64,000 bases of DNA, taken from Astropecten irregularis. Taxonomy: Eukaryota > Echinodermata > Asteroidea > Paxillosida > Astropectinidae. This document shows positions 1 to 64,000 of the stretch, one piece after another. The stretch spans positions 9,337,662-9,401,661 of the forward strand of contig OZ020252.1 of NCBI GenBank assembly GCA_963971285.1, read 5' to 3'. Positions within the stretch are counted from its first letter, which is position 1. Each line of letters begins with the position of its first letter. The notes below the pieces were generated by a model, which was not told the origin of the DNA, did no database searches, and was given only the letters and a program-made list of their open reading frames with translations. Position numbers and translations under genes: made by a program.

Positions 1-1224
1 GAGATTTGGAAAAGGATCTTACATGTGCGCGGGTAAGGAAGAATCATGAAATTTCACAATAGAGAACTCCCCATAACAACCCCCTAGTGCGGTGCTACGC
101 CCCACCAAAAGAAATTGAAAATGCAATTGAAAAAGTAATGATGGAAAATACTTTATCTTTGAGGCGCCATTATTATGCGAAAAACGACGTGTTGTCATCG
201 CATAAAAAGTCATAACAGAAGCGAGTGTTAGAAGAAGGGTCACCATGCACCCAATTCTCTACAACCGCGCCTACACCCCCCCCCCCCCCAAAAAAAAAGG
301 AAAGAAGTTTGCATTACGTCCCATGACGACGCCAAAAAGGAAATGACATCATTCAAGAAGAAATGACGTCACATTCATAAGCGAGCTAGTCATACAATTA
401 TATTATAGTTTTTGTGTACAAACGGCATGCAGCGTGTGAACGACTTATAACAAACTCCCTACTGATGTAGATGAGGTATGGTAACACGAACATTTAATTT
501 TCTCGTTCGCAGTGTACATCTTCCTGCGAAAAGATGTACAATGTGAAGGTGCCAAAAACGTGAATAGCGCCACCTCGCGTCTACTGCAAATAAAAACATG
601 ATTACTTTTTTCAAAAAAATTCTCCCACGATAACAGTGACAGGCTAAATCTTGCCAAGACTGAGCCGCTTTCGAAAAATTTACAACCAAGCTTTGCAGTA
701 TGCTGTATCTCAAAAGGGGTGCTTTTTAAATTGATTCGATGACAGCCGACTATGAAATAATATCCGGACATTAAACAAACAACAGAGAATACGGTAAAAG
801 AGCCATGATGATCCGAGTCATACAAGTTGTCTTGTATACGCAAAGGCCTAAAAGCCATAGGCCTAGCCTACATAGATAAAGGAGACGAAAGATTTGTCCA
901 GTTGGTTTTTAAAGATGAAGTGTGCCTGTGTTTTGTTACAGTTTGGGGTTGCAAACAAGAGATAATTATCAAAATGTTGTTTACATCATGGGAGTCGGAT
1001 TGGCACAGCGGTTCTTTCCTCGCCTTTCATCAATTTTATACCATGATATGATTTTAAAAATCCGTGTTTAACAAACTGGGGGCAATAATCACATTCCCAC
1101 TTCAACTGTTAATCCGACATTAAAGACATTCAAAACTACTGTGGTCCTTCATTGCTTGATTAATAAAAAACAATTAATAATAATATCCTCTTTGATCTAC
1201 CTAAAGATATTTTAAAGTTGTATT
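1..1224. other. upstream non-coding DNA, no gene seen
   Basis: No coding exon or recognisable repeat family is visible here. A poly-C run followed by poly-A lies at about 272-298, and a TGACGTCA (CRE-like) palindrome lies near 365. Short open frames on both strands lack any recognisable domain and are taken as chance. The block precedes the only supported exon by more than 1.5 kb, so it could hold distal promoter sequence, but nothing shows that directly. Confidence 0.5.
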
Positions 1225-1542
1225 TAAAGGTAGTGTATCGTATACTTCGGTAGTAAACCAAAACAGAAATGTTCACAGATTTATCTATAACTTACAGGGT
1301 ATAAAGATTGTAATGGTAGGAATATTACCGTTCAGATATTTCCGCCTGAATAATTATCAATGCTGTATTTATCAAGGAATTAGTCAAAGCAACGACCGAA
1401 AATGATTTTTTTTAATAACGGCGAGAAGATTGAAGAAATATTTCACTGTTTTATCAAAACGTCTGCACTGTATGGGACTGGATATTTTACAGATGACTGT
1501 TACTTTATCTAACTTGATAATTTTGAGTATGGTATTACCTTG
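1223..1542 (+). mobile_element. family A MITE, diverged copy
   Basis: Starts in TTAAAGGTAGTG and ends in GGTATTACCTT. Between them are the family landmarks in order: CAGAAATGTTCACAGATTT, a TAACTTACAGGGTAT block, the CGCCTGAA block, and the GATGACTGTTACT block. It is about 320 bp, shorter than the usual 350-390 bp, and is one of the more diverged copies here. It lies upstream of the coding exon. There is no coding capacity, so it is a non-autonomous DNA element. Confidence 0.8.
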
Positions 1543-1544
1543 AG

Positions 1545-2612
1545 AACGCCAGGCATCTGCAATTAAAAATGGGGTAGGCCTGAGCATCAATTTAACGTGA
1601 TATTTTAAGAATATCAATTTTTGAATTTCGGACAGATTATTTTTGACGGAAGATTAAAAGGTCTTATTTTCGTTATGACCCCTCTTCAAAGACCCCAAAC
1701 TAATTTGGGAAATAGCCTGGTCTTCGTTTATAAAATAATTATAAAACTTGAGTACGGTAAGCACGAAATGTTGGCAACTCGGCAAAAAATTTTCACTGAA
1801 TCTTCAATCAGTAAAATCAACCATACCAGTCCAAGGTTAAAGCAGTCATGGGCGTGATGCCCCACTTTTTAAGAAATGATAACAATTCCAGTATTCTAAA
1901 AGCAATGCATTTTACAGTGGTTGACGGCCCTAGTTTCCATCTGCTTTACTCTATAGCTCTGGCGTAAAGTTTGACCTTATTCCGCTCAGTAACCGCTCAT
2001 GATTATATACATTCCTCTATACCTACGGCCGCTCTGGCAGATGAATAAAAAAAAATGCCATCATTTTTCTGGGTCTGATAAATTTTAAAACCTGTCCATA
2101 TTCTGTTTTTTCCCTCCTCTCCATGAAAGTTTCATCGTCACTACTTTTCTAACAAAATCAAATTAATTTTTATACCGTTCCGCAAAATTTAATCCCGACT
2201 CTGTAAATACCGCCCTCTCGGGTGATTCGGTCCCATTAGGCTCCTCCATTATCACAGGGGTTAAATTTTGCTGAGTTGTAAACATTTTGAAGCATTTAGT
2301 TTTATTTCTTCAGATTCACGAAATTTCTTCACCTATTTTTGAATGAAGATCGGAGTGAACTGCAAATTTGTGTGATATTTGGTAATCTGGAAATTTCCCG
2401 CATTAGCATTTTGCGAGTTGGACAAACTGAAATAACCCGTATTGATATTGGTATTTCCCATGCATTCGCCGTGTACGTACGTACGTGTGTAATACGCACA
2501 TGTGTATTGTACAGTACGTGTATTGCACCATGCAGCCTACAAGAGATTAGTCAATGACACGCGCGAATGGGATAAACGTAAACACCATGAAAATTAATCT
2601 GAATCCTTGCAG
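1545..2612. other. region immediately upstream of the exon
   Basis: This is unique-looking sequence with no repeat family recognised. An alternating ACGT-rich microsatellite lies at about 2470-2525. TTGCAG at 2607-2612 could be a splice acceptor for a 5'-UTR exon leading into the coding exon, but its pyrimidine tract is weak. No TATA box or initiator can be assigned with confidence. Confidence 0.4.
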
Positions 2613-2751
2613 GTCGGCGGTAGAGAATGAAGTAGAAAATCGCCGTTTACCATAATTACCGGAACGTGTGCTTTATGCTACATCTACCTGGGCAGTTCCA
2701 GAGGTAGAGTATTGGAGGAAATCGAGTATTTGGATGGATTGTTAATCGGTC

Positions 2752-3206
2752 ATGATGATGACCAGTACCATGTCGGTCAATTCAGGACAGGAAAGTTTGT
2801 TGGAGTCGGACCAGCCCACTTCTAATGCTACGACTAATAACAACAACGCGATACCGATGTGTCCAACCATCCCCGAGAATGCCGATGAAGCGGACCCCGA
2901 TGCCGACTGCGAGTTCTTCACCTGTCCAGGAGGAATGCCCCCGTTATGTGGCCAGCTGGACAGGACGTTACACCTGTCACGTCAGGATACGTTGGACTCG
3001 CCACTGATGGAAGAAGATGAGGATGAGTTGGAAGACGCTACCAGCCTGACCAGCGCCGAGTCCGGGGAGGCTCAGCAGCGATCGGGAAGCAACGCAGGCC
3101 GGGCTGCCGGTGCTAATTCCAGGCACGTTGGTGGTGAGCGACACGCTGGATCACACGGACTGGACCGTTTTGCGCACTTCACCATCAAGAAACAGACATC
3201 GTACCG
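2752..3206 (+). CDS. 5' coding exon of an unidentified protein
   Basis: An in-frame TAA at 2743-2745 bounds the reading frame. Three ATGs in a row (2752, 2755, 2758) open it, and a further ATG at 2770 has the better context (A at -3). The frame runs 151 codons plus two bases, then meets CCG|GTAAGAAG, a near-consensus splice donor. The intron is therefore phase 2 and residue 152 is Arg whatever base follows. The protein start is low-complexity and acidic: an Asn run at residues 29-32, four Cys at 37, 53, 58 and 66, an SRQDTLDSP motif at 76-84 (RxxT, possible phosphosite), an acidic EEDEDELED run at 87-95, a Ser/Gly/Ala linker, and a denser FAHFTIKKQTSYR end. This looks like a disordered N-terminal tail leading into a domain in the next exon. 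I do not recognise the family. The exon is more GC-rich than its surroundings, as expected for real coding DNA. Confidence 0.72.
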
Positions 3207-3214
3207 GTAAGAAG
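3207..3214 (+). other. splice donor of first coding exon
   Basis: GTAAGAAG follows CCG. It matches the animal 5' splice-site consensus at five or six positions. Without splicing, the frame would stop at the very next codon (TAA at 3208-3210). Confidence 0.7.
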
Positions 3215-3654
3215 AATCGATTTTAAGATAAAGTTCAGCTCATATTTGTGATAGTTTTATTTTGGAAAGAGTTGTTGTTGTTGTTGTTTCATGACAAAAA
3301 TATTTCACCCCCTCCCCTGGCCCCTTCCTAGCTTCTCCCAAAGCCTCCTGGAGGCCATGGAGGGATTTGGAGGATTGAGGTCAATTGTAAGATGACAGCT
3401 TGGTAGGATTTGGACAAGATTGAGGGCGTAGTTATACTTTTTGTGCCGGAGGATTTTAAAGGATTAAGGGGGCAGTCATAGCCGAAAGGGTTTAGGGGAT
3501 TAAGGTGTAACGATGGTCAGTTCCTACAGACGAAAATGGCCAACTAGATAAAGATCTGCTGAAATACTTAATTACTTTAGTAAATTTTGCTAGTAGAGCT
3601 CAGGTCATTATTTTGGTTGGTGTGCAGTCTGCAGTGAGTTACTTCTATTTATTT
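3207..3654 (+). other. start of presumed long intron
   Basis: Contains a GTT microsatellite (about 3270-3289) and a purine-rich stretch at 3345-3500 in which a degenerate GGATTNAGG-like word recurs. No exon or repeat family is seen. Confidence 0.4.
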
Positions 3655-3880
3655 CCCTGGAAATGTGAATCGCCCCAATAGACTTAGTGTGTAAGTAGAA
3701 AAGCAGTTAATTTCTGTATCATATATTTCCTAATTTCTTACAAATTTGAAAAGTGAACAAAGAAACATTGACTGGAGCGGAATTCGAACCGCCGACTTCC
3801 TGAATACCGTGCAGGCTCTCTACCAACTGAGCCATCCAGCCCTATGGTGGTGGAGACCCCAAATTTGTAATTTTTGTTTT
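3655..3880 (-). mobile_element. tRNA-derived SINE-like repeat (family P)
   Basis: Read on the minus strand, positions 3842-3771 give a tRNA-like fold: acceptor strands GGCTGGA and TCCAGTC, a GCTCAGTTGGTAGAGA D-arm region (A box), and GGTTCGAAT (B box). The downstream flank CAATGTTTCTTTGTTCACTTTTC is shared with the copies at 22427-22600 and 47040-47285, so this is a dispersed repeat and not a functional tRNA gene. Confidence 0.75.
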
Positions 3881-4104
3881 GCTGCGATAGCCGTGTGACC
3901 TTTCTGGTGTCCTCTAGTCATTCATGCGGAACCATAATATTGACCTGGTGATGACCCTGTACTTTTTTAAGGACAGACCAAATTTATTTTCATAAACAGT
4001 TTTTTGCTTGTGTGGTGAGTGCCGATTTCACGTGAGTTTTTGTCACTGATGACGGTAATTTACAATAATTCTCCTTGAAAGAGTTCATAAAAGAGTTTAC
4101 AATT

Positions 4105-4275
4105 AGGGCTCCACTCTCGTAACGTCACATTCAGAAGCTCGGACAAACAAGTCGTACGTCATATACCCAACTTACATGCAACTGCTGTGCAACTTGTCTG
4201 AACATCCGGGCAACTATAGCTGTCGATATAAAGGGCGTATTCTATAAATAGCTCGAGCGTGGACTCGTGGAGCCC
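4105..4275. mobile_element. family N MITE
   Basis: Inverted ends AGGGCTCCAC and GTGGAGCCCT bound about 170 bp. The interior (GACAAACAAGT, AACATCCGGGCAACTATAG, GGGCGTATTCTATAAATAGCTCGAG) recurs inverted at 39063-39235. No coding capacity. Confidence 0.65.
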
Positions 4276-4279
4276 TATT

Positions 4280-5264
4280 CAGTGGCGCAAATACAAAATC
4301 TAGTTTGGAGCAGACATATTGCATAAAATTGTCATACTCTCTGACCCAACTTTCTCAGAACTCGGAAGATTTCCCAAACAGATGAACAGGCAATCCTCAC
4401 ACTGTGTCCAGTGTTATGTACACACAAACTGTGTGCATGCCTAAATTGCCAAATTGTTTAGAGTAATTTAACACTGGCACTTGACAAGGCCGATTTGATA
4501 CAATTTTATATTTTACATCGTAAATATCTTGGGACGGGTTTGTTTAGATTCATCTTGTCCTTTTGGTCGGATCAATCATCCTTGATCAAGCCACCTGTGT
4601 TTGGACAGTCCAATTGTCATAATAGATACGTCGTCTTCCCGAGATGATGACATTATTTTGTTTTATCTTTCAACTTCAAGCCTGTATTGATTATTGCCTT
4701 TCATCCTGGTTGTGTGTTATATGTCCATGCCCCGTTGATACGAGGCCAGTGTGCGATCGGTTTACCAGCCTCGGACAGAATATTGGAACGTCCGGGCACG
4801 GCGACCCTCTCAAATTAAGGTCAGATTTTCACTCTGAGATGCTGAAGTTGCCAGGATCGTGACTAAAGCCGTTGTTGTGGAGCAGGATAGTGTGATCAGG
4901 ATGCATTAACAGTGTTTTTATCAATATCGTTGTGAAAAACATCCAAATCAGTGCAGACTAGTTTGGAGAGTACTCGATACTATCTGTCTAGCGGACAACA
5001 AGCCTTACACCATGAGGCACCAATATCAAACAAACAGTTAAATGTTTCTTATTTTAGATTTGTTTTATAGTCAATATTTCTTTGGTTTGGTATCAGAAGA
5101 ATCTAACTTAATATATCTGCGTTGTTTTTGTTTGTTAAATTTTCTTTCCCATTCTTATACAAAAAAATAGTTAATGATTAGAGCCAATCAGAAGTACGTC
5201 CCCTTCCTTCTTTCAAATTGATGAATTTATTTGTGTACTTTTTTCATCAATTATTTTGTGTATG
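4280..5264. other. intronic, no feature recognised
   Basis: Unique-looking AT-rich sequence. The short open frame at 4644-4862 has no domain and no splice context that I trust. Confidence 0.4.
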
Positions 5265-5270
5265 ATGGTT

Positions 5271-5630
5271 TTAAAGGTAGTATCATAAACCAAAACAGAA
5301 ATTTTCACAGATTTACGTATAACAATACCGGGTATGAAGATGGTGGTGGTAGAAACATACTGTTAATTTTTTATTCCGCTTCAAATGGTGACTTTATCCA
5401 GAATTTAGTAAAACAATGACCACAAATCTTTTTGATCTTTTAAAAGATCAAAAATAAAGGAGAAAAGACTTAAAAGAAATAGGGCCTACTGTGGCTGTTT
5501 TTCACTGTTTTCTCAAAAAGTGGCCACCGTATGGAACTGAAATCTTCACAGATGACTGTTGCTGTATCTGTATTTTTGCCCATGAATTTTTATTTCTTTG
5601 ATGAAATCCAAAGTATGATATTACCTTTAA
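5271..5630 (+). mobile_element. family A MITE
   Basis: Runs from TTAAAGGTAGTATCATAAACC to GTATGATATTACCTTTAA. The TTAA at each end is either a target duplication or the outer part of the terminal repeat. All internal blocks are present, including the GATCTTTTAAAAGATC palindrome and GGAACTGAAATCTTCACAG. Confidence 0.9.
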
Positions 5631-5864
5631 GAGGCCTGTTTATTAATTTAATAGGTGTTATTTTGTAACACTGTGTAATTTATTATGTTAATTTAGCACT
5701 CTCGGAGCATGCAAGAGTAAGACTCTAATTTTCTTCCCAGCTAGATTCACCTTGAGCCCCTAGCTAATCCCATTGCCTTAAGGGTCTATGCACATGGTGT
5801 AACAGAACACCAAGCAGAGGGGAAAAAAACAGATATTGAAATCGGTGGTTTGCACAAGCTGCAT

Positions 5865-6316
5865 TTAAAGGCAGCGTACAGGATTTCCAAGACCTCAAAA
5901 AAACAAAACAAATTGAGTTTGAGACAGAAAATGGACTCAACAGTTCGTAAACAGTGCAAACAGTCACCATGGGAAATCTTGGTTCATCAAATACTGGGTT
6001 TTTTCAAGGAAATCAAGATTTAGTGTCTTTTCCAAAGATCGTTCGTCCAAACGATTTTGGGAACAAATATAAAGGACACCCTCACTTGAGTTGTTTTAGT
6101 TATCCCCTTTCACTCATGGTATGTTTGTTTCAGATGAACGATCTTTGGAAAAGACACTAAATCTTGATTTCCTTGAAAAAACAAAACCCAGCATCTGATG
6201 AACCAATATTTCCCATGGTGACTGTTTGCACTGTTTATGAACTGTTGAGTCCATTTTCTGTCTCAAACTCAATAATTTATTTTGGAGACCTTGCAAATCC
6301 TATATGCTCCCTTTAA
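5865..6316. mobile_element. family M foldback element
   Basis: TTAA-bounded, beginning TTAAAGGCAGCGTACAGG and ending GCTCCCTTTAA. The two halves are long inverted copies of each other (arms about 5869-6056 and 6131-6312): the GAGTTTGAGACAGAAAATGG, CAGTCACCATGGGAAAT and AAATCAAGATTTAGTGTC blocks all reappear reverse-complemented. About 70 bp separates the arms. A one-armed relative lies at 18965-19160. Transcribed RNA would form a hairpin of about 180 bp. Confidence 0.85.
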
Positions 6317-6319
6317 TCT

Positions 6320-7270
6320 TTTAGGTGTTTTGTCTGGGCTTGCTCCTGGTCATCTACTACCACTCTCAGCAACCTTCATTCCCCTCCTCCTGTGTAGGAC
6401 TGTACCATGACTTGTTATGTTATGTGAGACTGTGACTGTGAGGGTAGGCCAACATTACATAATAAACTAGTCAGGTATGAACAGTGGCCCAGTGCCCAGT
6501 CAGACCATAGAGCTCTACAACAGGCTGGATGGCAGTAAGTTGTTGGGCTTCATGTGTAACACTAGCCTGAGCACACTGCAATGTGGCAATACTGCACAAC
6601 AGGCCCCTGCAGTACAGTCTGCAACCATTAACCCTGTAGCTTGAATTCTACATTTAAAATTGCGTCCCCTCCCCATCATCACCTAATTGTACCTCGGTGC
6701 TCTGTAACATTTAGTACTTCATTAGCTATCTGCAGAGCTCTGTCCCAGCTAGGTATAATATGTATTTGCCTTCACATCCCTGTCTGTTTTCTTCAGACAT
6801 TCTTTTTAATCTCTACACCTTGGTGTTGCCTGACATTTCTGATAAAGAACATCTTCTCCCTCCTATAGGCTGACTATGTACAAGTACTGCATAGAGAATC
6901 CACTGCATCAGCCGACATTCCTACCTGGGCTCCTATCCTATAACCAGGCACCATATCATATGATCATGATGATTGTGCATCAATCGATGCCATCAACGTT
7001 GGTCTCCTTTATTAATTACTTCTAACTTGCGTACTGCCAGGCCTCCATTTTGTGAATGTAAAACGCTGCTAACCATCACGCCACTGAGGTTGCACGTAAA
7101 GCAAACAAGAGTGCGCGTGGTCTGCAAAGGCCATGTAACACATAGAAAACACACGCATGCGCAGTGCAAAGCACATCGCAAGGGTCCCTTGAGAAATGTT
7201 GTCGTAGGTCTAGACCTTGGTCAAAATCTCTCAAGGATTCACCAGGGACGTCGGTCACTCTCAAGCATTG
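6320..7270. other. intronic, no feature recognised
   Basis: Unique-looking sequence. Around 7160-7270 there are TTGAGA and CTCAAG repeats adjoining the small family V element. Open frames on both strands at 6973-7359 overlap each other and are not supported. Confidence 0.35.
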
Positions 7271-7273
7271 GTG

Positions 7274-7364
7274 TCCTTTCACACGATTACACTTTTGTAA
7301 GATTTTGCAACTGTGAGAGAATTTCTCAATGGTTGAGAGTTTTTTTTAGCGTCGTGTGAAAAGG
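7274..7364. mobile_element. short family V MITE
   Basis: Ends CCTTTCACACGA and TCGTGTGAAAAGG form inverted repeats around about 90 bp that contain CTGTGAGAGAATTTCTCAATGG. The ends match the TTTTCACAC type of the larger element at 41569-42300. Confidence 0.55.
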
Positions 7365-7629
7365 CAAGTTGGATGTAGACTACATTACATACATGTAGTG
7401 TTGGATTCTTCTACGTCAGATTGGCTACCTTCTACTGGCACCTACTCCATCATATAGGCCTACCGACAAGAATAGAATCAATGGATGATGGATTAGCATT
7501 AGGACTGCTCATCGTTAGTTCATGGTTGATAAGATGCACTCAAACAAACCGTGATTTATCATTATCGATAGGGCCCCCCTAGTATTTCATTTTATTCTCA
7601 AGTAGCTGGAATTTTGCCAAGGCTGTAAG

Positions 7630-7925
7630 GCCTAGGTTATACGCCGTGCTACTGCCGTGTCGAACTCAAATAATGATACATTTTGGCACAGCAGTAGCAC
7701 AGCGTTTAGTGTGAATTTGGCTTGGCAAATTGAGTTCGGCACAGCAAGCTCTGTGGCTCGACAGGGTCTGCCGTGCTATCGGTATTCGGAAAAGAAGTTG
7801 TGCGACACTTTAAGCGCTTAATTAAGCTTGACGTTTAGCGCAAATGCCGTGCTACTGCCATGCTATTGCTGCACTCATTTGATTTAAGTTCAGCACGGCA
7901 GTAGCACAGCGTATAGTCTTGGTTT
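7630..7925. mobile_element. family I MITE
   Basis: Inverted ends carry GCCGTGCTACTGCCGTG and CACGGCAGTAGCACAGCG. The same words also recur inverted inside (GGCACAGCAGTAGCACAGCG near 7684), so the element is internally palindromic. A second copy lies at 9801-10095. No coding capacity. Confidence 0.7.
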
Positions 7926-7929
7926 AAAA

Positions 7930-9030
7930 GTTTTATCGTTGATCTGATGCTGAACAAGTAATATTGTCGTCAAAAAAAATTAGGAATTTTTTATTTAAAT
8001 TATGATAATCAGTGCAGCTGTAAATAAGTGGTTTATTCTGGGTGTACCGTAATGATTTTCCATTTTGCCGGGAGAAAAACAGAAAGAGGAAGGCTGCTCC
8101 CACACACTGTGACTTCCTTGTGTTTCCATTTTAAACAGAGAACTGTTTTCATAAACGGCACAAGTTCGTGAAAAGAAGAAATGAGTATGGCGGCAAACCG
8201 GGGCCTTTAATCGGTGCGTGTTGATTGAATAAACATTGCCTCCAATGTGCTACGCACAGGTGGCATTGTGCGCAAGCGTACGGTGTGTACATGATAATGA
8301 ATTTGACGATTTTCCCGAGGTGTACAAATATCACCCTGGGAGCTGAGTGGAACCGAATGTTACCCATATAGCTTTGTGATGTCACTGACTCCCAGTACAA
8401 TGTACAGCAACATTTTGTGTGTGTTTGTAACGGGGGTCAGTATTAAGATTGGAAACTCTTTTAGAACTACTGAGTGTAATTTTCCTATCTTGCACATAAC
8501 CACCGAAGAAAAAAAAAAGGTCTTTCATTTCCTGTATGTGGAAATTGGTTTCTAGGAACAGCCCCTCTGGCTATCTTCGACATGTCCCCTGTATAAGTTC
8601 TCCCAATCAGAGGAGATCTTATTAATTTCTGAGCTCAACGGTGGATTTCTACGTTTTTTTTCCCCCCGGTTTTATTTCTTCTTGGAGATTTGAGCCGTCT
8701 TGGTTTTGGCGGAGTATACTGCAGTGTTGAGCATGTACGTAGCCATCGTCATGGTATTCTTGTATACGAAACTTGGGTGAGTGCTCCCGGGCCTTCTAAA
8801 TTGCACTCATGTCCAATTTTGCAAAATTAAGAGAATTGAGCTTGGGGAGAAATGGTAGTACTCTGTTACACCACGGAGACGTTAGGCCTATTCCTCTACG
8901 GTTTCACTGGTTCATTACACTGGAAAACAATCAGACTGTTATATACTGAATAACGTCTCATTCAGTATTTGAAGTGCACCCATTTTAGTTTACCTGAGCA
9001 CTGTGAGTCACGTCTTGTGGTGAATTAATT
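7930..9030. other. intronic, no feature recognised
   Basis: AT-rich with homopolymer runs (poly-A near 8509, poly-T and C near 8656). No repeat family or exon recognised. Confidence 0.35.
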
Positions 9031-9035
9031 ACCAG

Positions 9036-9278
9036 GGGCCAATTTCACGGCGCTGCTAAGCACAAAAATTTGCTAAGCACAAAAATGTCTTGCCCAATAA
9101 AACAAACCACAGTTAAAAATTCCATTTGATATTCATGGTCAGTCAACAACAGCCAAAGAACAATCATAAGCGATACATAACACATGGATATTTGGTTGTT
9201 AACCCTGTCTTTAGTAAGACTGAAATGTCATGCTTAGCAAATTTTTGTGCTAAGCAGCGCCGTGAAATTGGCCCCTGA
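9036..9278. mobile_element. family F MITE
   Basis: Terminal inverted repeats GGGGCCAATTTCACGG and CCGTGAAATTGGCCCC enclose GCTGCTAAGCACAAAAATTTGCTAAGCAC and a CATGGTCAGTCAACAACAGCC core. About 240 bp; copies also at 13200-13587, 30321-30563 and 47499-47635. Confidence 0.85.
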
Positions 9279-9441
9279 TCCCAGGTCATGATCTGTAGCC
9301 AGTCGGTGCATGGATACATTTTTCTTCGTATTCTTTCGAGGACCGATCTGAAGAACATTTGAATTAATTACTCTGGTTGTTTATTCTAGTCCCCGCGTTG
9401 AGATGAGATACGTATGATTCAATGATTAAGTGAGTGAACAG

Positions 9442-9485
9442 GCCATTAGACCACTTTACCACCTGAGCTATCCAGACACAGGGCC
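9442..9485 (-). repeat. possible tRNA-like SINE fragment
   Basis: ACCACCTGAGCTATCCAG resembles the A-box end of a family P tRNA head on the minus strand, but the B box and flanks are missing. Confidence 0.3.
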
Positions 9486-9639
9486 TACTTATTGACATAA
9501 TTATGTTGTTTCTTTGCTCGACATAACCCAAATATCACTTTCTCTAATTATTTTTTATTGTGATCGGTGTGATTCCAGTTGAATACATTAAATACAGAAT
9601 GTACCTATCTCTTGTTTCATCTGGCTGTACTAAGCACTG

Positions 9640-9774
9640 TTAAAGGTTTACTGTTATCAAATAGCACTTACAAATAGAAACATAAATTTATATAATCATG
9701 AATTATGTATTAAGCAATAGTTTAAGAGCACTTTCACCCCTTTCCCAAATTTAATTAGTACAGTAAACCTTTAA
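9640..9774. mobile_element. family C MITE, short form
   Basis: TTAAAGGTTTACTG at the left and CAGTAAACCTTTAA at the right are inverted ends with TTAA at each boundary. The interior holds GAGCACTTTCACCCCTTTCC, shared with 14525-14955 and, in part, 60862-61014. Confidence 0.75.
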
Positions 9775-9800
9775 AGCATTGTCAATGGTTTATCAATAAG

Positions 9801-10095
9801 TCCTAGGCTGTGCTATACTGGCCTGCCGAACTCAAATGCGTACAGCAATATCAGTGGCATGGCAATTGCACTAATTAAGGCATTTTGCTAAATGGCGAAC
9901 TTGAATATAAGTGTCTCATGCCAGCGCTATTCCAAATTCCGATATCGTGGCAGACTCTGTCAAGTCAGAAAGCTAGCCATGCCAAACTCAATTTGCCCAG
10001 CGAAATTGCTGTTTAACGCTGTGCTATTGCCATGCCAAACTTGAAAAATTATGAAATTATTTGAGTTTGGCACGGCAGTAGCACGGCGTACACTG
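9801..10095. mobile_element. family I MITE, diverged copy
   Basis: Shares CTGTGCTAT, TGCCGAACTCAAA, a GGCAGACTCTGTC-type centre and the right end TTTGGCACGGCAGTAGCACGGCGTA with the copy at 7630-7925. Confidence 0.6.
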
Positions 10096-10176
10096 TATAT
10101 GTAGCTTGCCTAAGGTATATTTAGTCACACAGTTTCTGTGCACACCATTGCAGTAAGAATGTCATGAGCACATTAT

Positions 10177-10570
10177 TAAAGGTAATATCTAAGTTGGTTT
10201 TTGTCAAAGAAATACAGATTCATGGGCAAAAATATCAAGGACGATACAGTAACAGTCATCTGTGAAAATGTCAGTCCCATGCATTGCCCACTTTTCGAGA
10301 AAACAGTGAAAAATGGCCACAGTATTTCTTAAGTCTTTTCTCTTTTATTTTTGATCTTTTAAAAGCTCAACAAGATTTTCGGTCGTTTTACTAATTTCTG
10401 GATAAATATGTACACCATTTCAGGCAGATTTTTCTTATTTCGGGCGTAACAATTTTAACGGTATGTTTCTACCACCACCATCTTCATACCATGTACATGT
10501 AAGTTATAAATACGTAAATCTGTGAACATTTCTGTTTTGGTTTCTTACCAAAGTATGATAATACCTTTAA
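10177..10570 (-). mobile_element. family A MITE
   Basis: A complete inverted-orientation copy from TTAAAGGTAATATC to GATAATACCTTTAA. It lacks part of the left-end CATACTTT word. The GGTAGAAACAT block is present as its complement near 10465. Confidence 0.88.
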
Positions 10571-10574
10571 GCAA

Positions 10575-11000
10575 ACCACACAGCTCCATGGCCTCTGCTA
10601 TGACTTTAGAATGATACATGTACATCATCACAGGTCTGGCTGCACTAGGGCTGGGGACTCGTTGATTTCTAAGCGATGCGCTCGCTAGGTGGACAAATGA
10701 TGGAGTCGTTATTGATTGTTTGGATCCTACAGGCGTAAGGAAAAAATGTTTTCAGACCAAGGCCACCGCTGGCTACCAACTGTACATGATGTGGCATTGA
10801 TATGTATCCTAAATACAAATTTAGTTGAGAGCAATGCAGTGACGTGACCATGCATGAGAGAAATCTTGACAGGCTATGTTTCAAAGTCCGAGAGGGCTTC
10901 ATTGTGAGAAGACAACAAATATTAAAAATCATCAAATTTCATTCAAATATTCAATTGTACACAATTAAAAATATTTTTTTTTATATATATAATATTTTTT
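10575..11000. other. intronic, no feature recognised
   Basis: Unique-looking, ending in an AT-rich TATATATAATATTTTT run directly before the next family A copy. Confidence 0.35.
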
Positions 11001-11006
11001 TTTTAA

Positions 11007-11242
11007 TAAAAGGTAGTATCATACTTTGGTGAGAGACCAAAACAGAAATGTTCACAGATTTACCTATAACTTACAGGATATGAAGATGGTGGTGGTAGAA
11101 ACATACAGTTAAAATATAATTTCCAAATATATCTTTTAAAAGATCAAATTTTCACAGATGACTGTAACTGTATCTCTCTTGGTATTTTTGCCCATGAATC
11201 TGTATTTCTTTGATAAAAACCAAAGTATGATACTACCTTTAA
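11007..11242 (+). mobile_element. family A MITE, internally deleted
   Basis: Both ends are intact (AGGTAGTATCATACTTTGG and GTATGATACTACCTTTAA), but the middle jumps from AAATATAATTTCC to AAAAGATCAAATTTTCACAG. The copy is therefore only about 235 bp, and the terminal CAAAGTATGATACTACC is very well preserved. Confidence 0.88.
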
Positions 11243-11244
11243 AC

Positions 11245-12155
11245 ATGTCAATTTCTAAGATGTTGATTTTGAATTTCAAAGGGTCAATGAAGTCTTTAAA
11301 TATTTTGATTATATTTTTAAGCAAAAACACCTCTTAACATTATGCACTCTGAAAAGTTCTCGACATAAATTACCGTATTTATATAAACTACAAACGCGCC
11401 AGGATTGGTAAAAGCTATGTAAATTTAATTACTTTTTACATGTACCAATACAATCATAATAATGTGTGCAGCGTAATGAAATGTGCAGTTTTAATGTGCA
11501 TGTATAATGCATTCGTAATGAGATTACCAATTAGTCTCAGCTTGATTTAGCTATTATTCCATTGTTTGTTTGTCAGTCATGGAGTTTGTTTGTTGTCTAA
11601 CTACATCTGCAGTTGTGGAAGGCTTTGTTCCCGATCGTCTTTCGCTTTCCAATTCCGTCCCGAGCCAGATGTTGCCGCGCTCTACACCGCAGTATTCGCG
11701 AATCTTAAGTATCGCTTTCCATTACTCAGTCAAATTGCAGTGATTCACCAACAATCGGGTTGTTATTCTGCACAACAAGGCTTACTTTAAACCCATCGCT
11801 GCTTCCCACGTCACACATACACTGTCGTAGGCATATTATTTTGCTTTACATAGCTTTATGAAACAAACGATTTTACCTGATATTTTTTTTGGTTGTTCCC
11901 TTAAGTGTGTTTATTTCTGACTTGTGGTCAAGGCTGAGCCTGAATCTTGCTGTCAGTGAACTGAAGTGGATGGTCTTGTGTCTTGTGTCTTGTGAAACAA
12001 GCAGTTAATGGATTTCCTCCTGGAATCCAGAATCTGCAGCATCTATTAAATTTCAGGGCCATTGAGATTTGTTCCATGGGGGAGTTTCATTTAGGATCTG
12101 TAAGAAGATACACGCTCCTAAACGCTCTCCAGAAATCCAATGTCAGTGTTGTGCG
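11245..12155. other. intronic, no feature recognised
   Basis: Unique-looking sequence. An open frame at 11566-11790 covers a slightly GC-richer patch (GTTCCCGATCGTC to CGCAGTATTCGCG), but no family is recognised. Confidence 0.35.
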
Positions 12156-12158
12156 GAG

Positions 12159-12927
12159 TTAAAGGTACAATACAGGATTGGTATTAAAGGGTGGCTGCAA
12201 TGATATTTAATGATATCCACCGAAATAATTTAATTACCTTTTAAAAAATATATCAATTTTGATTAAAGTTTGTTTTTTGTTTTCCCCTTGTATCTGGTAT
12301 TTTGTTTTCTCCAAATAATCCGCACCCCATTAGCATTTTGTGTCCACACCCCACCCCCTAGTACGTGATTTTGATTGCCGTCAGTGACGCGGGAACCAGC
12401 TTAGCATTACTCGATGGCTTGTGAACCAGCTACCGAGTTCCCGAAATGACGTCACAACATTCCTCCCTCCCAGTTAATAAAATGATTTTAATACCAATTA
12501 CACAATGGAGGCTAAAACTACCACAGCCACACAACTGCGTTTTAAAGACTTTATTCCATCAATATATAAGCAAAAACACCCATTGCTGCCACCCTTTAAT
12601 AAACCAAAACAGACATGTTCACAGATTTACCAATAACTTTAAAGATGGACATGATAGGAACCCCCTGCTAAAATATTTCTGCCTGAAAAGCTAATTTTTT
12701 AGAAAAGTGCAAAACAAATAGGCTTTACATCTCGGCGAGACCAAAAACTCTCTTAAATATGTTTTATAAGAAAAAAATTAATCTTTTTTTTAGCTATTTT
12801 CTCGGGAATCAGATGTCCGATTGCGATGAAATGTTCAACTAGGCTCATTATTTCATGTGACATGCTGGATAAGACAAAGTGTGAATGCTGTTCTGTGACC
12901 TTTACCAATCATGTATTACACCTTTAA
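12159..12927 (+). mobile_element. family B MITE interrupted by family D
   Basis: Begins TTAAAGGTACAATACAGG and ends ATTACACCTTTAA. The left part matches A and B (ACAGACATGTTCACAGATTT). The right part is the B-specific half: TATGTTTTATAAGAAAA, AGATGTCCGATTG, ATTATTTCATGTGACATG, GACAAAGTGTGAATGCTGTTC. The element is split after GGATTGGTA by the family D insertion at 12184-12599. Confidence 0.8.
12184..12599. mobile_element. family D MITE nested in family B
   Basis: TTAAAGGGTGGCTGCAATG at the left and CATTGCTGCCACCCTTTAA at the right form a near-perfect inverted repeat of about 19 bp, with TTAA at each edge. Removing it rejoins the two halves of the family B copy, so it inserted later. The interior is unique and non-coding. 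Confidence 0.82.
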
Positions 12928-12929
12928 TG

Positions 12930-13195
12930 TATAGCCGTTTAAGATTGATTAAACATAGATTTGCCATGAATTTTTATAATTCCAGTCATTTCTACAATCT
13001 ACATCGTACATTAACATACTACTACATGTATGAAGGCAAAACTGTAATGAGCTTCCATGGCCAATGTATGTCTTCACTCTGCCAATATAGATCTGCCTGA
13101 AGCACTAGCATACATTAGTACTGAAGGCGAACATGAGCCAATACCAGATAATAACCTTGTCTTTCTCAGTTCCATTTTATCATACATGTAGATAC
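12930..13195. other. intronic, no feature recognised
   Basis: Short unique-looking AT-rich segment between two nested repeat clusters. Confidence 0.3.
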
Positions 13196-13402
13196 ATTTG
13201 GGGCCAATTTCATAGAGCTGCTTAGCACGAAAATTTGCTAAGCATGATATTTCTGTCTGAATAAAAATACGTGTTTCCACGTGTTGTGTATCACTTTTGA
13301 TTGTTCTTTGGCTGTTGTTTGCTGACCATGAATATGAAATGGAATATTCAATGGTGGTTTGTTTTATTCTGCGAGACATTTTGTGCTAAGCAAATTTTTG
13401 TG

Positions 13403-13548
13403 TGTGGATCGGTTTGCGGAAACACCATGTAATAAGCGTTAATACTTTCGCACTTCTATATCATTTGCACTTCTATATCGTTCGCACTTCTCGCAATTAG
13501 GTCTCATGCATCGTTTTGACTAGTCTGCTCTAGTCCTCATCAGGAGAC
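13403..13548 (-). mobile_element. element G, short retro-type insertion with hammerhead-like motif
   Basis: Flanked by a perfect 12-bp target-site duplication CAAATTTTTGTG (13391-13402 and 13549-13560), which is too long for the TTAA or TA elements here and typical of target-primed reverse transcription. Read on the minus strand it opens with GTCTC-CTGATGA, then an inverted pair GACTAG...CTAGTC around AGCAGA, then AAAAC, then GAGAC. It continues with three rounds of a roughly 16-bp unit built on AGAAGTGCGAACGATAT and ends near ACATGGTGTTTCCGCAAACC. A related copy lies at 25168-25272. No coding capacity. Confidence 0.7.
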
Positions 13549-13550
13549 CA
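13497..13550 (-). ncRNA. hammerhead-ribozyme-like motif (degenerate)
   Basis: Minus strand: GGTCTC and GAGACC can pair as stem I, and CUGAUGA follows the first strand exactly. GACTAG and CTAGTC pair as stem II (with one extra G), and AAAAC stands where GAAAC is expected. Stem III would be minimal or absent, as known for short hammerheads in some metazoan retroelements. The G-to-A core change probably makes this copy inactive. The arrangement could be coincidence. Confidence 0.4.
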
Positions 13551-13709
13551 AATTTTTGTGCTTAGCAGCTCTATAAAATTGGCCCCTGATCAACTTCAGA
13601 TTGTTTGGTACACATTGATTTCTACAAATTAGTGCAGCAGACCCTTTTAAAATTTTTATTTTTGTTTTAAAACCAATATTTACCAGATAAAGGATCTGAT
13701 CATGTACAT

Positions 13710-14000
13710 GGTGTCCCAGTGTCGAGAACTATTATATGAAAATTAAACTGTTTATCACTTCAAGATTCAGATATGTGATACAACCATGTCTTGGGTATCA
13801 CCATGTAGAATTTTGAGCAGAATTGGACTGAAATTGAGTGAGAAAAGTAAGATTGAATCACCCAACCTCAAAACCCGATTTTCATCTTTCTTTCAATACA
13901 CATTATGTGTGTATTGACCACTTATTCTGGAATACTGCAAATTTGTTTTTAAAGAGTACTCTTTCATTTGGTCATATTTTTGGTAAATCCCTCACCGTTG
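13710..14000. mobile_element. family U, one-armed fragment
   Basis: ATCACTTCAAGATTCAGATA, ATCACCATGTAGAATTT, GGACTGAAATTGAG and AAAGAGTACTCTTT match the left arm and centre of the foldback element at 43619-44055. The other arm is missing. It runs directly into a family H copy. Confidence 0.65.
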
Positions 14001-14023
14001 ACAAACATTCAAGTTGCTTAAAC

Positions 14024-14255
14024 AGTGGCAGAATTTTTTGCTTACGGTTAGCGTATTTTACAGGAGAGTTTTTTCTTTTTGGTAACAGTAAGCAAGGAAT
14101 TTCTGCAGAATGCATATGACAGCGCAATAATCAAGGTTACCCTAGAAATTCTTTGCTGACCAAAAGCCTTGCTTACGGATTCCATGAAATAGTTTTCATG
14201 CATTGCAGTGCACGTAAGCACATAAATAGGCCGTAACGAATTCCATGAAATTGTG
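14024..14255. mobile_element. family H MITE, left-truncated
   Basis: TTGCTTACGGTTAGCGTATTT, GTAAGCAAGGAATTTCTGCAG, GCTTACGGATTCCATGAAAT and the right end TTCCATGAAATTGTGCCC match the full copy at 23361-23666. The left terminus is missing. Confidence 0.7.
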
Positions 14256-14524
14256 CCCAACTCACTTTGACACTATGTTTAAATTGGTGAACTGTTAGCG
14301 TGGCATTTCTAAAGCACATTGTACACAAAAGAGTTATATAGCTCTATGGTACATGTATCTGGCTGAATGATACATCAGTATACAAATATGAGGTAATTAA
14401 AACAGAATAATACCATTACGTAACACCTACATGTACACCCACATTACATATTGCAATTAGCACTTTACAGTGTGTCACTGTGTGTGTAGACACAATACCC
14501 ATAATGCAAATGTTACATTTCCTT

Positions 14525-14955
14525 TTAAAGGTTTACTGTAATCAAAACTCATATGAAGTTAAATACATCTGTATTGCTATAAAACTCAACCTGTCTATCT
14601 TTATTTATGCTGAAAAATATTGTATATAGAAAAAGGAGGTATTTTAGACCCATTATTTAGCATCCAACTTGCGACGAAAAACCTTGCTTACGTCACATGC
14701 AGAACGCCCCGCAGTATACTGTGGTGCAAGCTATACTGGCTCTGTTTCTATTGTTGCGTGGATCGGTTTCAAGGGGGTGACTTTTTTTGGGGGGCGGGGC
14801 ATACATGTACCAATTTTGTAACTTTTTTGTCAAAATTAAGCACTTACATACATGTAATTATATAAATTTATATAGTCGTTAATTATGTGTTTAATTAGCA
14901 ATAATTTTAAAGCACTTTCACCCCTTTCCCAAATTTGATTACAATAAACCTTTAA
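14525..14955. mobile_element. family C MITE, long form
   Basis: TTAAAGGTTTACTGTAATC at the left and AATAAACCTTTAA at the right. It shares GAAGTTAAATACATCTGTATTG with 60862-61014 and CACTTTCACCCCTTTCC with 9640-9774. About 430 bp, with an unshared middle that includes a G-run near 14780. Confidence 0.75.
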
Positions 14956-14959
14956 ACCT

Positions 14960-15340
14960 TCGTGTACAATGTATTTCCCTTTCTTTGGTTTCACTTCAAA
15001 AATCGATCGCCAATATACACACATATCCAAAACGGAAGTGCCAGGATGATGTTTGCTCGTGTGCATGAGCACACCGCCATTCAGTGTAGACATGAATATC
15101 TGAATATATCATGGGCGCAAGACACTATACTACCAGTGAATGCAGCTTAACCTTCAACAACCAACATTGTTACCTGTGATGTACATGTACAGTGATTTAG
15201 TGAATGTTTTACCCTGACAATGGTTGCCCCTGGCAACCAGTGTATTTTATCTCCGCCATCTTATCTTATGCCTTGCACAGTCTACTGTACATGTACTTGT
15301 ATATCCCAAAATGCAGCCATGTGTGCAAAATTAGTCTGGA
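14960..15340. other. intronic, no feature recognised
   Basis: Unique-looking sequence with scattered ACATGTAC words. No exon recognised. Confidence 0.3.
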
Positions 15341-15342
15341 TT

Positions 15343-15722
15343 TTAAAGGTACATGTACATGTATCATACTTTGGTAGCATACCAAAACAGATGTACCTAT
15401 AACTTACAAGTTACAGGGTATAAAGATGGTGATGGTAGAAACATACATGTATCGTTACAATTTTTCTGCCTCAAATACTGTATTTATCCAGAAAATATTC
15501 AAACCAATGACCAAAAAACAATTTTGATCTTTAAAATATGAAAAATAACGGTGACAATATTTAAGAAATAGCATGGGCATTTTTCACCGTTTTCTCAAAA
15601 CGTGGGCACCGTATGGGACTGGAAATTTCATCAGATGACTGTTACTGTATCTTCCTTGATATTTTTGCCAATGAATCTGTATTTCTTTGACAAAAACCAA
15701 AGTATGTATGTATTACCTTTAA
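15343..15722 (+). mobile_element. family A MITE
   Basis: Complete from TTAAAGGTACATGTACATG to GTATTACCTTTAA. ACATGTAC-type short repeats have expanded inside the left end and near 15445, so the left terminal repeat is altered. Confidence 0.87.
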
Positions 15723-15854
15723 GAACAATAGGGAAATATCGGTTTATGGGTGATGCATAAAACCATGTTCAAAAGAGTGTGAGCTTATCAAGAATAATGA
15801 TCTAACAGTGCATGTTGTGCATTGACTGATAGTCGATACCATGAACCAAGTCTA

Positions 15855-16080
15855 TTGGCATTTAGAAAATGGAGGCTCAGGCTCCATTTCGTGATTCCAT
15901 TCTGAAATAATGGTATCAAAATAGAGGCTTTTGGTTGCAGTTCCGAAATAAATTGTCTAGTTAATGTAAAGGAAGACAGATCTTCAGCTTCAATGAAACA
16001 CCACAACTATAATTTTCAGCATAATGATGTCAGAGCTGGAGCCTGAGCCTGAGCCTAATCCTCCATTTCGTAAACGCCCA
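15855..16080. mobile_element. family J MITE
   Basis: Left end TTTAGAAAATGGAGGCTCAG and right end CTCCATTTCGTAAACGCCCA are inverted repeats. The interior carries GGTATCAAAATAGAGGCTTTTGG, and near the right end GGAGCCTGAGCCTGAGCC hexamer repeats. Related to 29668-29790 and 55078-55350. Confidence 0.75.
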
Positions 16081-16084
16081 GTGT

Positions 16085-17220
16085 CATAATAGCCCTTGGT
16101 TTATACTCAGGCCCTAACTGTGCATCAATTTAGAGCAATTTGTCAAAAATCTCACAATGTTTTCAGTCAGTGACACTCTGACTCCCTTCCAGTGAGTGAA
16201 ATTCCCGCCTGCGCTGTAGATAAGATGGACAGGCAATTTATTAGTAGTCCACTGTAATGTATGGCCTATGAGAACCCAGTTGACAGTATCTGATACATCG
16301 CTGATGTCATCCCATGGACGGTGTTGCTTGCCCCCAATTATCACTCCTTCTTTTTCTCCCCCATTTCCAGTTTTTCTTTCGATGGTAATGACACCACTTA
16401 GAGTGCAATCATTCATCACCTTGGCTAGCGTCAGCTGTCATCGGCTTAATAATCAAGCATCAGGCCTGGTCTGGGCTTCAGGCCACCAGGCTAATCTAAG
16501 AAACCCGGCCGAAAAAGGGCACTTTTAATAGTCATTTGCAGAGAGAGAGAGGTTGAAAAAAAAGGCGTTTAACGGCACCTTTGGGCAATATTGTTGAAGA
16601 TTTGTTGGCCTTTTATGCCAGGGAAAAAAGGTTAATCTGAAATTGCTGTGACTTGTCACGCCTGGAGTCGTAGTCCAGTGTGGGCAGATGAAGCATTGAT
16701 GGCCAATTTCGATCTGAAGTGCTGCTATGATGGGATTTGCTGGTACATGTACATGTATTTTAATACTCAGGGAGAAATGGAGGGAAACTGCTTCTTTTCT
16801 TCCAAACAATATCAACCTTAATGGAGTTGGTAATTTGCTGTGGCTAGGTGGGATAGCCCCAAGTGCTGGATTTGATACTCTTACCACGCTGTACGTACGT
16901 ACCATGTATTGCTCACTAAGTCCATTCTCTATAGTGTGTCTGAAGGGTGTTTCTGGTCAGTTTCCGATTGACAACCTTGCAAATAGCCAACGTCATCGTT
17001 CTTTTCTCTGAAAGACTCTTTATGGATTTCTGTCTCATCCGTAATACATCCATCTGCTAGGAATCCAATTAAAGCTTAATACCTCCATGATCTGTAGCAC
17101 CCGATTTTCAGATTTGCTGGAAGATTACATTATTTGAAGTAGAATGTTTTTTTTTTCGTTTTTTTTATGACTGGGCCAATAAAACATAAATACCAGGTCT
17201 GTATAGCTTTTAGGTAATTA
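16085..17220. other. intronic unique block
   Basis: No repeat family recognised. Includes relatively complex, balanced sequence at 16400-16720. Overlapping open frames on both strands (16525-16905, 16727-17011) have no recognisable domain. Confidence 0.35.
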
Positions 17221-17221
17221 T

Positions 17222-17575
17222 TTAAGGTATAGTATCATAATTTGGCAGCATACCGAAACAGAAATCTTCACAGATTTGCCTATAACTTACAGTGTGTAAA
17301 GATGGTGCTGGTAGAAACATACAGAACTGTTAAAATTGTTCTGCCTGAAATGCTGTATTTATCCAGAAAAGAGTAAAACCAGTGACCAAAATTAGAAGAA
17401 AAAGAGAGAAGAAAGACTTCAGAAACACTGTCGCTGTTTTTCACCGTTTTCTCAAAAAGTGAGCAACGTATGGGACTGAAATTTTCACAGATGACTGTTA
17501 CTGTATACATCTTCCTTGATATTTTTGCCCATGGATCTGTATTTCTGTGACAAAAAAGTATGAAATTCCCTTTAA
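17222..17575 (+). mobile_element. family A MITE
   Basis: From TTAAGGTATAGTATCATAATT to GAAATTCCCTTTAA. The internal blocks are complete. The GATCTTTTAAAAGATC palindrome has been lost, and the right terminal repeat is slightly eroded. Confidence 0.87.
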
Positions 17576-17579
17576 TAGC

Positions 17580-18960
17580 TTTAGCACATGTGATGAGCAT
17601 TACATTGTCAAAAGTTTACCTGTACATTCATGAAATAATTCAGTTCATCAATTTCATGTTTAGTGTTACTCGGCCTGTGTAAATAAGTATCATGCATGCA
17701 TTCATTTGAATACTGCATGTGTCAACAATGACATGATTGTTGACAATGCACTAATTACTAATTAAGCCGAAACTGACCATATAAACATACAGACATATTT
17801 TATCCCTAGCTAAGTATAGCAGGCCTTTTAGGATCTACATAGGCCCAGATATCCTAAGAGAGACGCTAAACTGATTAGCTGACAGGCTTTTCCCTTCTCC
17901 CTCGACGACATTGACGACATTGACACGTACATGTTCACCACCAGGCATCCTGTCATTCGGGTTTTACTATAGAAACCTTGAACTTGTTTAGATTACATAC
18001 ATGACATGTTTATTGTGTGTGGGTGCGATTGGTAGAGTTATACCAGACAAATGTCACTGTCAGACAGACGCTATGCATCTCTGTAATTTGGCGGCAAGAG
18101 GATTCTTCAATCTAGCAGAGTATGTTTAGTTTACACAGATCTATACTTACATTGATGAAAATACATACGCACCGATCAATATTGGCCTTGGTTGATTCTT
18201 AGATACATTACAGCGTTAGGTAATGAGGGCTCCATGATAAAACAAAACAACACAACAACCGACGAATATTCATTTCAAACAATAGGACCCCGCCCTTCCC
18301 ATTTATATGATTGTTTGCCGCACCCGGAACTGCTATTGAGAAGTTTTAATTTTAGAAATTGGTTATGTACACTACAGATCTGCACTTGCAAGCTGGAGGT
18401 CGCGGGTTCGAACATTGCTGAACATTGTTCACTGTAAGGAACGACCACTATAACAAACAATTTCCGTGCATCCCAGCGGGTTTGTTATAGTGGCGTTTCA
18501 CTGTCGTACCGTCTGACTGCCAAGGGTATAATTGTAGCAAATAACATCCCAAATCCTTCAATATCAACAAATATTTAACATTTAACACTCCCATGTTTAA
18601 ACTTGCATACATGTCTACAGTATAGGCCGTATACATACATGTACATTACTTCCTCAATGTACCAACTTTAAACGAAAGTGCAATTGTGTAATTCAAGGAA
18701 GCATACTGCCATTCTTGATACATACAGTAGTAATTGTGCAAGTTACAAGCTTCCTGTCTGACCTTCTCAATAATAATTACTATCATATCAATTTCAGTTG
18801 CTTTTTTACCCAATGTACGTTATCCAATTTCCTTACAGGATGGTAATTTAAACCTGAACTGGTAGAGTTATGCACTCAATGTCATTGGCAAGCACACGGA
18901 TACACTGAAAATGTGTTATATAAAATGTCCATCTTGTTTTAGTTTGTTGTATAATTTGCC
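17580..18960. other. intronic, short inverted motif
   Basis: Mostly unique-looking. At 18447-18495 CCACTATAACAAAC and GTTTGTTATAGTGGCG form an inverted repeat. At about 18400-18416 GGTCGCGGGTTCGAAC resembles a tRNA B box, but without an A box. Confidence 0.35.
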
Positions 18961-18964
18961 TGAT

Positions 18965-19160
18965 TTAAAGGCAGCGTACAGAATTTGCAAGGCCTCCGAA
19001 AATAAAAAAATATTGAGTTTGAGACAGAAAATTGACTCAACAGTTCGTAGATAGTGGAAATAGTCACCATGGGAAATCTTGGTTCATCTGATGCTGGGTT
19101 TTTCAAGGAAATCAAGATTTAGTGTCTTTTTGAAAAGATTGTTCGTCCGAACGATGTAGT
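18965..19160 (+). mobile_element. family M, one-armed copy
   Basis: TTAAAGGCAGCGTACAG, GAGTTTGAGACAGAAAATTG, CACCATGGGAAATCTTGG and AAATCAAGATTTAGTGTC match the left arm of the foldback at 5865-6316. The loop and second arm are absent. Confidence 0.8.
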
Positions 19161-19164
19161 AGTA

Positions 19165-20575
19165 TTTCGAAAGCGTGGTTTATCCGTGAAGGATTCAGAG
19201 GAGGGGGGGGCGGGGAAGATGATTTTTGCCGTATTTCTGCTATCCAGATGAACAAAGGTACAAAAAACAGCATAAAGGAAGTTTAAGACCTTCACTTCTG
19301 TTGAAGTACCAAATTCAGTACCAAAATGCACATCTTTGCAAATCCTATGTTATTAAGATTGATTTGGTCATTTCTAAGGCCTCATCACACTTGATAAACC
19401 TCATTTGGATGCTGCCCCAGCAGCCAGCTTGGAATTCTTTCCTTCAGGCCTTCACACATGGGCCTTGTCCGTTTCACACTGCTCCCATATTATCTTCGTC
19501 CATGACCCAACCATTGGTTTGATTCATCCAACTAGCCAGCATCTGGTCAAGAAGCCAATGTGTGGATCGCCCGATATCAACATCTGGATATCATGCAAAA
19601 CAAACAGGCTCACAGATGACAAAAAGATGTACTGCATTGTTAAGCAGTATCGGCCATCAGCTGACAATACTCTCCATGACCATCTGCGATTTCCCTCTGA
19701 TGGTTGCTGATGACAAATTGGCTAATTTGGTAGACAGGTCCTAGAATTCAAATCATCGAGTGACAATTGGGAGGTGGCGGGAGGGGGTTGGAGGTTTGGG
19801 AAAACACTCCTGATCAGTTGATGTGTACATTATGAAAGTAATTTTGTTCCGGTCTCAACAACAGCCCCATAAATTTGGTTTAATTGGGAATGGAGATCTG
19901 CAGAGACAGCAGAAGTCATTGACCCTGGTTCACTCCAATCTCATCCCAGCTCGCTCCATCTTTCTCTCTCTCTCTTGCTAGATGAAGAAATTTAATAACG
20001 ACCGGTAATTGTTATGTCCTAGCCATGGTAGTTAATTGAGCAATCTGCAGATGGCTGAAAAGTCTCATGTTGGTGTGGGTGTCAGGAACTTGGCAGAACA
20101 AAAAACAGAAGAAGAAAGGAACAGCATCCATCATTTTGTTGTCTTTTGTAAAGATACATGTCTTGTGTATTATTAGTCGCGAGCGATACGTGGCATTTTG
20201 CCAGCTGCGATGAAATGTGACGACCATACAATTCGGTAAAACCAAAAGTGTGACGTTAGTTTTGAGTGAGAAATGCGGCACAGCTGTATTGAGCAAGGAG
20301 TAAGAGTACAAGTGTGTAATGGTTTACACGCTTGTGCCTTCGCTAATGCCTTTTACACACATGATGCACGTAGACATATGAATTTACGTCAGTATTCTGT
20401 TATTAACTTTCCAAGTGCTGGGTTTCCGGAGCGCCATTTCATGTGTGTTTGGAAGGGGGGTGGGGTGGTTGAGGAGGTCAGTTGGAGCATAGAGTTACCT
20501 CCATGGTTGGAGAGCCTCCAATTGATTCAGCATGCTTTTAGAAACTTTAAAATGTCATAATTTGTTTCTTTAAAA
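19165..20575. other. intronic unique block
   Basis: No repeat family recognised. A complex stretch at 19385-19760 has open frames on the + strand (19405-19710) but no recognisable protein domain or clear splice sites. A CT microsatellite lies near 19960. Confidence 0.35.
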
Positions 20576-20580
20576 TGCTT

Positions 20581-20656
20581 GGAGTTTGGAGGGCCTGACA
20601 TGTTTTGATCCTAGCAGGATCTTTATCGAAGGCTAAATGACAAGAGGACAAGAACA
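20581..20656 (-). repeat. family T repeat with stem-GAAA-like motif
   Basis: GGAG..GGCCTGA, a GATCCT...AGGATC inverted pair and TAAATGACAAGAGGACAAGAACATG are shared with 52934-53009. On the minus strand the stem is followed by AAAAC here and by GAAAT in the other copy, reminiscent of a hammerhead-derived remnant. Confidence 0.5.
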
Positions 20657-20708
20657 TGATACACATAAATGGATGAGAGGATCGGGACAAAAAGCGGGGG
20701 TTCTTTCT

Positions 20709-21057
20709 TTAAAGGTAATGTCATACTTTGGTTTTTGTCAAAGAAGTACAGATCCATGGGCAAAAATATCAAGGAAGATACAGTAACAGCCATCTGTGAA
20801 AATTTCAGTCCCATACGTTGCTTACTTTTTGAGAAAACAGTGCAAAACGGCCACAATATGTCTTAAGTCTTTTCTCTTTTATTTGTTATCTTCATAAGAT
20901 CAAAAATAATGTTGGTCACTGGTTTGACTCTTTTCTGGATAAATACAGCATTTCAGGCAGACAAATTTTAACAGTATGCTTCTACCAGCACCATCTTTAT
21001 ACCCTTTAAGATATAGGTATGCTACCAAAGTATGATACTACATACATGTACCTTTAA
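20709..21057 (-). mobile_element. family A MITE
   Basis: From TTAAAGGTAATGTCATACTTT to ACATACATGTACCTTTAA. Complete internal blocks. An ACATAC-type insertion widens the right terminal repeat. Confidence 0.88.
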
Positions 21058-21059
21058 GA

Positions 21060-22425
21060 ATAGGAATGGTGTCATTCATTGACTGTCCAACATTTCATTC
21101 AACTAACTTCATCCAGTTGATATTTACGCCATATTCAATTTTTAAGTAATTTCCACATTTTTGTCTCTGTTCGTCAAATACGACATGTACAATGGTGTTG
21201 TTATAGATGGGGAACGTCCATTGAATCCTTCTTCATCGAACCCCCAGTTGAAATTTCCAATTTCCTTGGGAAAACACGAAGTCGAGTAATCCATTTTTGC
21301 CTTCAGTGCTTGCATGAACAAACGCCTGGAGTATACCTCCACTAATTGTACCTCCCGGAGTCTACTGTACTTAGGGGGGCTTACAGCAAAGGTGTAATTT
21401 GATGTTCTTGGCTAGGTATATCCCATTGGCCTACATGGCCTAGCTGCTGCCGTAAACTGGCTTAATGTTTTGATCCACCAATTTTAGGCCAGGTTTATTT
21501 ACAGCTGAAAGGGTTGATCGTCAGCAGTTAAATGCCTTATTCACAGCACATCCATCTTGTCACCTTCCTTGTATACCCGTTGGAAAAGATAACACCAATT
21601 CAAAAAAGAAAACTGGTACATGTACATGTATACTATCAGGCTACTTTGAATCCAAGTCTCGGTTTGATCGCACTGCTTCGAATGTAGGATAGATGCGCCC
21701 AATTGAACGATTTGTTGGTTTGAATATCAACTCAACCGACAACCACGTCCATCTGTTTATTCCAAGGATGGATTCCTGACTTGGATCTAGAGCGCAAAAC
21801 CTGATTTTTTTTTATCTCCCCCTCTCCCTGCATTGATCTTCCCTTTCATTTGCGGAGCGAACCATTGTGAGCCGTTCAATACTTCGCCAACACGTCGGCA
21901 GGAAAAGTTAATCCATGCAAGCAGTTATTGCACAATAAAGAAAATATGTAATTTGTCCCATAGCAATCCATAACCATTGCCTTGAGTAGGGCCACTAGCT
22001 CCCTAGACAAAAAAAAAAAATTAATATCTCTGGAGCCATCGCAATGGAGTCGTGGTAAACTTGATACCTTCCTGGGCTTCATCGCTCCTCTTGGATTCCC
22101 AGCTCGCAGTCAAGGACAATGTCTGCCAGTTGCCTAATGGAAATAATTAGCGGCACGCATTTGGTTTTTTCATTCCTGGCGTCAAATTAATGTTTCAAAG
22201 ATTTTTTTTTTTGCATTGTACTGTATGAGGGAAATCGATGTGTTCACAGTTAGGCCAATGAAAGTTGATTGCTAGTTTCTCGTCAGCCATTTATCAGATT
22301 TAGGTAATAACTTCACCCAGAATTCCTCTTTGAGTGATCCCCATGTACCGTTCCCAGGTTGCAGCAATTGCTGCGCGTATGGATAAAATGATCCTTGGGA
22401 TATGGCGGTGTGTGTGTGGTTTCAT
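21060..22425. other. intronic unique block
   Basis: No repeat family recognised. The stretch 21840-22200 is complex and non-repetitive, with homeodomain-type TAATTAGC at about 22145. It is a candidate regulatory or conserved noncoding block by appearance only. Confidence 0.35.
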
Positions 22426-22426
22426 G

Positions 22427-22600
22427 GCTTCTGACTGCCAAACGAACAAAGATAATTGACTATTGGGGTCACCACCAACATAGGAATGGATAGCTCAGTT
22501 GGTAGAGCGTCTGTACGGTATTCAGGAGGTCGCTGGTTCGAATCCAGCTCCAGTCAATCTTTCTTTGTTCACTTTTCACCTAGAAATGTGAATTTGATGA
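22427..22600 (+). mobile_element. tRNA-derived SINE-like repeat (family P)
   Basis: The tRNA-like core is 22484-22555: TAGCTCAGTTGGTAGAGC (D arm, A box), and GCTGG-TTCGAAT-CCAGC (perfect T arm, B box). Upstream GACTGCCAAACGAACAAAGAT and downstream ATCTTTCTTTGTTCAC are roughly inverted relative to each other and are shared with 47040-47285. The anticodon stem pairs poorly, so a working tRNA is unlikely. Confidence 0.78.
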
Positions 22601-22783
22601 CAATATCAGTATTGACTTTGGCCCAGCGGTATGGAAGGTGGGCACAACCGGTATGTTGCATGAAACACCAAAGCTGCAAAAACATTGACCGCGCAATCAG
22701 AATGGATCCTTTTTATAGCTTGGGAGTACGGTAGATTGTGTGATTTTCATGGCCGGCAGCTGAATTCAAATATTGTCTGTGGC

Positions 22784-23150
22784 TTAAAAGGTAATATCAT
22801 ACTTTGGTTTTTGTCAAAGAAATGCAGATTCATGGACAAAAATATCAAGGAAGATACAGTAATACCGTAGTCATCTGTGAAATTTTCAATCCCAACCGGT
22901 GCCCATTCTTTTTTAGAAAACAATGGCAAACGACCACAATATTTTTTAATCTTTTCACCATTATTTTTTATCTTTGAAAGATCAAAATTGGTTTTTTTTG
23001 GTCATTGGTTTTACTCATTTTATGGATAAATACAGCATTTCAGGCATAACAATTGTAATGGTATGTTCTGCCATGACCATCTTCATACCCTGTAGGTTAT
23101 AGGTAAATCCATGAAGATGTCTGTTTCGGTATGCTACCAAAGTATGATAG
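22784..23150 (-). mobile_element. family A MITE
   Basis: From TTAAAAGGTAATATCATACTT to CCAAAGTATGATAG. The last bases of the right terminal repeat are eroded. Internal blocks are intact. Confidence 0.86.
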
Positions 23151-23360
23151 TGTTCAAATTACACTCAAGATTACCATGTTGCCTCTGAGATTACTGTAAG
23201 TTCAGCAATTTACAGAAGTAGCATTTTATGATCATCTTATAACTACTCTAGTTTTCAAAAAATGTTATGTGTCTTTCTTAAGAATAAGAATAAGAATCGC
23301 AACAAAAATCTTAATTTGGCCGGCACAGGGGCCCTGTGCGATTCTTATTCCCTGTGACAG

Positions 23361-23666
23361 GGCCCAATTTCATGAAATCCGTTACTGTTAACAAAACTTC
23401 TTTGCTTACGGTAGCAGAATTTCTTTGCTTACGGTTAGCGTATTTCACAGGAGAGTTTTCTTTTTAGTAACGGTAAGCAAGGAATTTCTGTAGAATGCAT
23501 ATGACAGCGCGTTTGCAGAAAATAATTACGGTTACCCTAAACATTCTTTGCTATACATGTATTAAACCGAAAAGTCTTGCTTACGGATTCCATGAAATAG
23601 AGTTCACGCGTAGCAGTGCCCGTAAGCACAAAACTAGACCGTAACGGAATCCATGAAATTGGGCCC
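23361..23666. mobile_element. family H MITE, full length
   Basis: Ends GGCCCAATTTCATGAAAT and ATTCCATGAAATTGGGCCC are inverted repeats. The interior repeats TTTGCTTACGGT and GGATTCCATGAAAT. About 305 bp. A short inverted repeat (AATAAGAATCGCA and GCGATTCTTATT) lies just upstream at 23286-23349. Confidence 0.82.
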
Positions 23667-23669
23667 AGA

Positions 23670-24265
23670 TCCAGTGAACAGCAAACCAGAAATCAGTGTC
23701 CAAACTTGAACCAATCATGTCTCAATTTGGTCAACAGGGGGCAGTATTTAAACAATCTCTTGCGATGTCCGAGATGATGAATTGAAACGGATAAATCTCC
23801 CTAGAGATTACATCATTGGACTCAGTGAAAAAACTCCAATCATCATTAATGTACGCACATTGATATTTTGTACTACTGGATCATAAATGCCCCCAGGCTT
23901 ACTCAAACTAATCTGGGGATGGGCCTGACGGATGTCAGTGGGCAGTGTCATTGCAAATTAGTAGACAGATTATTATGCCCACCATGATTAGCCAAGTCCA
24001 CTGCTGAACTGCCTTGTAATTGTATTGCAGTCAATCCTTACATGATATTCCCGTGGCATGGACAGGGGAGTTTGCTATTGCTGTAGAAGGCTTACTGTGG
24101 CGCCAGAGTCCTCTATAATCATGCATGTGTCTTTACAGTGTGGGTACACATCCACGATCTCTCTGTAAATACAGAGAATGGTCATCTTAGAATGATAGAT
24201 GTGCAGTGAGGCTGTTGAATATCTTAAATGATGTCATTTTCTCCCATTAACTTTGTACGGTTTTG
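23670..24265. other. intronic, no feature recognised
   Basis: Unique-looking sequence with no exon or repeat family. Confidence 0.3.
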
Positions 24266-24267
24266 AC

Positions 24268-24354
24268 TTAAGGTACAGTACAGGATTGGTAACATACCCA
24301 AACAGAAATGTTCACAGATTTACATATGACTTTCAGGATACCGGTAGAAACAGA
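24268..24354 (+). mobile_element. family B MITE, left fragment
   Basis: TTAAGGTACAGTACAGGATTGG is followed by CAGAAATGTTCACAGATTT, then the match stops near CCGGTAGAAACAG. Only the left 85 bp remain. Confidence 0.75.
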
Positions 24355-24357
24355 GGT

Positions 24358-24645
24358 GCGTGTCAGTTCGTGAAACCGATTTTAATCAGATGCACACATG
24401 AGTGTCCATACTGTTTACTATGGGAAAATTACTTGTGTGTCAGTTCGTGACACCGAATATCGGTGAAAACTTGAAAAGTGACTCTCCTAATTAGTATAAT
24501 TAGCTACGTTTTGATAAAAATAAAGGCTTGTAAATTGGTATACAGGCAGATATACACTCAAATAGTCCAAATCGATGATAATAAAACGAAAATAAAAAAA
24601 ATGCACACATTTGATTCAGAGGGTGTCGGTTCGTGGTGTCGGCGA
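24358..24645. repeat. three copies of GTGTCRGTTCGTG
   Basis: GTGTCAGTTCGTGAAACC (24360), GTGTCAGTTCGTGACACC (24437) and GTGTCGGTTCGTGGTGTC (24623) share a 13-base word in the same orientation over about 280 bp. They may be parts of an unclassified element that truncated the adjacent family B copy. Confidence 0.45.
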
Positions 24646-24649
24646 CGAT

Positions 24650-25165
24650 GTATTATCATCCCTTTAAAAGTCACATTATCATTGCACATGCAGTGTAATA
24701 TGCACTCATGTTCTTTAAATACCACTTCCTCGGGGGCATTTTGGGGTTCTAATTGTTTTTATTTTCAACACCATCCAGCACACACAGACACAGTTGATAA
24801 TATTTGTGCCCAGCATGTAGTCTTTCCATAAATACCCATGGCATGTTGATCTAGAGCCTAAGTACCTTTCATCTTGCTGATGGGGGCTGGTTGACAGCAG
24901 TCTGGTGCCTGACCCGTAACTCTACCCGGCTGCGCGGTGTTACCAGACCGGTGGCCCGTTTGTTTGCTTTGGGCTTCTTCCCTTCGCATACTCCGACTCT
25001 GTAATTTATATCTGTCAGCTATTTGGTATCTACGCATAATTTGTTAATGTGGAAGGTGCATGATATCGAGTTCTGAATCATATCACACAAGTCCATCAGT
25101 CCAGTGGTACATGATATAAAGTACACATATTGCATCTCTCTCTGAGATTGTATGATATATATATA
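24650..25165. other. intronic, no feature recognised
   Basis: Unique-looking sequence ending in an ATATATATATGC run near 25154-25165. Confidence 0.3.
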
Positions 25166-25167
25166 TG

Positions 25168-25272
25168 CATATTTGGTCTCCTGATGAGGAGATGACGTTG
25201 AGACCTTACGAGAAGTGCGAACGATATAGAAGTTCGAAATTACGAACGATTCTTACATGGTGTTTCCACAAA
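25168..25272 (+). mobile_element. element G, second copy
   Basis: GGTCTCCTGATGAGGA, GTTGAGACC, GAGAAGTGCGAACGATATAG and ACATGGTGTTTCC match the element at 13403-13548 in the opposite orientation. The part that would form stem II is missing. The stem I strands (GGTCTC and GAGACC) and CTGATGA are kept. Confidence 0.65.
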
Positions 25273-25382
25273 CATGTATTTGTTCATGGACATGTACCTG
25301 AATATGTTTAGTTTGTGCACTTGTATACAATGTACACCAGAAACTTGATATTTTGATTGATAAAGGCCTACATGTACACATA

Positions 25383-25517
25383 GGGCCTGTTTGTTTCAGG
25401 CACGCGATCAGTGATCCTGCACGCAAAAGCTGCTCCGGATCCCATTTTAGCGTATCCTGCATGGGACATGGATTTACAAGATTATTGATCACACGTACAC
25501 CTGAAACAAACAGGCCC
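25383..25517. mobile_element. family L MITE
   Basis: GGGCCTGTTTGTTTCAGGC and GCCTGAAACAAACAGGCCC-type inverted ends (left GGGCCTGTTTGTTTC, right GAAACAAACAGGCCC). The interior shares GATCAGTGATCCTGC and CATTTTAGCGTATCCTGCATG with 32871-32983. Confidence 0.78.
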
Positions 25518-25519
25518 TC

Positions 25520-26085
25520 ATCAAGATACCCCAAGAACCATTTTCAAATATTGGTTCATTTGATCAATCACGTGATGGCTGTGAAAACTTCCTTAGCAAC
25601 AGTACCTGTCCATGCAGGGCTAGACTGAACAGAAAGTGGATGGAGTAATAGCATTTGCCTTCCCAATATCAAACAGTTTTGGATGGATGCTTGACAAATC
25701 ACATGAGTAATTCTGGAAAAAAAGTTTTAAACTTTCAAATATTAAATGTTAGTATTTTCATATACCGGTACTTCCATAAATATGTGATATCTGTGATAAA
25801 TGTCTTTACAGTGACGGATGAGAAGCAAATGTTTAAAATTGAAACTATTTGGCTTCAATAAAGCACTGTGGAGTTACACACATCCAGCACTCATCAAAAG
25901 CCTCATACATTTCTAGCACTAGTCTAATATGTCCCTACTCCATTTTGATCAAAGTTTATGAACTAAATAAAAAGTGTTGGCAACACTGCTTTATTACTTT
26001 AGTATGAAATGCTATTCAAATTGTAAATTGCTGTATGCTCATTGGCCATTTGACAACATTTTAGGATTTTTACAGTTACAGTAAT
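25520..26085. other. intronic, no feature recognised
   Basis: Unique-looking AT-rich sequence. Confidence 0.3.
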
Positions 26086-26367
26086 TTTTTTATTATTATT
26101 ATTGTTTATTTGTGGTAATGACACCAAGGATTCCTCAAAAGCACCCTAGGCACTGTAGCTCGAAAGCCTAATGAAACCTTTTATGGAAAGATGATGAGAA
26201 GAAGAAACAGTTTTAGAGGTGGTAGGAAACCCCAGAGAACATTTTAGGTAAAAACCCACAGAATCAGGTAGGGACTGAAAACCCAATCCACTTGTGGATT
26301 GAGCCGGACTTGAACCCGGTCTGCCAGAGGTGAAAGGCGAGGAAAGGACTGCTACGCCAACCTGACT
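26086..26367 (-). mobile_element. tRNA-related SINE (family W)
   Basis: On the minus strand: a tRNA-like head with B box GGGTTCAAGTCCGG, then CACAAGTGGATTGGGTTTTC, a body, and a 3' part reading CGAGCTACAGTGCC, GGAATCCTTGGTGTCATTACC and AAATAA, finishing in an (AAT)n tail (26086-26106). About 280 bp. The second copy at 51308-51568 has the same 3' end. A SINE with an A+T tail implies mobilisation by a partner LINE that is not seen in this window. Confidence 0.82.
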
Positions 26368-26567
26368 CCCTTAACCCTAACCCTGCTCAGTACAACATAT
26401 TCCTACTGTTTTTACTGCTTGTTGGACACTGATGGATTGAGCAGTAAACAGATGGTTGATATTCTTGTTGTACTTTGTTGGATTGAGCAGTAACCTCATT
26501 TTTAGCAAATGTTGGACTCGGTTGGAATGAGCATGGTACGGCGCACATACGCCTAGGGGGTTAAGGT
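26368..26567. repeat. possible small element with CCTTAACCC ends
   Basis: CCCTTAACCCTAACCC at the left and GGGGGTTAAGG at the right are short inverted ends. Inside, GTTGGA..GGATTGAGCAGTAA recurs three times in imperfect form. No second copy in the window. Confidence 0.4.
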
Positions 26568-26569
26568 TA

Positions 26570-27430
26570 ATGATGTACCCTGATGTACCTCAGTTTAATA
26601 CAACTTTAGGAATCTTTTTTAAAAAAATGTGCAAAATTGAGGTTTGCCACCCAAGGGAAAAAGGAATTAAGGAAATTTTAGAGGGCATTTTCTGAAGAAG
26701 TTTAAATAACATAGAATGTTGCGTCTGAATGTCATTTAATCTTGTTCGTGCGTGGCCATCTTGGACTTAAACGGATTTCACGCAAATTGCAATTTCGGGA
26801 GACTCGGGGAGAGAGACTTAAATTGGCTCTCGGTTACAATCTGGCAGCGAGCGAGGCTTCATGTATTATTGCCCATTAAACGACCGACGACATCCCTTCA
26901 TATCCGAGGCCACTTCACTTGCTATCTCCCTAGCTTTAAGTTTATCCTCCCCAGCCCATCCTTTTTCCTCCCCTCCCCAATGTGGTCATTACAACATGGC
27001 TGCATGGATGAAGGAAGATTTGAGTTGGAGAACAGTCAATATTGTCTGGGGGGTGGGGCGGGCTGGGAGACGTCGTTATGTTCAATTTGCGAAATGGAAA
27101 TAGGTATGTGCACTCTTATTAGTAAAGTCTGCATGTTGTACACTGCATGTTGTACACTGCCTAGTGTACAGTATACACCAATCCAACGGTGCGACCATGG
27201 AGGTAGGAAACACCAGCCATTACTGCAGTGTTCCTGCCATATTTTGTCCGGCAACAAAAGATGTTACATCCACTGCACTCTATACTGCATGGTGTACGTC
27301 CCCTAATCATAGGACTCATACCCTACAATTATAGAGTGCTGCGGAGCATAAATTCTTTTGTCGCTGGACAAAAGGCAAGCAGGAACACACCAGTAATGGC
27401 GGACAGTATATCGTGCCATAGGGATCGGTC
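26570..27430. other. intronic unique block, longest non-repeat open frame
   Basis: The + strand is open for 184 codons at 26752-27306, but the product has no recognisable domain, the stretch also contains a purine/pyrimidine-biased segment, and a tandem TGCATGTTGTACACTGC pair (about 27130-27160) lies within it. 26745-26930 is complex and balanced and looks more like a noncoding block. No function assigned. Confidence 0.35.
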
Positions 27431-27435
27431 TATAC

Positions 27436-27936
27436 AGTGTGTCCCCCCAAAAAAACGATTCTCATTTTCAAAAAATTATGCAAAGAAATCGTATGTTTTT
27501 TTATTGTTAGTCTATTGCATTCAGTATCTCGCTGGATAAATTCTGACAAAATTTCAATGCAATCCATTCATGATAACCGAGCAATTACTGATTGTCTTAA
27601 AAAGACATTACAAATTGAGTGACAGTTGTGGTCATCTTAGTTGTGATCTGTGTATAGTGAATGTTGGCCGCCACGTCAAGGGGAGATTTTTATACAGATC
27701 ACAACTAAGAATAATAAGATGCCCACCATTGTCACTCAGTTGTAATGGCAGCAAAATGGACTTTTCCAGACAATCAGTAATTGCTCGGTAATGCATGAAT
27801 GGATTGCATTGAATTGTTTTTTAGAACATGGCCTTGGAGGTATTGAATGCAATAAACTAAAAATCAAATAGTTGAAAACATGCAATTTCTTTTCATAATT
27901 TTTGAAACTAGGTATTGTTTTTTTTTGGGACACACT
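27436..27936. mobile_element. family S foldback element
   Basis: Ends AGTGTGTCCCCCC and GGGACACACT. Two arms of about 220 bp are inverted copies: TGCAATCCATTCATG, CCGAGCAATTACTGATTGTCT, GAGTGACA and TTAGTTGTGATCTGT reappear reverse-complemented. The loop is about 35 nt around 27655-27690. The ends resemble those of family U. No coding capacity. Confidence 0.85.
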
Positions 27937-27939
27937 TTA

Positions 27940-28765
27940 TATTGCTGTGTAATAGTGTACATTGTGCATCGCTCCTCTACATGAGAAAGGTTCAGGCCTT
28001 CCGGGTGACGGTCGACGACGTGATTATTTTTAACCCGTCATCTGTCACAAGCTCACACTCCAAAGAAGTTTACAACATCATCGGTTGTCTGATTCAATCC
28101 GGAGTCTTCAGACACAAGCAGTTCAGCACGTTAAGCACGTACAGCGCTCGGAGAATGTTCTTAACCCTTAAGATGTCAGCAGTTCAGCACCCGAGGGAAT
28201 GGATAGGTTGCTATGGGAACAAATGATTGCGTTTCATCGCTGCCTATACATTCATAAAGTTGTGTTTTTTTCTTTTTACATACACATGATGCGCAGTGCG
28301 TCAAATCTTGCGAAATGTTTCACATTGCAAAATGTAGAGGAGACAATAAATGACATACTTGCTTTTGATAATTTGCCACAAATTTGAAAGTTACAAGCTT
28401 TCTCTTGATTTTGTTTTTATGAGACAATTCATTCCAATCGTTTGTTCGTGTAGCTTTTTAAAAATGCATTTAGTGAGTGAAAATGTCATCAAATTTGTGT
28501 TCAGTTTTTGGAACAAATGATCTTTACTGAATCGCACAAAAAATAGTTTCTGTTTTTATAAAACAGCTGTATATGCATGTATGTTATTGAGCTGATATGC
28601 TACTATATTGTTGGTGATAGAATATTCCTGTGTAATTTTATGGAGTACGACACCATTGCAGAGTAACTGTTACACAGGAAGATTAATTTTTTTACAGCTT
28701 CCCCGTGGAAATTGAAAAATCCTTTTTGTGGTCACTACTATATTGCCACAATGCACCACACCTTT
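27940..28765. other. intronic, no feature recognised
   Basis: Unique-looking. A complex block at 27985-28230 has an open + frame but no recognisable domain. Confidence 0.35.
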
Positions 28766-28766
28766 T

Positions 28767-29136
28767 TAATAAAGGTACAGAACAGGATTGTAACAAACCC
28801 AAACAGAAATGTTCACAGATTTACGTATAACTTTCAGGATATGAAGATGGTTCTGGTAAAAACATACCGTTATAATATTTCCGCCTGAAATGGTGTATTT
28901 ATCCAAAAATTAGTAAAACAAAGACCGAAAACAGTTTTGATCTGTGAGTAAAATCAAAACCAATCTTTATGTTTTATAAGAAAAGTTGAGTTGCGTTTTT
29001 GCTACTTTCTCCAAACTTAGATGTCTGATTGAGCTCAAATTTGAGCTCAAGTTGATTATTTCATGTACATGATGGATCAGACAAGGTGTGAGTGATATTC
29101 TATGACCTTAAACAAACATGTGTTAAATACCTTTAA
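28767..29136 (+). mobile_element. family B MITE, full length
   Basis: From TTAATAAAGGTACAGAACAGG to TTAAATACCTTTAA. The left half is shared with family A (CAGAAATGTTCACAGATTT, TATGAAGATGGT, ATTTCCGCCTGAAATGG). The right half is B-specific: GTTTTATAAGAAAAG, AGATGTCTGATTGAGCTC, TTATTTCATGTACATGATG, GACAAGGTGTGAGTG. It is the best guide to family B in this window. Confidence 0.85.
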
Positions 29137-29139
29137 AAA

Positions 29140-29665
29140 AATGTAATTTCTCGCACAACCTGTTTCCTGAATCCTTTGAAAAATAATTAGATCGCTAAAC
29201 AAATTGTAAAAACCAGAGTCAAATCAATGAGAACAGCATGCAACCATCACCATGTGTGTTTAGCCTCAAGATAATTGCACCAAAGAAGATTGGTCACAGC
29301 TCTCACGGGAAGAGCCTCCGTCAGATTGACCAATCACCAGGTTGGCACAGGACTATCAAAAAGGCTGAGAGAACCGTTCAGGATAGCAAGATCGTTCACC
29401 ATCTCAGGCTGGAGGCGGTTTATTCAGTGCGAGAGGAGGCCAACTCAGAAATTGTGATTAAACTGACTTGCTGACTCAGAAAAAGAATGTTTATATTTTG
29501 GGAATAAACAGGTTATGGGAAGGGTTTAAAGTGTGCATACTGCAGAGTAGGCCTACGTCTTCTTCTTCTCCCTTCTTAGTGGAGAAAATGGTATTAAGAA
29601 TTAAAAAAAAAAGACTTAAATTTGAAATATTTGGTATCTTTGAGGTACATGTAATAATATATGAC
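29140..29665. other. intronic, weak open frame
   Basis: Two overlapping + frames at 29238-29474 cover a complex patch (CGGGAAGAGCCTCCGTC to GAGGAGGCCAACTC). No domain is recognised and it may be a chance frame. No repeat family seen. Confidence 0.35.
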
Positions 29666-29667
29666 TA

Positions 29668-29790
29668 GGGGCGTTTACGAAATGGAGGCTCGGGCTCCAG
29701 CTCAGGCCCCACTCCATTTTGAGAATCCTTTCTAAACCAATGGGTATCAAAATAGAGGCTTTTGGCGTCGGTTCGGAAGTAGATGGTTGT
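29668..29790. mobile_element. family J MITE, left part
   Basis: GGGCGTTTACGAAATGGAGG, GGTATCAAAATAGAGGCTTTTGG and GTTCGGAAGTAGAT match the other J copies. The right half is missing and the sequence joins directly to a family A copy at 29791. Confidence 0.72.
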
Positions 29791-30133
29791 AGAAATGTTC
29801 ACAGATTTACAAACGTATAACTTACAGGGTATAAAGATGGTGGTGGTAGAAACATACCGTTAAAATGTTTCCGCCTGAAAGAGTGCATTTATCTAGAAAT
29901 TAGTAAAACAACGACCGAAAATCGTTTTGATCTTTTAAAAGATAAAAAAATAAAGAGAAAAGACTTCAGAAATACTGTGGCTGTTTTTCACTGTTTTCTC
30001 AAAAAATGGGCACCGTATGGGACTGAAATTTTCACAGATGACTGTTACTTTGTCTGTGTTGTTATTTTTGACAATGAATCTGTATGTCTGTGATAAAAAC
30101 CAAAGTATTATAATGACCTTTTTTCTTTAAAGC
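29791..30133 (+). mobile_element. family A MITE, left-truncated
   Basis: Starts at AGAAATGTTCACAGATTT, missing the first 45 bases or so, and runs to CAAAGTATTATAATGACC with an eroded right end. Internal blocks are otherwise complete. Confidence 0.84.
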
Positions 30134-30320
30134 ACACAGATTTAAATCTAAAAAAAAATCCCCAAATTTGTGTACATAAATGAAGGGTGATACATGCTGA
30201 AAAGCAGTTGATCTCTCTCTGTACTGGGGATCATGGGGATGCCTTTATTACAGAGAGCTCACTATATAACCTATAAGAACCCAACCGAAAAACTGTTGTG
30301 TTCGTCTGCCGTCCAATCTG

Positions 30321-30563
30321 GGGCCAATTTCACGGCGCTGCTTAGCACAAAAATTTGCTAAGCATGACATTTCAGTCTTATTAACAACAGGGTTAACAAC
30401 CAAATATCCATGTGTTGTGTATCGCTTGTGATTGTTCTTTGGCTGTTGTTGACTGACCATGAATATCAAATGGAAGTTTTAACTGTGGTTTGTTTTATTG
30501 GGCTAGACATTTTTGTGCTAAGCAAATTTTTGTGCTTTGCAGCGCCGTGAAATTGGCCCCCGA
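30321..30563. mobile_element. family F MITE, full length
   Basis: GGGGCCAATTTCACGGCGC to GCGCCGTGAAATTGGCCCC is an almost perfect inverted pair. The core CATGAATATCAAATGGAA is shared with 9036-9278. It is the cleanest F copy in the window. Confidence 0.87.
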
Positions 30564-30564
30564 T

Positions 30565-31450
30565 CCATCGCAGGAATACCTGAAGAAAACATTCACATGT
30601 TTATAGCCCTGACATGATCAGCATTGCATGTATTTCAGGAAGCATAACACATTCATCTGGACGTCAATTTCAAATTTCTTCCTCCACAATCAAATTTGCT
30701 TTGTCCCTATTTGGCAACCTTGAATCTTGCCGAAAATCAAGTTTCACATTTTGCATTCAAATGCATGCACCTATCTCAAATTGCGTTGTTTTTTTGTGGT
30801 TTTACAATTCAACAACCTCCCCATCCCCCTCCCCTCCCCTCCCCCCAAAATGAAATAAAATAATAAAAATACAATTTTACAACAAATACTAAAAAATGGG
30901 GGGGCTCTGTTATCATCGTCTAAATATATGTTTGATATTTTCAGAGGGAAAGAAACAAAGTTGGAACCCGTGCGACAACGTAATAAGATTACTTTTTATG
31001 AAAAATTGTCGGCAAGACGTCAGAGTAATTTTTCCGCTCCACTGGCTGTATTTCGTGCGCGGGCAAAACAGGCTGAGAATTGTTAACTGCTCATGCAAAA
31101 AATCCTTAGTTCTTCTTTGTTTTTTTCATGACAAACAGGCAGCAAAAATGATTGTAAACTGTTTCTCTGTTATTTTCTCTTCTATACTTCAAATTGCTTT
31201 ATTTTTCTGTATACAGTTCATTTTTAACCTTCATTCCAGCAGACATGCAGTCTCTGATGAATACGGCTTTGTAAAAGACAAAATTTCATATATTTTGTAG
31301 GCTGTCCTTTGTTTCAATGATTTTTCTTGATGGCAGCTTTTGGGGTTTGTTTTTTCTTCTGCAGATGATATAATTTGTTGAAGGTTAGTTTTGTATGGTG
31401 AAGGTACACAGTGGGATGGAGATTTGCGGAGATTTGTCTTTGATGTCTTC
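30565..31450. other. intronic, no repeat recognised
   Basis: Includes a C-rich (CCCCTCCCCTCC) run at 30818-30847. 30930-31110 is complex and balanced. The open + frame 30896-31300 begins in the low-complexity run and has no recognisable domain. Confidence 0.35.
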
Positions 31451-31453
31451 TCC

Positions 31454-31806
31454 TAAGGTAGTATCATTCTTTGGTAAGAAACCAAAACAGAAATGTTGTC
31501 AGATTTATGTATAACTTACAGGGTATGAAGATGGTGGTGGTAGAAACATACCATTACTATTTTTCCGCCTGAAACGGTGTATTTATCCAGAAATTATGAC
31601 CGAAAATCTTTTTGATCTTTTAAAAGATCAAAATAAAAAAGAGAAAAGACTTAAGAAATACTGTGGCTGTTTTTAACTGTTTTCTCAAAAAGTGGACCAT
31701 GTATGGGACTGAAATGTTCACAGATGACTGTTACTGTATCTGTCTTGGTATTTTTTCCCATGAATTTGTATTTGTTTGATAAAAACCAAAGTATGATATT
31801 ACCTTT
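31454..31806 (+). mobile_element. family A MITE
   Basis: From TAAGGTAGTATCATTCTTTGG to GTATGATATTACCTTTGAG. All blocks are present. TTAA is degraded on both edges. Confidence 0.9.
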
Positions 31807-31809
31807 GAG

Positions 31810-32310
31810 ATGAATAGTGCAAACTATCTGAAACATTGAGTATACCGCTGGTTCTTACTTCTCAGAACCACACTATTTGCAAAAGAGGGTACCATTTACA
31901 TGGTGTTGCCAATATTCTCCATCCAATTTCCAAATGAGCACAGGCTAGTACATGTGCAGTAGCTACCTGTATCTGCATACACACCTACCGGTACATGTAC
32001 ATATACAAAATGGATCGTTGACTGTGAATGACAAAATATTGATTAACCGCAAGTGTTCAATTGATGTTTGCGGAGTCTTTTATTGAATTTTAAAATAAAG
32101 ATAAGTCAGGTCCGACGTTCATTATACAATGACAGGCTGTTGTACTGTAACTCAAAAGCATGAAAAAACTTTCATTTCTATCTGAAATTATGACCTTTCA
32201 GAAAAGACCATGACATTTTTATCAAGTTATGGTATCTCTAAATTAATTTCAGTGAATGGTTTCAATTGCTCTATTACCGCCCATTATTGATTTAATTTCC
32301 ATGTAATAAG
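31810..32310. other. intronic, no feature recognised
   Basis: Unique-looking AT-rich sequence. Confidence 0.3.
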
Positions 32311-32314
32311 TAAT

Positions 32315-32462
32315 TTGAGTCGTTTTTCACTGTTTTCTCAAAAAGTGGGCACCGTATGGGGCTGAAATTTTCACATATTACTTTTACTGTTTCTTCCTTG
32401 ATATTTTTGCCCACGAATCTGTATTTCTTTGACAAAAACCGAAGTATGATATAACCTTTAAA
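32315..32462 (+). mobile_element. family A MITE, right fragment
   Basis: TTTTTCACTGTTTTCTC, GTGGGCACCGTATGGGGC and CGAAGTATGATATAACCTTTAA are the right third of family A. The left two thirds are absent. Confidence 0.84.
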
Positions 32463-32464
32463 CT

Positions 32465-32870
32465 TATAGCACTCCCTTCTGAACCCTTTGAAAAATCATA
32501 CATAGCACATGCCTTTACAGAAGTATGCAGTGGTAAACTGTATATGTACCGTAGCTTCGCATTCTGATGTACATTTACGTTGAGATCCAGTATTGAGTTG
32601 GCTTGCTGATCAATGTGCGATCTGTCAGTGAATCATCGACTAATGTATTTCACAAGCTCTTGGGGCCTTCCCAACTGTCCCAGACACCTATCTCAATACA
32701 TTCAATTAGGGTGTATTATATACCCCGGTGAATATGTCCTAGGTGAGTGAAGTCATTGCATAATTCATGCCTGCGTTTTCGCAATTTGGCACGGGTCGCG
32801 GTCGGAACTAGTAGGCAGTACATTGAGGACAGTATTCGGATGTCGATTGCAATGTGCCGATTGTTACGAA
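32465..32870. other. intronic, no feature recognised
   Basis: Unique-looking sequence with no exon or repeat family. Confidence 0.3.
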
Positions 32871-32983
32871 GGGCCTGTTTGTTTCGGCAGTGATTGTGCA
32901 GATCCATGTCTCATGCAGGATACGCTAAAATGGGATCTGGATCAGCAGGATCACTGATCTCATGCCTGACACAAACAGGCCCC
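32871..32983. mobile_element. family L MITE
   Basis: GGGCCTGTTTGTTTC at the left and CACAAACAGGCCCC at the right, with CATGCAGGATACGCTAAAATG inside. About 113 bp, related to 25383-25517 in inverted internal orientation. Confidence 0.75.
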
Positions 32984-33226
32984 ATATTGTAATACACAGA
33001 GTGGCTTCATCTTGTGCTTCTTCTGTACATCATGTACTGTATATAGTGGAATCTATCTGAAGCATCTTTCAAGCCAGCATTTGGAAAATTATGCCATTAC
33101 ATCTGTATTTAATAAAGGTAGTATCATACTTTGGTAAGAAACAAAAACAGAAATGTTCACAGATTTACATATAACTTACACTCAGGGTATGAAGATGGTG
33201 GTGGTACCCTCACAAAAATGTAAGCT

Positions 33227-33650
33227 TGCGGCAAGCTTGCCGCAAGCTCGTAATTAGATTGCCGCAAGCTTAACAGGCTTGCGGCAAGCTTGTATGAGAC
33301 TGCGCTTTTGCACGCAATCTACTCGCAAGCAAAATACACGCTTGCAAGCTTGCTGCAAGCTTGCGGCAAGCTTGCAGTAAGCGTGCAAGGCTTGTATGGG
33401 AATGACGCAAGCTTGCCCAAATATTCTGGAGCTTGCAGCAAGCTTGCACAAGCTTGCCTCAAGCTTGCACATGAAACAGTTAGCTTGCGCATGAATTTGC
33501 AAGCTTGCGGCAAGCTTGCACATGAAACGGTTAGCTTGCAGGAAGCTTGCGCATAAATGTGCAAGCTTGCGCATGAATTTGCAAGCTTGCGGCAAGCTTG
33601 CACATGAAACGGTTAGCTTGCAGGAAGCTTGCGCATAAATGTGCAATATT
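33227..33650. repeat. left subterminal array (AAGCTTGC units)
   Basis: Dense direct and inverted copies of GCAAGCTTGC, many spaced 11 bp apart. The word GCATGAATTTGCAAGCTTGC occurs at 33489 and again at 33571, so an 82-bp block has been tandemly duplicated inside the array. The open frames that run through this region reflect the repeat periodicity and do not indicate a gene. Confidence 0.85.
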
Positions 33651-33659
33651 GTGATGAGC

Positions 33660-34480
33660 TTGCAAAAGTACTTCCAATATTACATGTGCATAAGCTTATG
33701 AACATATACATGCATGTACTTGTAAAGATATGTTACATATTTTGAGTGGTAATAGACCGTGCCCCAACCAGGCAGAATTATCAAACACCCCTTTTTGTTT
33801 AATTACTTTGATAATGAATTAAGTTTGATTTTGAAAGTTTTCCCAGACAAAAAAAAGCAAGGAGTTAAAATTAAAAAGCAGGATTTGGTTCATTCAAGTT
33901 TAGATATGATCAACCTGGCCACTTAATTAATCAAGAGTTCTGCTAATTTCCTTCCTGTTCAACCTGGCACTTTAAGTTTTTAACACCATCAATTAGCTAG
34001 CCCTGCAAACATGCACAGAAATAATTAGTGCCAATGAAAAGTTAAGTTAATGTATTTTGAAGAGTGTCCCAAATTCTGTTGTCACAGGATTTAGAGAATT
34101 TTTTTTAAGCTCTAGCTACACATAATCTACTGATCTGTATATGGAGGAAGGCAAGTCACTGCAGCATGTCAGGCTGCATAAAGCAAGGGTTCAGTATTAC
34201 AATATATAATTCATGATTTGCCAAACCTTTGGATGTCCTTTTTTTGTGTGTTTTAAATTGCCAAGTGCCTTGTTATTGTATTCAACACTATTTATTATTA
34301 GTTAGGATTATTAGTCATTCATTTATAGGCTTTGTATTATTTTTGAAGATTTTTCCTTTAGGTCTTTTATTGAAAGAGCTTGCTCAGGTCATATGCATAT
34401 TCATTGTTTTAGCCAGCACAGTGTTTTCTTCCCATAGACCTGTGCACAAGAGGATTAGACAGTTAATGTAAACAAACTTA
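33660..34480. other. left core of the iteron element
   Basis: AT-rich, no recognised gene or second repeat. No transposase motif was seen in any frame. The + frame 34229-34471 is hydrophobic but unsupported. Confidence 0.35.
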
Positions 34481-34484
34481 TCTT

Positions 34485-35600
34485 AGGAATGTCACAGGTG
34501 TCAAGTGACCACACTATGACCTCTGGTATGCCACATGTGTACTAGTAGCCATTTTGTCAGCACAGTACACTGTTATAACACAAAGTCAACGTTTTCTTCT
34601 TCCTAATTCACCCTGTTTGAGACCATTTAGAGACCACAATTTGGTAAGCTAACTTTTCTTTATATTTCTTTATTGTTTGATAGTAACTTTGATTATAGTT
34701 TTGGCCATGTTTTGACCATTATTTCAAGTGATTTTAGCCATACTTTTGTTTGGATACTTTGTCTTTGAGTTTTTTATGTGTAAATGTATTGTGGAAATTT
34801 GCATTTGTTATGTACACGAAGACAAGTTGTCTTATTGTTTTTTTCTCTTCTGTATTATTATATTACAGATAGTTATCTGAATCACATGTGCCACTACAGT
34901 CAAGTGACTCCCTGTTTCGTCATTCGGTGGTACATTGGTTGAGAATGTAGGCCTACATCTTTTTGAAAGGACCTTTCTGTGGACGTGGGTGGATGTAACC
35001 ATGGAGGAAGGCACAGAAGTTCGTCGGACCGAAAGTCCTCGACCCACAGTCATCGCAGTCATGGCAGTTCCATAACTTTGATGAGTAGCTTGGCAAGACA
35101 GAAGAAGCTGGAGCTAGCCAAGTAAGAGGCACAGCTGAAGCAAGTAAAGCTAGAGGAGTTGCAGGAGACCACCAAGGCCAGGTTGAAGCAATGAGGATAG
35201 AGAGGTATAAAAAGCTGGAATAACTACAGCTCGAGAAGCAACTGGCTGAGAGTGAGACACGGGCAGTTATGTAGGCAATAGATGCAGAAACGTCAGATGA
35301 CTACACTTCTGTGACATCGCACTCAACAGATATCACCGCCAACAAGAGTGAACACATGCAGATATTTCTCAACTCACAAGATCTAAGAGATTTCTCTGAT
35401 TTTCTGGAGAAAGTCCATGCAGCACTAGCCACCATACCTCCATGTAGCCTGGGAGTGCTCGACTATGCCAGCGAGAACGCAACACCTTATCGAGAAGTTG
35501 CCATTCAATCTTGAGACCAAATGGCTGGACAATATTGACTTCTGGAGGCAGCTACCATGGCCAGGACGCCTACCCCCCATTCACAGAGTTTGTGAGGTTA
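34485..35600 (+). mobile_element. BEL/Pao-like LTR retroelement fossil (gag-like part)
   Basis: A stretch from about 34940 to 35600 encodes a Ser/Arg-rich then Lys/Gln/Glu-rich helical region and a following segment with the DLRDFSDFLEK type of motif seen near the N-terminus of BEL/Pao gag-like proteins. It is broken in several places and is clearly an old, inactive fragment. The 34485-34935 part could be a remnant of the 5' terminal region (it opens TGTCACAGG), but no matching second terminal repeat is present. No protease, reverse transcriptase or integrase part was seen. It lies wholly within the iteron element. Confidence 0.5.
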
Positions 35601-35736
35601 AGGTTTTAAGAATTTAAGAATTTCAGGTTTTTTATATACCTGCTGTGTACAAAAGTTCAGTACAAAAGTACAAACAATTTCAGCGTTTTCCTTGGTGTTT
35701 TTAGATTTTTTGTTCGTGTGGCCACTCATATCCCTG
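35600..35736. mobile_element. family Z MITE, left-truncated
   Basis: GAATTTCAGGTTTTTTATA, CCTGCTGTGTACAAAAG, TTCCTTGGTGTTTTTAGATTT and the right end GGCCACTCATATCCCTG match 62696-62869. It has a hAT-like CAGGG-type terminus (as complement) at the right. It sits inside the iteron element next to the fossil. Confidence 0.6.
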
Positions 35737-35874
35737 TAAATGTGAACAAGTGCTTCAATAAATTTGTTGAAAACTTTATTATAATAAAATTGCCCAGAGT
35801 TTCATTGCAGTTAAAATCTTTATAGAGTATTTTCTCCACCTGTTTACGGCCCTGCAAGTTATGTATGATGTTGA

Positions 35875-36297
35875 GGTAAGCTTGCCTGCATGCTTGCCGT
35901 AGGCTTGTCGCAAGCTTATCGCAGGCTTGTCGCAGGCTTGTCGCAAGCTTGCCTGCATGCTTGCCGCAGGCTTGTCGCAAGCTTGCCGCAGGCTTGCCGC
36001 AAGCTTGCCGCAGGCTTGCCGCAAGCTTGCCGCAGGCTTGTCGCAAGCTTGCCGCAGGCTTGTCGCAGGCTTGTCGCAAGCTTGCCTGCATGCTTGTCGC
36101 AGGCTTGTCGCAAGCTTGTTGCAGGCTTGCCGCAAGCTTGCGGTAAGCTTGCCCTAATTTACATATTTGAAACCGTGCAAGGTTGCGCGCAAGCTTGCGC
36201 GCAAGCTTGCGGCAAGCTTGCAGACAAGGTTGCGGCAAGCTTGCAGACAAGCTTGCGTGCAAGCTTGCACGCAATCTTGCGGCAAGCTTACATATAT
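35875..36297. repeat. right subterminal array (AAGCTTGC units)
   Basis: Regular 11-bp units alternate AAGCTTGCCGC and AGGCTTGTCGC, then give way to GCGCGCAAGCTTGC-rich sequence near the end. About 18 AAGCTT words. Because 33 bp is 11 codons, every frame stays open and yields 11-residue repeats; these frames are artefacts of periodicity. Confidence 0.85.
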
Positions 36298-36404
36298 TTT
36301 CGTAAGGGTAGAAACATACCGTTAAAATTTTTCTACCTGAAATGGTGTATTTATCCAGAAATTAGTCAAACAACGGCCGAAAATCTTTTAGATCTTTTAA
36401 ATGT

Positions 36405-38868
36405 GGGAACATTGTTTTCAGATATATTTATCTTTGGTCAATCTCAATTCTTTGTGCATTTCTCTCTTTTTTTGAATTCATAGCTTTTTTGAAGCACCAT
36501 GTGACAGAATGTGGCATTACTAGCTGCTTCTCTTGATAATAGAATTCACTTCCTGCCTTTAAAGAATATCCCGTCTGTGTTGGTCGCATCTAATCAATAT
36601 GCGTCCCGAGAATCAAGCCTGATCGATACCTTGCAGCCCAATTTACTGGCAAGTAGGCCAAATTGTCCAATTTAGCCACCAAAGTAAATATACCGTTGGT
36701 CATTAGAGAAATGACGGCCTGACGGGAGGGGCAAAAATCAGACCGTTTCTCTGGAAAAAGTCACGCTCAGGCACGATCATTCTGTTGGTGGCACTTTCCT
36801 ATATAGCTGAACTGGCGGAGAGGTTGAAAATGCTGAGAGCAAATACTAGTTTGGGTCATACATGTACATGTACATCTAGGAAAGAACTGTTGAGATTCGC
36901 ACGTCTCAGACTAAAAGCATTCTAGAATCAGGTGAAAAAAACATAAAACGATTTTCCACCTGGCCTCACGAATCCTGCCTAGTGAAGAAGTTTGTTTTAT
37001 AGTTCAGGATTAGTTAAAGAAAATCTGTTGGTCTCCAATTTCTATGTCCTCTTTAATCTCTTTCTTTGACTTATTCTGCAATTGTTGGCTTGTCTGCATA
37101 AGCAAAAAGCCTTTGTTTTTGTTCTGTTATTTTTTTGGTCTTCTTCCTCTTCTTGTCGCCAAAATTCCCATAGACTTTGCACATGAACATTGTAGACCCA
37201 ACTTATGGTCACTTTTAAACAATCGATCTTAACCAAATTTGGTCCAAGTCAAGTCCCTAACTCCCTATAGTGAAGATATGCTGGTTTTGTGGGTTTTCTT
37301 GTTGGGCATTTCCATTTTTTTGTAATTTTTGTAATGTAAGTTACCTTTTTTTTGCATAATTTTTGCATGCATTGCAAGGAATACTTGCTGATTCCAATAA
37401 ACATTTTAAATTTTTTTTTAAATAGGAGTCTATCAAGAATGATCAAGGAATAGGTCAGAGTCACTTATCAGGTAACTTACGTTACCATGGAATTGCCCTG
37501 ATCAATTGTCTTGTTTCCTATTCACACCTTAACTGGAGCTAGCTAGTTGCAGCCTATTATGGGCAACTTGTATTGATTATCCCTAAATATGCATACCAAA
37601 TGGTTTTCCTTTGTGAATTGTGGTATCAATATCACAATACACCTCCGCAATATACGTTAGTTATAAACCTTAGTAATACTTGGTTTTTGCTTCAGGTCCC
37701 CCTGTGGGGTGGTAATGTCTTTCAGTTTTTGTGGTAAGAATAGAATGTTAGTTTAAAAGCAAAAAAAACTAAACAAATTGAGTTAAAAATCAGGTGTTGC
37801 AGACTTTAGTGCCCGAAGTTGCATTAACGGCACAACAACAATTTTCTGCAAAGCTGAATTATTTGGCCCCATCCAACTCGGAAACAAATTGTACTAGCCT
37901 CATACTGCAAAGTCCATAATTTGCAACTTGTCGCCTGGGTCCATTTCAGTTTATATAAAGATGTCACGTCATATGTCAGCTCTGAATGTTTGGCTATAAA
38001 CTCCCTCATAATATTAGGATGAATGGGACTGACCGGTCTTACATGTATATATATATAATCATACAGTTGGCGTCAAATCAACTCTGAGCACTGAAGAACA
38101 TTGTCAATATTGATTCTGGGGAGATCGTCTGATCCAAGAGGCTGTATGCTCCTCATCATCTTTTTCCCTGGCTCATCTTTTGACTCTCACAGTCTCAACA
38201 ACTTGCAGTTATTTGCAGAGCTCCTATATCACAAAGACCAGATGATACTTTGCTCCAATTGGACTGTGACGGATCATGAAGACTCAGGAATGATGAGGTG
38301 TATATGACTGGCATTCATTGCATGCACATTGTCAGATTTATAAAAAAAAATCACAACATGCCTCGGACACCAAATGGTTGCCACTCGTATAACAACAAAT
38401 ATGCATGTATGTGGAACGATCGACCAGTTTTTATTTTGCCATTCAAATGCCATCGATGTTTATAGCTTGAGGCTCTGAACGCGGTACTTGAGGGGTAGAT
38501 GGGGCATTCTATATCCAACATGTCCACTGGCCTTGAATATGCATTATAATATTGCATGATATTAAAAATTGAGTTGATAGGGGTAGGTTGGGGGGAAGTG
38601 TCACTACGTGCTTACGGTGCTTTATGATTCGGTCTGAAATTGTTGCATATTGGCACACTGTGGCACGGCCTAGTTGAATTAATTAATTTATTAATGTGGA
38701 AGTTGCACTAGTCGTTAACACGCCAGGTGTGTTGGTTCCCACATCCATTGTTAACATCACATTCCATACGTCTGAAGAAATCGTTTGAAATAAAGTGCTA
38801 CACTGTACACAGTACATATAGCAAAACTCACTCGATTCTCTTTCATCTTTGGTTGTGTTAGAGACACG
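36405..38868. other. long intronic unique block
   Basis: No repeat family recognised over about 2.4 kb. 36590-36840 is complex and GC-balanced and is a possible conserved noncoding block. TATATATATATAA lies near 38045. Open frames here are short and without domains. Confidence 0.35.
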
Positions 38869-38870
38869 CA

Positions 38871-39012
38871 ATGGGAGACTTTTGAGACGTTGGTGGCAGC
38901 AGATCGAAGCCTCTTTTTGCTAGCTCTGAGCATGCACATGCAATTATGAGCATGCGCTCATTGTTGTATGCGTGCGCTCTCAAGTTGAAGACCCAGCTCC
39001 AAAGTCTCCCAT
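38871..39012. mobile_element. family O MITE
   Basis: TGGGAGACTTTTGAGAC at the left and AAAGTCTCCCA at the right are inverted ends. The interior has GAGCATGC alternations and TGCGCTC motifs. About 140 bp; a second copy lies at 62150-62297. Confidence 0.7.
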
Positions 39013-39062
39013 GGATTCAATTTTAGTTTGTTGGGCTTCCATCACACAAGCCAAAAGGGCTT

Positions 39063-39235
39063 CCCACTCGAGCTATTTATAGAATACGCCCTTTGTTATC
39101 GATAGCTATACATGTAGTTACCCGGATGTTCGGACAAATATCACAACGTTAAGTGTAAGTTAATGGGGCAACGTGTAACTTGTTTGTCCAAATTTCTGAA
39201 TGTGACGTCACAAGTTTGCCACAAAGTTCTTACAG
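39063..39235. mobile_element. family N MITE, inverted copy
   Basis: CTCGAGCTATTTATAGAATA, ATCGATAGCTAT, CCCGGATGTTCGGACAAA and AATGTGACGTCAC match the complement of 4105-4275. The terminal GGGCTCCAC word is eroded. Confidence 0.65.
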
Positions 39236-39239
39236 AACG

Positions 39240-39815
39240 TTGCGATAAAACTTTACACCAAAACTAGCCTTCTGAAATCCTCAAATTTAAGAAACAAACA
39301 TATAGACGACCCCAGCAAACAAATAGAAAAAAAGGTCAGTGCACGTCTTTAACCATTTGCAGATCTGGAAGGCCCACGTATATTTTCAGTGTCTTTCCCG
39401 ACTTTCCGCTTCACCCACGCAGTCAGGTTTTGTACATGTAAAAATTTCAGGTTTTTTTTTTTCCCACCTAAAATTGTTGTCACTTCCCTTTGCAAACTGA
39501 TCAATTCGTAAGTGCCAACTTTGCTCGAGGCACTCCAGTTTTGTCTCAACATTCCTCCACAGATCAACCGCCTATCAAGCTTTTAGCGTTTCCAGACTCA
39601 GTCAGTTGTTTTGCAGGCAGCACAGTGTAGATCTTGCTATCTGTTTCTGTTCTGTAAGCATGATTTTTATCTGAAAACAAATATAGATATATTTGGGTTT
39701 GTAAAATGAGCACAAAATACAACAGAGATGGTGAAACAAAAGGGATGGATTTTACAGAGTACAGAGGAAGAACAGATGGGATTAGTGTGCTTTAGGGTCT
39801 GATGGTTTAACGCGC
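39240..39815. other. intronic, no feature recognised
   Basis: Unique-looking; nothing assigned. Confidence 0.3.
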
Positions 39816-39816
39816 A

Positions 39817-39902
39817 AGATCACGCATCTATGCGGTGAGTCCATAGAGAAAGGATGCGTCTTAACTCTGCGACGCGTCGTAAGTTTTATGAAATTGGCCC
39901 CA
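39817..39902. mobile_element. family K MITE fragment
   Basis: GCATCTATGCGGTGAGTCCATAG, GGATGCGTCTTAACTCTGCG, ACGCGTCG and TTTTATGAAATTGGCCCC match the complement of the full copy at 51635-51786. The other end is missing. Confidence 0.65.
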
Positions 39903-39904
39903 TA

Positions 39905-40478
39905 CAGTTGTGATTTCCTCTTCAATATTAGCAAGGTTAGATTTGTGTAAAGAGGGCAGGGCTTTGATTTTTGAGGGAAATTATATGGGGATCTGAAAAT
40001 AATGCTTGTGGACTAAACTAATGCACACTAACCCTAGACAGTTATCAGTTTGTTGGTATTGCTTTTTCAAATGGTAGTTTTGAGGGACAAACAAGATGAG
40101 GGAATGAAGCAATTCAATATAACAGTTATACATGATATATACATACATGTACAGTGTACATCATACTATGCAATATATGCATAATGATTATGATATGCAT
40201 GCATGAAGTGTATGTGAATTGCATTGTGTACCATGTATGTAGGTATACACTGTACAGTATACTTGTATCATTTGTTTCACAGCTTCGTCTTCATGTACAA
40301 ACTGCCGCATAAACACGTCCCTAATGATCACAGTGAAATTAATGTGAAGAAAACAGTTTTCAGCAGAGTCTTATATATAGGTTTTGTGACTGTGAATCTT
40401 GCTAAATTTAAGATTAGTGACTTCATTACCTTTCAAAATGATGAAAAGGTGTGATTTTTAATTCTTTTCACTCGAGTA
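39905..40478. other. intronic, ACATGTA/ATGCAT-rich
   Basis: Contains TATATACATACATGTACAG-type short repeats around 40135-40260. Nothing else recognised. Confidence 0.3.
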
Positions 40479-40803
40479 GGTTATATCATACTTTGGTTTT
40501 TGTCAAAGAAATACAGATTTATGGGCAAAAATATCAAGGAAGATACATTAACAGTCATCTGTGAAAATTTCAGTCCCATACGGTGCCCACTTTTTGAGGA
40601 AATAATGAAAAATAGCCACTTTATTTCTCAAGTCTTGTCTCTCAAGTTTTTCTTCCAATTATGGTCACTGGTTTTACTAGGATAGGTTTTGCTGGATAAA
40701 TACAGCATTTCAAGCAGAAAGAATTGAACGGTGTGTTTCTACCATCACCATCTTTATACCCTGTAAGTTATAGTTAAATCGGTGAAGATTTCTGTTTGGT
40801 TCC
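40479..40803 (-). mobile_element. family A MITE
   Basis: From GGTTATATCATACTTTGG to GAAGATTTCTGTTTGGTTCC. Left TTAA and right terminal repeat are lost. Internal blocks are intact. Confidence 0.84.
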
Positions 40804-40804
40804 A

Positions 40805-41437
40805 TGTATCGCGAAGCATGCAAAACACGATCAAGTCAAAGATTAACTACCCCGGTACCTAAACGTATATTTCATCCGGTAATATAAGGCTTTTAGTCAA
40901 TCCCCTACGGCTCCTGACTTCTCAATCAACCTTACCCGTAGCTTGTTTATCATTTTAGCGTGGAGTAAATCCCTCTCATCCCCAGTGGTCTCATTAACGT
41001 TTCATGGCAGGTGGTGTCAGACTCTCGTTATTCTTGCCGTAATCTCATCTTGCAATCGCAGATCGAGCAAACAAAAAAATCAAAGAGAAAGAAAAGGAAA
41101 GAAAGCAAATTATCAGATTTCTGTCCAAAGATGGAGACTGTGATTGATCAAACAAATTTGACGGAAAAACAATTTAATTAAAAATAAATCCTTCCCCTTT
41201 CGCCCCATGAAAAAAAATTAAATCTGTATAATTGCGAGTTAGGCAATGGTCTGCACTTCTGTGAATTATCAGGGAAAGATACTGTGCTGCATGTAGAAAG
41301 GGTAAAAGATTTTGAATTAACTCGGTACACAAGCGTATTATGTGCATGTGTACATGTACTGTGCATGTGTACACAGTATTAAGCAGAGGTGTATCGTACT
41401 ACAATGCATATCTTCTATGGTTGTTTGACTTGTACAA
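40805..41437. other. intronic unique block
   Basis: 40830-41065 is complex and balanced, without repeats. Nothing assigned. A purine-rich run follows at 41075-41110. Confidence 0.35.
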
Positions 41438-41438
41438 C

Positions 41439-42217
41439 ACCTGGGCCCAATTTCATGAAATCCATTATTTTTGTGCTTACTGACACTGCTTTGCGTGAAG
41501 TATATTTTATGGAATCTGTAAGCAAGATTTTCGGTTAGCGAAGAATTTCTTGGGTAACCGTGATTATAGGCCTTTTCACACGATATCTCCTTTTCGATCC
41601 ATGTTGAAACCAACCCAGATCCATTCCAGTTCAGCCCGGCAAGTTTTTGAACTTGATCGAAGAGACACAACGTTCACACTACGTTTATGGTGAACCGGTT
41701 CTTACAACACAGATCACGGCGCAAAATGCAGTTTGGAAACGGGTTGAGATTTTCAACCCTGCTCCCTACCAGGGTTGATTTCGATCCGGTTCGGCCTAAT
41801 TCCTACCCGGGTTGGCTCGGGGTTGAAACCTGGGCCCAATTTCATGGAATCCGTTATTTTTGTGCTTACGGGCACTGCTTTGCGTGAAATCTATTTTATG
41901 GAATCCGTAAGCAAGATTTTCGGTTAGCGAAGAATTTCTTGGGTAACTGTGATTATAGGTCTTTTCACACGATATCTCCTTTTCGATCCATGTTGAAACC
42001 AGCCCAGATCCATTCCAGTTCAGCCCGGCAAGTTTTTGAACTTGATCGAAGAGACACAACGTTCACACTACGTTTATGGTGAACCGGTTCTTACAACACA
42101 GATCACGGCGCAAAATGCAGTTTGGAAACGGGTTGAGATTTTCAACCCTGCTCCCTACCAGGGTTGATTTCGATCCGGTTCGGCCTAATTCCTACCCGGG
42201 TTGGCTCGGGGTTGAAA
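41439..42217. repeat. 389-bp tandem duplication inside nested elements
   Basis: Unit 1 is about 41439-41827 and unit 2 about 41828-42217; both begin CTGGGCCCAATTTCATG and end GGCTCGGGGTTGAAA. By eye about ten differences occur, all in the first half of the unit; the last 200 bp look identical. Confidence 0.82.
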
Positions 42218-42468
42218 ATGTTCAAGTGTGAAAAGGGTTGGAAAAAATCTCGGGGTTCGATCCGGTTCCAACCCCGAGATTTTGGATAGTGTGAAAAGCC
42301 CATATTTTCTGCTATCGTGCTGTCATATGCATTCTGTAGAAAAACCTTGCTCACTGTTACCAAAAAGAAAACTCTCCCGTGAAATACGCTAACTGTAACT
42401 AAAGAAAGTCTGCTAATGTAAGCGCAGAATGTTTGCGTACGGTAATGGATTTCATGAAATTGGGCCCT
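41443..42468. mobile_element. family H MITE containing a nested, duplicated insertion
   Basis: Outer ends GGGCCCAATTTCATGAAAT (41443) and ATTTCATGAAATTGGGCCC (to 42468). The H interior continues at about 42301 with TTTTCTGCTATCGTGCTGTC and GTATTTCACGGGAG-type blocks as complements. A family V element sits inside it, and the H-left plus V-left segment is tandemly duplicated. Confidence 0.75.
41569..42300. mobile_element. family V element, TTTTCACAC ends
   Basis: Left end GGCCTTTTCACACGATATC, right end GGATAGTGTGAAAAGCC. The interior has GGGTTG/CAACCC-type words (CCCGGGTTGGCTCGGGGTTG, CGGTTCCAACCCCGAG) that can pair. The element is lengthened by the tandem duplication. Confidence 0.65.
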
Positions 42469-42469
42469 G

Positions 42470-43615
42470 TTATATTCCATTGGGTTGGGTACAGTCAGTG
42501 CAACTCTTGACTGTACAACTGATATTCAAGCTTTTTGAGGGATTCCCGAACAGCAGAATCCAACTCGTTAATTCTGGTGGTAACTAATTATAAAGCAAAC
42601 TTATCTGGAAAATTGTGAACTGCATACTATGTGCCAACATTGTCAAGCATTGCCAAGCATTGTCAAGTTTTTACGTGCATCTATAGTGTGGTTTCGTATC
42701 CAGTGCAAGATACGGTGGTCGCCATGACACATGACACCTGGGGCGCATTACATTATTCACAGTGTAAAATTAACTATGCATATCATGCGCAAGACGGCAA
42801 AGAATGATGGTGCAAGAGGGTCATCGAACATCACTAATGTCTTTGCACATATCTGTGATGTTTGATACATTGTACATCACAAATTCACAAATATCTGGGC
42901 AGTTTTGTTATGCGATGTTTGCACATGCATTATAATGACGTATAATGATGCATCGTACATCACAAATCTGCGCACAAGTTTCTTTATGTGTTTTTATAGT
43001 GGCATGATTTTTTGTTTGCTTTTAGTTTACGATAATTAGAAATCAAGTAAAATGTACACAAAAAATATCAAAACAGTGATCAACTGTCATGAAAAGCGCA
43101 ATAACGGTATGCAGTTAGTGGTTGTGATTAGCCCATAATGTCATGCGTCATGGCGGCCACAAAAATGCGTAAGGACACTCTAGAATGCCCGAGGGTAAAT
43201 CAAAGTGTTTTGAAGCTCAATCTTGAACTACAGCTGAGCAATGGTCTGTTTGATACAAAACTTACAATGTGGAAGTGGAATTTTGACAGGTATTGAAATT
43301 GCAACCTTAAAACGTTGCCTTTTATAATGAGAAATTCCATAAAAGAACATTACTCTTTTGAGATATCTGCGGTATTCATGCCATTCATCACTCTGTAAAT
43401 TGCACCACTCATACATGTACAGTATAGAAACATAATTTATTCATAACCTATGCTGTATTTATGAATAAATAAGTTAATGAATGAATGAATAGATAGATAA
43501 ATAAATAAATAAATGAAACAAATGAAACATAGCTATCTCCCCACCCACACGGACATAACATTTTTAGTGGCTGTTACCATCGAAGAAAAGTCTAAATTTT
43601 ATTCCATCATGGTTT
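42470..43615. other. intronic, microsatellite
   Basis: A repeated TTGTCAAGCATTGCCAAGCA word lies near 42640-42670, and a (GAAT)n/(AAAT)n microsatellite at 43478-43525. Otherwise unique-looking. Confidence 0.4.
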
Positions 43616-43618
43616 TTA

Positions 43619-44055
43619 TACAGCATATCCCCAATAAAACGCAACACTTTGTGTCGGGAATCATTATGTTAAAATGAAACATTTTTCACTTCAAGATTTG
43701 GTTATATGATACAATCATATCTTGGCTATCACCATGTAGAATTTAAGCACAATCGGGCTGAAATTGGCGAAAATGTGACCAATTGAAAGAGTACTCTTTA
43801 AAAACAAATTACACGCATAGTGGTTCAATACACATGTTATGTGTATGCAAGAAAGATGAAAGTCGGGTTTTGATGTTGGGTAATTCAGTCTTAGTTTTTT
43901 CACTCAATTTCAGTCTAATTTTGCTTAAATTCTACATAGTGATAGCCAAGACATTGCTGTATCATATATCTGAATCTTGAAGTGATGAACAGTTTAATTT
44001 TAATATAATGGTTCTCCACACAAAGTGCTGGGTTGTTTTTTGGGGGACACGCTGT
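43619..44055. mobile_element. family U foldback element
   Basis: Ends TACAGCATATCCCC and GGGGGACACGCTGTA. The two arms are inverted copies: CACTTCAAGATT...ATGATACAATCATATCTTGGCTATC...TGTAGAATTTAAGC returns reverse-complemented at 43920-43990. Centre AAAGAGTACTCTTT. A one-armed copy lies at 13710-14000. The ends resemble family S (27436-27936). Confidence 0.8.
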
Positions 44056-44059
44056 ATTG

Positions 44060-44668
44060 TCCTCAGATCTAAATAATTTCCATTTATGGTTCTTCCTTTA
44101 CAAAATCCAAGTTTAAACCAAAGCAACATATACTGTACCTTTAAAGAGGTTATGTACATGTATTCACTTCCACTAGCATTGGCATCCGACACCAATCTGC
44201 TTTTGACCAAGTTCAATGTACGCATAGCATTAATGCTCCTTATGTACATTCTGTATGGGGTTTCAAAGGCAATGAAACAAAGTAGACTAGGCCTAAGCGA
44301 AATGAGATGCATTTCATCGTCCTTTGCCATACTCATAGCCCTGTCAGAGCCTTGGATTCATGTAGCTGATCCAGATTGAGTGTTTGTACCTTGGTGGCTG
44401 CTGTGGCTGCAAGCTGATCCATTCTGAGGATGGTTGAAGTGTTGAAAGAAGACCATTGAATCTGGGCAGGATAGTTAGCATGTATGGAATTATAACACAT
44501 TGTACCAGCTTAACCTTAACCCACATGCATACCACTGATGGTTAATCACGCATGGTTTTTCGTTTGGTTATAAAGTGTGGTATCCTGAATACCACAATAC
44601 ACACACTGTTCATGTGGTTTGTATGGTAATGTGGCATACTTTATGATCCACTTTATGTAGCAATTGTA
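44060..44668. other. intronic, no feature recognised
   Basis: Unique-looking; nothing assigned. Confidence 0.3.
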
Positions 44669-44670
44669 CC

Positions 44671-45022
44671 TTAAAGGTAATATCATACTTTTTTCTTTTT
44701 TGTTTAAATACAGATTTATGGGCAAACATATCAAGACAGATACAGTAACAGTCATCTGTGAAAATTTCAGTCCCATACGGTGCCCACTTTTTGATAAAAA
44801 AAAATGAAAAACGGCCATACATGTAGTATTTCTTAAGTCTTTTCTCTTTTATTTTTGATCTTTAAAAGATAATTTGGGTCACTGGTTTTACTCTTTTCTG
44901 GACAAATACAGCATTTCAGGCAGAAACGTTTTAATGGTATGTTTCTACCATCACCATCTTTTTACCCTGTAAGTTATAGGTAAATCTGTGGAGATTTCTG
45001 TTTCTGTATGCTACCTAAGTAC
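44671..45022 (-). mobile_element. family A MITE
   Basis: From TTAAAGGTAATATCATACTT to GTATGCTACCTAAGTA. The left CTTTGGTTTTTGTCAAAG block has been reworked into a T-rich run. The right terminal repeat is eroded. Confidence 0.86.
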
Positions 45023-45024
45023 AG

Positions 45025-46188
45025 AAGTATGGGGAAAGGGGGAGGGGGCAGGAGGAAAAGATGCACAATTTTATTGTGTATTCCCATACACATGTATCGT
45101 AGTTTAATGTTAATGATGCGGAACATCTCCATAACAGTGTACATTGTAATGATGGCCTATTGCATCATTGTGTTCAAAAAAGATGGAGTGCAGATGCACA
45201 ATTTCTTTTTTCGAAATTGATAGCTTTTCTAAATTTTCGAGGTAGAAGTTGTCATATGAGAAATCCTGACAGCTACAAAACATTGGGTGTTGTAACTGTA
45301 ACCCACAGTATAATTCAGAAACTATTTCTCATTTCTGTAACTTGTCCAAACAACTGCTTTTACATCGTTATTGTACTTTGACTGTTCTACCGATAGCGTT
45401 CTGCTTGTGTTATCTCATCATTGGAAAGGTCAGAATATGAAGAATACTGGTTGATCATCAATTTATTAATTTACAGTAATCCATAATTCATGGTGAAAAT
45501 AAAAAAACAATTATCTGACTTTTAGACCAAAGGCTTGCGGCCCTTCCCAACACACATTTATTACTGGTGCTGCATTTTCAAATTTGAGCTCTTGTAAGGG
45601 GAAACAATCTCCACTCTTGGTGGTATCCCTATTTCACTGAGGAACAAGGCATATCCTACCACAAGCCTAAATTGTTACCAAGCTTGAAATTAATTATTTG
45701 AATCGTTTGAAGCTATACCATGTGTTGTGATTGAAATAGCTTGTGGGCATTAACAAATACTGTATGCAAACCGCACAAAAAAAGAAATATATCATTTTTA
45801 TTATTCGCACAGATGTTCAATGATTTTTGCCGTGGATCGAAAAAAAACACAATCGTGATGGAAAGGAATAACACCCACGCACACACTTGCTGGATCAAGT
45901 CAGTGAGGATGGTAGACTATATGATCCTGATGGTATAGTAGTATTATAGGCTCAGTCCGTCAGCAGAATGCAAATCCTGTTATGAATGCCTGCCGGATGA
46001 ATGTCTGTTTAATGAAAATCCACATCATTCAAGCACATGGCGTGGATTCTACACGTGACGGTGTAATTATACATCCCACACAATGAAGAACATATGTTGT
46101 AAATGTACATTGTATGCTGTACTTTCCTTTCACAAAGTCGATTAAAGTCATCACTTGGTATACTGTACTTGTAATAGAACTCTATCAC
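45025..46188. other. intronic, G-rich run then unique
   Basis: GGGGGAGGGGGCAGGAGG at about 45036-45055. No repeat family or exon after it. Confidence 0.3.
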
Positions 46189-46189
46189 T

Positions 46190-46550
46190 TTAAAGGTATA
46201 CATGATTGGTAAAGGTCACAGAACAGCACTCACACTTTGTCTAATCAAACATGTACATGAAATGATCAATCTGTGAAAATTTCAGCTTAAACGGACATCT
46301 GAGTCACAAGAAAATAGCAAAAACCTGATTCAATTTTTCCTATAAAACATTAAGAATGGTTTTGATATATCCCTTAGATAAAAACTGTTTTCAATCTTTG
46401 TTTGACACATTTCTGGATAAATACACCATTTCAGGTGGAAATATTTTAACGGTATGTTTCTACCACCACCATATTCATACCCTGAAAGTTATACATAAAT
46501 CTGTGAACATTTCAATATGGGCATGTTACCAATGCTGTACTGTACCTTAA
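46190..46550 (-). mobile_element. family B MITE
   Basis: From TTAAAGGTATACATGATTGG to GTACTGTACCTTAA. The B-specific half comes first (AACAGCACTCACACTTTGTC, CATGTACATGAAATGATCAA, GGACATCTGAGTC, CCTATAAAAC), then the half shared with family A (CATTTCAGGTGGAAATATT, GTTTCTACCACCACCAT). Confidence 0.84.
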
Positions 46551-46554
46551 ATAA

Positions 46555-47038
46555 ATGATAATCATATTTTTTATTGTGTATTTTTGAGTAAACAGGAAAT
46601 TTGACAATATGTACAGGTACCTGTGATGTATATTGTATTTTGAAATAACGGAACAAAGGTTGTGTACATTGTGGAATGGCTGGGAACAGTCAGCTGGACA
46701 GAGATAGGTTTACACAGTGTATGGTGTGTGTTTTTGTGTTTACAGCGATCATTTCTGTGGGTACAAGGTTGACAGGTTCATATTACACACTGTCTGCCCA
46801 TCTATATAATGATCAGCTCCATCCTCTAAAACCCTAAAGGCAGATATTTGAACATTTTGGCAGGATATGTGGCGCTGAATCTTCTTGAATAGCAACACCT
46901 GTCGCAATCAGTACACACTTAGTTTGAACCTTTGAAGCAATATTTGATAAGTGTGAACAAATTTGGAGTGAACAAAACAGTTTTCATATCATATACATGT
47001 CATTCTTTTTAATTCATCCTAGGTGGGAATAGTGTCTT
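46555..47038. other. intronic, no feature recognised
   Basis: Unique-looking AT-rich sequence. Confidence 0.3.
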
Positions 47039-47039
47039 A

Positions 47040-47285
47040 ATTAATTTTGGAGGTACAGTGGAATGCCGCTATATAAATAAAAGTAATAATTAAATAGCCA
47101 TAAGGCAAGGGAAACTGACTGAATTTATAAGTCATTGAAAGGTGAACTAAGAAAAATTTACTGGAGTGGGATTCGAACCGGCGACCTCCTAAACACCGTA
47201 CAGGCGCTCTACCAACTGAGCTATCCAGCCCTACTTTGGTGGTGTCCCTAATAGTCAAATATCTTTCTTTGTTTGGCAGTCAGAC
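47040..47285 (-). mobile_element. tRNA-derived SINE-like repeat (family P)
   Basis: Minus-strand tRNA-like core 47231-47160: TAGCTCAGTTGGTAGAGCGC, GGTCGCCGGTTCGAATCCC. The flanks (GACACCACCAAAGTAGGGC before it; AAATTTTTCTTAGTTCACC after it; AACAAAGAAAGAT further upstream) match 22427-22600. T-arm pairing is imperfect, so this is not a working tRNA. Confidence 0.77.
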
Positions 47286-47498
47286 AAACATGGCGGGATT
47301 CACAGATAAACTGATATTGTCTGTAATACCGTTCATTATAGTAATTTAAAGAAGCATATTGGGTATGTTTTGTACTCAGAAATTGGGAACCAATTAGGAT
47401 GATGTTCGGTATTGCCAAATGTTCGGTGTAGCGGTGTTCGTTTTCCCACTGTACTGCAGTGGCCTTGCAGCTCTGATAGCACTTGTCTAGAGGATAGG

Positions 47499-47634
47499 GG
47501 CCAATTTCATGGAGCTGCTAAGCACACAAATTTGCTTAGCACAAAAATGTCTTGCCCATTAAAACAAATCACCATTCAAAATTCCATTTGATATTCATGG
47601 TCAGCGAACAACAGCCACAATCACAAGCGATACA
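47499..47634. mobile_element. family F MITE, left half
   Basis: GGGGCCAATTTCATGGAGC, GCTTAGCACAAAAATGTCTTGCCC, CCATTTGATATTCATGGTCAG and AATCACAAGCGATACA match the left half of F, then the sequence joins family A. Confidence 0.78.
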
Positions 47635-47941
47635 CTTACAACTTACATTGAATGAAGATGGTGGTGGTAGAAACATACCATTAAAATATTTCTGCCTGAA
47701 ATGGTGTATTTATCCAGAAATGAGTAAAACAACGACCGGAAATCTTTTTGATCTTTTAAAAGATCAAAAATAAAAGAGAAAAGACTTAAGAAATTCTGTG
47801 ACCGTTTTTCACGATTTTCTCAAAAAGTGCGGCACCGTATGGGACTGAAATTGTCACAGATGACTATGACTGCATGCATCTTCCTTTTGCCCATGAATCT
47901 GTACTTCTTTGACAAAAACCGAAGTATGATATTACCTTTAA
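47635..47941 (+). mobile_element. family A MITE, left-truncated
   Basis: Starts near CTTACAACTTACATTGAATG and runs to CGAAGTATGATATTACCTTTAA. It lacks roughly the first 75 bases and is fused to a family F half-copy. Confidence 0.84.
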
Positions 47942-47944
47942 TTA

Positions 47945-49003
47945 ACCTTGTAATGGCACTGCTTTGGCAGTACCACCGCTTCCGCGTCAACAGTTTTAAT
48001 TTTATTTTTCTAAGAGCTGTATCACCTACTGCAGCACTGACAGTCAGCATCGCATTGTAACAGTCATCAGCTGCCATTTTCACAATGTCTCAGGGGACGT
48101 CGCGGCCCGTCCTCAGAAGAGGACCCCGGACAATCACAGCGGGAGGAAAAAACAACAGTATCATCTCTCCTCCTCCTCGGCTGACTTCAGCAACCCCGTG
48201 GCTTGTGTGTGCGGTTGTGGGGGGAGGGGGGAGGTTCACGACATGACCAGCGGTGCCAAACGTTGCCCCTGTCAGTAGCAATGGTCTCTGCAGGGCAACA
48301 CTGGCTGACGCAGGAGGTAGATAGTTCAATAGACGTGCAAAGTAATCCTCCTAAATGCCAATTATGTCTGCTGGGATGGATTATAGGTCTGTACCCGAAA
48401 TAGCTGCCTTAATCCGTTTTCTTTTCTTTTTTTTTCTTTTTTTTTGGAGATGTGATAGTTTCACGAGCTCAGTTGCTAATTCAAAAGGGGGGAGGGAGCC
48501 GAGAGGAGCTTGGAGGCAAGAGAATCTTTTATTTATGTTTAAGAACAGGGCATCTTGAGTGGAACGGTATCGGCTCAAAATATGCTCTTATTCTACAGGG
48601 AGGCTTGTGGCTTATTCCAGGTGTATCGCTGACCTTTTCATTATGTTGACCCCCTCTTTCAGGTCTCCCGTGGGGCCCTTGGGGTAGATCAACCTGTTTT
48701 CTCTGCTTTCTTTGTTTTCTGTTTACCCGTTCGACATTCATTTTTTAAGACAATTTACTTGGCTCACACAAGTACCCATCCCGGAGAGGCAAGTTCAGAA
48801 TTAAGCATTTTCCAGCAGGGAGGATTCGATCAATTTATCAGCCTGAATAAGATGCTGACCAGATACTTCAGGAAACTCTTCTGATAACCTTTTTTTTCCT
48901 TCTTTTTTTGAGGAAGGCTTTTAAGGCTCTCCTATAAATACATTGAGCTATTCCGTACAGTGGCATTTGTATATATCTCCTGTCAAACTTCTGTCTATGG
49001 CAT
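47945..49003. other. intronic, GC-richer patch
   Basis: 48084-48340 is the most GC- and CpG-rich stretch away from the exon (GGGGACGTCGCGGCCCGTCC onward, with a GGGGGGAGGGGGGAGG run). It might be a regulatory patch or an alternative first exon, but no supported start or splice site is seen. T-rich run at 48420-48445. Confidence 0.35.
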
Positions 49004-49005
49004 TA

Positions 49006-49384
49006 TAAAAGGTAATATTATACTTTGGTTTTTGTCGAAGAAATGCAGATTCATGGGCAGAAATATCAAGAAAGATCTAGAACTTAACAGTCATCTGTGA
49101 AATTCCCAATCCCATACACTGCCCACATTTTGAGAAAACAGTGAAAACGTATTTTTAAAATGTTTTCATAGGATTTTTTTATCTTCCAAATATCAAAATA
49201 CATAGGCCTAATGTAGGTTTTGGTCAATTAGTTTTACTCTTTTTCTGGATAAATTATTCAGTATTTCAGGCAGAAAGATTATAATGGTATGTTTCTACCA
49301 TCACCATCTTTATACCATGTAAGTTAGGTAAATCTGTGAAGATTTCTGTTTTGGTATGCTTCCAAAGTATGATACTACCTTTAA
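49006..49384 (-). mobile_element. family A MITE
   Basis: From AAAAGGTAATATTATACTTT to GTATGATACTACCTTTAA. All blocks are present, with GCAGAAAGATTATAATGGTA at the CGCCTGAA position. Confidence 0.88.
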
Positions 49385-49386
49385 AT

Positions 49387-50100
49387 ACCTGAATAACCGT
49401 TAGTCTCTAGAATCCAGAAGATCTTTTGGATAGTGACTAGTGAGTTGTACTTGAGAAAATAACCACCATGTAAGCAAATTAAAAATAAGAAACTGACAGA
49501 GTGGTATAAAATGAATTTTCAAAAAAGTGAATTTGACATCTGAAAACTGCTAATGCACAAGATTATTAGATTTGATTAGAAGACGGCACTATTAGAGACT
49601 ACAGCTGCTTGACCTGTGTACTCCTTCAGGACATATAATGTCAGATGCTTAGAAAGAAGCTCATCATGTTTCCTCTCTGAGGCTCCCACAAGATGAAAGT
49701 CAAGATGTAGTCTGAGACTTCTCAACATGAGGCAGGAAAGCCTGACTACACGCATCATCAAGGACTATGTCTCTGTAGAGCGTCCTTGCCCCTTAACCCT
49801 AGGTACATCATTACATTGTCATATCAGTGCCAGCCTCTTGTCAGTAACAATGATAGGTCTTTTCTCTCAAACATGTTTCCAGCTTGTGCTAAGTAGCCTG
49901 TAGACAGGAACACGAACCTGGAGTCTTTATTTCTCTATCAACGATTGTGGCACATTACACTTTCCCCGTCTCTATGACTCGTTATTTAGAATTAAAGGTC
50001 TTTTTAATAGTTTCAAGACATCCTTGCAGCATTACAATTTATAAGCTTCGCATTCATTACTTTGATATGCAGCAGCCATGAAAAAAACAATTAGGGCAAT
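49387..50100. other. intronic, no feature recognised
   Basis: Unique-looking. The words AGGTCTTTT, TGCAGCATTACAA and CAGCCATGAA around 50000-50080 recur at 50440-50520, so the family A copy at 50105-50402 is flanked by a diverged direct duplication of about 100 bp. Confidence 0.45.
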
Positions 50101-50104
50101 AATC

Positions 50105-50402
50105 AGGTTTTTGTCAAAAATGCAGATTCATGGGCAAAAATATCAAGGAAGATACAGTAACAGTCATCTGTTTTTATTTTTATTTATTTAATTTTTTTTT
50201 ATCTTTAAAAGACCAAAAATCATTTTGGTCACTGGTTTTACTCTTTTCTGGGTAAATACAGCACTTCAGGCAGAAATATTTTAACGGTATGTTTCTACCA
50301 TCACCATCTTTTTACCCTGTAAGTTATAGGGGAATCTGTAAAGATTACTGTTTCTGTATGCTACCAAGGTATGATACATATGTAGTACATGTAACTTTAA
50401 AC
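50105..50402 (-). mobile_element. family A MITE, left-truncated and internally deleted
   Basis: Starts in GGTTTTTGTCAAAAATGCAG, jumps from GTAACAGTCATCTG to a T-rich run, then continues to GGTATGATACATATGTAG. Terminal repeats are poor. Confidence 0.8.
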
Positions 50403-50559
50403 TGTCCCTGTTTGTGACTTGTTACTAAGAATTACAAAGGTCTTTTATAAAACACAGCCCTGCAGCATTACAATAAGCATCTCATTTTGATAGTACTTTA
50501 ATATTCAGTGGCCATGAACAAAAATCTGGTAATAATATCTTACTCTTGAAGTGACAAAC

Positions 50560-50850
50560 ATGTTGACAAATAGTGAAAATGTGAACATTATCAAGTTGAT
50601 TTGTAATATCCTGAATGACATTGAAACCTTGACGGGATTTGGGAATAAATCCCGTAGGAAAACAAGAAAGCTACGTGGAATACGCGATAAGTGTCATTAC
50701 CTTTTCAGAATCACATTGAAGTCTAAGCAGGGATTGAAGAAGTCTTGTGTGGCAAGGTTACATGAAGCATCTCATTTCCTTCATGTAACAGAAACTCTGA
50801 AACCGTTACAAGATACATTTGGAATAAATCACATTTTTGGCGAGCTGTGA
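50560..50850 (+). CDS. unsupported 96-codon open frame
   Basis: An ATG at 50560 opens 96 codons ending TGA, giving a basic, Lys/Arg-rich product (KSRRKTRKLRG near residues 29-39). The region matches no repeat family here and has a more even composition than its surroundings. No domain, homologous pair or splice signal is seen. It could be a chance frame or part of a decayed element, since an invertebrate dispersed-repeat-like sequence begins directly at its 3' end. Confidence 0.2.
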   Translation: MLTNSENVNIIKLICNILNDIETLTGFGNKSRRKTRKLRGIRDKCHYLFRITLKSKQGLKKSCVARLHEASHFLHVTETLKPLQDTFGINHIFGEL

Positions 50851-51310
50851 AGCAAAGCGAAGCCTATGTAGTAGTACCGTTCGTCCCGTCCGTTGTACCG
50901 TTGGTCCGGCTGTCCGTCCGTTTCGTTCGGCCGTCCGCGTGAAATGAAGTTTTTTAGTATGTGCTTAAACCACCATTTTTTTTTGGGATGGGTGCGTTGT
51001 CCAAAATTATGTTGTTATTATTGTAAATGAAAAATGTTGAAGTTTTTTCTATTGTTTCAAAATGTTGGAGTTTTTTCTATTGTTTCAATATATTTTTTAT
51101 TTTTTTTATTTTTTTTTTAGATGGGTGTGTTATCCAAAATAATGTTGTTATTATTGTAAATGAAAAATGTTGAAGTTTTTTCTATTGTTTCAAAATGTTG
51201 AGTTTTTTTCTATTGTTTCAAAATGTTGATTTTTTTTTTATTTAATTTTTTTGTTAGATAGGTGTGTTATCCAAAATAATGTTTTTATTGTAAATGAAAA
51301 ATGTTTAAAT
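50850..51310. repeat. CCGTCCG-rich block and 133-bp tandem repeat
   Basis: A GAAGCGAAGCC-GTCCGTCC type block at 50850-50945 leads into an AT-rich tandem repeat. TGTCCAAAAT..TGTTGTTATTATTG starts units at about 50987, 51120 and 51257 (spacing 133 and 137 bp), each followed by TTTTTTCTATTGTTTCAA words. Confidence 0.75.
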
Positions 51311-51568
51311 GTTAGGGAGTTCGCCTTTCACCTCTGCGGACCGGGTTCAAGTCCGGCTCGGTCCACAAGTGGATTGGGTTTTCAGTCCCGACCTGATTCT
51401 GTGGGTTTTGCCCAGAATATTACTCTGGGGTTTTCCTCCCACCTCTTAAACTGTTTCTTCTTCTCATCATCTTTCCATGAAAGGTTTCATCAGGCTTTCG
51501 AGCTACAGTGCCTGGGGCGCTTTTGAGGAATCCTTGGTGTCATTACCAGAAATAAAAATAATAGTTCT
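51308..51568 (+). mobile_element. tRNA-related SINE (family W)
   Basis: B box GGGTTCAAGTCCGG near 51345, then CACAAGTGGATTGGGTTTTC, TCCTCCCACCTCTTAAACTG, and the 3' part GAGCTACAGTGCCTGGGGCG, GGAATCCTTGGTGTCATTACC with an AAATAAAAATAATA tail. The A-box part of the tRNA head is missing compared with 26086-26367. Confidence 0.8.
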
Positions 51569-51634
51569 GGGAAGAGTTCTTTACACCCAACATTTACATG
51601 TCACGCCATCAAGTTAATAAGGCATTATGTGTGC

Positions 51635-51786
51635 TGGGGCCAATTTCATAAAACTTATGACGCGTCGCAGAGTTAAGACGCATCCTGTCTCTATGGACTC
51701 ACCGCACAGATGCGACGTGTCACAGCTATAGGACGCGTCGCAAATGGAGTTGCAACGCGTCGCAGAGCTTTATGAAATCGGCCCCA
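51635..51786. mobile_element. family K MITE
   Basis: TGGGGCCAATTTCATAAAAC at the left and TTATGAAATCGGCCCCA at the right, with GACGCGTCGCAGAG, GACGCGTCGCAAATGG and ACGCGTCGCAGAGC in the interior. About 150 bp. It shares only the outermost 13-16 bases with families F and H. Confidence 0.8.
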
Positions 51787-51789
51787 GTA

Positions 51790-52930
51790 TTCCTGAATCC
51801 ATGGACATGTACATGTAGCATCAGCAAACTTGAACCATTCCATCATGCGGTGTTTGTTTGGCTGTTTATGTTCATCACGTTGTTAACTAGTTACACAACA
51901 TACGCACGCACAGAAAGCAACCAGGCATGTTGTTATTTTTTCTTCAGTCATGAAAGCGTATAGGGGAATTGTGTGTCAGATTGTTGCATGGCTGCACATG
52001 CAGTGGCTGGCAGGACTTACTGAGGCATGCTTTCTCCTTGCAAACATTGATTCATGGTACAACTTTGGTTTGAAAAAACAAAACAACCAAAGAACGACAA
52101 AATGCCTAGACTACAATTCAGTACATGTACATGACTGCATGTAGTTTACAGTGTAATAGAGCACCTTATTACCCAAGATTAGACAGATACGATAGCCAGA
52201 AATTCCCAACTGAACAAATAATTGCTATTGTGCGGCATACTTTATTGGATAGGCCCTTTATTAAAAAACAGGGGGAAAAGATATCCGAGATAGAAAGAGC
52301 AAAAGAAAAAAAGGCTTACGGAAGAAAGAGAGAGAGAAGGGGGGTGGGGAGCAAAGCACACAGCCGTGTTTCCCCGAGGGATACCTTTTTGCGTGTCGGC
52401 CCGGCACTTCGCCGATTTGCGTTCATAGCGAATTGATTTTTTTTAGTCGGCTGTATGGAGTGGTCGGTCAATAGGGGAAACTCAGAACACACTAGAAAAA
52501 CCCGAGCGAGGGCTGCATAGGAGGAGAGGGGTGGGTGGGGTCAGCGGAGAGTGAAAAACCGTTTGCATGTAGTTGAAAACGAAGATGCATTTGGTTTTTA
52601 CTTGGATTCTAGGCATGCAGAAGAAGAGAGGAGGCAATGAACAAATATGTGTACGGAGGAGGACTCACGCTCGGTCGTTAATGTACGTCAAGATCCTGTG
52701 CTCCATCGCTGTATCATGAAACGGACTAAATAGAAAAAAACGTCTGCGCCGCACATGACTTGACTATTTCAGTCTTAAATGCTTGTATCTATTAGGGCCG
52801 GCAAATAGCATCCCTCCAATGCACTACACGTAGTTGTGAAATGTTGAAACTAAAATGGAAGTACTTACAAGTAATGAACTGTTGCAAACTGCTCATCGGC
52901 CAAAATAATGACCTGAGATGTATAAAATAC
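51790..52930. other. intronic, no repeat family recognised
   Basis: A GA-rich stretch lies at 52300-52350 (GAAAGAGAGAGAGAAGGGGGG). 52360-52700 is moderately GC-rich and complex. No exon assigned. Confidence 0.35.
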
Positions 52931-52933
52931 ATG

Positions 52934-53009
52934 GAGTTAGGAGGCCTGATGCATTTCGATCCTAAGAGGATCTTTATTGAAGGCTTAATGACAAGAGGAC
53001 AAGAACATG
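52934..53009 (-). repeat. family T repeat, second copy
   Basis: GGAGTTAGGAGGCCTGATGC, CGATCCTAAGAGGATC and TTAATGACAAGAGGACAAGA match 20581-20656. On the minus strand the AGGATC stem strand is followed by GAAA. Confidence 0.5.
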
Positions 53010-53470
53010 CAAGTACATGTAAAGATACACATGAAAGTACTTACGGTAGATCTCTTGAGTATAATGCATCATGTGCCCGTTGTGCCGCATACTTCATGTT
53101 GCAATGAGACATTTACCCACTTGCTCAGAATGTATATGCATAGTACTTGTCCATATTATTCATTTCATATGGGTCTGGATGGTCCATCCTTCATTGGGAA
53201 GCATTTTAGACTGACTAACATCTGGAGTTAATGAATGAAATTTGTGGTGTATGTAGCATTTGGCAGGTTGTTAACTATCTGTTGATTAATGCACCAACTG
53301 GGGATGTCATATTGTCATATGTGGAGTTCATACTGATGGTGACTCTAGTAAATTGCGTGTGTACTTTAGTGTAGCTTTCCTGTGAGTTTCCATACACAAC
53401 TAACTACAGGTACATGCACCTAAGGGTACATGTAGAAGGGATTCCCTCTCACTCTAGACTACATGTATGT
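53010..53470. other. intronic, no feature recognised
   Basis: Unique-looking; nothing assigned. Confidence 0.3.
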
Positions 53471-53620
53471 GATAGACCATTCGCCAAACAGCGAGCAAGC
53501 ATCTGTCTCTTGCGTGCAGACTTCCTGATTAATTATGCAAGCCAACCCAGCACTGATCTCTCTAAGTTTTGACCAATCAGAGGGCAACTACTATCCTACC
53601 GTTTGGCGAGTGTGTCTATC
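53471..53620. mobile_element. short MITE with GATAGAC ends
   Basis: GATAGACCATTCGCCAAAC at the left and GTTTGGCGAGTGTGTCTATC at the right are inverted repeats around 150 bp. No other copy in the window. Confidence 0.65.
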
Positions 53621-53635
53621 ATAAAGACTAGCTAG

Positions 53636-53740
53636 ATGTTGCATGACGCACGAAATTGACCAATCAACATCCTCCATCATGATACTGACGGAAATGTTCT
53701 CAAAACAGATCTGATTGGCTGATGTGACGCGTTGCATAAA
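53636..53740. repeat. imperfect inverted repeat
   Basis: GTTGCATGACGCACGAAATTG...CCAATCA and TGATTGGCTGATGTGACGCG..TTGCAT are imperfectly inverted around about 100 bp. Possibly a small decayed element. Confidence 0.4.
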
Positions 53741-53933
53741 ATTTGCATACATGTATCAGACGTTTGTACGTAGTTGCACGGAGTAGAACAGGCTATACTC
53801 AGACTACTCTCACCCTGCCTCACCTTACTGGAACTTCTCTGACATGTCTGATGGAAAACACTTCTCCTTGTTCATTGTGGATGTTTTACTGATGCTGCAC
53901 TTCCATCATATATGCCTAATGCCCCTCCTCCCC

Positions 53934-54280
53934 TTTAAAGGTAATATCATACTTTATCATACGTTTTTGTCAAAGAAATGCATATTCATGAGCATAAATA
54001 TCAAGACAGATACAGTAAAAATCATCTGTGAAATTCACAGTCCCATACGGTGCCCACGTTTTGAGAAAACAGTGAAAAATGCCCACGGTATTTCTTTTAA
54101 AGATCAGAAATATTTTTGGTCGCTGTTAAGCTAATTTCTGGATAAATACACCATTTCAGGCAGAAACATTTTAATGGTATGTTTCTACCAGCACCATATT
54201 CATACCCTGTAAGTTATACGTAAATCTGTGAAGATTTCTGTTTTGGTTTCCTACTAAAGCATGATCGATACTACATTTGA
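53934..54280 (-). mobile_element. family A MITE
   Basis: From TTAAAGGTAATATCATACTTT to AGCATGATCGATACTACATTTG. A short duplication (ATCATACTTTATCATAC) alters the left end. Confidence 0.87.
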
Positions 54281-54281
54281 T

Positions 54282-55075
54282 ACTACTCTCTAGTCTCTAC
54301 TGACCCTAAATTTCTGTCTAAAATGCAAGGAACATCACACATGTACTTGTAATATGATCAAAAACAGAGTTTTACAAGTCAAAACAAAATACATATTGTA
54401 CTGGGTATATTTATGCATATTATATTTATCATGTCCTGTAGGTACATGTATCACATACTTTTACTCGTCCATTGATGACGTGATTCATTAATGGTACTGT
54501 ATGGACTTCAGACAATTCTCTGTGAGACATTCAGTAAAACCACGGGGTGCCTCACGCAGGTTTCCTTTTCTTTTCCTTCTTTCCTCATGACTATGTGATC
54601 TAGTGAAAACAGTGATGTCGTAAGATTGTTTGCGCTGTAATTACGTAGGCGTCGGTTGTCCTTATGGTTCAGGTACTACTGTGACACGCTCATCAATCGT
54701 TGCGTGCGGGATTTGATTGTTTCTGGTTGGTCCTAATGACGCAATAACTCACCATGCGTGTCATCCCACGTAGGACTGTCACATGCTGTTTGTTTCCATC
54801 GCAAGGGAGGTAACCACTGATGACATTTCATTTCGTATGACATCTGATATTTTTACCTATCTCTAATTATCAGTCTAAAGCCTAAATATTTCAATAGCAA
54901 GATTCCACAATATGGCTTTCAGTTTCTCAAGCCATTAATTCAGTACAACACTTTATTATTATCTGGTTACCACATACTGTATTGTAAACAAACAAACATA
55001 CAAACAAACAAAAGTAACCTAAATTCCTAATTACCACAATATGTAACTTAAGGGTCACTTGAGTTTTAACAGACC
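54282..55075. other. intronic unique block
   Basis: 54530-54850 is complex and balanced with several TGACG and GACGCAAT words. No exon assigned. Confidence 0.35.
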
Positions 55076-55077
55076 AG

Positions 55078-55350
55078 TGGCCTTTCTCAAAGCTCGGCTC
55101 TGGCTCCGGCTCTGGCTCAGGCTCCAGCTCTTGCTCAGGCTCCGGCTCTGGCTCCGTTTTGTGAATCCATTCTATAATTTTGGGTATCAAAAAAGAAACT
55201 TTTGGCTGTCGTTCGGAAGTAGATTCTGTAGTTTGAAAAGGAAAACAGAGCCTCAGCTTCAATGAGAAACCGCAACCTATATTTTCAGCATATGAATGAC
55301 TTAGATGAAGCCGGAGCTGGAGTCGGAGCCGAGCTTTGGGAAAGGCCCCA
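55078..55350. mobile_element. family J-related element with GGCTCC repeats
   Basis: Left GGCCTTTCTCAAAGCTCGGC and right CCGAGCTTTGGGAAAGGCCCC are inverted ends different from those of the other J copies, but the interior (GGGTATCAAAAAAGAAACTT, GTTCGGAAGTAGATTCTGTAG, CCTCAGCTTCAATGAGAAAC) is the same. A GGCTCCGGCTCTGGCTCAG hexamer array fills the left part; the minus-strand Glu-Pro-repeat frame it creates is an artefact. Confidence 0.72.
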
Positions 55351-55354
55351 AGAT

Positions 55355-56255
55355 GCTGCACGACATCCTAGCATTTATGGTGGCTGTCACCTGTAATATT
55401 TATTTGATATTTAAAAATCATTTCAGCTTTACAATAGGGAATGTTCTTTGGTATATGAATTCCCATTTAGTAAAGATGTATGCCTGAAGATGTACATGTA
55501 CCGTATATATGTTATCGTAATATTTGGTACTTGGCCCACCAAGGATTTTGTCTTAGGGGGGGGGCTCAAAAAAAAAAAAATGCCCAACAAACATTTTGTG
55601 ACTCCCCCACTCCTCCTCCTCCTCTCCCTTTCCCTCTCCCCCATTTTTTTTTTCAGGGACCCTCTTGGGGGGGCTCAAGCCCCTCCCCCCCCCCCCTGTG
55701 TGCCACTGGGGGAAGCTGAATCCCTCCTCCCTCCTACAAACACGACCTAGCTTTTTGAGGTTAAGATTGATCCCCTGCATATATAAATGTATATGTGCAT
55801 GTAGTCCATACATTATCCTTACAATATCCGGACTGTAAGCATACAAATGTTGCCTCAAAGTATAGACATAGTATACCTGTACCTCCCCATCTACCACCAG
55901 CCTAATAAATAATGTGTTAATATGTAACACATGATTTTACTGGTACATGCAGACATCAGTTTAATTCAATTAAAGGTGACAATTGGTGGGGCGGTTTTTA
56001 GATAATAATTGCTGCAAAACTGGCCTTGGGATCTCTACTAGGCATCCAGCATTTGACTGCTTTGTATATTTCTTGTCATATCTTATTATTATATCATCGC
56101 AAGATGAGAAAAAAAAAATATGAAAAATAAGGGAAACAGCCGAGGACTGTGTCTTGATTTGGATTTTATTAAAAGTTCAAGGGCAGATGATGATAATGGA
56201 GACTTGAAGTTGACTGCTCACAATAGTACCAAATATTTCGGATGCTATTAACACG
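55355..56255. other. intronic, poly-purine/pyrimidine patch
   Basis: 55552-55735 alternates G-runs, A-runs, CTCCTCCT and C-runs (GGGGGGGCTCAAGCCCC palindrome near 55665). It may be a small element with GGGGGCTCAAG motifs. The rest is unique-looking. Confidence 0.4.
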
Positions 56256-56257
56256 CT

Positions 56258-56654
56258 TTAAAAGTAATATCATACTTTGGTTTTTGTCAAAGAAATGCAG
56301 ATTCATGGGCAAAAATATTAAGGAAGATACAGAGACAGTCATCTGTGAGAATTGCAGATTTGAAATTCTCATATGGTGCGCACGTTTTGAGAAAACAGTG
56401 GTTTGTCTAAAATCTTTTCACCATTATTTTTTATCTTTAAAAGTCTTTTAAACCAAAAAAAATCTTGATCTTTTAAATATCTTCTTTTTTTTGGTCATTG
56501 GGGTTTTAATCTTTTCTGGATAAATACAGCATTTCAGGCAGAAAAGTTTTAACGATATGTTTCTAGCATCACCATCTTTATACCCTGGAAGTTATAGGTA
56601 AATCTGTGAAGATTTCTGTTTCTGTATGCTACCAAAGTATGATACTACCTTTAA
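56258..56654 (-). mobile_element. family A MITE
   Basis: From TTAAAAGTAATATCATACTTT to GTATGATACTACCTTTAA. The central palindromic region has expanded (about 56420-56490 repeats ATCTTTTAAA-like words), making it near the longest copy here. Confidence 0.88.
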
Positions 56655-56656
56655 TT

Positions 56657-57514
56657 GCCTAAATTGGAGTGACTTAAGAAATTTAGTACTAAAGGCCACA
56701 TTTTTCAGTCAGTACTGAGAAGTGACAGAAAGGTACAGTAATTATTTACCTATTTTGGGGCAGTGGATGAAAATTTCTGCCCGATATATCTCATAATTCT
56801 GGGAGTCCAAGGAAATTCAGCTGCCATTCATATCTTATTTTACGACCAGAAAACCTTGGAGCGTCAATCCTTGTAAAAATAGCCTCAATTTTACAGTCAA
56901 TAATTCCAATTAATTTGTTCAATAATATCAGGTTTTCAGACGTGATGTTGAAACCAACACTTCACTCAAAATATTTTTTTTCTTTTCTATTTTCCTTTCT
57001 TTTTTTATGTCGTGCTTGATTGATGGAAAACATCACGTTTGCGTCTTCATTTCCACTTTGCCACATTTAGGTAAGTTTGAGTTGGTGTGTTTTTGTCGAT
57101 CTCATGAGGTTTTTCTGTAATTTTGGTCCATGAAGGTTTTTTCCACAGCACAAGTTGTACCTGCAATCATTTTTTTTCCGATTTGATGCAGTGGGACTTT
57201 TCCCACAGCCATTTGGGGATAAGCTCGTACTTGTGTTTCCCGACCTGTCTGCAAATATACACCCATCTGTCCTCTATCTGTTGGTTGCCCATACATCCAG
57301 ACCCGGGGGACCTCCATATTCTTTCAGGAATTGTTATTTCTGCAGGTACATTACAGCAGACCCATCTCCAGACAAACACGAGGTGTTTGCAGTGTACACA
57401 TCACAGATACATTATCTGCCCTTTCATAAAAAAGGGGTGAAAGTAACATTTTATATTGCTAATGGCCGGTTTGCTGAATTCACAAAAGTTGTACTCTTTC
57501 AGAAAATAGGTATT
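56657..57514. other. intronic unique block
   Basis: No repeat family. Open + frames at 57123-57440 and 57155-57655 run partly into the family Y element and have no recognisable domain. Confidence 0.35.
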
Positions 57515-57515
57515 G

Positions 57516-57798
57516 CAGGGCTCGAAATATCCACTAGACCTTGGACCGAGTCTAGTTATTTCATTGTTGGTCTAGTAAAGTGTGTTACTGCACTAGTCGG
57601 GCTGTCTAGTGATTTTGTTTTCCTTGCACAATTAAATTGGTTCCTAAATTTATGACTTTTGACACATAATTACATACAATTATGGTTTTCTTATGTACAT
57701 GAATGCTATAGGTCTAGTGAAAAAGGCTCAGGTCCAGTAAAATGCTTCAGTTACTAGACCTGCTGTCCAGTGCTTTTTTTCATGAAATTCGAGCCCTG
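57516..57798. mobile_element. family Y MITE, hAT-like ends
   Basis: CAGGGCTCGAAAT at the left and ATTCGAGCCCTG at the right are inverted ends. Direct flanks TATTG and TATTG may be part of a target-site duplication. The interior repeats CTAGACC/GGTCTAG and GTCTAGT words. No coding capacity. Confidence 0.72.
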
Positions 57799-57799
57799 T

Positions 57800-58010
57800 T
57801 ATTGCAGTCAAAACATCCATATAAAAAAGAGTCACAAAGGGCTGTTAAAAGCAACATCGGATGGATGGTCGGGTGATTATTAGTGAAAGCAACAGAAATT
57901 TGGAGGACAACAAAATATCAAAATGAAAATATTGACAAACTGTATTTTGGATTTGTTTTGTATGATAAGAAGGTGATTTCTAAAAGAAAAGGGAAAAAGG
58001 GAAACACTTC
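57800..58010. other. intronic, no feature recognised
   Basis: Short unique-looking A-rich spacer. Confidence 0.3.
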
Positions 58011-58012
58011 TC

Positions 58013-58396
58013 TTAAAGGTAATATCACACTTTGGTTTTTGTCAAAGAAATACATATTCGTGGGCAAAAATATCAAGGAAGATACAGTGACAGTCATCTG
58101 TGAAAATTTCAGTACCATACATGCACACTGTACGATGCCCACTTTTTGAGAAAACAGTGAAAAACGGCCACAGTATTTCTTAAGTCTTTTCTCTTTTATT
58201 TTTGATCTTTTAAAAGATCAACAAGATTTTTGGTCGTTGTTTTACTAATTTCTGGATAAATATACCATTTCAGGTGGAAACATTGTAACGGTATGTTTCT
58301 ACCACCACCATCTTCATATCCTGTAAGTTATACGTACATGTAAATCTGTGAACATTTCTGTTTTGGCTTCTTACCAAAGTATGATACTACCTTTAA
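58013..58396 (-). mobile_element. family A MITE
   Basis: From TTAAAGGTAATATCACACTTT to GTATGATACTACCTTTAA. Both terminal repeats and all blocks are present. One of the best-preserved copies. Confidence 0.9.
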
Positions 58397-58399
58397 AAA

Positions 58400-59570
58400 G
58401 TCAAATTGAGAACTCTGATTCTAATCAGACCAGACTGGCAGTGTCTATTAAGACTCAACTGATCCATCGTCATCTTCAAAGTACAGCCGCACGCTGGCAC
58501 TGTGATTATTCACATATCCAGACGCGTGCCTGCACATTTATTGTGGAGCGTTTTGAGTGAAGAAAAACCTGGCAGATGTTTGGAAGGCTGAATTGGGATT
58601 AAATGTGGCCGGAAAATTACATTTACACATTTGCTGCGCTGATTTATCGAATCTGAAACCTGCGCTGGTAAATATTGGCTGGCTGGCACCACGGAAAGAT
58701 TTCCGCTGACGAGCAATACAGAAAAAGCGTTATCGGTATACATTTGTTGTATCCGTAAAGAGCTAACTTACCGGATGCAAGTTGTTATTAACTTAAATTT
58801 CAGCTGTGACTTCAAATGAGTTTTACACAGTGGTTTTTGACAAAATCATTTAACATTCAACATTTGATACACTTCAAAGCTGCAAGAGCAGTTATTTTTT
58901 TAAATCTCAAAACGCCCTCTGTCCGTCACACCAGTTCAGTCCCAAAGGGTTTGTGCATGGGGTGTCAAGTGTTGTCCGTCAGGGGAAATCTACTATCTGG
59001 ATCAAAGAGAGATTAAAAAACAAATGCGTCCATTTTCTGCCAAAATAATTTCTATGTACAGTTTGCGCAGGTCAATACATGTAGTTTCCACGATGCCAGC
59101 TATAAAAAAAAATAAAAAAAATCATAATAATAAAAATTATGGAGCAAGTATTTTTTTTCTCCATTTTTTTTATTATTCTTTTAATATTATTGTTAATTAT
59201 GAAATTACCCTTTTTTTCTGAGAATGCGAGGCACACACCTGCCTTCAATAATTTCACACGCCATTTAACACGATGAAAGATGTGGGCTATGGTGACGTGC
59301 AAACTTGTAAACATCCGTGTAATAAAATACTGGCTGTACTTACGAAACCGGCAGTGCCACGTTGAAGTGGAAAGGGAGTTTTAAGCAGCTGTGAAAAAAG
59401 TGCAAAAAGGTTGTTTTTTTCGCAGATGACTTAAATGGTGCAGATCATTTGACCGGGGAAAAAAAACCGAATTGAAAGGCGGACATACATATTTACAGCA
59501 TTCTTGAAGATTTTGCCATAAGTATTACCTCTTAGAGTGCTAAGGAGGAAAGCATTTTATCAGTGATGGT
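58400..59570. other. intronic unique block, possible noncoding element
   Basis: 58400-58760 is complex, balanced and repeat-free, with GGCTGGCTGGCAC-type words. It reads like a conserved noncoding or regulatory block, by appearance only. A-rich and T-rich runs follow at 59100-59220. Confidence 0.35.
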
Positions 59571-59571
59571 T

Positions 59572-59955
59572 TTAAAGGCATTGCATACGTTTGGTAATGA
59601 CTCTGAAAATTTATGGCAATAAAAACTTACTTGGTGAGAAGTACAGCTGCTTTGGATAGTATAATGCATATTGAGAAAAGTTCAATTCGAAGTACCGCGG
59701 TTATGGAAAAATATGTCACTTTTTATCTCCAAAAATTATTAATCTGAGAAGCGTTATGGCCGTAACGCTTCTCAGCTATTGACTTACTGTTCTCTGGCGT
59801 GAAATAACCGCTCTAGTTTGTCGCCAAAATCTCAAAAACGCTACCACCTTTTGAATTGAAACTTTCACAGGTTAGTTTTATGGTATATATAAACAATTAT
59901 ATTGGTTTGAAACAAACATTAGGCTCAAATTACCAAACGTATGCAATCCCTTTAA
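59572..59955. mobile_element. family E MITE
   Basis: TTAAAGGCATTGCATACG at the left and CGTATGCAATCCCTTTAA at the right, TTAA-bounded, about 380 bp. AAACTTACTTGGTGAG and CTCAAAAACGCTACCACC...GAAACTTTCACAG recall family A's CTCAAAAAGTGGGCACC...GAAATTTTCACAG. A perfect 13-bp stem CTGAGAAGCGTTA with a 7-nt loop lies at 59743-59775. Confidence 0.8.
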
Positions 59956-60009
59956 GCCACAGGTGTGTGTAGATTTTTGTTTTTTGACATATCAGGTTTG
60001 GCTTGACAG

Positions 60010-60370
60010 TTAAAGGTAGTATCATACTTTGGTAAGAAACAAAACAGAAATGTTCACAGATTTACGTATAACTTACAGGATATGAAGATGGTGCTGGTAG
60101 AAGCATACCGTTAAAATATTTCCGCCTGAAATGGTGTATTTATCCAGAAATTAGTAAAATAATGACCGAAAGTCTTTTTGATCTTTTAAAAGATAAAAAA
60201 TAAAAGAGAAAAGACTTAAGAGATACTGTGGCAGTTTTTCACCGTTTTCTCAAAAAGTGGCCACCCTATGGGACTGAAATGTTCGCAGTTGACTGTTATT
60301 GTATCTGTCTTGATATTTTTGCCCATGAATAGTTTCTTTGATAAAAACCAAAGTATGATATTACCTTTAA
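60010..60370 (+). mobile_element. family A MITE
   Basis: From TTAAAGGTAGTATCATACTTT to GTATGATATTACCTTTAA. Complete and well preserved. Confidence 0.9.
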
Positions 60371-60371
60371 T

Positions 60372-60860
60372 GTAACCTTAGCTCTCACACAGATAGGGAC
60401 AATCTTAAAGTTTTGATCACTGCAAATTCTGTGTTGTACAACGTATACACAACAACTTATCATGGTCATCGTTGCAGTTTTCAGAAGTGTGGTGCCTTTA
60501 ATATGTACATTTTTATGACCGTACATGTGCTACAGCAAAATAGCCATGTTAATTTTAAATAATATATTGATTGATAGACTGTTTGACTGATGCAAAAGGT
60601 GCAGGTATGATCGTGGTGTCTTCGTTGGCATTTGGAATCATGTATTTATGAGAAGTAAGCCGTGTCTTCAATCTGTTGGGCTTTGGCTGTAGATAACATG
60701 CAAACCTATGGCAGCCACTAGCCAGTGACTTGCAGCTGTTTCCCCTTTGACTTGTATGTGTTATTTGAAGCCATGGCCAAATGTTGGCATCTTACTGTAC
60801 TAGGGACAGCAAATTTTTACATTGCTGTGGATGTGAATGTATATGTATCAATATGTTTAC
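60372..60860. other. intronic, no feature recognised
   Basis: Unique-looking; nothing assigned. Confidence 0.3.
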
Positions 60861-60861
60861 T

Positions 60862-61014
60862 GTAAGGTTTACTGTAATCAAATGTGGGAAAGGGATGAAC
60901 GTAATTTTTCAATATACAATATTTTTCAGCACAAACAATGATAGACAGGTTGAGTTTTATAACAATACAGATGTATTTAACTTGACATGAGTTTTGATTA
61001 CAGTAAACCTTTAA
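60862..61014. mobile_element. family C MITE, short form
   Basis: AAGGTTTACTGTAATCAAAT at the left and GATTACAGTAAACCTTTAA at the right. It shares CAATACAGATGTATTTAAC with the long copy at 14525-14955 (as complement). Confidence 0.77.
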
Positions 61015-61016
61015 TA

Positions 61017-62148
61017 GTATGTGCAATTGGCACAAAACAGGAGAAATGGCACAGGTTTTCCTTGCTGAGTTTGGAGAAATTCTGGTGTTCTGATGTGTGA
61101 CGTTATCAACAGACCCTAATCAGTGTGACTCTGTTTTTTTCTGTTCATCTGGTATTAAACAGTGGATATCCTCTGTGACTGTCCCTGAACCTACATGTAC
61201 ATGTACATGTATGTTTGAAAAAGAGGCATCAAAGTATTACAACAGCGCCCCATTGGTCAAAAGTGGGAACTTTGGACCAATCAGAGCATGTGCATGGTGT
61301 GTAATGGATCAAGCTGTTAGGTGTTGTATGTTTTTACACAATGGTTGTCATATTTGTCTATCAGAAACATGATTTTGCAGTAGGAATATCTAAATGTGAA
61401 GATCTTTCTGTGATGTTTTAAGTTTTAGAGGTTTCATCTCAATTTTTGAGATTTGTCATCAAACATCCCTGGTGTTTTTCTTTCCTCACTGGACATACAT
61501 ACATGTAAAATCAAATCAGTCACTCCTTCTAATGTGTGATGACATTAAATCCGAACATGTAGTAACACGTTAACATGCTTAAGATTAACGCGAAATATCC
61601 ATTTCACACTATGTGACGAGTGAAGTCTTAACATATCCCACTGTGTTGACTTGTCAAATGTTATGTAAATGCCATACGAATGTAGTCCTGTGTGCGCTGG
61701 TGCAGAGTAGCACTTTCAGACTTCAACATCATCCGCGCTGGAGGGGTGTGTGTTTACAGACCCCCACCCTTTCCCCCCAGACCCCTTTCGCTGTTTGAAA
61801 TGAGAGAAGGCAAAGTACACCTCCTTGTCAACCTCTTGAAAACAAAAAGGCTACGTTGAACTGTTGGTATATAGTCATTTCGACGAGAATGTTTTTCAGC
61901 AATGTAACGCTTGATGTTGACACATCGTTGTGAGCTGCGCCATCGGGCCGCGACGGGGACACCGAACCAGTTATTGATTCCAAGAGGCGAACATCTGGGT
62001 TACATTTTACGTCAGCACAAGAAAATTTGGAATTAATTTTAAGAGAGGGAAGGCTGTCCAACCAAGCATAATGAATGAATTATTTGAGAGATTTGCAAAC
62101 ATTTCCCTTGAATGGAGAAAAAAGATATAAAGGGGTTTGTGTTGTTTC
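61017..62148. other. intronic unique block
   Basis: ACATGTACATGTACATGTA microsatellite near 61195. CCAATCAG words near 61277. 61840-62090 is complex and balanced, a candidate noncoding block. No exon assigned. Confidence 0.35.
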
Positions 62149-62149
62149 A

Positions 62150-62297
62150 ATGGGAGACTTTTAAAAACCGGTCTTCAAGTCAACAGCGCACACACACACA
62201 ATTGTGAGCATGCGCGCATTGTTTTGCGCCTGCCCTGTTGTGCGTGTACGTGCGCGTGCGCTGTTGACTTGTGGACCGGTTCTCAAAAGTCTCCCAT
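62150..62297. mobile_element. family O MITE
   Basis: TGGGAGACTTTTAAAAACCG at the left and CGGTTCTCAAAAGTCTCCCA at the right. Inside, CAAGTCAACAGCGCACAC and GTGCGCTGTTGACTTG extend the inverted repeat to nearly the whole element, so this 148-bp copy is an almost complete hairpin. Confidence 0.78.
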
Positions 62298-62299
62298 TC

Positions 62300-62693
62300 C
62301 TTGTCATTTTTGTCACTGGAAGTTTGTGGGTAGAACTGACCTCATACATCCATTCAATTCTATACAAATTCCATTGAAGTCTTTTTTTAAAATTATATTT
62401 AGGATATTTTATTATAATGTATTGTTGTGAAATTGCAAGACATTTATTAGTTATCAAGTATTAGTTGATGATTATCTCTTATAATGCAGCATCCAGCGTG
62501 GCCAAACAATAATACGCGCATCATCAAGAGGGCGCTAGCGCAACTCGCGCTTTTTATAGGCAGTTCTCTGCATGCAGCGATAATGCCTAATTGTCCGTGA
62601 AGTTCTCGGTGGCGTGAACGCTGTTAGAGAATAGAGGTTTTCAATCATTGTTAAATATGTCTATATAACTATATAACTAATACATGTCATGTG
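62300..62693. other. intronic, no feature recognised
   Basis: Unique-looking; nothing assigned. Confidence 0.3.
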
Positions 62694-62695
62694 AT

Positions 62696-62869
62696 CAGGG
62701 ATATGAAACTTCAGATTTTAATCTGATTTCAGATTTTTTTGTTTAGATTTTTAGAATTTCAGTTTTTTTGTACACCTGCTCTGTACAAAAGTATCATAGG
62801 AACTTTTCAATTTCAGCTTTATATTCCTTGGTGTTTTCAGATTTGTTTTTGTGGCCGCTCACATCCCTA
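62696..62869. mobile_element. family Z MITE
   Basis: CAGGGATATGAAAC at the left and CTCACATCCCT at the right; the interior TTTTAGAATTTCAG, CACCTGCTCTGTACAAAAGT, TTCCTTGGTGTTTTCAG is shared with 35600-35736. hAT-like CAGGG ends. Confidence 0.65.
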
Positions 62870-62871
62870 TG

Positions 62872-63684
62872 TAATTTCACAACAATATTTATAGGAAATG
62901 AGCATCATATCTACAACTGTAATGCCTGCGCTTGCACGGATTCTACAATTTTTGAGTTTTGAAATGAATTGGTCTCCATTTGAGTTTATTACTCGACCAT
63001 GCATGGCTTCATCATTGCCAGCGTAATTGCTTTCTTTCATTCAGACAGTTCCCACAGTATCAACACACCAACCAATTACTAGTCTCATTATTACACCGTT
63101 GAGTGAACAAACACTACGAGGAGTAGGAGGGAAAAAAAACTCCTCTATTCTGACCGAGACTTGAACACTCCGACAAACACATCGCTCTTGATTTTAATCA
63201 ACCTTAAATTTACCTCTTTTGACTGCGCGGCGGCGAGCTTGTGGGATATTGTGCAGGGCGCATGCCGCCTCAAAACACAAACACTCCGATCCTCTGAACA
63301 CGGTGCATTTTAAAAGCACATTGTGAAGGCACTAGCACAGCTCATAATTCTGATACCCCACCCCCCCCCCCCCCCAACTATTGGACCATAATATCTATCT
63401 TGACTTTCCTCCTATACTTAAATATCATTTTCGAGTAACCAAATTAAGTCTGGGACCTCGGGCCCTGATATATAGAAAGTGGTTCAAACAGTTGCGCATA
63501 TCAAATGATTTTTTTTTTTTCAAGGAATACCTCGGCCCTCAAATCTTTGTACGATATCATTTTCAGACTCTGTGCTTAAAAGCTCTCTGTCTTTAGCCCA
63601 AACCAGATAATCTGACGGTTTTTGTAGAACTTACGGCTGCTGCTGGAAACAGTCTGTCTAGGAAAAGTCAATGTGTAGGGGTTG
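62872..63684. other. intronic, C-run
   Basis: 62970-63330 is complex and repeat-free. A poly-C run at 63359-63376. No exon assigned. Confidence 0.35.
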
Positions 63685-63685
63685 G

Positions 63686-64000
63686 CTAAAAGGTAATATC
63701 ATGGTTTTGGTATTAAAGAAATTCAGATTCATGGGCAAAAATATAAAGAAGGGTACATGTACAGTAACAGTCATCTGTGAAATTGCCAGTCCCATACTGT
63801 GCCCAATTTTCTGAGAAAACAGTGAAAAACAGCCAAGGTACAAAAGTAATTTTCAAATCTTTTATCAGGTTTTTTTTTATCTTCCAAAGAAAGATCAAAA
63901 TTGTTTTTGGTCAGTGGTTTTACTCTTTACTGGATAAATACAGCATTTCAGGCAGAAACATTTTAAATGTATGTTTCTACCAGCACCATCTTTATACCCT
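63686..64000 (-). mobile_element. family A MITE, cut by window end
   Basis: From TAAAAGGTAATATCATGG through GTAACAGTCATCTGTGAAAT, GCAGAAACATTTTAAATGTA to CATCTTTATACCCT at the window edge. The distal terminal repeat lies beyond the window. Confidence 0.87.

Follow-up and report, generated by a model that had tools for sequence, protein, structure and literature searches.

A transposon family of Astropecten irregularis with dense palindromic arrays inside both ends, very probably of the TRC branch of the CACTA/EnSpm superfamily

The 3102-bp element at positions 33207–36308 (forward strand) of the window, the 64-kb stretch of Astropecten irregularis DNA analysed here, is very probably a non-autonomous transposon of the cut-and-paste type, belonging to the TRC branch within the CACTA/EnSpm superfamily. 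TRC is the animal and fungal branch of CACTA/EnSpm, and the available text of PMC1636069 gives as its hallmarks CCC ends, a 2-bp target duplication, and a Transposase_21 domain. The family is filed as TRC-like EnSpm/CACTA because its CCC ends, 2-bp duplication, and Transposase_21 match these published features. CCC ends are present in all seven near-full copies of subfamily A, to which the window copy belongs, as well as in a miniature copy and in a 12.4 kb copy; in a second group, subfamily B, CCCTTATAG stands at both ends in eight of the nine two-ended copies, and the ninth (L020) has one end reading CACTTATAG. Transposase_21 is encoded by one copy, the 12.4 kb one; the window copy lacks such a gene. 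The plant-type combination of CACTA core ends with a 3-bp duplication was not found, the ends here being CCC and the duplication 2 bp. The initial annotation had suggested that the element might be undescribed; its kind is already known, as CCC ends, a 2-bp duplication, and Transposase_21 are TRC/CACTA features in the available text of PMC1636069 and PMC4298943, and this particular family, whose arrays are very dense, may be a new case within that kind.

The window copy begins with the terminal inverted repeat CCCTCACAAAAAT (33207–33219, forward strand) and ends with its partner CCCTTACGAAAAT (36296–36308, reverse strand), and a TA lies directly outside each end (33205–33206 and 36309–36310), so that the ends and flanks fall where the initial annotation had placed them. 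The element interrupts a copy of a repeat, family A, whose left half occupies 33113–33206 and whose right half occupies 36309–36401, both on the forward strand. The junction made by joining the flanks and dropping one TA is spanned by 19 alignments elsewhere in the window, and in the eight of these that were displayed it carries a single TA and is free of gaps, which bears out the earlier claim of an uninterrupted family A site around one TA. Family A is a short dispersed repeat with many copies in the 64 kb (for example, at 58209–58395, 60011–60190, 31455–31624, and 54095–54265), and a companion segment resembling 32323–32461 lies near several of them. Further family A copies seem, by eye, to be present next to the 12.4 kb element (L017) and within it.

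Just inside each end lies an array of GCAAGCTTGC palindromes, the left at roughly 33222–33665, with 16 occurrences of AAGCTTGC and 17 palindromes with at most one mismatch, and the right at roughly 35878–36289, with 15 and 24, respectively. The 31 occurrences of AAGCTTGC on the forward strand of the window all fall within the two arrays, with none in the rest of the 64 kb. In 100 dinucleotide shuffles of the whole window, AAGCTTGC occurred 1.29 times on average and at most five times, with no more than two in any 500 bp, and in 200 shuffles of each array's own sequence the means were 0.33 (left) and 0.21 (right), with maxima of three and two, against the 16 and 15 observed. When up to two mismatches are allowed, 77 GCAAGCTTGC-like sites are found in the window (25 in the left array, 34 in the right, and 18 elsewhere), and all 18 of those outside the arrays carry two mismatches. 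The right array has a clear 11-bp period, and the left is a mixture of 10–11, 20, and 31 bp spacings. Dense arrays at both ends had thus been described correctly, and the count of about 18 units per side is replaced by exact AAGCTTGC counts of 16 and 15. Subterminal arrays are present at both ends in the window copy, in the 12.4 kb copy, and in L024, a copy of subfamily B. AAGCTTGC was not found in the first eight of 1,413 papers listed for it together with transposons and terminal inverted repeats, a result that covers those eight and does not by itself prove that the motif is absent from print.

The genome searched comprises 475.7 Mb in 168 contigs. The first 194 bp of the element, used as a query, matched at least seven places at 99–100% over its full length, the window included, together with weaker ones, and six other near-full copies (L009–L014), 3075 to 3445 bp long, have both boundaries as in the window copy. 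A search for further copies by their ends, as the initial annotation had proposed, therefore found them, and no copy with different boundaries, the observation it had named as speaking against its reading, appeared among the six. The seven near-full subfamily A copies share 96.4–100% pairwise identity, with gaps not counted. Two of them, L012 and L013, share a contig, where 118 kb separates them, and are identical over 3123 bp; their flanks differ, and their duplications are TA and AT, respectively. Identical copies at different sites indicate that the family moved recently. One further locus, L015, has one end only.

Subfamily B is recognised by its CCCTTATAG... ends, of which 18 right-type ends were found by pattern. 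Its loci number 16, nine of them two-ended and seven with no second end found, and one (L030) is 8314 bp long. Over the window copy's positions 557–1763, where that segment is wholly present, subfamily B is 79–81% identical to the window copy. At nine of its loci (L024:5592, L018, L019, L022, L023, and L025–L028), a second end-like sequence, consisting of CCC, two varying bases, and ACGAAAATTATA, lies inside the right array, as if a newer array had extended an old end outward. The miniature copy (L016:2269–2421) spans 153 bp, with little beyond its two ends, and is flanked by an AG duplication; it lies about 1.8 kb from a frame at C1:12196685–12197713 whose identity to the 12.4 kb copy's transposase is 29%.

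The arrays vary between copies in a manner of their own. When the window copy is compared with five of the others (L014 left out), gaps within the arrays measure 10–12, 22–23, and 31–34 bp, and those in the interior measure 1–5 bp. Substitutions in the same comparison number 1–3 per about 480–490 bp in the left array, 17–23 per about 2155 bp in the interior, and 21–27 per about 390–410 bp in the right array, the last figure being probably inflated by misaligned units. Such changes are those of tandem repeats and would suit two unrelated satellite expansions that flank 2 kb by chance; this account is nevertheless scarcely credible, as termini, boundaries, and 2-bp duplications are common to all seven near-full copies, and uninterrupted target sites exist.

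The 2 bp that flank the element match in 17 of the 18 two-ended copies: in all seven of subfamily A (TA, CA, TT, TA, TA, AT, and GA), in the miniature copy, in the 12.4 kb copy, and in eight of nine in subfamily B (TT, TC, TG, TT, TT, TG, TG, and TT on the locus strand). The sole mismatch, TT/AT, is at L020. As nearly all flanks match and the 2 bp vary, the target duplication is taken to be 2 bp long with no fixed sequence. Fifteen joined flanks were compared against the window and L009–L034, and spanning matches were obtained for three, L024, L012, and L018. The TG insertion of L024 has an uninterrupted site with a single TG at 22324–22553 of the window, and also at L021, L023, and L032. The comparison for L012 is neutral, since at the place of TA in the join its uninterrupted relatives have TT or a similar dinucleotide. 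The joined flank of L018 matched its own locus at 70% and was set aside as empty-site evidence.

Four of the 17 matching duplications are TA, those of the window copy, L011, L012, and the 12.4 kb copy, and taken by themselves they would suit a Tc1/mariner element or another transposon that inserts at TA only. The Tc1/mariner duplication is always TA, and the remaining 13 duplications here read CA, TT, AT, GA, AG, TG, or TC on the strand read. As TA makes up only 4 of the 17, Tc1/mariner is disfavoured; the single-TG empty sites of L024 and the Transposase_21 gene of the 12.4 kb copy weigh in the same direction, and such an origin is extremely unlikely. The TA duplication that the initial annotation had taken as a family trait accordingly belongs to the window copy. 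ISL2EU elements, which duplicate AT or TA and encode their own type of transposase with a YqaJ domain, were set aside on the same data, as the duplications include CA, TT, GA, AG, and TG.

The 12.4 kb copy came to light in a pattern search for ends, in which an inward-facing partner was found 12.4 kb from the left end at L017. It occupies C1:35871069–35883486 (12,418 bp) with TA on either side, and each of its ends carries the 12-bp terminus CCCTCACAAAAA, which is identical to the first 12 bases of the left end of the window copy. AAGCTTGC occurs 45 times on its forward strand, 25 times near the left end and 20 near the right. The minus strand holds a stop-free frame of 864 codons, the first methionine being codon 40, and residues 268–405 of the 864 match Pfam Transposase_21 with 44.5 bits (cut-off 28.6). 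The longer copy with a transposase that the earlier reading had proposed to look for is thus represented by this locus. The layout D, D, C(2)C, H(3-4)H, E, as given in the available text of PMC12730594, is matched by D, D, C(2)C, H(3)H, and E in that order, with residues picked by eye in motifs that start at residues 281 (YTDGV), 369 (CDMPAKC), 387 (YGCPRC), 601 (NIHHLLHL), and 624 (FTFESLNG). Neither of two other frames of the copy, 142 and 152 codons long, gave a Pfam family above its cut-off, and a comparison of the 864-residue protein with the PDB set found no relative at E values up to 1.

A genome search with the 864-residue protein gave 48 matches, from 52 scored of 94 candidates. The 12.4 kb copy itself matched at 100%, followed by three loci at 33% over residues 100–805; two decayed transposase pieces, both with stops, match at 82% over 88 residues (C25) and 68% over 98 residues (C11). 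One complete copy with both arrays and a transposase was present among the 52 scored of 94 candidates. The right end of the 12.4 kb copy recurs at C18:11519497 with 96% identity, and its left end had no relative closer than 75% in the genome search. The window copy is 72% identical to the 12.4 kb copy over the left 480 bp, and the best 40 alignments between the two all lie within the end regions. The 12.4 kb copy is therefore a candidate, and only a candidate, for the mover of the window copy, because the sequence that they share is confined to the ends.

This linkage of arrays and frame at a single complete locus would also be expected if an ISL2EU-type or other short-duplication superfamily supplied the transposase and the Transposase_21 frame were a passenger within the 12.4 kb copy. 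The frame lies between the members of 88 inverted pairs of exact 10-mers whose 2- or 3-bp flanks match; one of these pairs starts with CCC or CAC, namely the copy's own ends, and a nested element with such ends of at least ten exact bases, the minimum that this screen detects, is thus absent. CCC ends with a 2-bp duplication are moreover the TRC signature in print (available text of PMC1636069 and PMC4298943), and the passenger explanation is accordingly highly improbable. One inverted pair, 40 bp long, crosses the left boundary of the 12.4 kb copy, with one member 1.3 kb outside the left end and the other 9.8 kb inside; the two are taken for copies of a dispersed repeat.

The three loci at 33% identity (L039, L040, and L041) each encode a 763-codon Transposase_21 frame and resemble one another at 99.2–99.7% across almost the entire 9.8 kb read. 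As this likeness runs over nearly the whole stretch, their ends must lie outside the 9.8 kb. No GCAAGCTTGC-type array was found around these transposases in the 9.8 kb read per copy; ATAGGCCTA occurs seven times in each of the three. They may represent a second CACTA family with recent activity.

The interior of the window copy is read, from sequence comparison, as passenger DNA that includes the decayed end of an LTR retrotransposon. An LTR-like stretch at 34532–34967 (forward strand), as in LTR retrotransposons elsewhere in the genome, has relatives that recur as pairs 6.6–7.0 kb apart at four places (two on C12, and one each on C17 and C20) at 77–78% identity. The decayed stretch that follows (35020–35595, forward strand) appears by eye only to be gag-like, of BEL/Pao type; parts of it match just inside one LTR-like stretch of each pair, at all four places, and the three frames of 34980–35620 gave no Pfam family. 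Outside the family, this interior DNA is matched most closely by a stretch at C9:4821230–4821795, with 88% identity.

In the mechanism proposed for the family, the Transposase_21 enzyme from copies of the 12.4 kb type would cut at the CCC ends and join them to a target opened with a 2-bp stagger. The palindrome arrays are plausibly binding sites of a transposition protein, by analogy with plant CACTA elements; they would be bound by the transposase or by a second element-coded protein, comparable to TNPA in maize En/Spm, and the bound protein would bring the two ends together, whereby gene-less copies could be mobilised in trans.

The spacing of the arrays differs between the two ends. The best period at the left end is 10.3 bp in the window copy (17 units), 10.3 bp in the 12.4 kb copy (31 units), and 10.45 bp in L024 (15 units), with p values against random placement of 0.0005, 0.0005, and 0.0035, respectively; at the right end it is 11.25 bp (24 units), 12.3 bp (21 units), and 11.45 bp (22 units), with p values of 0.0005, 0.034, and 0.025, where 0.0005 is the floor of 2000 random-placement trials. 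A left period of about 10.3–10.45 bp, one turn of DNA, might place the sites on one helix face and lead to a filament, and a right period of about 11.25–12.3 bp might lead to a different complex, such that only a left end and a right end would pair. This idea is rather unlikely, and the spacing difference is a weak lead and not a result, because arrays grown by duplication keep regular spacing anyway. If true, it would amount to an end-asymmetry rule for CACTA elements, which can be likened to the 12/23 pairing of ends by RAG.

The family does not constitute a new class of element; with it, the TRC-type CACTA transposons gain a recently mobile family whose two ends both carry very dense palindromic arrays. 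The function of subterminal arrays has been studied mostly in plant elements, and the identical copies at two sites, together with the stop-free transposase frame, make this family a possible system in which to study it.

Among known systems, the closest counterparts are the TRC elements SmTRC1 of Schistosoma mansoni and its relatives in Tribolium castaneum and Aedes aegypti, which, in the available text of PMC1636069, have inverted CCC ends and carry Transposase_21, as does the 12.4 kb copy. The ends start with CCCTAGTAG... in Tribolium and with CCCTCACAA... and CCCTTATAG... here. A 2-bp duplication was reported in the same text for 7 of 14 SmTRC1 copies, together with empty sites in repeats, and is likewise 2 bp long here; the Tribolium and Aedes elements measure about 5.2 kb and 9.2 kb, compared with 12.4 kb here. 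The words subterminal and palindrome are absent from the main text of PMC1636069, which describes a tandem-repeat region and a repeat within the terminal inverted repeat. Spongebob (EnSpm-4N1_HM) of Hydra also has CCC ends and a 2-bp duplication, on which its authors assigned it to TRC/CACTA, and it differs in its end sequence, CCCAGCCAAC..., and in that the available text of PMC4298943 describes no array for it.

The likeness of the arrays is to the plant CACTA elements En/Spm, Tam1, and Tgmt*, which have asymmetric subterminal repeats able to form palindromes, according to the available text of PMC2613891. In that account, TNPA of En/Spm binds the subterminal repeats, gene-less copies are moved in trans, and the repeats vary in sequence between families. 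The plant motifs are 12–20 bp long with sequences other than those here, and Tgmt* has CACTA ends and a 3-bp duplication, in contrast to the CCC ends and 2 bp of the present family. The two ends of Tgmt* carry four and 24 repeats, respectively (PMC2613891, available text), compared with the 17 and 24 palindromes (at most one mismatch) of the window copy, which are packed into shorter stretches.
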